A DNA stretch of 39,392 bases from Desulfurellaceae bacterium. Lineage in GTDB: Bacteria; Desulfobacterota; Binatia; Bin18. Shown one piece after another: positions 1 through 39,392 of this stretch. The stretch covers positions 1 to 39,392 of the forward strand of contig JAGWBB010000013.1 of NCBI GenBank assembly GCA_021296095.1, written 5' to 3'. A model generated the notes under the pieces. It had not been told where the DNA came from and did no database searches. It was given only the letters and a program-made list of their open reading frames with translations. The position numbers and the translations under genes are program-made. Position 1 is the first letter of the stretch. The number at the start of each line of letters is the position of its first letter.

Positions 1-868
1 AGATCTGGGTGGTGGCAATATCGACGTGGCCCAGCATGGACTGGACCGCCCGCAGGTCTGCCCCGCCTTCGAGCAGATGGGTGGCAAATGCGTGGCGCAG
101 CGCGTGCGGATAGACCGCTCCGCCGTCGGCCGCCTGGCTGGCGTACTGTTTGAGCAGCCGCCAGAATCCCTGGCGGCTTAAGGGTTTGGCAGAGCGGGTC
201 AGAAACACCGCAGAACTCGTCCGATGCTTTAAGAGCGCCGGCCGGGCCTGGCTGAGATAGGTTTCGAGGTGAGCCTTGGCCTGCCCACCGAGCGGCACCA
301 CGCGCTCGCGCTCGCCCTTGCCCCGCACGCGCACAAAGCCGGCCTCCAGATTGAGCTGGCTGAGGTCGAGGCCGACCAGTTCGGAAACGCGCAGACCGGT
401 GGCGTACAGCAGTTCGAGCATGGCCCGGTCGCGGAGCCCCAGCGGGGTCGAGGTGTCGGGCGCCTTGAGCAGGGCCTCGACCTGAACCTGGGACGGCGCC
501 TGGGGCAGCCGACGGCCGATTTTGGGCAACGGCAGCTGGGCGGTCGGGTCGGCTCCGGGCAGCAGAGCCTCGCGCTGTAAAAAACGGTATAAGCCCCGCA
601 GCACGGTGAGCATCCGGGCCTGGCTGCGCGCCGACAGCCCCCGCTCGCGGACTGCGGTCAGAAAGCCGATCACGTGCCGCGGCCCGGCCTGGCGCAGGTC
701 GTCCAGCCCCTGGTCGTGCAGATAGCGGCAGAACTCGCCCACATCCCGGCTGTAGGCCAGGATGGTATTTTTGGCCAAGCCCTTCTCGACCGTCATATAG
801 TTGAGAAATGCGTCGGCGCAGGTGTCGCTGGCCGTTATCGCCTCGCTCTGAGCGTCTTGCTCCCCCAT
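1..868 (-). CDS. xerD: Tyrosine recombinase XerD-like, 3' end cut by window edge
   Basis: Site-specific tyrosine recombinase of the XerC/XerD family, which resolves chromosome dimers at dif together with FtsK. About 289 residues are visible. An N-terminal SAM-like DNA-binding domain is followed by the catalytic domain with the Arg in ATGLRVSEL, the Lys in VRGKGERER, the HALRH box (H-x-x-R) and the LGHVDIATTQI segment. The catalytic Tyr normally follows this segment within one or two residues, so it falls just outside the window. The ATG at 868-866 overlaps the glnD stop (TGATG), and the GAGGGC at the end of glnD serves as its ribosome binding site. XerD is preferred over XerC from the wording of the Arg motif, but the two are hard to separate. 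The setting at the end of a core gene train argues against a phage integrase. Confidence 0.88.
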   Translation of the reverse strand, partial: MGEQDAQSEAITASDTCADAFLNYMTVEKGLAKNTILAYSRDVGEFCRYLHDQGLDDLRQAGPRHVIGFLTAVRERGLSARSQARMLTVLRGLYRFLQREALLPGADPTAQLPLPKIGRRLPQAPSQVQVEALLKAPDTSTPLGLRDRAMLELLYATGLRVSELVGLDLSQLNLEAGFVRVRGKGERERVVPLGGQAKAHLETYLSQARPALLKHRTSSAVFLTRSAKPLSRQGFWRLLKQYASQAADGGAVYPHALRHAFATHLLEGGADLRAVQSMLGHVDIATTQI

Positions 869-3606
869 CAGCCCTCCCCCTCCGCATCAACAATCCGCTG
901 CCGCAGGGCGGCGGCGAGTTGGTCCGGGGCGTCGATCTTGCCGCCCCGGCTGTCGGTCACATAGAAGACATCCAAAACCTGATTCACATTGGTCGTGATC
1001 TTGGCCAGATGGATAAGCAGCCCGAGTTGGAAGAGCGCTGCGGTGACCCGAAACAGGAAGCCGGTCTGATCGGGCGCGGTGACATCAATGACCGTATACA
1101 CCGGCGAGCCGTCATTATCGACTGTGACTTCGGTCGGGATGCGACCGTAGCGCTTCTTGAGATAGGACGGGGAACGGATGGTCTGGAGCAGATCCTCAAG
1201 CGTCCGTTGTCCGCGCAAGACCGCCTCGAGGCGGGTCTGCAGCCGAGCCCACAGCTCGGTGTCCATGACGACCTCGGCGCGCCCAAGGTGGGACACACGA
1301 AAAACGTCCAGCGCAATGCCGTCCCGACTGGTGGAGATACGGGCGCTGGCAACGTTCAGATTATTGGCCGCCAGCACACCGGTCAACAGCGCAAACAAAC
1401 CCGGCCGGTCGCGGGTCACAATGGTCAGCTCGCTGTACTCGCGCTCGGGAAAATGGGCCAGGACGAGCCGATACGGCTCGTCCTGCGGTCCGTCCGTAGT
1501 CTGGCTAAAACGGGTAATCAGGCGGAAATGGTCGGGGATGTTCTCTTCGGGGGTGGACAGGAAATAGCTGTCCGGCATGTCGGCCAAAAAGGCCCGAATC
1601 TGGTCTGGGGCGGCTTGGCCCTGGCTCGGCAGCAGGGCCGCCAGCGCATCTTTGCGGCGCCGGACGCGGGCCTGGGGGTCTTCTTCGACCGACAGGCCGG
1701 TCTCAAAGCGCTCCAGGGTGCGCAGATACAGCTCGTTGAGCAAACCGGCCTTCCAGCTGTTCCAGACCTTGGGGCCGACCGCTTTCATATCGGCGAAGGT
1801 CAGCAGATACAGCTTTTTGAGCACGTCCTGGGTTTCAACAGTCCGGGCAAACTCGGCAATCAAGGCGTCGTCGGAAATATCGCGGCGCTGGGCAATATAC
1901 GACATCAGCAGGTGGTGCTGGACCAGCAGATACCACTCGTGGGCGTCGTCCTCGGCCATCCCCCAGCGCTCGGCCGCCCGGCGGACCATGGCCGCACTGC
2001 GCTGGTCGTGTTCGCTGCCGTGGCCCTTACCCACGTCGTGGTACAGCATGGACAGGAACAGCAGCTCGACCCGGTCGATTTCGCGCATGACCTGGGTCAG
2101 CAGCGGCAGGTCCTCCTTGAAGCGTCCCTCGCGCAGCTGTTCCAGGGCGGCCACACCGTACAGGGTGTGCTCATCAACGGTGTAGACGTGATACAGGTCG
2201 CGCTGGATGCGCCACTGCATGTTGCCGAACTCGGGCAGAATCCAACCCAGCACGCCCAGGCTGTGCATCAGCCACAGGGTGTCTGCCACCCCCTGTTTCC
2301 AGTTCAGCACCGCATACAGGGCGCTGCGCACGGCCGGGCTTTCTCCAGCGCTGGACGGCAGGCGGTCAAGCGTGTCGCGCACGAGCTGCTGGGTCGCGCG
2401 CGACACACGCACGCCGTGGCGCTGGGCGTCGTGAAAAACCGTCACCATGTTGACCGGCTCGTCGGTCAGGATTTCGGGTTTGGTGACGCTCAGGCTCTGG
2501 TCGGCGATTCTGACCCCGGGCCGAATGTCGCGTCCCCGCCGGCGGCGGAAAAAAGACAGCCGGGGAGGCTCCAGGCACTGCTCCAGCATGAAGTTCGAGA
2601 AGCCGTGCAGGCTGGTGGCGTGGCGGTAGTATTCGTACATGAAGCCGGCCGCATCGGCGAAACCGAGTTGGGGGGCGAGTTCGTCCTGTTGCTCAACCGT
2701 CAGCTGATCGTGCTCGCTGCGGGTGGCCAGGTGCATGCCGTTGCGCACCCGCCACACAAAGTCACGCGCGGCTTCGACCTGACTCAGCGTGTGTTGGGAC
2801 ACGATCCCCTTCTGGAACAACTCGTGCCAGCTGCGCACCTTGAACTTGACCCGGGCCAGCCACCAGGCGGTGTGGAGGTCACGCAGACCGCCCGGACTCT
2901 CCTTGACGTTGGGCTCAAGCGTGTAGGGCGAGTTGCCGTGCTGCTCGTGGCGCCGACGGCTCTCCTCGGCCTTGTCCTGAGAAAAACGCCGGGGCTGTTT
3001 GCCGAGAATCTCCCGCTCGAGGGCCTGCGCAAAGTCCTGGCTCAGCTGCGCGTCGCCGCACAGGGGCCGGGCGTCGAGCAGCGAGGTCTTGACCTGCAAG
3101 TCCTGGGCGGCCAGGCGGGTACAGGTGCGCACGGTGCGCACCGCATGGCCGACGACAAGCCCGGAATCGATCAGGCTGTAGTAGACCATCTCGCATATCG
3201 TCTCGACATACGGGGTGATTTTCCAGTGGTAGAGGAACAGCAGATCGAGGTCCGAATAGGGGTTGAGTTCGCCCCGGCCATAGCCGCCCTGGGCCAGAAC
3301 CGCGCAGCGTTGCTGGAGGCGGGTATAACGTCGGGCGTAGAGCTGGGTGGCTGCGTCGAACAGATACTGGATCAAACGGTCAATATGGACGGTGTAGTAG
3401 CGGACCAGCTCGCCACCTCCGAGGCCGGCTCGCTGCTGGCCGGCCAGGACCTTACGCAGCTGGCCGATATACTCCTGGCTGATTTTTTTGAGGTCGAAAT
3501 TTGAGCCGGCTCCGCCATCCAGGTCGGCCGACGGCAGGGGGGGCAGGACAACGCCAGCCGGACTGGCCGGACCTGTCAGGTCGGTCTGGTGCAGGGCGAC
3601 TGGCAT
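868..3606 (-). CDS. glnD: Bifunctional uridylyltransferase/uridylyl-removing enzyme GlnD
   Basis: GlnD senses glutamine and adds or removes UMP on the PII proteins (GlnB/GlnK), setting nitrogen status in the cytoplasm. The 912 residues match the family length. Domains in order are the nucleotidyltransferase with GGYGRGEL (about 107-114) and the Asp pair in SDLDLL, a helical linker, the HD uridylyl-removing domain with LYHDVGKG (His523, Asp524), and two C-terminal ACT domains (about 726-800 and 838-905) that bind glutamine. All key motifs are intact, so both activities are expected. It starts 9 bp after ahcY ends and overlaps xerD by one base, so the three are probably co-transcribed. Its place near rpoN and ptsN fits a nitrogen-control neighbourhood. 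A very long open frame on the opposite strand is a GC-driven shadow. Confidence 0.97.
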   Translation of the reverse strand: MPVALHQTDLTGPASPAGVVLPPLPSADLDGGAGSNFDLKKISQEYIGQLRKVLAGQQRAGLGGGELVRYYTVHIDRLIQYLFDAATQLYARRYTRLQQRCAVLAQGGYGRGELNPYSDLDLLFLYHWKITPYVETICEMVYYSLIDSGLVVGHAVRTVRTCTRLAAQDLQVKTSLLDARPLCGDAQLSQDFAQALEREILGKQPRRFSQDKAEESRRRHEQHGNSPYTLEPNVKESPGGLRDLHTAWWLARVKFKVRSWHELFQKGIVSQHTLSQVEAARDFVWRVRNGMHLATRSEHDQLTVEQQDELAPQLGFADAAGFMYEYYRHATSLHGFSNFMLEQCLEPPRLSFFRRRRGRDIRPGVRIADQSLSVTKPEILTDEPVNMVTVFHDAQRHGVRVSRATQQLVRDTLDRLPSSAGESPAVRSALYAVLNWKQGVADTLWLMHSLGVLGWILPEFGNMQWRIQRDLYHVYTVDEHTLYGVAALEQLREGRFKEDLPLLTQVMREIDRVELLFLSMLYHDVGKGHGSEHDQRSAAMVRRAAERWGMAEDDAHEWYLLVQHHLLMSYIAQRRDISDDALIAEFARTVETQDVLKKLYLLTFADMKAVGPKVWNSWKAGLLNELYLRTLERFETGLSVEEDPQARVRRRKDALAALLPSQGQAAPDQIRAFLADMPDSYFLSTPEENIPDHFRLITRFSQTTDGPQDEPYRLVLAHFPEREYSELTIVTRDRPGLFALLTGVLAANNLNVASARISTSRDGIALDVFRVSHLGRAEVVMDTELWARLQTRLEAVLRGQRTLEDLLQTIRSPSYLKKRYGRIPTEVTVDNDGSPVYTVIDVTAPDQTGFLFRVTAALFQLGLLIHLAKITTNVNQVLDVFYVTDSRGGKIDAPDQLAAALRQRIVDAEGEG

Positions 3607-3615
3607 AGGCTGATC

Positions 3616-4890
3616 TCAGGTGCCGAACTCCCAGGACGCAAGATAGCGCTTTTGGGCGGCGGTCAGCGTGTCCAGCCGGATATCCATGCTGGCCAGCTTC
3701 AGGCTGGCGACCGTGTCCTCGACTTCCTGCGGTACGGCGTGGACGCGGGCGTCGAGGTCCTGGCGGTGCTCGACCGCCCAGCTGACGCTCAGCGCCTGGG
3801 TGGCAAAGCTCATGTCCATGACCGAGGCCGGGTGGCCCTCGGCCGCAGCCAGGTTGACCAGCCGTCCCTCGCCCAACAGGTAGACGCGTCGTTTCTGGGA
3901 CAGATGATAACAGTCGAGGTTGGAGCGCAGGTTCTTTTCAACCTTTTTGGCCATTTTGGTCAGCGCCTTGACGTCGATCTCCACGTCGAAATGGCCCGAG
4001 TTGCACAGAATGGCGCCGTCTTTGAGCACCCGGAAGTGTTCACGGCGGAGCACGCTGGTATCGCCGGTGAGGGTGACGAAGATGTCACCCTGGCGGGCGG
4101 CTTCCAGCATCGGCATGACCCGAAAGCCGTCCATGGCAGCCTCCAGGGCGCGGATCGGGTCAATCTCGGTTACGATCACCTGAGCGCCCAGGCCGCGCGC
4201 CCGGCTGGCCACGCCTTTGCCGCACCAGCCGTAGCCGGCGATCACGATCACTTTGCCGGCCAGCAAGATATTGGTCGCCCGCAGCACGCCGTCCAGGGTC
4301 GATTGTCCGGTGCCGTAGCGGTTGTCGAACAGCTGCTTGGTGGCCGCGTCGTTGACCGCGATGACCGGCAACCTGAGCACGCCGTTGTTCTCCATGGCGC
4401 GCAGGCGAATGACCCCGGTCGTGGTCTCTTCCATGCTGGCGACCAGCCGCCCGAGCTGCTCCTCGTAGCTGGCATCGGTGTGCAGCAGCGACACCAGGTC
4501 GGCGCCGTCGTCAAGGGTCACAGTCGGCCCCTGACCCAGCACGGCGTGCAAATGCTTGTAGTAGGTCTTATTGTTCTCGCCCCGGATGGCATAGGTCGGA
4601 ATCCCTTCACGGGCGACCAGGGCGGCGGCCGTATCGTCCTGGGTCGAGAGCGGGTTCGAGGCGCACAGCATGATGCTCGCCCCGCCGGCCTTGAGGGTCC
4701 GCATCAGGTTGGCGGTTTCGGTGGTGACGTGCAAGCAGGCCGACACACGCAGGCCCTTGAGCGGTTTGGTGCGGGCGAACTCCTGGCGCACCTGGCGCAG
4801 CACCGGCATGTGCTGGTCGGCCCAGTCTATGCGTTTCTGGCCCGCGCCGGCCAGGCCGAGATCTTTGACATCTCCCTTACGAGCAGTCAT
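3616..4890 (-). CDS. ahcY: Adenosylhomocysteinase (S-adenosylhomocysteine hydrolase)
   Basis: NAD-dependent enzyme that splits S-adenosylhomocysteine into adenosine and homocysteine, removing the inhibitory product of methylation. The 424 residues belong to the shorter form, which lacks the roughly 40-residue insertion found in many proteobacterial and eukaryotic enzymes. Visible landmarks are HVTTETAN (from 54), DNRYGTGQS (189-197), the Rossmann loop GYGWCGKG (219-226) and a C-terminal Tyr-containing tail ending in EFGT. The frame stays open far upstream, but the ATG at 4890 begins the conserved N-terminus and has AGAGGA a few bases upstream, so it is chosen. It lies 31 bp downstream of metK, giving a SAM-cycle pair. 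Confidence 0.96.
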   Translation of the reverse strand: MTARKGDVKDLGLAGAGQKRIDWADQHMPVLRQVRQEFARTKPLKGLRVSACLHVTTETANLMRTLKAGGASIMLCASNPLSTQDDTAAALVAREGIPTYAIRGENNKTYYKHLHAVLGQGPTVTLDDGADLVSLLHTDASYEEQLGRLVASMEETTTGVIRLRAMENNGVLRLPVIAVNDAATKQLFDNRYGTGQSTLDGVLRATNILLAGKVIVIAGYGWCGKGVASRARGLGAQVIVTEIDPIRALEAAMDGFRVMPMLEAARQGDIFVTLTGDTSVLRREHFRVLKDGAILCNSGHFDVEIDVKALTKMAKKVEKNLRSNLDCYHLSQKRRVYLLGEGRLVNLAAAEGHPASVMDMSFATQALSVSWAVEHRQDLDARVHAVPQEVEDTVASLKLASMDIRLDTLTAAQKRYLASWEFGT

Positions 4891-4921
4891 ATATCCTCTT
4901 TTCTGTGTGAGCGGCCGGGCT

Positions 4922-6094
<1,173 letters not shown>

Positions 6095-6171
6095 CAGCCC
6101 TCTCCTTGTTTGATGTTGGGGTCTCGTATCGCACGGCGCATCTAATAGAATCCCCGTTCCAGCGTCAAGGG

Positions 6172-6447
6172 CTAGTCGGCGTCAGGCGGTTCGACCACCC
6201 GACGCAGGGCGACCAGGGCGGCCTCGGCATCCGGCCCGCTGATCCGCACTTCGAGCACGCTGCCGTGTGGGGCGCCCAGGGTCAGCAACTCTATCACACT
6301 CCGGCCGTTCACCGTCCGACCGTCCCAGCTGACCGTGACCTCTACCTCACAGCCGCGCAGACTCTGGACCCACAGCGCGGCCACCCGGGCGTGCAAGCCC
6401 TCGGGATGGGCCAGGGTCAGGCGAACAAGGGTGGGCGGCGGTGTCAT
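6172..6447 (-). CDS. ptsH: HPr-family phosphocarrier protein
   Basis: Small phosphocarrier of the phosphotransferase system, here most likely the nitrogen-type system that feeds EIIA-Ntr. The 91 residues match HPr. The phosphorylated His is at position 19 in GLHARVA (GLHARPA is usual, so Val replaces Pro), and the regulatory Ser is at position 50 in RSVIELL. It lies 26 bp downstream of rapZ. Enzyme I, which phosphorylates HPr, is not in the window, and neither is HPr kinase, although the Ser site is kept. Whether it passes phosphate to PtsN is inferred from context. Confidence 0.93.
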
Positions 6448-6473
6448 GTCTGTGCGGCGACCCGGGGACGCGC

Positions 6474-7376
6474 TCAGCGATACTGGTCGCGGTGATGGAT
6501 ATGGGCGGTATAGCCACCGTCGGCCAGGCGACGACCGAGTTCTTCGGCCACCGCTACCGAGCGATGCCGACCGCCCGTACAGCCAATGGCCAGGGTCAGA
6601 TAGCTTTTGCCCTCGCGGACGTACAGGGGCAGGCTGGAGACCAGCAGCTCGCTCACCTGGGCCAGAAAACGCTCGGCTTCGGGACAGCCGAGGACGAAAG
6701 CCGCCACGTCCGGTGAACGGCCGGTTTTGGGTCGCAGCTCTTCGACAAAAAACGGATTGGGCAGAAAGCGCACATCAAACATCAGGTCCGCATCGGTCGG
6801 AATGCCGTACTTATAGCCGAAGGACTCGATGGTCACCAACAGCGCGCTGGGGTGGTGCGAGCGGCGGCTGACAAGCCGCCGCATGTGTTGGCGCAACTCG
6901 TGGACGGTCAGGGCCGAGGTATCGAGCACCTGGCCGGCCAGCGCCCGCAGGCCGGCCAGCCGCTGACGCTCGATCCGAATGCCCGAGATGATGCTCCCCT
7001 CGTCGGCCGCCGGATGGGGACGGCGGGTTTCGCTGAAGCGGCGGATAACGATCTCGTCGGCCGCCTCGAGGTAGACAATATCGAGCTGCCGGCCGTGACG
7101 GCGCAGGTCGGCCAGCACGGTCGGATATTCGTTCAGCGAGACCCGCTCGCGGACATCAATGCCCAGGCCGATCCGGTCGATGGGTTGATGGCTGTTCTCG
7201 CACAGGCTCAGGAACTGGGGGATGAGGGTCACCGGCAGATTGTCGATACAGTAAAACCCCAGGTCTTCCAGGGCGTGAATCGCCGTGCTCTTGCCCGAGC
7301 CGGACAGACCGGTCACGATCAGGACGTGCAGGGGCGTCGCTGCTGGCGGCGGACTGGCGGCGGGCGGAGCACTCAC
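6474..7376 (-). CDS. rapZ: RapZ/YvcJ-family P-loop nucleotide-binding protein
   Basis: Member of the RapZ (YhbJ/YvcJ) family. In E. coli it is an RNA adapter that delivers the sRNA GlmZ to RNase E and so tunes GlmS and amino-sugar supply for the envelope. Elsewhere it is described as a nucleotide-binding regulator. The 300 residues carry the P-loop GLSGSGKST (23-31), the FYCIDNLP motif and the conserved C-terminal AIGCTGGRHRSVA segment. The start is a GTG at 7376-7374 that overlaps the ptsN stop (GTGA), which favours coupled translation. The ptsN-rapZ-ptsH order is shared by many proteobacteria. The RNA role cannot be assumed outside gammaproteobacteria. Confidence 0.95.
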   Translation of the reverse strand: MSAPPAASPPPAATPLHVLIVTGLSGSGKSTAIHALEDLGFYCIDNLPVTLIPQFLSLCENSHQPIDRIGLGIDVRERVSLNEYPTVLADLRRHGRQLDIVYLEAADEIVIRRFSETRRPHPAADEGSIISGIRIERQRLAGLRALAGQVLDTSALTVHELRQHMRRLVSRRSHHPSALLVTIESFGYKYGIPTDADLMFDVRFLPNPFFVEELRPKTGRSPDVAAFVLGCPEAERFLAQVSELLVSSLPLYVREGKSYLTLAIGCTGGRHRSVAVAEELGRRLADGGYTAHIHHRDQYR

Positions 7377-7834
7377 AGCTTGGTGTCCTCCTGAGAGATC
7401 AGCCGGAACAGGTCGGCCTGGCTCTGGCCCTGCAGCAGACGCTCCCGAAACGCCTTGTCCTTGAGCAGGCGGGACACCCGGGCCAGGGCCTTGAGATGCA
7501 CACCGGCCGAGTCCTCGGGCGCGACAAGCAGGAAAAACAGCCGGGTCAGGGCGCCGTCCAGGGACTGACAGTCAATGCCCGACGAACTGCGGCCAAAGAC
7601 GGCCACGACATCTTTGAGTCCGGCCAGCTTGCCGTGGGGGATGGCAATCCCCTCGCCAATGGCCGTTGTGCCCAGCCGCTCCCGTTCGAGCAGAACCGCC
7701 AACAGGCTCTGGGCGTTGATATGCGGGTAGTGGGCGGCCAGCTGTTGGGACAGCTCGTGGAGGACATCGGTCTTGGTCGTGCTGCGCAGCTGGGGAACAA
7801 TGAGTTCTTGACTCAGGATATCGACCACACGCAT
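7373..7834 (-). CDS. ptsN: Nitrogen PTS EIIA component (EIIA-Ntr)
   Basis: EIIA domain of the nitrogen phosphotransferase system, a cytoplasmic regulator linked to potassium and nitrogen balance. The 153 residues match the family. The phosphorylated His lies at about residue 67 in GEGIAIPHGKL. AAGGA upstream supports the ATG at 7834. It sits 38 bp after rpoN and overlaps rapZ by four bases. In many proteobacteria hpf lies between rpoN and ptsN, and here it is missing. Confidence 0.95.
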   Translation of the reverse strand: MRVVDILSQELIVPQLRSTTKTDVLHELSQQLAAHYPHINAQSLLAVLLERERLGTTAIGEGIAIPHGKLAGLKDVVAVFGRSSSGIDCQSLDGALTRLFFLLVAPEDSAGVHLKALARVSRLLKDKAFRERLLQGQSQADLFRLISQEDTKL

Positions 7835-7872
7835 GGGATTCCGTCCTTATCGTGTTTCGTCCGGGCCGCGTT

Positions 7873-9342
7873 CTAGCGCAGTTTCCTGCGTTTTGATGAC
7901 GGCAGAATATGGAGCGTCTCGCGATATTTGGCCACCGTGCGGCGTGCGATGGTGATATGCTCGGCCGCCAGCTGACGGGCAATGGCCTCGTCGCTCAGCG
8001 GCCGGCCGCTCTCCTCGGCCTGGATCAGCTGCCGGATACGCTCCTTGACGCTACTCGCCGCAATGTCCTGACCGTTGTTACCCCTGAGGCCGGTGGTGAA
8101 GAAATTCTTGAGCGCCTCAATGCCGCGCGGGGTGGCAATATACTTATTGGCAATCGCGCGGCTGACGGTTGACTCGTGGATACCGACTTCGTCCGCCACG
8201 TCGCGCAACACCAGGGGGCGCATCCGGGATACCCCGTAGGTCAGGAAATCCTGTTGGAACTTGACGATGCTCTGGGCAACCAGCAGCAGGGTCCGCTGAC
8301 GCTGGTGGATGCTCTTGATCAGCCAGGCGGCAGCGCGCAATTTCCCCCGCACATACTCTTTGGCCGCGCCGTCCGGGCTGTGCAGAAAGCGGCGGTAGGA
8401 GGCGTTGACCTTGAGGCGCGGCAGGCCGTCTTCGTTGAGCGTGACGACATACTCATCGCCGACCTTGTGCACGTACACGTCCGGCGTGATATAGCTGACG
8501 TCGCCCTCGCCGAAATTGCGGCCCGGCCTGGGCTCCAGGCTGGCAATCAGACGGATGGCGCACTCCAGCTGTTCGCCGCTCACCTGCAAGGTTTTGGCCA
8601 GACGCTCGCTGTCCCGCTCTTCGAGCAGACCGAGGTGGCTCTCGACGACGCGCAGGGCCAGCTCGCACACCGGATCGTCTCCGGCCTCGGTCTGCTGCAA
8701 ACGCAGCTGGTGCAGCAGGCACTCACGCAGGTCACGAGACCCGACCCCGGGCGGGTCACAGGTCTGAATCAGCTCCAAAACCCGTTCGACCTGCCCGACC
8801 TCGACCGGTGTGGCCAGGTCTGTAGCGCTCTGGGCGGCAATATCGACCAGCGGGGTCGATAAATAGCCGTCAATATCAAGCTCACCAATAATCAGCGAGG
8901 CAATGTGCTGTTCCTCAGGGCTCAGCTTGGAGAAACGGAGCTGGTCGGACAGGTGCTGTTCCAGGGATTCGGGACGGTTGGGATGATTTTCAACCAGACT
9001 CGGCCGCTCTTCGTCCACCTCCTCGCCGCCGGACGGCGGCAGGGACGGCAAATCGTTGTTATAGCTTTCCAGATAAGTATGCCAGTCGATCTCCTCTTGG
9101 GCACTTTTCTCTTGGACCGACTCCTGGGCGGCGGTCGGCGGACCGTCGAGCAGCGCCGCCTCCTGCTCGCTGGCCGCCTCAACAGCCTCGACCCCGAGTA
9201 CCGGGTTTTGGTCGAGTTCGTCATGAATCAGGATATCCAACTCGTCCCGGGGCAGCTGCAAAATCTTGATGGCCTGCTGTAGCTGGGGCGTAATGACCAG
9301 CTTTTGCTGGAGTTTTTGTTGGAGTCGGACTTCTAAGGCCAT
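7873..9342 (-). CDS. rpoN: RNA polymerase sigma-54 factor
   Basis: Alternative sigma factor that recognises -24/-12 promoters and needs AAA+ activators, controlling nitrogen and other functions. The 489 residues show the glutamine- and leucine-rich region I (1-50, for activator response), an acidic linker (about 60-120), the core-binding domain, a helix-turn-helix (about 377-400) and the RpoN box ARRTVAKYRE (466-475) near the C-terminus. All parts are intact. No activator gene is visible in the window, and no convincing -24/-12 promoter was seen upstream of neighbouring genes. Confidence 0.97.
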   Translation of the reverse strand: MALEVRLQQKLQQKLVITPQLQQAIKILQLPRDELDILIHDELDQNPVLGVEAVEAASEQEAALLDGPPTAAQESVQEKSAQEEIDWHTYLESYNNDLPSLPPSGGEEVDEERPSLVENHPNRPESLEQHLSDQLRFSKLSPEEQHIASLIIGELDIDGYLSTPLVDIAAQSATDLATPVEVGQVERVLELIQTCDPPGVGSRDLRECLLHQLRLQQTEAGDDPVCELALRVVESHLGLLEERDSERLAKTLQVSGEQLECAIRLIASLEPRPGRNFGEGDVSYITPDVYVHKVGDEYVVTLNEDGLPRLKVNASYRRFLHSPDGAAKEYVRGKLRAAAWLIKSIHQRQRTLLLVAQSIVKFQQDFLTYGVSRMRPLVLRDVADEVGIHESTVSRAIANKYIATPRGIEALKNFFTTGLRGNNGQDIAASSVKERIRQLIQAEESGRPLSDEAIARQLAAEHITIARRTVAKYRETLHILPSSKRRKLR

Positions 9343-9373
9343 GCGCGTGTCTTCTTTGGTGTGAGCGCCGATC

Positions 9374-10105
9374 TCATAAGCGGAAGCGCTCGCCCAGATA
9401 CACCTGTCGGGCGCGCGTGCTGGTGGTCAGTTCTGCGGGCGTGCCTTCTTCAAACACCTCGCCGTCACTCAGGATATAGGCGCGGTCACAGATACTCAGC
9501 GTCTCGCGGACATTATGGTCGGTCACCAGCACGCCGATGCCGCGTGTCCGCAGCTGGACGATAATATCCTGGATATCGACCACCGACAGGGGATCAATCC
9601 CGGCAAAAGGTTCGTCGAGCAGCATAAAGGTCGGATCCATGACCAGGGCGCGTGAGATTTCGACCCGGCGTCGCTCCCCGCCGGACAGCGAATCGGCCCG
9701 ATTTTTGGCCAAATGGCCGATATGCAGGTCGGCCAGCAGCTGTTCAAGGCGTTCCCGGCGCTGGTTCTTTGTCAGGTCCAGGGTCTCGAGGATAGCCAGC
9801 AGATTCTCCTCAACCGTCAGCTTGCGGAAGATCGACGACTCCTGGGGCAGATACGTCACGCCTTTGCGCGCACGCTGGTGCATGGGCAGAGAGGTAAAGT
9901 CCTGGTCGTTGAAGCAGACGCGACCCTGGTCGGGACGGATGATGCCGACAATGATGGAAAACGTGGTGGTTTTTCCCGCCCCGTTCGGCCCCAACAGGCC
10001 GACTACCTCGCCGCCCTTGACCTCGACCGTGACATTGCGCAGCACGGGCCGTCTGGCGTAGGCCTTATGCAGTCCTTCGCCACGCAAGACTGGCTCCGCA
10101 CTCAC
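9374..10105 (-). CDS. lptB: LPS export ABC transporter ATP-binding protein LptB
   Basis: Cytoplasmic ATPase that powers LPS extraction from the inner membrane by LptB2FG. The 243 residues carry Walker A GPNGAGKTT (39-47), signature LSGGERRR (from 140) and Walker B with LLDEP (162-166). The GTG start overlaps the lptA stop by four bases (GTGA). Its place between lptA and rpoN is the conserved arrangement. The permease genes lptF and lptG are not in the window. Confidence 0.97.
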   Translation of the reverse strand: MSAEPVLRGEGLHKAYARRPVLRNVTVEVKGGEVVGLLGPNGAGKTTTFSIIVGIIRPDQGRVCFNDQDFTSLPMHQRARKGVTYLPQESSIFRKLTVEENLLAILETLDLTKNQRRERLEQLLADLHIGHLAKNRADSLSGGERRRVEISRALVMDPTFMLLDEPFAGIDPLSVVDIQDIIVQLRTRGIGVLVTDHNVRETLSICDRAYILSDGEVFEEGTPAELTTSTRARQVYLGERFRL

Positions 10106-10728
10106 TGAGATGTCGTTCCTGTGTCGTTTGAGCCTGGAATGAGCCGCATGCGCGCCCGGCCTTCGACCACACTCCGCCGCTCGTCAAGATAGACGATAAC
10201 CTGGTCACCGCTGACCTGGTTGACGCCCTCGTGCAGCACGGCATCGCCGCTCAGGGTGACCGTCCGTTTGGTCTGATCGAACACCAGCCGTTTGCCGGTT
10301 GCGTAGCCGCTTTCGGACTCCAGCCTGACATCGCCCTCGGCAACAATCTCCCTGAGACGCTGTTGGGAGGTAGTGGACGGCGGGGACGACTGCGGCGTGC
10401 CGTCTGACTCGGCCGGCTCTTCATAGCTGACCGTCAGCAGATTACAGGTCAGGGTCACCTCACCCTGGGTCGCCACGACTCCGTCCTGATATTGGACCCG
10501 TTTTTCGGCGTATAAGAACTCGAGACGCTGGGAGCGGATGTCGATGGGCTGATTGCTGTCGGCGAAAGACAGGGAGGCGATCAGGCTTTGGTCCGTGTCG
10601 GGAACCTGGGCCGGGCTGCCGCCGGGGTGTCCGACCAGCAGGAAGAGAACTAGGCCGGCGGACACCAGCCAGCGGCCGGTCCGAACCTGGGCCGACAGGG
10701 ATCGCCACACGCGCGTACACATGCCCAT
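10102..10728 (-). CDS. lptA: LPS transport periplasmic protein LptA (OstA-like)
   Basis: Periplasmic beta-jellyroll protein that bridges LptC and LptD during LPS transport. The 208 residues include a signal peptide (basic start, hydrophobic core about 20-33, likely cleavage after GGSPA near 40). An OstA-type domain follows, with the repeated beta-strand pattern around VRLESESGYATGKRLVF and VTLSGDAVLHEG. The ATG overlaps the lptC stop as TGATG, with GAGGGC as ribosome binding site. The call rests on fold-type sequence and on the lptC-lptA-lptB order. Confidence 0.9.
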   Translation of the reverse strand: MGMCTRVWRSLSAQVRTGRWLVSAGLVLFLLVGHPGGSPAQVPDTDQSLIASLSFADSNQPIDIRSQRLEFLYAEKRVQYQDGVVATQGEVTLTCNLLTVSYEEPAESDGTPQSSPPSTTSQQRLREIVAEGDVRLESESGYATGKRLVFDQTKRTVTLSGDAVLHEGVNQVSGDQVIVYLDERRSVVEGRARMRLIPGSNDTGTTSQ

Positions 10729-11297
10729 CAGCCCTCTTCCCTGGTCAGCGTGGTATGGACTTCGGCGTGGAGGGTCACCCGCTTCTCGTCCACCACTATC
10801 CGGTAGCCCCGGGCTTCAACGCTCAGATCCTGGCCGGTAACGTGGACCACATCCGGTGCCGAGACCGTATTCTGAGCGCTGTCGTACAGCGCGGTTTGGG
10901 TCTTGAGAGAAAAATCGCCGATCCGCATTTCCAGATCGCCGCTCAGCTTCATCCGCACGACCTCCTGCATACCCTCGCCGAGGGTGACCCGGCCTTCTCG
11001 GCACCGCAGGGCAATCACCTCACCGCTGTCGAGGTACAGCGACATGGTCGGCGAATCGACCAGCAGCTCCCTGCTGTCTTCGAAAAAACGCGCCTGGGTG
11101 GCGGCGATTTCCCAGATTTTCTTTCCGTCGCGCATTTTGACCCGCCGGAAGTTCTGCATCCGCTGGTCCCCGCCGGACGAGGCCACGGTCGGCAGCTCCT
11201 GCTCGTCCTGACGCTGGTGCCACAGCCCCATGCCCAGCCCACCCAAGACGCACACGATAACAAGACCGATAACAAAACGTGCCTGATTTCGATTCAT
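10728..11297 (-). CDS. lptC: LPS export protein LptC
   Basis: Bitopic inner-membrane protein that receives LPS from LptB2FG and passes it to LptA. From the ATG at 11297 it has 189 residues: a short basic N-terminus, one membrane segment (about 8-26) and a periplasmic OstA-like domain. The frame is open back to 11339, but the inner ATG puts the membrane segment at the very N-terminus as usual for LptC. That ATG also overlaps the stop of a small upstream ORF (see the leader entry). The kdsC and kdsD genes that often sit between kdsA and lptC are missing. Confidence 0.88.
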   Translation of the reverse strand: MNRNQARFVIGLVIVCVLGGLGMGLWHQRQDEQELPTVASSGGDQRMQNFRRVKMRDGKKIWEIAATQARFFEDSRELLVDSPTMSLYLDSGEVIALRCREGRVTLGEGMQEVVRMKLSGDLEMRIGDFSLKTQTALYDSAQNTVSAPDVVHVTGQDLSVEARGYRIVVDEKRVTLHAEVHTTLTREEG

Positions 11298-11323
11298 TGT
11301 GGAACCACCCGAGCAAGCACCAT
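11294..11323 (-). promoter_or_regulatory. Possible translated leader mini-ORF coupled to lptC
   Basis: Nine codons (M-V-L-A-R-V-V-P-Q) then TGA. A strong GGAGG lies at 11332-11328, whereas lptC itself has only a weak binding site. The TGA overlaps the lptC ATG as ATGA, the same coupling geometry used elsewhere in this gene train. It may act as a ribosome-loading leader for lptC. The chance occurrence of such a short ORF is high. Confidence 0.3.
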
Positions 11324-11389
11324 ACCACCTCCGCCACACCGGGCAAAGGGTAGACCCGCCCCGTCGGCTCAGACCCCGGGGGACACCTT

Positions 11390-12226
11390 CTAGGCTTTCA
11401 CCAGTTGGTCGAGACGCTGCAAGGTCCGCAGCAGGGCTTCGAGCTGGTCCAGAGGAAACACGCTCGCGCTATCGCTGCGAGCCTGGTCCGGGTTGCAGTG
11501 AACCTCCATGAACAGACCGTCAATACCGACCGCAACGGCCGCCCGGGCCAGCGGGGCGATGAATTCTCGCTGACCGCCCGAACTCGTCCCCTGTCCTCCG
11601 GGCAGCTGCACGCTGTGGGTGGCGTCATACACCACGGGGTAGCCGCTGCGGGCCATGATCGGCAGCGCGCGAAAGTCCGAGACGAGATAATTATAGCCAA
11701 AACTGGCCCCCCGTTCGGTCAGCAGAATGTGCCGATTACCGGTTGAGGCGACCTTGTCGGCGGCGTGGGCGATATCATGAGGAGCCACAAACTGACCCTT
11801 CTTGATATTGACCACTCGACCGCTCTGGCCGGCCGCCACAAGCAGGTCGGTCTGACGGCACAGAAAGGCCGGAATCTGTACAATATCGGCTACTTCTGCT
11901 GCCGCCCGAACCTCTTGGGGCGTATGCACATCGGTCAGAATCGGCACCTCCAGCTCGCGTTTCACGCTGGCCAGGATCCGCAGCCCCTCGTCCTGGCCCG
12001 GCCCCCGGAAGGACTCCACCGAGGTCCGATTGGCCTTATCGTACGAGGATTTATACACCAGCGGGACCTGTAGACGGTCGGTCACGGTTTTCAGCGCCTG
12101 GGCGTGGTGCAGGGCAGAGTCCCGGCTCTCGATGACGCATGGGCCGGCCATCAGCACGAACGGCCGGGCCTGGCCACACAGCAGGCGACCGATCGGAACG
12201 GCGTCGGGCTGACACTCGCGGATCAT
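11390..12226 (-). CDS. kdsA: 3-deoxy-8-phosphooctulonate synthase (Kdo-8-P synthase)
   Basis: Condenses phosphoenolpyruvate with arabinose-5-phosphate to Kdo-8-phosphate, for the LPS inner core. The 278 residues match. Visible motifs are AGPCVIES with Cys30, [25 protein letters not shown] and [10 protein letters not shown]. The Cys in the first motif, where the E. coli enzyme has Asn, together with the His, Glu and Asp of the last motifs, points to the class II metal-dependent form (inference from known family differences). The ATG overlaps the pyrG stop by ATGA. Confidence 0.96.
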
Positions 12227-13947
12227 ACGCTCTCGGCCTTGCCCTGGACGTGACCCAGCCTGAGCTTTGACTTGGGAAGAGCGGACGCAGCATATTCAGC
12301 CCGCAGCGGGGGAGCTGCGCCATAGCCGGCCCGGCGCTGCCGGGCAGCCTGAATAAAACCTTTGAACAGGGGATGACAGTCGAACGGGCGCGATTTGAAC
12401 TCGGGGTGGAACTGGACGCCGATAAACCACGGGTGGTCGTGTAGCTCGACGATTTCGACCAGGCTCCGGTCGGGGGACAGGCCGCTGAAGATCAGTCCTT
12501 TCTGGCTGAGCTGGTGGCGATAGGCGTTGTTGAATTCATAGCGGTGGCGGTGCCGTTCTGAGATCCGCTTCTTGCCGTACACGCTGGCCGCGAGACTGCT
12601 GTCCAGCACGGTGCAGGGGTAGGCGCCGAGGCGCATGGTGCCGCCTTTTTCCAGGACTTGGTTCTGCTCAGCCATGAGGGCGATCACCGGATGGGGCGTG
12701 TCCGGGTCGATCTCGGCCGAGTTGGCCTTGTCCAGACCGCACACGTTGCGGCTGAACTCGATCACCGCCATTTGCATGCCGAAGCAGATGCCCAGAAACG
12801 GTACGCCCCCTTCGCGGGCGTAGCGGACGGCCGTAATCTTGCCCTCGGTGCCACGCTGGCCAAAGCCCATCGGGACCAGTACACCGTCGGCCTGGCCGAG
12901 CGCGTCCGGAAACTCGCCGGCCTCAAGCTGTTCGGAGTCGATATGGTCCACCTCGACCCGACACTCATTGGCAAAGCCGCCATGGGCCAGGGCTTCGTTG
13001 AGGCTCTTGTACGAGTCAATCAGCTCGACGTATTTGCCGATCATGGCGATCCGCACCTGGTCTTGCGGCTGCTGAAACGTCCGCACGACTTTTTCCCAGC
13101 GGCTCAGGTCCGGGGTGCCGGTCCACATGTTCAGCTTATCGACGATACACTGATCGAGCCCCTCTTGATGAAAGACCAGCGGGACCTCGTAGATGCAATC
13201 CACGTCCTTGGCCGTAATCACCGCGTGCTCATCAACATTGCAGAAATGGGCGATCTTGGCCTTGACCTTGTGATCCAGGTAGCGATCCGTGCGGCACAGC
13301 AACACGTCGGGCTGAATCCCCATACTGGTCAGCTCTTTGACGCTGTGCTGGGTGGGTTTGGTCTTGAGTTCACCGGCCGCTGAAATAAAAGGCACCAGGG
13401 TCAGATGGAGGTATAAGACGTGCTCGCGTCCCCAGTCCCAGCGAAACTGGCGAATCGCCTCGAGAAAGGGCAGACTCTCGATGTCCCCGACCGTGCCGCC
13501 GACCTCGCAGATGGCAACGTCAAAGCCTTTGGCCGCGTTCAGGATACGCCGTTTGATCTCGTCCGTGATGTGGGGAATGACCTGAACCGTGCCGCCCAGA
13601 TAGTCTCCACGACGTTCCTGGGCAATGACCGTGTCGTACACCTGACCGGTGGTAAAGCTGTTTTGGCGACCCAGCGAGGTCGAAACATAACGTTCGTAGT
13701 GTCCCAGATCGAGGTCGGTCTCGGCCCCGTCGTCGGTTACAAACACCTCCCCGTGCTGAAAGGGATTCATGGTACCGGGATCGACGTTGATATACGGGTC
13801 CATCTTCAGCAGGGTGACATTCAGGCCTCGGCTCTCCAATAAGCCACCCAGCGAGGCCGCAGCCAAGCCCTTGCCCAAGGACGAAACAACCCCCCCGGTG
13901 ACAAAGATGAATTTTGTCTTGCGTCCTGCTCTGCCAGCAGTCGTCAT
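12223..13947 (-). CDS. pyrG: CTP synthase
   Basis: Makes CTP from UTP, ATP and glutamine. The 574 residues are somewhat above the usual 535-550 because of a C-terminal tail of about 25 residues rich in Ala, Arg and Lys. The synthase domain has the P-loop region [11 protein letters not shown] (17-27) and the [12 protein letters not shown] motif. The class I glutaminase domain has nucleophile Cys388 in GICFGMQ and HPEF near 514. It lies between kdsB and kdsA with four-base overlaps on both sides. This is a common arrangement because CTP is the co-substrate of KdsB. Confidence 0.97.
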
Positions 13948-14684
13948 GGCAACATCTCCTCTGCACGACGCAGGTCGAGCGGTGTGTCAACCTCAACCGT
14001 CGGGCGTTCCGTCTCCGTCACCCGAATTTTATAGCCCCACTCCAGAGCCCGAAGCTGTTCGAGCTTTTCGGCCTCCTCCAGGGGAGTTGGCACCAGCCTG
14101 CTGAAGGTCAGCAGAAAGTCCCGACGATACACATACAGCCCGATGTGGCGGTAGCCCCATATCTGGTCCGTCGCCTGGTCTGAACTGGGCGGCTGGCGGT
14201 AGAACGGAATCGGGCTGCGCGAAAAATACACGGCAAACCCGTCCCGGTCGGTCACGACCTTCACCACGTTGGGGTTGTGCCACTCCTCACGGCTGTGAAT
14301 CGGTGTCCTGACCGTTGCCATAGCTGCGGTCGGGCTGTGTTCAAGCGCGCTCACCGCGTCCCCGACCATGGCCGGCGGGAAAAAGGGCAGATCCCCCTGC
14401 ACGTTGACAATCAGGTCGGCCCGCAGGCCGGCGGCGACCTCGGCCAGGCGGTCCGTCCCGGTCGGATGATCGGCCCGGGTCATGGCCACCTGGCCACCCA
14501 CGGCCCGCACCGCAGCGGCAATCCGCTCATCATCGGTCGCCACCATCACCCGGTCCACGCCCGGCACCTGGCAGGTCTGCTGGTAGACGTGCTGAATCAT
14601 CGGCTTGCCACGCAGCAGGGCCAGCGGTTTTCCTGGAAAACGCGTAGAGCCGTAGCGTGCCGGAATGAGAGCGATAACTTCCAC
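13944..14684 (-). CDS. kdsB: 3-deoxy-manno-octulosonate cytidylyltransferase (CMP-Kdo synthetase)
   Basis: Activates Kdo as CMP-Kdo for transfer to lipid A. About 246 residues match the family. The N-terminal nucleotide-binding motif [15 protein letters not shown] (about 7-21) and the NVQGDLPF segment are clear. The GTG at 14684 gives [10 protein letters not shown], like the family N-terminus. A TTG at 14690 would add two residues. No strong ribosome binding site is seen for either. The stop overlaps the pyrG ATG. Confidence 0.95.
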
Positions 14685-14798
14685 ACCCAAGCCATATTCG
14701 GTTACACGGTCGAATTTCTGGGGAACTGTGCTTGCGGGACCCCACTATAGGCCACCCGACCGGAGCCGTCAAATACTGCCCTGGTCCGTCGGACGGGC

Positions 14799-15494
14799 TT
14801 AGCTTTTTGTCGCTTTTTCCCGCCGCACCGTCCGACACACCGGCCGCAGCGGGCAGGCCGGGCAGCGCGGAGCCCGCGCCGTACAGACGGTCGCGCCAAT
14901 ATCCATAATCGCCTGATTGAAGATGTGGGCCTGGCCGAGCGGGGTGACGTGGCGGGCCACGGACCACAAAAAGCGGGGCGTTTGGTACGTCTCGGGCAGG
15001 TCAAAGAAGCGACTCAGCACCCGGGCGGCGTTGGTGTCGAGGATGGCGGCGTGGTGATGAAAGGCAAAGCTCGATACCGCACCGGCCGTATAGGGACCGA
15101 TCCCGGGCAGTTTTTGCAGCTCTTCGGGCGTGTCGGGAAAGCGTCCGTCATGCTCGGCGACGATTTTCCGGCTGGTCGATTGCAGGTTGCGGGCGCGGGC
15201 ATAGTAGCCGAGCCCGTGCCAGGTTTCGCGCACCTCGGGTTCATCGGCTCTGGCCAAATCCTCCACCGTCGGGTAGCGGGACAGGAATTTTTCATAGTAC
15301 AGCAGTGCGCGCTGCACCTGGGTCTGTTGCAGCATGACCTCGGAGACCAGAATCGCGTAGGGGTCGCGGGTCCGACGCCACGGCAGATCGCGGCCGTGCT
15401 GGCCGTACCAGGCCAGCAGCCGGCGTTGCAGCGCCCGGACGGTCGCCGGAGGGGCAATGCGGCTCAGCCGCAGAACGGCAGACTGGCGAGCCAT
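14799..15494 (-). CDS. mutY: A/G-specific adenine glycosylase MutY, short form
   Basis: Base-excision repair glycosylase that removes adenine mispaired with 8-oxoguanine or guanine. From the ATG at 15494 (AAGGG upstream) it has 231 residues. Visible are SEVMLQQT with catalytic Glu52, the helix-hairpin-helix LPGIGPYTAGA (129-139), catalytic Asp153 in ILDTN and the iron-sulfur cysteines 204, 211, 214 and 220 spaced C-x6-C-x2-C-x5-C. The C-terminal NUDIX-like domain that reads 8-oxoguanine in E. coli MutY (about 350 residues) is absent. Asp-Thr-Asn replaces the usual Asp-Gly-Asn, as in other short MutY-like enzymes. It may be the first gene of the minus-strand train. Confidence 0.92.
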   Translation of the reverse strand: MARQSAVLRLSRIAPPATVRALQRRLLAWYGQHGRDLPWRRTRDPYAILVSEVMLQQTQVQRALLYYEKFLSRYPTVEDLARADEPEVRETWHGLGYYARARNLQSTSRKIVAEHDGRFPDTPEELQKLPGIGPYTAGAVSSFAFHHHAAILDTNAARVLSRFFDLPETYQTPRFLWSVARHVTPLGQAHIFNQAIMDIGATVCTARAPRCPACPLRPVCRTVRREKATKS

Positions 15495-15659
15495 GGTCGG
15501 CCCTTGTGACAAAAAGCCGGGTCTGAGGCAAGAGGCCCGCGGCCGGCGCTCCCCTTTATCTTGACTCCAACCGGTGGAGGCATTAAGGTGGCGGCGCACC
15601 GAGGAGTGGGGGCTGGAGACACAAGCTGGTCAGGCGGGGTGTACGGAGGATCTGGTTTC

Positions 15660-15926
15660 ATGGCAGGACGGGATTCGCTGGAGAAGATGATTGCCAAGAT
15701 CTTGCACCGTCACTGCGAGTTTGGTTGGGCCCACTACTACATTCCGAGCGAAAAATTTCCAAACCTGGTGGACGAGTTACTCAAAGTGCTGCAACCGGCG
15801 GAGGAGGCGGGGGAGGATGAGTTAGTCAAGCTTTTTCTCGGTCTGAAACGCTATTCTTCCGAGCAAGAACGGGTCGATCAACTCTTGACGGCATACCGGG
15901 TGCTGAAACGTGAGGAACCACGCTGA
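15660..15926 (+). CDS. Small conserved-looking protein of unknown function
   Basis: 88 residues from the ATG at 15660, which has GGAGGA about eight bases upstream. The frame is open further upstream but without a comparable binding site. The product is acidic to neutral and mainly helical in appearance, with HRHCEFGWAHYYIPS near the N-terminus (aromatic and His-rich), an acidic stretch around EEAGEDE and a basic C-terminus. No known domain is recognised. It is on the same strand as the two glycosyltransferases and 113 bp ahead of them, so co-transcription is possible. No signal peptide or membrane segment is seen. Confidence 0.65.
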   Translation: MAGRDSLEKMIAKILHRHCEFGWAHYYIPSEKFPNLVDELLKVLQPAEEAGEDELVKLFLGLKRYSSEQERVDQLLTAYRVLKREEPR

Positions 15927-16039
15927 GGTCTGGGCCGGCCGTTTGTTCAGCCGCCAACAGGCCACCACCACGACTGGGCCAACAGGCTTGATACCTGGGA
16001 CACGGCCGGGAGCAGAGCGGGCGGGCGGCGAGGTGCGCC

Positions 16040-17776
16040 ATGCCTGAGACACGGCGCACCAGACGCACGGTCGGCGGCCTGCTGCTGCTGTGTTTCCTGC
16101 TCTATTTCTGGGAACTTGGTCGGATCCCGTTCTATAATTACGAAGAGTCGAAAGAAGCGCTGATCGTCTGGGAGATCGTCAACGACGGCGGCTGGATTCT
16201 GCCCCGGCGCAACGGCACCGAGATGCCGCTCAAGCCGCCACTGTTCCACTGGATCGGGGCCGGTATCTCACTGCTTGGCGGTCAGGTCAGCGAGTTCGCC
16301 GTGCGGGCGCCCTCGGCTTTTGCCGCCACTGCTGCGGTGGTGTTGACGTTCTTCTGCGGCCAAGCCTGGTGGAGCTGGCGGGTGGGGCTGTTTGCCGCGC
16401 TGATTCTGGTCACCTCGCCGGAGTGGGCACGCTGGGCTATTCACGCCCGGAGCGACATGCTGCTGGTCTTTTTCATGACCGCAGCCATGCTGAGCTTTTT
16501 CCAGCTGTGGCAGGAACGCGCCAGCCGGCGCAGCCTTGTGTACGTGTTCTATGCGAGTCTGGGGCTGGCGATCCTGGCCAAAGGGCCGCTGGGTTTCCTG
16601 CTGCCGGTCCTGGTCATTGTCGCTTTTCTGGCCGAGCGCCGCGACCTCCAGTTCATCTGGCAGATGAAGCTGGTGGGCGGCTCGCTGGTCATGGTTGTGA
16701 TTGCGGCGTCGTGGTATGTGCTGGCCACGGCCCAGGGCGGCGGCGAGTTTGTCTCGCGCCAAATTCTGGACGAGAATGTCTTTCGCTTTTTTGCCAGCGA
16801 GCAGGGCGGGCCGAGTCGGGATCACTCTTTTTACTACTATGTGCCAACCTTATGCGCCGGCATGCTCCCCTGGAGCCTGTTCTTTCCGGCCCTGATCTAC
16901 GTCCTGTACCGCTCCCACGGTCGGGGCGACGCCAAGTCTCGCTATTTGATGATCTGGTGTGGGGTTGAACTCCTGTTTTTCAGTCTGGCGTCCGGCAAGC
17001 GCAGCAATTACATCCTGCCCGTGTATCCGGCGCTGGCCCTCTTGCTGGGAGTGTGGTGGCAGGAGTTGATGGATCGGGCCGCCGCCTTCTCGCCCGCCGT
17101 GTTACGTCTCAGCAAAGCCTCGGCCGTGCTGCTGGGCGGCGGATTTGCGGTCATTGTCGTGAGTCTGCTGGCCCACGGATCCGGGGTCGATCTGGCCCAT
17201 CTCGTCTCTCCGTTTTTGCATCCCCGCGATCAGGCCAACCTGCCCCTGGTTGCCCACGGCCTCCAGAGCCATTTCCCGGTCGTCATGGCCTGGCTGGCCA
17301 TCCTGGCGTCTGCGCTCGGCTGGTATTTTGTGGGCTTTAAGCGGGAGCAATGGATGTGGGTGTTCGCCGCCCTGACTGTCCTCATGTCCTCCTCCCTGTA
17401 TTTCACCAACGCGCTCTTCCATCCTATTTTGGCCAAAGAGCGGACCTATAAACCGTTCATGCTGGGGGCTCGCTCAACCGTGCAGGACGCACCGCTGTAC
17501 TTCTATCAGAACGCCTACGACTACGGCGCGAACTTTTATGCCGACCGGCGTATTCCGTCCTACACCCAGGACTTGACCCAGCTGGCGACGAACCACGCCT
17601 CACAGCTGTATCTGCTCATGCGCGAGGAGGACTGGCAGCGCCTGCCGCCAACAGAATCGTCCCGCCTGGAGCATCTGGTCACCAGCCACGGGCGGGGACC
17701 GGATAAAAAGCATCGCCTGGCTCTGGTTGCCCTGTTGCCGACACCAGCCGACCCGCCGTCCGCCTCGGCGGACTGA
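16040..17776 (+). CDS. ArnT/PMT-type membrane glycosyltransferase (GT-C fold), paralogue 1
   Basis: 578-residue integral membrane protein of the dolichyl-phosphate-mannose mannosyltransferase/ArnT superfamily. These enzymes transfer a sugar from a polyprenyl-phosphate carrier to lipid A, protein or glycan on the periplasmic side. About 12 hydrophobic segments are visible. The first periplasmic loop has the acidic pair Glu35-Glu36, in the place of the catalytic Asp-Glu of ArnT. The NG..MPLKPPLFHW motif follows, equivalent to FEKPP in ArnT. GAGGTG supports the ATG. The donor and acceptor cannot be read from sequence. The next gene is a close paralogue starting 12 bp later, and the pair probably arose by tandem duplication. 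Confidence 0.87.
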   Translation: MPETRRTRRTVGGLLLLCFLLYFWELGRIPFYNYEESKEALIVWEIVNDGGWILPRRNGTEMPLKPPLFHWIGAGISLLGGQVSEFAVRAPSAFAATAAVVLTFFCGQAWWSWRVGLFAALILVTSPEWARWAIHARSDMLLVFFMTAAMLSFFQLWQERASRRSLVYVFYASLGLAILAKGPLGFLLPVLVIVAFLAERRDLQFIWQMKLVGGSLVMVVIAASWYVLATAQGGGEFVSRQILDENVFRFFASEQGGPSRDHSFYYYVPTLCAGMLPWSLFFPALIYVLYRSHGRGDAKSRYLMIWCGVELLFFSLASGKRSNYILPVYPALALLLGVWWQELMDRAAAFSPAVLRLSKASAVLLGGGFAVIVVSLLAHGSGVDLAHLVSPFLHPRDQANLPLVAHGLQSHFPVVMAWLAILASALGWYFVGFKREQWMWVFAALTVLMSSSLYFTNALFHPILAKERTYKPFMLGARSTVQDAPLYFYQNAYDYGANFYADRRIPSYTQDLTQLATNHASQLYLLMREEDWQRLPPTESSRLEHLVTSHGRGPDKKHRLALVALLPTPADPPSASAD

Positions 17777-17788
17777 GAATCCAGGTCC

Positions 17789-19564
17789 GTGCGCCCGCTG
17801 CCCGCCGCTCTCGGCCTCGCCTGCCTGTGCCTCAGCCTGTACGTCTGGGGGCTGGGCGACCTGCCTTTCTACACCAAGGGCCAGCCCCGGGAAGCCACCG
17901 TGGTGTGGGAGATCACGACCCACGGGGAATGGATCCTGCCCCTGCGCAACGGTCATATCATCCCCTCAAAACCGCCGCTCTTTCACTGGCTCGGCGCGCT
18001 GGCGAGCCATCTCGGGGGAGAGCCGAACGAGCTGACGATTCGCCTCCCGTCGGCCCTGCTAGCGGTGCTGGGCGTGTTGCTGACGTATTACACTGGAGTA
18101 GCCCTGTGGGGGGTCGAGGCCGGACTGCTGGCCGGGATTATTCTAGCCACCAGCTTTGAATGGTTCCGGGCCGCGACTACGGCACGGGTCGATATGACCC
18201 TGAGCTTCTTCATGGTGGCAGCGGTGTTGAGCTTTTGGTCAGGCTACCGCAACGGGCGTTTCTCCTGGACCCATGTACTCGGCTTCTACGGCCTGGCCGG
18301 CCTGGCCAGCCTGGCCAAAGGGCCGGTCGGCGGCGTGTTGCCGGGGTTGATCGTCTGCGTGTTTTTGCTGCTGCGCCGGGACATCGGCTTCCTGCGCCGC
18401 ATACACCTGCTCAGCGGCGGGCTGCTGTACCTGGGTGTGGCCGGCTCATGGTATGGGCTGGCACTGTGGCAGGGCGGTGAGGCGTTTTTTGAAAAGCAGA
18501 TTCTGAAAGAGAACGTCCTGCGTTTTCTTTCCAGCGGGGCGGCCGGTGCCGGACACGAGCATCCCTTCTACTACTTTCTTCCCAACCTGTTCATGGGCAT
18601 GGCGCCGTGGAGTTTTTTCTTGCCGCCGCTGGTCTATTTTCTCTACCGCTCGCGCGAGCGCTGGGTCCAGCACCAGTTCCTGTTCCCGCTTGTCTGGTTT
18701 ACGACCGTGTTTGTGTTCTACTCAGCTTCGAGCAGCAAACGCAGCGTGTATATCCTGCCCCTGTATCCGGCCGCGGCTCTGTTGCTCGGAGCCTGGTGGC
18801 AGGCGCTACGCCGGGGTGAGGTCGAGCTGCCGCGCGGATTCGAGCGACTTATCCAGGCGGCCGGCTATGTCAGTGCCGGTGTCATCCTCATCGCGGTGGC
18901 CGGGGTGCTGGCTGAAGCCGGCGGCCTGGACCCATTTGCCCTGATTCGTCCCCTGCTACACCCCAAGGACAGGAGTAACCTGCCGCTGTTCAGCGGAGTT
19001 GTCGCCTCCCATCCCCTGGCCTTCGGCGCATGGCTGCTGGGCGTCAGCGGAGCAATGCTCTGGCTGGTCGTGGGTTTGCGCCGCCGCGCCTGGAAGGCCG
19101 TGTTCGGAGCGCTGGCGGTCTTCACGACCAGCCTGTTCCTGCTCGTCAACCACGTCATTCAGCCGACGATTGCCGCCGCCCGGACCTACCGGCCGTTCAT
19201 GCAGCGGGTTGTTTCACAGATCGGCCCACGGCCGCTGTTCTTCTATCGCTGCTTTGACAGCGGAGCGCTGTTCTATGCCGACCGGCGCATCCCGTTCTAC
19301 GCACCCGCGACGACCCCGACCGAACCGTACTACGTCCTGGCCTGGGAGAAAGAATGGGAGCGCCTGGGCCAGCTTGACCGACAGGACGAGAGGCTGGCAA
19401 TCAGCCCGGACGAGGTTGCCCCGCAGGTGCGACTGCGCGACATCAGCCGGGGCACCGGGCCAAAGGGCAGGAAGCGCCTGACCCTGCTTGAGGTGTCGGC
19501 CGCTCACGTCCTGCCGGCCTGGACGGACGACGAGCAGGGACGGATCAAGCGCGACGCCATGTGA
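17789..19564 (+). CDS. ArnT/PMT-type membrane glycosyltransferase, paralogue 2 with altered acidic loop
   Basis: 591 residues from a GTG start, clearly paralogous to the previous gene along its whole length (shared WEI..GEWILP-type loop, KPPLFHWLGA, LAKGPVGG, and a C-terminal YADRRIPFY region). About 12 membrane segments are visible. Aligning the first loops puts Gly31-Gln32 where paralogue 1 has Glu-Glu and ArnT has Asp-Glu. These acids are needed for catalysis in studied GT-C enzymes, so this copy may be inactive, use another residue or act as a partner subunit. The frame is intact and codon use looks like its neighbour, so it is not an obvious pseudogene. Confidence 0.85.
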   Translation: MRPLPAALGLACLCLSLYVWGLGDLPFYTKGQPREATVVWEITTHGEWILPLRNGHIIPSKPPLFHWLGALASHLGGEPNELTIRLPSALLAVLGVLLTYYTGVALWGVEAGLLAGIILATSFEWFRAATTARVDMTLSFFMVAAVLSFWSGYRNGRFSWTHVLGFYGLAGLASLAKGPVGGVLPGLIVCVFLLLRRDIGFLRRIHLLSGGLLYLGVAGSWYGLALWQGGEAFFEKQILKENVLRFLSSGAAGAGHEHPFYYFLPNLFMGMAPWSFFLPPLVYFLYRSRERWVQHQFLFPLVWFTTVFVFYSASSSKRSVYILPLYPAAALLLGAWWQALRRGEVELPRGFERLIQAAGYVSAGVILIAVAGVLAEAGGLDPFALIRPLLHPKDRSNLPLFSGVVASHPLAFGAWLLGVSGAMLWLVVGLRRRAWKAVFGALAVFTTSLFLLVNHVIQPTIAAARTYRPFMQRVVSQIGPRPLFFYRCFDSGALFYADRRIPFYAPATTPTEPYYVLAWEKEWERLGQLDRQDERLAISPDEVAPQVRLRDISRGTGPKGRKRLTLLEVSAAHVLPAWTDDEQGRIKRDAM

Positions 19565-19593
19565 CGAACGGCTCACCTGCGGGTGGAGGAAGG

Positions 19594-19617
19594 TCAGCTT
19601 ACGCTTCGCTAAGCTGA
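19594..19617. repeat. Perfect 8-bp inverted repeat after the glycosyltransferase pair
   Basis: TCAGCTTA (19594-19601) and TAAGCTGA (19610-19617) form an 8-bp stem around a GC-containing 8-base loop, 30 bp after the stop of the second glycosyltransferase. No T-run follows on the plus strand, so it is not a classic terminator. It may still stabilise the 3' end of the mRNA or be a dispersed repeat. Confidence 0.5.
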
Positions 19618-19680
19618 TCTACAGGACTGAAGCTTTCGCTCGATTGATTTGATTCTGACAGAGGTGGCTTTCGAACCAGA

Positions 19681-19711
19681 ATAAAAAAGGGCGGGTCCAA
19701 AGACCCGCCCT
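19681..19711 (-). terminator. Rho-independent terminator of hppA
   Basis: AGGGCGGGTC (19688-19697) and GACCCGCCCT (19702-19711) form a perfect 10-bp GC-rich stem with a four-base loop. Read on the minus strand, the stem is followed by TTTTTTAT. It lies 28 bp beyond the hppA stop. It is the clearest terminator in the window. Confidence 0.92.
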
Positions 19712-19738
19712 CTGGGAAGGAAACGTTGGGAGGGAACG

Positions 19739-21808
19739 CTAGACCAGCAGCGGCGCAATCACCAGCGCCACCACCGCCATCAGCTTGATCAGGATGTTGA
19801 GCGAGGGACCCGACGTATCCTTGAGCGGATCACCGACGGTATCACCCACCACCGCGGCTTTATGCGCCTCGCCGCCTTTTGATTCGTCCGGCACTTTCCC
19901 GTTTTCGATGGACTTTTTGGCGTTGTCCCAAGCACCGCCGGCATTCGACATGAACAAAGCCAACAGAACACCGGTGATGGTGGCACCGGCCAGCATACCG
20001 CCCAGCGCGGCCGCGCCTAAAACCAAACCCACCAGCACCGGGGCAACAACAGCGGTCAGACCGGGGACAACCATCTCTTTGAGCGCGGCGGTGGTTGAAA
20101 TATCAACACACCGGGCGGCGTCAGGCCGGGCGCCTTCTTTGCCTTCCAGCAAGCCCGGAATTTCGCGGAACTGACGCCGGATCTCATCCACCATCTGACC
20201 CGCGGCTCGGCCCACAGCCGTCATGGTCAGGGCGCCGATAAAGAACGGCAGAATGCCGCCCAACAGCAGCCCAATCATGACCGTCGGCTCGGTCACCACG
20301 ATCTGGAGCGGACCTAAATCGGCCGCCAGCCGGTTTTGATTCACGGCCTGGGTAAACGCGGCGAACAGCGCCAGGGCGGTCAGCGCGGCAGAGCCAATGG
20401 CAAAGCCTTTGCCAATAGCTGCGGTGGTATTGCCCAAGGCATCGAGTCCATCGGTGATCTGACGGACCTCAGGCCCGAGTTCTGCCATCTCCGAGATACC
20501 GCCCGCATTATCGGCAACCGGGCCGTAGGCATCGACAGTCATGGTGACACCGACCGTGGCCAGCATGCCGACCCCGGCAATACCAATGCCGTACAGTCCG
20601 GCAAACTGGTTGGCGATGAAGATGGCCACACAAATCGCCAGGACCGGCAACGCACAGCTCTCCAGACCGACCGCCAGACCGTTGATGATATTGGTCGCGG
20701 AACCGGTTTTGCTGGCCTCGGCAATCCGCTCAACCGGTCCGGCTGAGGTGTAATATTCGGTGATCAGGCCGATGCCAATGCCGACCAGACAGCCGGCGGC
20801 CAAGGCCCAGAACACTCCGGTGCTAACCGGGGAAGCCGCGATCAGCAGGTAGGCGCCGACAAGAAAGACGCCGGCTGCAATAAAGGTAGAGTAGCGCAGG
20901 GCCGATTGGGGACCAATCTGCTTCAGCACCCGCATCGAGGCAATACCCAGAAAGGAAGACAGCAGTCCAAGCGCGGCCATGCTGAGCGGCAAGGCCATCA
21001 GGGCGCCGATGAGGAGACCCCGGTCTGCGTCTGCCGGCACTGCCCCGCCTGAGTTCAGGACTGCCAGCAAGGCGTTCTGAGCGGTCGCCCCAATGGCAAT
21101 AGTCGCAATGATAGACCCGACGTAAGACTCAAAAATATCCGCTCCCATACCGGCCACATCACCGACGTTATCACCCACGTTATCGGCAATGACGCCCGGG
21201 TTACGCGGGTCATCCTCGGGGATGCCGGCTTCAACTTTTCCAACCAGATCACTGCCGACGTCGGCCGCTTTGGTATAGATCCCGCCGCCGACCCGGGCAA
21301 ACAGGGCAATCGAGCTGGCACCCATGGCAAAACCACTGATGTAGCGCGAGGTCGCGGGATCGGAGAACACACCCAGGAAAATACCGACACCCAGCAGCCC
21401 CAGGCTGGCCACCGCCAAACCCATCACCGCACCACCGTCAAAGGCGGTCAACAGGGCTGCGGCCTGGCCTTCTGAACGGGCCGCCTCAGACGTGCGCACG
21501 TTGGCCTTGGTGGCAGACTGCATACCAAACAGTCCGGCCATGACAGAAAATATCGCCCCGGTCAGAAAGGCGACCCCGGTTTGCCAGGCAACGGCCCACA
21601 CCAGCAGCAGAAAAACCACCACCACAAAGATACTCAGGATCTGGTACTCGCGCTTGAGGAAGGCCATGGCGCCTTCGTGGATATAGCCCGCAATCTCCCG
21701 CATCCGCTCAGTCCCGTCCGGACGACTGGCGACCGAGCGGTAGATCAGAAACGCGACTACCAGACCGATAATGCCTAAAGCAGGCGAGACGTTAGCAAGC
21801 ATGCCCAT
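19739..21808 (-). CDS. hppA: Membrane-bound ion-translocating pyrophosphatase, K+-dependent type
   Basis: Integral membrane enzyme of 689 residues and about 16 membrane segments that couples pyrophosphate hydrolysis to H+ or Na+ pumping. The substrate and Mg-binding motif [13 protein letters not shown] with EDDPRNP (near 186-202) and the second Asp-rich motif DNVGDNVGD are intact. The segment GNTTAAIG near 457-464 has Ala, not Lys, at the position (about 461) that sets potassium dependence, which marks the K+-dependent subfamily. H+ versus Na+ as pumped ion is not decided here. The ATG at 21808 has GGGAGGG upstream. It is transcribed alone, ending in a strong terminator and convergent with the glycosyltransferases. 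Confidence 0.97.
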
Positions 21809-21891
21809 CGATAATTCCCTCCCTATAGCGGCCCTCTCCTGGGTGTAAAACGTACGGATAACCGGGTGAACTCAACTCCTTAGGTGCATCG

Positions 21892-21912
21892 CCGGAAGAT
21901 AAACGCTTCCGG
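21892..21912. repeat. Perfect 7-bp hairpin in the gap upstream of hppA
   Basis: CCGGAAG (21892-21898) and CTTCCGG (21906-21912) enclose a 7-base loop. It lies 84-104 bp upstream of the hppA start in the 230-bp gap between hppA and the flavin monooxygenase. No T-run follows on either strand. It may belong to the hppA leader or be an operator. Confidence 0.35.
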
Positions 21913-21935
21913 GTCAAGAGTAAAGGGGCGGGAGC

Positions 21936-21960
21936 AAAAGCCCGGCGGCTCAAGCCGGCT
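21936..21960 (-). terminator. Weak candidate terminator after the flavin monooxygenase
   Basis: On the minus strand AGCCGGC pairs with GCCGGGCT (one bulged G) across a short loop and is followed by TTTT. It lies about 80 nt beyond the monooxygenase stop. The T-run is short and the stem imperfect. Confidence 0.35.
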
Positions 21961-22038
21961 CGACCTACGCAATAATCGGTATGAATTCGGGCTTCGGAAA
22001 GCCTCTAAGAGAGGACGTGGTCAGTGCCCGTACCTCAC

Positions 22039-23442
22039 TCACGCCCGAGCTGGTCTATCGACCGTATCGGCGGCGGTTCCCAGGCACCGATGCCGGGCGG
22101 CCGGGTGTGGCTCGGGGAGGCGAACCCGGCCACTGCCGTAGAGTTTTTCGCGTAATGTCCCGGGTGCATAGTCCTTTTGCATGCGGCCACGCTGGTGGAG
22201 CACGGGAACCACCCCGTCGATAAACTCTGCAAACGAGCCGGGGGTCGTGGTGTAGGCCAGGTTGAACCCATCAACTCCGGCCGCGATCCAGTCCTCAAGC
22301 TGATCGGCGATGTGTTCCGGCGTCCCGACCAGCACCGGCCCGGCCCCACCGATGCCAACGTAGCGGGCCAGGTCGCGCATGGTCCATTTCCGGCTCGGGT
22401 CGCCCTCGGTAAAGCTGTGGACGAGCGTGCGGATGGCGTTGGTCTCGATGTATTCCAGCGGCTGGTCCGGCTCAAACTGCCCGAAGTCAATGCCACTCCA
22501 GCCGCTGAGCAGGGCCAGCCCGCCATCGTAGCGACACTGCTCAAAATATTCCTCATACTTGCGCTTCGCCGCAGCTTCCGTGTCGCCGGTGATGACTTTC
22601 AGATAGGCAAAACACAGGATGTCCTCGGGATTTCGGCCCTGCTGGCGCGCAATCCGACGAATGTCCCGGATATACTGCCCATCGACCTCGGGCTTTGAGC
22701 CGAGCACGAACACACACTCGGCGTGGCGGGCGGCAAACTCGCGCCCACGTGGCGACGCCCCGGCCTGGAAGAGCACTGGCGTCCGTTGGGGAGAGGGTTC
22801 GGACAGGTGGCAGCCGTGGACCTGGTAGTACCGGCCGTCGTGGCTGACATCGTGCACCTTGGCCGGGTCGGCGTAGATCCCACGCGCCCGGTCTTTGACG
22901 ACCGCACCGTCCTCCCAGCTCGTCTCCCACAGCTTGTAACACACGTCGCAGTACTCATCGGCGATGGCGTAACGTTCGTCATGATCCGGCAAGCCGGTCT
23001 GGCCATAGTTGCGGGCCGCGCTTTCAAGGTAGGAGGTCACGATATTCCAGGCCACCCGCCCCTTGGTCAGATGGTCGAGGGTCGAAACGAGCCGGGCAAA
23101 GGTGAACGGCGGGTATTGGAGTATGGAACTGGTGAAACCAAAGCCCAGATGCTGGGTCGCGTGCGCCATAGCGGGGATGAGCAGCATGGGATCATTGACC
23201 GGGATCTGGGCAGCTTCAGACACGGCCGCCTCCCGGTTGCCGCGAAACACATCGTACACGCCGACCACATCGGCCAGGAACAACGCATCGAACCTCCCGC
23301 GTTCCAGCAGCTGGGCCAGTTCCACCCACTGGTTGAGGTCGGTGTAATTGACCATATTGTCATCTTCGCGGACCCACAGCCCTGGCGACTGGTGCACGAC
23401 ACAGTTCATGTGAAAGGCGTTGAAGTAGATGCGCTTGTTCAT
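22039..23442 (-). CDS. FMN-dependent monooxygenase, NtaA/SnaA/DszA-type (bacterial luciferase-like fold)
   Basis: 467-residue class C flavin monooxygenase of the luciferase-like superfamily. NtaA (nitrilotriacetate), SoxA/DszA (dibenzothiophene sulfone) and SnaA belong here. They use FMNH2 from a separate reductase to oxidise an organic substrate. Family traits seen are the N-terminal FNAFHMN, the ERGRFDALFLADV helix, the GRVAWNIVTSYL motif and the QAGASPRGREFAA segment. CAGGAG precedes the ATG. No flavin reductase is adjacent, so the partner must lie elsewhere. The substrate cannot be predicted. The last 20 or so residues are unlike the usual ending and may be drift. Confidence 0.9.
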   Translation of the reverse strand: MNKRIYFNAFHMNCVVHQSPGLWVREDDNMVNYTDLNQWVELAQLLERGRFDALFLADVVGVYDVFRGNREAAVSEAAQIPVNDPMLLIPAMAHATQHLGFGFTSSILQYPPFTFARLVSTLDHLTKGRVAWNIVTSYLESAARNYGQTGLPDHDERYAIADEYCDVCYKLWETSWEDGAVVKDRARGIYADPAKVHDVSHDGRYYQVHGCHLSEPSPQRTPVLFQAGASPRGREFAARHAECVFVLGSKPEVDGQYIRDIRRIARQQGRNPEDILCFAYLKVITGDTEAAAKRKYEEYFEQCRYDGGLALLSGWSGIDFGQFEPDQPLEYIETNAIRTLVHSFTEGDPSRKWTMRDLARYVGIGGAGPVLVGTPEHIADQLEDWIAAGVDGFNLAYTTTPGSFAEFIDGVVPVLHQRGRMQKDYAPGTLREKLYGSGRVRLPEPHPAARHRCLGTAADTVDRPARA

Positions 23443-23638
23443 GCGGATGCTCCTGGCGGAACGGAGGCCCTCCCGCTGCCGCTGGCTCGGATTTTGGCTC
23501 TGTCTACCAAAGCCCCGGGTGCTTCACAATGGAAAATGAGGTTCTTCCCTTCCCTGCCTGTATCCGCGAAGAGTCGTCTTGATGCACTGGAGGAAAATGC
23601 CACAATAGGCACCACCTGCAGGAAAGGACATTTCGCCC

Positions 23639-24004
23639 ATGCCTATCCCGAACTGGATTCGAGAACTCTTTCAGACCATTGACACCAATGACCCGGCCGG
23701 TTTTGCCTCGTTTTTGACTCCGGACGCAAGTTTTGTGTTTGCCAACGCCGAGCCGGTCAGAGGCAAGGACGCGGCACGCGAGGCGGTCGCCGGCTTTTTA
23801 GCCAGCATCAAGGCGATCCGGCACGAGGTGTTCGATGCCTGGCAGCAGCCCGACGCGGTCGTCTGCCACGGCCGGGTGACCTACACCCGGCATGACAGCA
23901 GCCAACTCAGCGTGCCGTTCGCGAATGTCTTCAAGATGCGCGACGGACTGATTCGAGACTACCTGATCTATGTTGATGCCTCGGAGCTGTACAAGACGGC
24001 CTGA
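23639..24004 (+). CDS. SnoaL-like/NTF2-fold protein
   Basis: 121 residues with the cone-shaped SnoaL/ketosteroid-isomerase pattern: an N-terminal helix, FASFLTPDASFVFANAEP, a GKDAAREAVAGFL helix, then the strand pairs around HEVFDAW and VCHGRVTYTRHD, and DGLIRDYLIYVD at the end. Such proteins include small-molecule isomerases, hydrolases and binding proteins, and sequence alone does not choose between them. It is divergent from the flavin monooxygenase across a 196-bp gap that probably holds promoters for both, so a shared pathway is possible. AGGAAAGGA lies upstream of the ATG. Confidence 0.8.
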   Translation: MPIPNWIRELFQTIDTNDPAGFASFLTPDASFVFANAEPVRGKDAAREAVAGFLASIKAIRHEVFDAWQQPDAVVCHGRVTYTRHDSSQLSVPFANVFKMRDGLIRDYLIYVDASELYKTA

Positions 24005-24059
24005 AGCTTCACTGCCTGGAGTGAGCCGGTCGTCCACCCCAGGCGTCAGGATAGATGGC

Positions 24060-25154
24060 CTACATCACCACCACGCTACGCGCCACCTCGCCCTTTTCCA
24101 GGGCATCCATGGCCTCGTTAATCTCGCCGAGGGCATAGGTTCTGGTCACCAGCTCATCCAGCTTGATGCGCTTGTTCATGTACAGCTCAATCAGCCGCGG
24201 CATGTCCACCCGGGGCCGGGTCGAACCGTACAGCGAGCCTTTGATGGATTTCTCGGTCAGCAGGCTCGAGGCCGGAATGGTGACCGTATCTTCACGCGAG
24301 GGGGCGCCAACCACGACGGTCATGCCGCCCTGGCGGGTACACGCATAAGCCTGCTCAATCGTCTTGCCCAGACCGATGACCTCAAACGCATAGTCCGCCC
24401 CGCGGCCCTCGGTCAGCCCCCGGACCGTCCTGACCAACTCCTCCCGGCCGGGATTGATCGTGTGGGTGGCGCCGAACTCTTTGGCAAACTCGAGTTTGTT
24501 GTCCATCAGATCAACGGCGATGACGGTGCTGGCCCCGGCCAGCACACAGCCCTGAATCGTGTTCAGGCCGACCCCGCCACAGCCGATGACGACCGTGCTG
24601 CTGCCGGGCTGGACCTTGGCCGTGTTGGTGGCCGCTCCCAGGCCGGTCATCACCCCGCAGCCGACCAGGCAGGCCTTGTCCAGGGGCACGTTATCGGGGA
24701 TGGGAATACACGCCGTCTGATCGACCACGGCGTACTCGGCAAAACTCGACAGCCCGGCCATGTGGTGAATAGCCTTGCCGTTTTTCTTCAGACGACACGT
24801 CCCGTCCAGCAGCGTGCCCTTGCCCATGGTCATGCGCATGTTGGTGCACAGGACCGGACTGCCGATTGAGCAGTAGTAGCAGCGGCCGCAGTACGGCGCG
24901 AATGACAGCACCACGTGATCGCCGGCCTTGACCAGACTGACCCCGGGTCCGACCTCCTCGACCACACCGGCTCCCTCATGCCCCAGCACCACCGGCAGGG
25001 GCGAACGCAGCACCCCGTGGATGACCGAATAGTCGCTGTGACACACACCGTTGGCCGCGATTTTGACCCGAACCTCGCCGGCCTTGGGACTGTCCAGATC
25101 GACGTCCTCAACCTGGACCGGGGCGTTCAGTTCGTATAAGACAGCTGCTTTCAT
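24060..25154 (-). CDS. Zinc-dependent alcohol dehydrogenase (MDR superfamily)
   Basis: 364-residue medium-chain dehydrogenase that oxidises alcohols or reduces aldehydes with NAD(P). Catalytic zinc ligands are Cys38 in GVCHSDYS, His59 (GHE) and Cys166 (VGCGVMTG). The structural zinc lobe has Cys89, 92, 95 and 103. The Rossmann loop GCGGVG is at 191-196. It looks like the class III/long-chain alcohol dehydrogenase branch. The ATG overlaps the meaB stop by ATGA, so the two are translated together, which is an unusual pairing. Its substrate is unknown. Confidence 0.93.
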   Translation of the reverse strand: MKAAVLYELNAPVQVEDVDLDSPKAGEVRVKIAANGVCHSDYSVIHGVLRSPLPVVLGHEGAGVVEEVGPGVSLVKAGDHVVLSFAPYCGRCYYCSIGSPVLCTNMRMTMGKGTLLDGTCRLKKNGKAIHHMAGLSSFAEYAVVDQTACIPIPDNVPLDKACLVGCGVMTGLGAATNTAKVQPGSSTVVIGCGGVGLNTIQGCVLAGASTVIAVDLMDNKLEFAKEFGATHTINPGREELVRTVRGLTEGRGADYAFEVIGLGKTIEQAYACTRQGGMTVVVGAPSREDTVTIPASSLLTEKSIKGSLYGSTRPRVDMPRLIELYMNKRIKLDELVTRTYALGEINEAMDALEKGEVARSVVVM

Positions 25155-26149
25155 AACTCTCCTCCATTCTTCAGAAATTCACTTCTCAGGACCTGCTCGG
25201 ATGCGCTATGGGGGTCCAGCCTGCCCGCTCCGACTTCCTCGAACAGGCGGGCCAGGGCCGGATCAAGCTCAAGCTGGTCGGTCAGGCGGCGACGGACTGC
25301 GTACTCGACCCGGGCCAGCAATTCCTCCTGGCGGCGGGTCGTCCGGCGTTGTTCCAGTTCGCCGCCGTCGGTCAGAAACTGGTGGTGCGACTCCATGGCT
25401 TCGAACAGTTCCGGCAGGCCGACATTGTTGATCGCCTGGGTGGCCAGGACGGGAATTTTCCACTGCGGCGCAGCGACCTGGCCGGCGGGCCGGTTGCTGT
25501 ACTTGAGTTCCAGCATCAGGCTCAGGTCGGTCATCATCCGCTGCGCCCCGTCGCGGTCAGCCTTGTTGACCACAAAGATATCGGCGATTTCCATCAGCCC
25601 GGCCTTCATGACCTGTACGCTGTCGCCGGCCTCGGGCACCAGGGTGACAATCACCGTATCGGTCGCCCGCATCACGTCGAGTTCGGTCTGGCCGACCCCG
25701 ACCGTCTCGACCAGCACGTAGTCGCACCGGAAGGCGTCGAGCAGTTTCATCACGTCCAGCGTAGCCCGGGCCAGGCCGCCGTGGCTGCCACGGGTGGCCA
25801 TGCTGCGGATAAACACGCCCTTGTCCAGATAGTGCTGGCCCATACGGATACGGTCGCCCAGCAGCGCCCCCCCGGAAAAGGGGCTCGACGGGTCAATGGC
25901 CACCACCCCGACCGTCTTGTGGGCGGCGCGCATCAGCGTGGTCAAGCCGTCGACCAGGCTGGATTTGCCGGCGCCCGGCGGGCCGGTCACCCCGATGGTG
26001 AAGGCGTGACCGAGCTGTGGGGCGATGGCCTCAAGAATGGGGCCCACCTCGCGGCTCTCGCGCTCGACCAGGGTCATCAGTCGGGCCAGAGCAACGGCGC
26101 TGCCGGAGCCCATGTTTTCGAGCAGTTGACTGAGGGTCTGTCGTGCCAT
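25151..26149 (-). CDS. meaB: Methylmalonyl-CoA mutase-associated GTPase MeaB
   Basis: G3E-family GTPase that gates cobalamin delivery to, and protects, adenosylcobalamin-dependent acyl-CoA mutases. The 332 residues match MeaB/ArgK. Visible are the P-loop GPPGAGKSS (56-64), AIDPSSPFSGGALLGDR, the VETVGVGQTE switch and NKAD near 209. AAGGAG lies rather far (about 14 nt) upstream of the ATG. No mutase gene is in the window, so its partner lies elsewhere. It is the first gene of a two-gene unit with the alcohol dehydrogenase. Confidence 0.95.
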   Translation of the reverse strand: MARQTLSQLLENMGSGSAVALARLMTLVERESREVGPILEAIAPQLGHAFTIGVTGPPGAGKSSLVDGLTTLMRAAHKTVGVVAIDPSSPFSGGALLGDRIRMGQHYLDKGVFIRSMATRGSHGGLARATLDVMKLLDAFRCDYVLVETVGVGQTELDVMRATDTVIVTLVPEAGDSVQVMKAGLMEIADIFVVNKADRDGAQRMMTDLSLMLELKYSNRPAGQVAAPQWKIPVLATQAINNVGLPELFEAMESHHQFLTDGGELEQRRTTRRQEELLARVEYAVRRRLTDQLELDPALARLFEEVGAGRLDPHSASEQVLRSEFLKNGGEL

Positions 26150-26270
26150 GAGTGAAGCTCTATCTCCTTGTCAGTATCGGCTTGGCAATGTGGCTCATCC
26201 TCATGTTCCTCATACAACGGCCAGGATGATCCACACCTCTTACCAGACCCGCCGCCTTTCTTTAAGACAG

Positions 26271-26290
26271 GCCGGGCGGCTTGGCCCGGC
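26271..26290. repeat. 7-bp inverted repeat between divergent meaB and crotonase genes
   Basis: GCCGGGC (26271-26277) and GCCCGGC (26284-26290) with a 6-base loop, in the 189-bp gap between two divergent starts. There is no T-run. It could be an operator serving one or both genes, or simple GC-rich structure. Confidence 0.35.
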
Positions 26291-26338
26291 GGTGTGCGCT
26301 CTGCTATGTTGCGCACTGTAGCACGGGGGAGAAAGAGC

Positions 26339-27124
26339 ATGGAATGGGATACAGTGCGTTTTGAGACGGCCGAACACGACGAACGGGTCGGCTTCCTGGT
26401 GCTCGACCGCCCGGCCGTCCTCAACGCCGTCAACGACCAACTCATCGCCGACTTCAAACAGGCGTGTGACGTGCTGCGCCACGCTCCGGGCCTGCGCGTC
26501 GTCGTCCTCAAAGCCGAGGGCCGCGGCTTTTGTTCGGGCATGGACCTGATGGCCGCCGCCCACAGACCCCATGACAGTGAGACGCTGGCGGCGGTGTGGG
26601 CGCCCTGGGGCCAGGCGCTGGATACGCTTGAGCAGCTCGATCAGCTGACCATTGCGGCCATCCACGGACCGTGCCTGGGGGCCGGCATGGAGCTGGTTCT
26701 GGCCTGTGATTTCCGGATTGCGACGACCTCGGCCTTTTTTGGCCTGCCCCAGATTTTATACGGCACCCCGCCGGATGTCGGTCAGAATTATCGTCTGCCC
26801 CAGCTGATCGGGCTGTCCAAAGCCAAAGAAATCATGCTCCTGGGTCAGCGTTTCAGCGCCGCCGAGGCAGAACGCTGGGGCTTGGTCACGCGGCTGGTTG
26901 AGCCCGGCGACCTTGGGGCCGAAACGGACGCGCTGGTCGAGCGCTGTCTCCAGCTGGGCGGCAAGGCCGCAGCCGGGGCCAAGCACCTCTTGCACCGAAC
27001 CTGGGAGCTGGACAACCAAGCCTTGGCCGCCGCGATTCATCAGGCGCGGACGGCCGCGCTGGAAGACGGAGAATTCGCCGCCTCCCTGGAGGTCTATCGT
27101 GACCGCCGTAAACCCCAGGTCTAA
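26339..27124 (+). CDS. Enoyl-CoA hydratase/isomerase-family (crotonase fold) protein
   Basis: 261 residues from the ATG at 26339, with GGGGGAGA upstream. The frame is open back to 26168, but only the inner start matches the family N-terminus. Crotonase features seen are FCSGMDL (first oxyanion loop) and GAGMELVLACD with Glu118, equal to Glu144 of rat crotonase. The partner Glu164 is replaced by Gln138 in FGLPQIL, and the next loop reads GTPPDVGQNYRLP, not the usual GG-TQRLP. Hydration by the two-Glu mechanism is therefore doubtful. Isomerase, thioesterase or other crotonase chemistry is possible. It acts on acyl-CoA in the cytoplasm. Confidence 0.88.
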   Translation: MEWDTVRFETAEHDERVGFLVLDRPAVLNAVNDQLIADFKQACDVLRHAPGLRVVVLKAEGRGFCSGMDLMAAAHRPHDSETLAAVWAPWGQALDTLEQLDQLTIAAIHGPCLGAGMELVLACDFRIATTSAFFGLPQILYGTPPDVGQNYRLPQLIGLSKAKEIMLLGQRFSAAEAERWGLVTRLVEPGDLGAETDALVERCLQLGGKAAAGAKHLLHRTWELDNQALAAAIHQARTAALEDGEFAASLEVYRDRRKPQV

Positions 27125-27152
27125 GGGGCGCCGCCGAGAAAAGAGGAGCACC

Positions 27153-27218
27153 ATGCCCGATACAGACAAGAATCAGCCACCAATCTGGCGGGAAATGGCA
27201 AGCGAGGATGAGTTATAG
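27153..27218 (+). CDS. Possible 21-residue ORF overlapping the nuclease start
   Basis: Twenty-one codons beginning M-P-D-T-D-K and ending A-S-E-D-E-L, with a strong AAGAGGAG in front. It starts 29 bp after the crotonase stop. Its end overlaps the first codons of the nuclease gene by 11 bases in another frame, while the nuclease start itself has a poor binding site. It could be a coupled leader peptide, or the stub of a gene interrupted where the lower-GC nuclease segment begins. No family is recognised. Confidence 0.35.
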   Translation: MPDTDKNQPPIWREMASEDEL

Positions 27219-28153
27219 TAATTATGAAAAGGCAGTGCTCAATACCTTGTGGACCTGGGCCGACCAGCACCATCGAGGCGATCTCGACGGCGGCAAGCGG
27301 CAAAGGCGTCCACCAGTTCTCGCAAGCGGGTTCGCATTGAACAACGTCCTGGTTCTTCCGAATGGATCGAAAGCCGATAATATTCGCGCCGCCATCCCCC
27401 GAAACCAGCGGCACCGGTGGTTTCGCAGCCTGAAAAGCTCCCAAGCCTTGACGCAAAGCGTTTTCGGAGCGATCCGAGCCTTCGACCGCCTTGATCTGCT
27501 CCAGAACGTGTCCGCCGAGTGCGGACGACCGGCTTTCTTCGATAACCATCAGGGCTGGACGCTCGACTTCGAGCACGAGGTCCGCTGCTTAAAGGAGCCG
27601 AGACCGACCAGCGTTGACGTGCTGCTAAGCGGGCCAAACGGGCGAGTCGCCATCGAGTGCAAGTTCATGGAGCGCGACTTCGGGACCTGCTCGCGCCCGC
27701 GCTTGTCTCCTAACGACGATCAATACTGTGACGGTAGCTATCAAGTCCTACGTCCACGCCAACGCCGTAGTCGTTGCTCACTAACGGAAAGTCGGTATCC
27801 GCTACTGGGACCATCTGCCCTCTCTGTTCCACTGGCCGGCCGACCGCGATCATGTTCCGTGTCCGTTCAGATGCGTCTACCAACTGGCGCGGAATGCGCT
27901 TGCCGCCAGCCTCACGCCAGCGGGCAAACTCAATTGCAGAGGGCACGTGCTTGTCGTTTACGATGCCCGCAACCCTAAGTTCCAGGCCGGAGGCAAGGCC
28001 GAAAAGCAATGGGCTCTAGCAATCGCGGCGTGTCGCGTGTCAGGGCTTTTACGCCGCCTGAGTTGGCAACGCTTATTGGCCGCTATCGCTCCAGCATCTG
28101 AACTGGCGTATCTCGTTGATGGCCTGAGAGAGAAGTACGGTCTGGAGCCATAG
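27208..28153 (+). pseudogene. PGN_0703-like putative restriction endonuclease, broken by one frameshift
   Basis: Two overlapping frames together encode one protein of the PGN_0703-like PD-(D/E)XK nuclease type. The first frame (27208 to about 27788) carries RHRWFRSLKSSQALTQ, the nuclease core Asp137 and Glu150-x-Lys152 in SVDVLL/VAIECK, and the YCDGSY motif. From about 27790 the next frame continues as GIRYWDHLPSLFHW, then DHVPCPF, VVYDARNPKFQ and RRLSWQRLLAAI, ending at TAG 28151-28153. The span is 946 nt (3 x 315 + 1), as expected for one extra base, probably one A in the GGAAAG at 27786-27791. Repaired, it would be about 314 residues. It may be a true mutation or an assembly error. The family role in defence is putative. 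Confidence 0.75.
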
Positions 28154-28403
28154 CCCGCCGTAGAAGATCCCGCCGTGCCTACGAGACCGTCGCTCGCTCG
28201 TTCGGGAACCCGCCCCAAACGCCTGAGCGCGCTCGCAAATGAGTGCCTGAGTGAGAATGGGATGAAAGTAGGGCAGGAGCAGAGACACCGTTATCCACCA
28301 GGTGCGACCGTTTTTAGAACAACCCCATCTTGATCAGTTATGACAGCGCAAGAATCGCCTTCATATTTTCCCCCTTAAGCGGAGGCATCGACCTATAAGG
28401 CAC

Positions 28404-28676
28404 TCACTCGCTTCGCTCTGCGAGAAAACGCTTCAGAGCCCCCGCTCGCGGCTCTACAACTTTCAGCGGCCGCCGCTGACTCGGACGAACGAGAACCCCG
28501 CGCTGTTCGAGTTCTTCGAGTCGCTCCTCAACCGTTGCCGGTTTCTGCTGGATAGAGCGAATCTCGGCCACAGGTTTCCCACGATAAGAAATCGTGACCG
28601 TTTTCCCCTGACGCACCTGCCGCAGGAGTTCCGAGAACCGCGCCTTGGCTTCATGGGTGGAATATATGTTCTGCAT
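28404..28676 (-). CDS. Phd/YefM-type antitoxin, no toxin seen
   Basis: 90 residues with the type II antitoxin N-terminus (STHEAKARFSELLRQVRQGK, then ITYRGKPVAEI-like strands). It is expected to bind DNA as a dimer and cover a toxin with its C-terminus, which here is long and basic (LKVVEP...LKRFLAERSE). The partner, usually a VapC/PIN or RelE gene, should follow on the minus strand below 28404. That 250-bp gap has only short frames with early stops and no PIN or RelE pattern. It begins 44 bp after the SnoaL-like gene. It may be a solitary regulator or the remnant of a toxin-antitoxin pair. Confidence 0.8.
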   Translation of the reverse strand: MQNIYSTHEAKARFSELLRQVRQGKTVTISYRGKPVAEIRSIQQKPATVEERLEELEQRGVLVRPSQRRPLKVVEPRAGALKRFLAERSE

Positions 28677-28720
28677 GAGCGCGATATAATGAGCCAGGCA
28701 GGCCGAGACAAGACTGGTCG

Positions 28721-29140
28721 CTATTTGCTCCCGCCCAAAGCCTGGCTCAGGGCTTGGCGGTAGGGATGGGTGTCCATGTAGATCCGCAGGATTTTGAACT
28801 TGCCGCTCTCATCGAAGGTCCAGAAATTGAGGTTGTTCATCTCAAGCGGGGTGCCGTCCGGGGTCTTGCCGACCAGGCGCAGGGGCGCGACAAGCTTGTT
28901 GCCCTCAATCACGATATCGGTCGGACCGGCGTGGTAATCTACCAGACTTGAAACAAGCTTCTGATAAAAAGACCGCAATGCCGCCTTGCCCCGAATGCCC
29001 TCTTCGCCGGTCATCGGGTTGATCAGTTGCGCATCGTCGGCGAATAAGGCCAGAATTCTCTCGACATCGCCCTTGGTCACATTCGCGAAATAGGTACGGG
29101 CGGCGTCTTCCATGTGCTGCTCAGCTGGACTGCGTGGCAT
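28721..29140 (-). CDS. SnoaL-like/NTF2-fold protein
   Basis: 139 residues of the ketosteroid-isomerase-like fold: an N-terminal helix with TKGDVERILALFADDAQL, GIRGKAALRSFYQKL, then strands ending in FKILRIYMDTHPYR. Family members act as isomerases, hydrolases or scavengers, and no specific substrate is evident. A very good AAGGAGG precedes the ATG. It lies 38 bp downstream of uvrA on the same strand. It is not close to the other SnoaL-like gene at 23639. Confidence 0.8.
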   Translation of the reverse strand: MPRSPAEQHMEDAARTYFANVTKGDVERILALFADDAQLINPMTGEEGIRGKAALRSFYQKLVSSLVDYHAGPTDIVIEGNKLVAPLRLVGKTPDGTPLEMNNLNFWTFDESGKFKILRIYMDTHPYRQALSQALGGSK

Positions 29141-29178
29141 GTTTGCCTCCTTAGTAATAGCTACGCCAATCGCGTCAC

Positions 29179-32100
29179 TCAGGCGTTACTCCCCTGCATA
29201 TACTCCCGCAGGCAGCGGGCGGTGTACGACTGCCGGCTCTGGCGCATGACATCCTGGGGCGGGCCGCAGGCCACCACCCGGCCCCCCTCCAGGCCACCCT
29301 CTGGGCCGAGATCAACAATGTAGTCGGCCTCTTTAATGATATCGAGGTTATGCTCGATGGTGACGACCGTATTGCCCTTGTCCACCAGACGGTGCAGGGT
29401 CGCGATCAGCTTCTCAATATCGGCGAAGTGCAGCCCCGTGGTGGGCTCGTCCAGGACGTACAGGGTCTTGCCCCGGGACTCCTTGGCCAGCTCGTAGGCC
29501 AATTTAATGCGCTGGGCCTCACCGCCGGACAGGGTGTTGCTGGCCTGGCCCAGGGTGATATAGCCCATGCCGATATCGTTCAGCAGGCGCAGCGGGCGGG
29601 CGATCTTTGGCACCCCCAGAAAAAACGTGGCCGCCTCCTCAATGGTCAGGCCTAGAACATCGGCGATATTCTTGCCGTTATAGGCGATCTCCAGCGTCTC
29701 CTCGTTATAGCGCCGCCCGCCACACACCTCGCAGTCCACATACACATCGGGCAGAAAGCTCATCTCCATCTTCAGCCGCCCCTGGCCGGCGCAGGCCTCA
29801 CACCGCCCGCCCTTGACGTTGAACGAAAACCGCCCCGGCTTATAGCCCCGCAGACGCGACTCGGGCAGCATCGAGAACAGCTTGCGGACCTCGTCCCACA
29901 GCCCGACATACGAGGCCGGCACGGAGCGCGGCGTTTTTCCGATCGGCGTCTGATCCACCTCAACCACCCGCTCGATGGGCTCAGCCCCCTCAATCCGATC
30001 ATGCACACCCGTCTTGCCAACAAAGCGACCCAGCTGTTTTCTGAGACCCTTGACCAGCACTTCCTGGACCAGCGAGCTTTTGCCCGAGCCCGACACGCCC
30101 GTCAGACACACCCAGGTGCCGATCGGCAGCTCGACGTCGATATTCTTCAGGTTGTGCTCGCGCGCGCCGCGAATGGACAGCCGCGGCCGGCCATCCAGCG
30201 AGCGGACCGGACCGAGCCGGGGGTGGGCGACGTGCAAAAACTGTCCGGTCAGCGACTCGGGGTTGTGGCGCAAGTCGCCCGGAGCGCCGATTGCCACCAC
30301 TTTGCCGCCGTGCGTACCTGCCCCCGGTCCGAGGTCGATCACCACATCGGCACTGGCAATCGTCTGCTCGTCGTGCTCGACCACCAGCACGGTATTGCCC
30401 CGTTCCTGGAGGCCGCGCAGGGTCGTCAGCAGGCGGGCGTTGTCGCGCGGATGGAGACCGATGGTGGGCTCATCCAGGATGTAGCACACCCCGCGCAGAT
30501 TCGAGCCGAGCTGGGCGGCCAGACGAATGCGCTGGGCCTCACCGCCGGACAGGGTATCGGCACGGCGATCCAGGGCCAGGTAGGACAGGCCGACCTCCAT
30601 CAGGAAGGACAGACGCGGGACGATCTCTTTGAGGATCGGCTCGCCAATCAGCCGCTCCCGACCGCTCAGGGACAGCTCGGACATATGCCGCAGGCAGTCG
30701 GCAACCGACATCTGCATCAGCTGCCAGATGGTCTTGTCCTCGATCTGAACCGCCCGGGCCCGGGCGTTGAGCCGGGCGCCGTCGCAGCTCGGGCACGGCG
30801 CCTGACTCAGAAACTGCGACAGAGACAGGCCCGCCCCCTTCTCGTCGCCCTCGGCCAGAGCCTTGTCCAGGATATCGACCACGCCCCGCAGCCCCTTGTC
30901 ATTGCCGTGAAAGACGAGCCGGCGCTGTCTGGCGGTCAGCTGGCCGAAGGGTTTATCGAGCGGAACGCGGTGTTTTTTCAGGCCGCGCAGCAGGCGCGCC
31001 TGCTCCCGCTTCAGGCCGGCTTCAGTCAGCGGCAGGAGGGCGTCCTGGCGCAGGGATTTGTCCGGGTCGGGGACCAGCAGCTGGGGGTCGAATTCCCATC
31101 GAAACCCCTGGCCGCTGCACTCGGGACACGCCCCCTGGCGGCTGTTGAACGAAAACATCCGCGGGTCAAGCTCGGCATAGCCCAGGCCGCACGCCACACA
31201 GAACAATTTTTCGCTGTAGATACGCTCTGTCTCGGCGCCCAGGATGTGGACCGCGCCATTGCCCATCCGCAGCGCGTCCTGGAGCAGGCCGTCAAGCTGC
31301 TGGCTCGTCCGGTCAACCGTGACCTGCCCGACCACGATCTCAATATCGTGCTCCTTAAAGCGGGCCAAGCTCATGTCCGGCGTAATTTCGACGATCCGGC
31401 CGTCAATGCGCGCCCGGATGAAACCCAGCTTGCGCGCGCCGGCCAGCACGTCTTTATGAAACCCCTTGCGGCCGCGCACGACCGGAGCCAGGACGCTGAA
31501 CTCCTGGTCGCTGAAGTCGGTTTGCACCAGCCCAAGAATGCGGCTGCGGCTCTGAGCCGACAGCGGCTGGCCGCAGGTCACACAGTGCTGCACGCCGATC
31601 TTGGCGTATAACAGCCGCAGATAGTGCGAGACTTCGGTCACCGTGGCCACCGTCGAGTTCCGCCCGCCCCGGCTCATGCGCTGTTCAATGGCGACCGTCG
31701 GCGGAATACCCGTCAACAGATCGACATTCGGTTTGGCCAGGACCTTGATGAACTGGCGGGAATAGGCCGACAGGCTGTCAATATAGCGGCGCTGGCCCTC
31801 GGCATACACAATGTCAAACACCAGCGTGGACTTGCCCGACCCGGACAGCCCGGTGACCACGATCATCTCATCCCGAGGAATATCGAGAGAGACATCCTGC
31901 AGATTATGCTCCTTGGCGCCCACCACACAGATCGCCGTATTGGCGCTTGCGGATTTCTTTGGTTTTAATCTTTGCCCTTTACCCTTTGCCTTTTGCCTTT
32001 TGCCTTTTGCCTTGTCTCCCCGCTTCGCCTCTCGCAACACCCGCGCCAGATAGCGCCCGGTATGCGAGCGCCTGACCCGCGCCACCGCCTCCGGCGTCCC

Positions 32101-34836
32101 CTGGGCCACCACCTCGCCGCCCCCGTCGCCGCCCTCCGGACCGAGGTCGATGACCTGATCGGCGCACTTGATCACATCCAGATTATGTTCGACGATGAGG
32201 ACCGAGTGGCCCCGCTCGACCAGGCTGTCGAAGGCTGTCAGCAGCTTCTGGATATCGGCGAAATGCAGACCCGTCGTAGGCTCGTCAAAGATAAACAGGG
32301 TCTTGCCCGGCCGGTCGGTGTGGGTCTTTTCACGGCCGATATGGGCGGCCAGCTTCAGACGCTGGGCTTCGCCGCCGGACAGAGTCGTCAGGGACTGGCC
32401 CAGGCGGACGTAGTCCAGACCGACGGCCGCCAGCGAAGACAGGCGTCGCTGCAACTCGGCCTTGCCGGCAAAGAACGCCAAAGCCTCGCTGACCGTCATG
32501 GCCATGATGTCGGTCAGGTTCTTGCCCTGATAGCGGACCTCCAAGACCTCGGCACGAAAGCGCCGCCCCTGGCACTCGGGACACGGCACGTAGACATCGG
32601 ACAGGAACTGCATCTCGACCTTTTCAAAACCCTCGCCCTTACACGTCTCGCACCGGCCGCCCTCGACATTGAAGGAAAAGGTGCCGGTCGTGTAGCCGCG
32701 CAGCCTGGCCAGCTCGGTGTCGGCCAGCAGCCGCCGCAGCGAATCGAAGGCCCGCGTGTAGGTCAGCAGATTGGCCCGCGGCGTTGTCCCGATCTGGCTC
32801 TGATTGACGAAAATCACATCGGCCAGGTGCTCGGTGCCGACAATGTCCTGGCACGGGCCGGGAATGCCGACCGACTCGCCCCAGCGCTTTTTCAGCCCCC
32901 GGTACAGCACGTCTTCAATCAGGGTGGACTTGCCCGAGCCCGACACCCCGGTCAGACACACCATGCAGCCCAGCGGAATCTCGACATCGATGTGCTTCAG
33001 ATTATGCGCGCTGGCCTTGAGGAGGGTCAGCGTGTGGCCGGGCTGGGCCGCCCGGCGCTGGGCCGGCAGCGGGATGCGCTGACGCTGGGACAGATACTGG
33101 CCGGTCAGCGAGTGCGGGTCGGCCAGGATATCTTCATACGGACCGGAGAAGACGAGCTGGCCGCCCTGCTCGCCGGCCAGCGGCCCCAGGTCGAGGATAT
33201 GATCGGCCTCCTTGATGATCTCCGGGTCGTGCTCGACCACCACCACCGTGTTGCCGTTGTCGCGCAGGTTTTGCAGGATGCGGACCAGTCGGTTGCTGTC
33301 GCGCGGGTGCAGGCCGATTGAGGGCTCGTCCAGAATATACAAGGTGTTGACCAGGGCCGAGCCCAGGGCGGTGGTCAGATCGACCCGCTCCAGCTCCCCG
33401 CCGGACAGGGTCCGGGACTGCCGGTCCAGGGTCAGGTATTCAACGCCGACCTCGACCAGATAGCGCAGCCGCTTACGGATCTCGTCCAGGATGAGCTGGG
33501 CGACCTGATCCTGAAAGGCCGACAGCTGCAAGCCCTCAAAGAACGCCGAGCACACGCCCACACTCAGCAGGTTGATCTCGGCCAGGGTCTTGCCCCCGAC
33601 CCGGTACAGCAGGGACTCGGGTTTGAGGCGGGCGCCATGACACGCGTCGCACGAGAAATAGCCCCGGTAGCGGGCCAGGAATACCCGGACGTGCATCTTA
33701 TAGGTCTTGGTCTCCAACCACTGAAACCAGCCCCGCACCCCGTAATACTCGCCGTCGCCGTCCAGAATCAGCCCCTGCTGCTCGGCGCTGAGGTCTCGCC
33801 ACGGGACGCTGGTCGCAATACCCCGCTGTTTGCAGAACGCAAACAGCTCGCGCCGCTCCCACTGGGCGGCTTTAATCCGCCACGGTTTGACGGCGCCGTC
33901 CTTGAGCGACAGACCGGGGTCGGGGACGACCAGCTCCAGGTCAAGATCGATCGTGCGGCCAAAGCCCTTGCACTTCTCGCACGCGCCCAGCGGGCTGTTG
34001 AACGAGAACAGGTTGGGGACCGGCTCCTTGTACACGATCTGACACGCCGCGCACTCCAGCCGGTTGGAAAAGGCCTGCTCGGCCTGCTCGGCGTCGGGAA
34101 AGACGAGGCTCAGCCGCCCCTTGCCGTACTGAAACGCCTGCTCCAGGGAATCGTGGGTGCGTTTTTTGTGGCGCGGGCCGACGCGCAGGCGATCCACCAC
34201 CACGCTGCACTGTTCCTGACCGACCAGGCCCTCGGGCCGGGCGTCCAACTCCTGGATGTCAACAAGCGTGCCGGCCACCAGCAGACGGAAGAAGCCGGCC
34301 CGGACCAGACCGTCCCGGATGTCGCTCCAGGCCAGGCTGTCCGGGACGGCGACACTGAAAGTGACATAGAACCGCGTGCCCTCGGGCTGCTGCTCGGACA
34401 GCTTTCTGAACACCGACTCGGCCGAGTCGCGCTCGACCGGCTGGCCGCACTGGCGACACGACAAGACCCCGATCTTGGCAAACAAGAGCTTGAGGTGGTC
34501 GTGCAGCTCGGTCATCGTGCCGACGGTCGAACGCGAGGTGCGGACCGGGCGGTTCTGGTCAATGGCGATGGCCGGCAGGATGCCCTCAATTTTGTCAACC
34601 TGGGGCTTATCCATACGGTCCAGGAATTGACGGGCGTAGGCCGAAAAGCTCTCGACATAGCGGCGTTGGCCCTCGGCGTACAAGATGTCGAAGGCCAGGC
34701 TCGACTTGCCCGAGCCGCTCACCCCGGTGACGACCGTCAGCTGGTTCAGGGGAATGTCGATGTCCAGGTTTTTGAGATTGTTCTGGCGCGCGCCGCTGAT
34801 GGCAATGCTGCTGCGACGGATCCCGTTAGTCTTCAC
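29179..34836 (-). CDS. uvrA: Double-length excinuclease ABC subunit UvrA (tandem UvrA-UvrA)
   Basis: Damage-recognition ATPase of nucleotide excision repair, about 1885 residues, twice the usual 940. Each half is a full UvrA. There are four Walker A loops (G[VL]SGSGKS near 38, 629, 997 and 1582) and four signatures (LSGGELERV near 478, LSGGEAQR near 820, 1430 and 1772). There are four DEP Walker B motifs and both zinc modules in each half (for example CAAC with CEKC, and CETC with CPEC). A Lys/Gly-rich linker (about 934-959) joins the halves and is encoded by 7-bp repeats. The GTG at 34836 has GGGAGGTG upstream and is preferred over a TTG at 34851. Double UvrA proteins are known, for example in Chlamydia. 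All motifs are intact. Confidence 0.95.
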   Translation of the reverse strand: MKTNGIRRSSIAISGARQNNLKNLDIDIPLNQLTVVTGVSGSGKSSLAFDILYAEGQRRYVESFSAYARQFLDRMDKPQVDKIEGILPAIAIDQNRPVRTSRSTVGTMTELHDHLKLLFAKIGVLSCRQCGQPVERDSAESVFRKLSEQQPEGTRFYVTFSVAVPDSLAWSDIRDGLVRAGFFRLLVAGTLVDIQELDARPEGLVGQEQCSVVVDRLRVGPRHKKRTHDSLEQAFQYGKGRLSLVFPDAEQAEQAFSNRLECAACQIVYKEPVPNLFSFNSPLGACEKCKGFGRTIDLDLELVVPDPGLSLKDGAVKPWRIKAAQWERRELFAFCKQRGIATSVPWRDLSAEQQGLILDGDGEYYGVRGWFQWLETKTYKMHVRVFLARYRGYFSCDACHGARLKPESLLYRVGGKTLAEINLLSVGVCSAFFEGLQLSAFQDQVAQLILDEIRKRLRYLVEVGVEYLTLDRQSRTLSGGELERVDLTTALGSALVNTLYILDEPSIGLHPRDSNRLVRILQNLRDNGNTVVVVEHDPEIIKEADHILDLGPLAGEQGGQLVFSGPYEDILADPHSLTGQYLSQRQRIPLPAQRRAAQPGHTLTLLKASAHNLKHIDVEIPLGCMVCLTGVSGSGKSTLIEDVLYRGLKKRWGESVGIPGPCQDIVGTEHLADVIFVNQSQIGTTPRANLLTYTRAFDSLRRLLADTELARLRGYTTGTFSFNVEGGRCETCKGEGFEKVEMQFLSDVYVPCPECQGRRFRAEVLEVRYQGKNLTDIMAMTVSEALAFFAGKAELQRRLSSLAAVGLDYVRLGQSLTTLSGGEAQRLKLAAHIGREKTHTDRPGKTLFIFDEPTTGLHFADIQKLLTAFDSLVERGHSVLIVEHNLDVIKCADQVIDLGPEGGDGGGEVVAQGTPEAVARVRRSHTGRYLARVLREAKRGDKAKGKRQKAKGKGQRLKPKKSASANTAICVVGAKEHNLQDVSLDIPRDEMIVVTGLSGSGKSTLVFDIVYAEGQRRYIDSLSAYSRQFIKVLAKPNVDLLTGIPPTVAIEQRMSRGGRNSTVATVTEVSHYLRLLYAKIGVQHCVTCGQPLSAQSRSRILGLVQTDFSDQEFSVLAPVVRGRKGFHKDVLAGARKLGFIRARIDGRIVEITPDMSLARFKEHDIEIVVGQVTVDRTSQQLDGLLQDALRMGNGAVHILGAETERIYSEKLFCVACGLGYAELDPRMFSFNSRQGACPECSGQGFRWEFDPQLLVPDPDKSLRQDALLPLTEAGLKREQARLLRGLKKHRVPLDKPFGQLTARQRRLVFHGNDKGLRGVVDILDKALAEGDEKGAGLSLSQFLSQAPCPSCDGARLNARARAVQIEDKTIWQLMQMSVADCLRHMSELSLSGRERLIGEPILKEIVPRLSFLMEVGLSYLALDRRADTLSGGEAQRIRLAAQLGSNLRGVCYILDEPTIGLHPRDNARLLTTLRGLQERGNTVLVVEHDEQTIASADVVIDLGPGAGTHGGKVVAIGAPGDLRHNPESLTGQFLHVAHPRLGPVRSLDGRPRLSIRGAREHNLKNIDVELPIGTWVCLTGVSGSGKSSLVQEVLVKGLRKQLGRFVGKTGVHDRIEGAEPIERVVEVDQTPIGKTPRSVPASYVGLWDEVRKLFSMLPESRLRGYKPGRFSFNVKGGRCEACAGQGRLKMEMSFLPDVYVDCEVCGGRRYNEETLEIAYNGKNIADVLGLTIEEAATFFLGVPKIARPLRLLNDIGMGYITLGQASNTLSGGEAQRIKLAYELAKESRGKTLYVLDEPTTGLHFADIEKLIATLHRLVDKGNTVVTIEHNLDIIKEADYIVDLGPEGGLEGGRVVACGPPQDVMRQSRQSYTARCLREYMQGSNA
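31971..32012. repeat. Heptanucleotide tandem repeat inside uvrA
   Basis: Six 7-bp units: TTTGCCC, TTTACCC, then four perfect TTTGCCT (31985-32012). On the coding strand this is AGGCAAA repeated. The 42 bp code for 14 residues of a Lys/Gly/Gln/Ala/Arg linker between the UvrA halves. Because 7 is not a multiple of 3, a change of one unit would shift the reading frame. The array has no stop in any of the six frames. Confidence 0.93.
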
Positions 34837-34861
34837 CCCCACCTCCCACAAAGAAGTGCTC

Positions 34862-34889
34862 AGCGGTCTGCTATCAGCTTTCAGCTTGT
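34862..34889. repeat. Second, degenerate heptanucleotide array upstream of uvrA
   Basis: Four consecutive 7-bp units (AGCGGTC, TGCTATC, AGCTTTC, AGCTTGT) with the loose pattern AGCNNTC, starting 25 bp upstream of the uvrA start codon. Arrays of this general sort are dispersed in some other bacterial genomes. The sequence lies in the 197-bp divergent gap between uvrA and the CBS-domain gene and may affect uvrA transcription or its mRNA leader. Confidence 0.6.
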
Positions 34890-35033
34890 GAGGTAAGCCG
34901 GGTCGCAGCGGCCAGGCCGGCTCGGCAAAAACGCCCCGCCTGCTGAGCCGGCAGCCCGGCTGTGCTAGGATGGCCGACGCGCGACCCGGACGGGTACGAG
35001 GTCTTATCCGGTGTCCGTACCAGGAGGACGAGC

Positions 35034-36392
35034 ATGGTGACTGAGCTGTGGTTTGAGATGACGTTTATCCTGGGCCTGATTCTCGTCAACGGCTTTTTTT
35101 CGGGCTCAGAAATCGCGGTCGTTTCGGTTCGACGCAGCCGGGTCGACCAGCTGGCCGAGGAGGGCGGTCGCAGAGCCCGAACCCTGGGCCGCCTCAGAGA
35201 CGACCCCGACCGTTTCCTGGCGACCGTACAGATCGGGATCACGCTGGTCAGCTCGCTGGCCTCGGCAATCGGGGGCGTCTCGGCCGTCTCCTATCTGGCC
35301 CCGCTGTACGCCCGGAGTTCGCTGCCCTTTGTGACCGAGTCGAGCCAAGCCCTGGCCGTCGTCACGGTAGTGGTCATTATTTCCTATCTGTCGCTGGTGT
35401 TGGGCGAGCTGGTGCCAAAATCCCTGGCCCTGCGTTACTCCGAGCCGACCGCCCTGTGGGTCGCCCAGCCCTTGGACTTTTTCTCGCGGCTGTTTACGGC
35501 CGGGGTCAGGCTGCTGACCGCTTCGACCAACGGGCTACTGTACCTGACCGGCACCGGGACCAAGGCGCCCGAGGCCATCGTGTCTGAGGATGAGGTCAAG
35601 TACATCATCCGCGAAGGCGCGCAAAAAGGCGTCTTCGATGCCACCGAGCAGAAGTTCATCCAGAGCGTGTTCGATTTCGCCGACACCTCGGTCCGCGAGG
35701 TGATGACCCCCCGGACCGAAATCCAGGCGCTGAGCGTGGACACGTCTCCCCAGCCTGCCCTGCAAGCCATGATTGAGAGCAGCTTCTCACGGATGCCGAT
35801 CTTTGAGGACGACCTCGACCACATTGTGGGCGTGGTCCACCTCAAAGAACTGCTGCGCGGCCGGGAACAGCCCTCCACCTCGCTGGAGGGCTTTGTCCAG
35901 CCGACCTACTTCGTGCCCGATTCCATGCAGATCAGCCACCTGCTGCGCGAGCTTCAGCTCCGTCGCACCCAGCTGGCCGTTGTCGTCAACGAGTTTGGGA
36001 CGGTGGTCGGCATCGCTACCATCGAGGATCTGCTGGAAGAGATTGTCGGCGAGATTCAGGACGAGTTTGATGTCGATGAAGAGCTGCCGATCCAGGACAT
36101 CGGACCCCAGATGTGGCTGATTGCCGGCGGGGTAACGCTAGCCGACTTGCAGGACAGCCCCGGCCTGCCGGTCGAGGAGACGAACGACTATCGGACCCTG
36201 GCCGGCCTGCTGTTGGCCCGCCTTGAGCGCATCCCCAAGGGCGGAGAAATCGTCCACCACCAGGGCTATCGGATGACGATCGTGAACATGGACGGGCGAC
36301 GGATTGACAAGATCAAGGTCGAAAAACTGCCGGACAGAACGGCTGAGACCGCGTCCGCAGGCAGGCCGAGCGGCAGGTCGGGAAGCCAGTGA
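35034..36392 (+). CDS. CNNM/CBS-domain/CorC transporter-associated membrane protein (HlyC/CorC, TlyC-like)
   Basis: 452 residues from the ATG at 35034 with a perfect CAGGAGG. Domains in order are the DUF21/CNNM membrane domain with about four segments (1 to about 180), a CBS pair (about 205-330, including VREVMTPRTEI) and a C-terminal CorC/HlyC domain (about 345-425, including ETNDYRTLAGLLL). Such proteins are often annotated as hemolysins, but the characterised members are linked to Mg2+ or Co2+ efflux and homeostasis. CBS domains usually sense adenine nucleotides. It is divergent from uvrA. Metal export is inferred from the family, not seen directly. Confidence 0.92.
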   Translation: MVTELWFEMTFILGLILVNGFFSGSEIAVVSVRRSRVDQLAEEGGRRARTLGRLRDDPDRFLATVQIGITLVSSLASAIGGVSAVSYLAPLYARSSLPFVTESSQALAVVTVVVIISYLSLVLGELVPKSLALRYSEPTALWVAQPLDFFSRLFTAGVRLLTASTNGLLYLTGTGTKAPEAIVSEDEVKYIIREGAQKGVFDATEQKFIQSVFDFADTSVREVMTPRTEIQALSVDTSPQPALQAMIESSFSRMPIFEDDLDHIVGVVHLKELLRGREQPSTSLEGFVQPTYFVPDSMQISHLLRELQLRRTQLAVVVNEFGTVVGIATIEDLLEEIVGEIQDEFDVDEELPIQDIGPQMWLIAGGVTLADLQDSPGLPVEETNDYRTLAGLLLARLERIPKGGEIVHHQGYRMTIVNMDGRRIDKIKVEKLPDRTAETASAGRPSGRSGSQ

Positions 36393-36464
36393 GTCCTGCC
36401 CAGGCCACATGGGGATGAGTCGGCGCTGCAAGCTGTGCCGCTTGGCAGGAGACTGAGAGAGGCT

Positions 36465-36700
36465 ATGGATTTCAGCACGATTGGTACTCTTGCCGAGGTC
36501 GTGAGCCCAAAGAACACTTCTACTGTCAGTACAGGCAGGGCGCCCTGGATCAGGAACAGTGGGGGCGCTGGTGCGAGACCCTGCGGGTGTACCTTGCCCA
36601 GCCGGGCATCCGGGAATGGTTTGAGACGACCCCCCAACAGTTCACGGCGAGCTTTTCCGCCTTTTTGGACGCCGAATTCAAAAGATCACACGCCACCTGA
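36465..36700 (+). pseudogene. Remnant of a small membrane protein gene with an internal deletion
   Basis: An ATG at 36465 behind GAGAGG opens a 14-codon start, MDFSTIGTLAEVVS. This resembles the N-terminus of a common family of uncharacterised proteins that continue with a hydrophobic segment (VVxSLVYLAxQIRxN). The hydrophobic segment is missing. From about 36503 a different frame reads the typical C-terminal part of the same family (QYRQGALDQEQW, then YLAQPGIREWFETTPQQF and FLDAEFK) to a TGA at 36698-36700. The middle, perhaps 80-100 codons, has been lost together with the frame. The family match is from memory of its pattern. Confidence 0.65.
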
Positions 36701-36792
36701 GCGAGTGCCGGGGCGTTGCGTCCAGGCTGCTCCGAGTCTTCTCGTCACTCCCCCGTTTCTTCGTCAATACATCGGCGCCCACTCTTTTGGTC

Positions 36793-36828
36793 CAGCGGTT
36801 GACCGCTGCCCGGCTTTCGGATTATGAC
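36793..36828 (+). promoter_or_regulatory. Candidate promoter with palindromic operator for the 2-oxo acid dehydrogenase operon
   Basis: CAGCGGT (36793-36799) and ACCGCTG (36802-36808) form a perfect 7-bp palindrome with a 2-base centre. The -35-like TTGACC (36799-36804) lies within it, and an 18-base spacer leads to the -10-like TATGAC (36823-36828). The E1 alpha start at 36872 lies about 37 bases after the expected transcription start. The arrangement suggests repression or control by a dimeric regulator not encoded in the window. Confidence 0.45.
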
Positions 36829-36871
36829 AACAGCTGTCGTTGTTCCACACACCACGAAGGAGGGCGCGCAT

Positions 36872-37858
36872 ATGGCCGCAGAAATCGGCAAGGACAAATT
36901 ACTCGAGATGTATCGCACCATGCAGACCATTCGCCAGTTCGAGGAGCGGCTGCGCGATATCTTCAAGGAGGGCAAAATCCCGGGCTTCGTGCACGTCTCG
37001 ATCGGGGAAGAAGCCTCGGCCACCGGCGCGTGCGCCGCGCTGACTGACAGAGACTACATCACCAGCACCCATCGGGGTCACGGCCACCTCATCGCCAAGG
37101 GCGGCAAGATCAGCCCCATGATGGCCGAGATCTACGGCAAGAGCACCGGCTACTGCAAGGGCAAGGGCGGCTCCATGCATATTGCCGATTTTGATATCGG
37201 CATCCTGGGCGCCAACGGCATTGTCGGCGCCGGCCTGCCGATTGCCACCGGCGCGGGTCTGGCCGCCCAGGTTCGGGGCAGCGATGAGGTCGCGGTGTGT
37301 TTCTTTGGCGACGGCGCCTCAAACGAGGGCACCTTCCACGAATCGCTCAACATCGCCTCGGCCTGGAAACTCCCGGTCATCTACGTGTGTGAGAACAACC
37401 TGTACGGCGAATTCACCGCCGGCAGTGATGTCACCTCGGTCAAAGACATTGCCGACCGGGCCAGAGGCCACGACATGCCCGGCGTGGTGGTCAACGGCAA
37501 CGATGTGGTCGAGGTCTACGAGACGACCAACCAGGCGGTCGAACGCGCCCGCCGGGGCGACGGCCCGACCCTGATTGAGTGCAAGACCTATCGCTGGGAA
37601 GGCCATGTGGTGGGGGAAGAAGCCTTCATGGGCGACAAGAGCTACCGCCCCAAGGACGAGATCGAAGAGTGGAAAAAACGCTGTCCGCTCATCACCTTCG
37701 AGCAACGCTTTGTGCCGGCCGGGGTGGTCAGTCAGGCCGACATTGACGCGGTCAAGGCCGAGGTCGCCGGCGTCATCGACGAGGCGGTCACGTTTGCCGA
37801 GGACAGCCCGCTGCCAGAGCCGGCGGAAGCTCTCGACGATATGTTCTCAGCCGCCTGA
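36872..37858 (+). CDS. 2-oxo acid dehydrogenase E1 alpha subunit (pyruvate/acetoin dehydrogenase type)
   Basis: 328-residue thiamine diphosphate-dependent subunit that, with the next gene, decarboxylates a 2-oxo acid or cleaves acetoin and loads the acyl group onto E2. The TPP/Mg motif runs from GDGASNEG (146-153) to ENN (175-176). The HRGHGHLIAKG and KGGSMHI segments are typical. The frame opens at 36824, but the ATG at 36872 has GAAGGAGGG (36856-36864) and the family N-terminus. Length and wording fit AcoA-like or short PdhA-like enzymes. The substrate, pyruvate or acetoin, cannot be chosen. Confidence 0.93.
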   Translation: MAAEIGKDKLLEMYRTMQTIRQFEERLRDIFKEGKIPGFVHVSIGEEASATGACAALTDRDYITSTHRGHGHLIAKGGKISPMMAEIYGKSTGYCKGKGGSMHIADFDIGILGANGIVGAGLPIATGAGLAAQVRGSDEVAVCFFGDGASNEGTFHESLNIASAWKLPVIYVCENNLYGEFTAGSDVTSVKDIADRARGHDMPGVVVNGNDVVEVYETTNQAVERARRGDGPTLIECKTYRWEGHVVGEEAFMGDKSYRPKDEIEEWKKRCPLITFEQRFVPAGVVSQADIDAVKAEVAGVIDEAVTFAEDSPLPEPAEALDDMFSAA

Positions 37859-37903
37859 GTTTAGCCCCAGCCACGGGCTCAGCGCCTTTCAAGGAGACAC
37901 ACT

Positions 37904-38872
37904 ATGCCGACTGTTTCATTTATCCAAGCCATTAACTCAGCCCTGGCCGAAGAACTCAGGCACGACCCGCGCACCTTTCTGATGGGGCTCGACGTGTGGG
38001 TCGGGGCGTTTGGCGCGACCGGCGGCCTGACCGACGAATTCGGCCCCGGGCGCATCCGTAACGCGCCGATTTCGGAGGCTGGCTATGCCGGGGCCGGGGT
38101 CGGTGCGGCCATGGCCGGGATGCGGCCGATTGTCGAAATTGAATTCGCCAGCTTTTTCTACTGCTGCTGGGACCAGGTGTGTAATCAGGCGGCCAAGCTG
38201 CGCTACATGTCGGGCGGCCAGGCCGACATTCCGATTACCTTTCGGACGGTGTACGGCGCGCTCGGCTCGGCTGCGGCCCAGCACTCAGAGACCGTCTATG
38301 CCCAGTTCATGAGCGTGCCGGGCCTGAAAATCGTCGCCCCGTCCGACCCCTACGACATGAAGGGGCTGCTCAAGAGCGCCATCCGCGATAATAATCCGGT
38401 CCTGGTGTTTGAGCACATGGGCTTGGGACGGGCCAAACAGGAAATTCCCGACCAGGAGTATCTGGTCCCGATCGGCAAGGGCGAGGTCAAACGCGAGGGT
38501 TCGGACGTGACGGTGGTCGGCGTCGGCCTCATGGTCTCCAAAGCCCTCAAGGCGGCGGCCGCCCTCGAAGGAGAGGGCGTGTCGGTCGAGGTCGTTGACC
38601 CACGCACCCTGGTGCCGCTGGATGAGGACACGATTCTCAACTCAGTCGCCAAAACGCACAAAGTCCTGGTGGTTGACGAGGGCCATCTGCGCTGCGGTGC
38701 GGCCTCGGAAATTGCGGCGGTGATCGCCGACAAGGGCTTTGACTCCCTCGACGCACCGGTCAAGCGCCTGACCGCCCACGACGTGCCGATTCCCTACAGT
38801 CCGCCGATGGAGAAATTCGTTCTGCCCGACGAACAGAAAATTGCCGCCGCAGTCAAAGAACTCATGGCCTGA
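37904..38872 (+). CDS. 2-oxo acid dehydrogenase E1 beta subunit (pyruvate/acetoin dehydrogenase type)
   Basis: 322-residue transketolase-like subunit that completes the E1 active site with the alpha subunit. Family landmarks are the N-terminal FIQAINSALAEEL, the Glu-bearing APISEAGYAG-type loop, AQHSETVYAQF, PGLKIVAPSDPYD, and the C-terminal domain with VVDPRTLVPLDEDT and VDEGH. The loop before AQHSE reads TVYGALGSAA, not the more usual glycine-rich RG-P-GGG form. AAGGAGA lies in front of the ATG, 45 bp after the alpha gene. Confidence 0.93.
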   Translation: MPTVSFIQAINSALAEELRHDPRTFLMGLDVWVGAFGATGGLTDEFGPGRIRNAPISEAGYAGAGVGAAMAGMRPIVEIEFASFFYCCWDQVCNQAAKLRYMSGGQADIPITFRTVYGALGSAAAQHSETVYAQFMSVPGLKIVAPSDPYDMKGLLKSAIRDNNPVLVFEHMGLGRAKQEIPDQEYLVPIGKGEVKREGSDVTVVGVGLMVSKALKAAAALEGEGVSVEVVDPRTLVPLDEDTILNSVAKTHKVLVVDEGHLRCGAASEIAAVIADKGFDSLDAPVKRLTAHDVPIPYSPPMEKFVLPDEQKIAAAVKELMA

Positions 38873-38917
38873 GCGTGGCGGACCGACACTGTAGAGCCTA
38901 TTGAGAAGGGAGTCTGT

Positions 38918-39392
38918 GTGGCAGCCGAAGTCGTCATGCCGAAATTCGGCCTTACCATGGTCGAGGGTACCATCCAGCGCTGGTTCAAAAACGAAGGCGA
39001 CGCCATCAACGCAGGGGAGGCCCTGTTTGAGGTCGAAACCGAGAAAGTTCTGTATGAGGTCGAATCGACCGCCGGCGGCACGGTTGCCAAACTGCTGTAC
39101 GGCCTCGAAGCGGTTGTCCCGGTCGGCCTACCGGTCGCGGTCATTGCCGAAGCCGGAGAAGACGTGGCCGAGGTGGCCGCCCGCTACAGCGATGGTGCTC
39201 CGGCTCCGCAGGCTGCGACCAGCCCGGCCGGCTCGCCCATACCGGGCGCCGGCAGTGCCGCAGCCGCGCCTGCTGCGACTGCGGCTGATGGCAAGCGGGC
39301 GCCGGTCACCCCTGCCGCCCGCAAACTCGCCGCCGAGCATAACATCGACACCGCCAGCCTGACCGGCACCGGACCCGGCGGACGTATCACCA
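38918..39392 (+). CDS. 2-oxo acid dehydrogenase E2, dihydrolipoyl acyltransferase, 3' end cut by window edge
   Basis: N-terminal 158 residues of an E2 core protein, starting with GTG at 38918 behind AAGGGAG. The lipoyl domain (about 1-80) has the lipoylated Lys43 in ETEKV, the MPKFGLTMVEGT start and a second strand pattern around GGTVAKLL. An Ala/Pro/Gly-rich flexible linker (about 90-125) follows, then the start of the peripheral subunit-binding domain with VTPAARKLAAEH and GPGGRIT. The catalytic domain with the His-x-x-x-Asp-Gly motif lies outside the window. E3 is probably downstream or supplied by another operon. Confidence 0.93.
   Translation, partial: MAAEVVMPKFGLTMVEGTIQRWFKNEGDAINAGEALFEVETEKVLYEVESTAGGTVAKLLYGLEAVVPVGLPVAVIAEAGEDVAEVAARYSDGAPAPQAATSPAGSPIPGAGSAAAAPAATAADGKRAPVTPAARKLAAEHNIDTASLTGTGPGGRIT

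Follow-up and report, generated by a model that had tools for sequence, protein, structure and literature searches.

A fixed glutamate-to-glutamine change at the EL1 acid of one member of a tandem pair of ArnT-like GT-C glycosyltransferases in Candidatus Binatota

An Asp at the JM1 tip has been stated to be essential in all GT-CA enzymes, and the AftB variant D62A is inactive (PMC12041299). Inactivity has also been described for the D74N and D74A variants of MtPMT (PMC12331936), and in CeDPY19, a tryptophan C-mannosyltransferase in which a single Glu is the proposed base, activity was abolished by the exchange E71Q (PMC10154233). For S. coelicolor PMT, as cited in PMC12331936, replacement of the equivalent Asp by Asn was reported to be without effect, so an amide at this place is not always fatal. 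For the retaining enzyme AftB it has been proposed that the donor phosphate deprotonates the acceptor (PMC12041299). In ArnT, the lipid A L-Ara4N transferase (CAZy GT83, structures 5ezm and 5f15), for which undecaprenyl-phosphate-L-Ara4N serves as donor, essential Tyr and Lys residues have been described for the motifs RYA and YFEKP (PMC5377068), and the D-E pair of CmArnT is numbered D55/E56 (PMC7801869). Paralogous GT-C enzymes acting together are known from the PMTs (GT39), where yeast Pmt1-Pmt2 functions as a heterodimer in which each subunit has a pocket of its own, with transfer reportedly catalysed there by an invariant DE motif (PMC12705809). Pairs of an enzyme with a dead paralogue, with proven activation, are described for trypanosome deoxyhypusine synthase and AdoMet decarboxylase and their prozymes (PMC3663545, PMC5201418). 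Our literature search found no paper with an earlier annotation of LPS genes or glycosyltransferases in Binatota.

Our analysis of a stretch of 39,392 nucleotides (the window) revealed two ArnT-like GT-C glycosyltransferase genes in tandem on the plus strand, A (16040..17776, 578 aa) and B (17789..19564, 591 aa, GTG start), both with intact frames and separated by 12 bp. As the preliminary description had it, the two proteins align along their full length, with 43% identity across 567 columns (BLASTP, 1e-139). Judged by their sequences the two are ArnT-like GT-C paralogues that arose by gene duplication, and both would be seated in the inner membrane. Both match the Pfam domains PMT and PMT_2, a likeness to PMTs such as Pmt1-Pmt2 and MtPMT, and neither gave a Pfam match to the MIR domain that is typical of eukaryotic PMTs. 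The tandem lies next to the LPS genes kdsA-pyrG-kdsB, and in most loci of the family it is found between mutY/kdsB/pyrG/kdsA and hppA. Among the 16 family genomes sampled the tandem is kept wherever both genes are visible (the sequence of G005 stops inside A and the contig of G008 ends just past B). Directly upstream of A on the plus strand is a small conserved ORF of about 90 aa (15660..15926, start codon uncertain), which has no Pfam or NCBIfam match and could belong to the operon as its third gene. It occurs at the same place with 69-100% identity in every family locus that reaches it, with counterparts so placed in L034-L047 and L084-L096, and it is mostly better conserved across the family than A and B. 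Elsewhere in the window, an ORF of 1,890 aa on the minus strand (29179-34851) contains the UvrA interaction and the UvrA DNA-binding domain twice each and represents two UvrA units fused into a single chain.

The EL1 motif reads YNYEESKEAL in A and YTKGQPREAT in B. Glu35-Glu36 of A (codons GAA GAG, 16142..16147) stands opposite Gly31 (17879..17881) and Gln32 (CAG, 17882..17884) of B, and both pairs fall on the D-E pair of CmArnT, with Gly31 at the D55 and Gln32 at the E56 position. This register had been proposed before; pairwise and profile alignments agree on it, and in the B motif it is anchored by R34 and A36. CmArnT (5ezm) is the only PDB relative of A and B that scores convincingly by sequence. 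The AF2 models (mean pLDDT 94.1 for A and 93.3 for B) predict a GT-C fold with a JM1-JM2 loop between TM1 and TM2 and a periplasmic C-terminal domain. In both, the EL1 motif marks the N-terminal end of the JM1 helix, which covers residues 34-49 of A and 31-45 of B. The best Foldseek matches of both models were ArnT, ALG12, OST and Pmt4, led in each case by ArnT 5f15 (TM 0.72/0.77 for A and 0.72/0.78 for B). An Asp at the JM1 tip, as in GT-CA enzymes, is found in neither protein, since A has an acid that is Glu and B has Gly31-Gln32, and B is assigned to GT-C by fold and homology and not by a JM1-tip acid. The second conserved acid, an Asp in EL2, is present in both (D139 in A; D135 in B, codon 18191..18193) and in 137 of 137 aligned homologues; its counterpart in MtPMT is D176, and in ArnT we take it to be D158.

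Likeness to ArnT thus extends over the full-length fold, the EL1 register, the KP motif, the EL2 Asp and the periplasmic C-terminal domain. The two proteins nevertheless score far below the cut-off of 567 of the ArnT equivalog NF009784 (NCBIfam), with 129.1 bits for A and 102.8 bits for B. They further differ from ArnT in having KEA or REA in place of RYA and PLKPP or PSKPP in place of YFEKP; the Lys is kept (K65 in A, K61 in B), whereas the Tyr is replaced by Glu (E39 in A, E35 in B), and D55-E56 corresponds to G-Q in B.

The preliminary description regarded B as a copy without the acid pair, and the homologues bear this out for one of the two residues. At the second motif position Glu was found in 127 of 137 aligned homologues; at the first, 90 of the 137 have Gly and just 26 an acid (Asp or Glu). 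The search patterns used had enriched this sample for members of the GE subfamily. Where position 35 is not Glu (23 aligned rows), Glu occupies the second motif position in every row, and Asp the first in 11. B belongs to a group that we define here as the GEPREA subfamily, characterized by G-E-P-R-E at JM1 and by 40 near-invariant columns, meaning columns at least 90% conserved among 79 subfamily members outside the family. It matches 39 of the 40, the sole exception being E32Q, and a tree built without the two motif columns (SH-aLRT, quick search) places it inside the subfamily. According to these alignments and the tree, Gly at the first position is the ancestral state, is found in most of the subfamily and is presumably compatible with activity. 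B has therefore lost one acid and not two, and descent from a DE ancestor by loss of both acids is rejected. The same tree unites the 14 full-length A sequences in one clade (support 100) within the GE subfamily, which makes E35 of A a derived gain of the first acid; all 15 A proteins deviate from the near-invariant columns at four places (G31E, R34K, V134S and H256R). Tandem pairs of divergent GT-C genes also recur in related bacteria, where a GEPREA-type gene stands beside an ArnT-like gene of DE, TE or GE type in 17 of 87 GE-type rows (loci L067, L068, L097, L106, L108, L111, L114, L117, L122, L124, L126, L127 and L135).

Gln at position 32 is fixed in nine of nine genomes of two sister genera of Candidatus Binatota (g1 and g2). 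On the tree the nine GQ rows group together as a clade (SH-aLRT 98) and require a single change from Glu to Gln, and on this phylogenetic reading Glu32 was lost from B in the common ancestor of the two genera. Outside the family, 78 of 79 subfamily members have Glu32. Of 148 class genomes, the nine of g1 and g2 are the only true carriers of KGQPRE, as opposed to 97 with KGEPRE. Four further matches to the Gln pattern in the class were due to chance and lie outside the motif of GT-C frames. Elsewhere in the sample the near-invariant Glu is missing only from a lone homologue at a contig end (L145:4306-5364), which has KGAPRE. Recurrence of Gly-Gln in orthologous pairs, which the preliminary description had suggested as a test, thus holds for these two genera, but the pairs of four other genera (g3, g4, g6 and g7) retain GE, which makes E32Q a property of one clade and not of the pair. 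That the change stems from an error of sequencing, assembly or alignment is next to impossible: the fragmented state of the window genome (185 contigs) is all that would speak for it, and it is refuted by the agreement of nine separately assembled genomes, two of them single contigs, in a register that both kinds of alignment share and that R34 and A36 fix.

All 15 B orthologues have open frames, and dN/dS within g1 and within g2 was 0.09-0.21 for B, compared to 0.11-0.21 for A (Nei-Gojobori, own script). The Gln32 codon is CAG in g1 and CAA in g2, and the B proteins of the two genera share about 65% identity. Taken together, dN/dS and the fixed Gln codons argue that B is neither decaying nor released from constraint; its maintenance by selection, as previously suggested, is thereby supported, and decay into a pseudogene, which had been named as a finding that would speak against it, is ruled out. 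Another possibility is that E32Q was mildly deleterious or neutral and drifted to fixation in the ancestor of the two genera, leaving B a slightly impaired ordinary enzyme. A single base change (GAR to CAR) with one origin would be in line with such a history, but no reversion is seen in nine genomes despite the divergence between g1 and g2, in which synonymous third positions have changed, and E32Q is essentially absent from relatives outside the clade. We therefore consider drift improbable.

Apart from position 32, the site appears intact. Out of 360 cells at the 40 near-invariant columns, the nine GQ proteins deviate in 10, nine of which are E32Q itself, so that 350 of 351 cells are kept at the other 39 columns, among them D135, K61, K177, K317 and R318; the six GE orthologues in the family show no deviation. 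No replacement acid was found in EL1 of the Gln clade and no clade-specific acid was gained near it, the sole clade-fixed gain being E568 in the periplasmic domain. Another acid pair that might substitute in the active site of B, which the preliminary description had likewise named as a possible objection, did not emerge, for E35 and D135 are common to the whole subfamily and thus are not compensations.

Glu32 of the subfamily would correspond to the base or ligand found at the JM1 tip of other GT-C enzymes. From the inactive mutants of these enzymes we infer that B in the Gln clade most likely no longer has ordinary transferase activity; the engineered E71Q of CeDPY19 is the same change that occurs naturally in B, in an enzyme of another family and with another acceptor, whose fold is weakly similar to that of B (Foldseek E 4.7e-3). 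Alternatively, B of the Gln clade could still be active, with the Gln32 amide orienting acceptor or donor, with Asp135, Glu35, a metal-bound water or the donor phosphate handling the proton, and possibly with a shifted specificity. The retention of every other near-invariant column agrees with this, and a still-active enzyme would also show constraint on its whole active site. The subfamily moreover already tolerates Gly at the textbook Asp (D55) position, the donor phosphate has been assigned such a role in AftB (PMC12041299), and the Asp to Asn exchange reported as tolerated in S. coelicolor PMT (as cited in PMC12331936) would be a precedent. On the other hand, Glu32 is otherwise almost never lost, the corresponding amide exchanges kill CeDPY19 (PMC10154233) and MtPMT (PMC12331936), and compensating acids near EL1 are missing. 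Continued activity through an altered mechanism is the strongest of the alternatives, although we would not expect it to be the true state.

Some indication of the donor comes from the remaining genome. It encodes one strong ArnC-like synthase, adjoining genes for UDP-glucose dehydrogenase (Ugd), UDP-glucuronate decarboxylase (UXS; 393 bits to the solved UDP-glucuronate decarboxylase 1) and a GalE-like 4-epimerase. The synthase is conserved through the family, with UXS and GalE beside it wherever the cluster is not truncated at the edge of a contig. From this set of genes the donor is probably an undecaprenyl-phosphate pentose. Exactly one ArnC-like synthase (E<=1e-30) was detected in each of the nine Gln genomes, as compared to two or three in each of the seven other family genomes, and in G015, a single contig, A and B are the only PMT_2 proteins. 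Fewer donor synthases in the Gln genomes would fit the loss of a donor accompanying a loss of catalysis in B, the two losses coinciding on one branch only and hence giving a single evolutionary contrast. In the sister lineage of B, the loci L095 and L097 encode an ArnC-like GT2 and a flippase-like protein, L097 also a sugar aminotransferase, a gene content in line with an Arn-like pathway. Other loci of g3 and g6 (L182, L188 and L052) contain ORFs of 671-691 aa with matches to a DegT-type sugar aminotransferase and an ArnC-like GT2 in one frame, probably a fused aminosugar/polyprenyl-phosphate synthase; an oxidoreductase-like ORF lies next to these, and in L188 and L052 GT-C genes do so too. 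A third ArnT-like paralogue of genome G000, with the motif MEGREA (L048:4032-7761, contig C16), follows genes for a 2-aminoethylphosphonate aminotransferase and a nucleotidyltransferase-like protein, hinting at a phosphonate-linked envelope modification.

The explanation we favour, at not quite even chances, has B as a copy that binds the donor, shows little ordinary transferase activity and is kept as a partner for A. In the Gln clade B would still bind a polyprenyl-phosphate sugar and might assist A either by complex formation or through the donor, which would come from the single ArnC-like synthase and be presented or gated by B, while A would be the catalytic member, modifying LPS or another envelope glycan. 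The tandem position of the two genes is in itself no evidence of a complex. A pair of one catalytic and one dead enzyme is plausible; it would differ from Pmt1-Pmt2, where both subunits carry the acid, in that one paralogue is without it. The trypanosome prozymes resemble B as retained duplicates minus catalytic residues, but belong to unrelated enzymes with proven activation, which for A and B is only hypothesized. More specifically, and more tentatively, B could be a natural GT-C pseudo-glycosyltransferase that binds a lipid-linked sugar without transferring it and serves as an obligate partner or regulator of A, the two having undergone complementary EL1 changes after duplication, with A gaining the first acid and B losing the second.

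GT-C enzymes have been described as requiring an acid at the JM1 tip. B exemplifies the Glu-to-Gln change as it occurs in nature, maintained by selection in a site that is otherwise intact, and it adjoins A, a paralogue with two acids. The pair opens for testing the questions of whether GT-C enzymes can function without this base and whether dead GT-C copies serve as partners in bacteria. Furthermore, many ArnT-like proteins conserve their EL1 acid at the second residue (the ArnT E56 position) and not at the Asp that has been emphasised in the literature.
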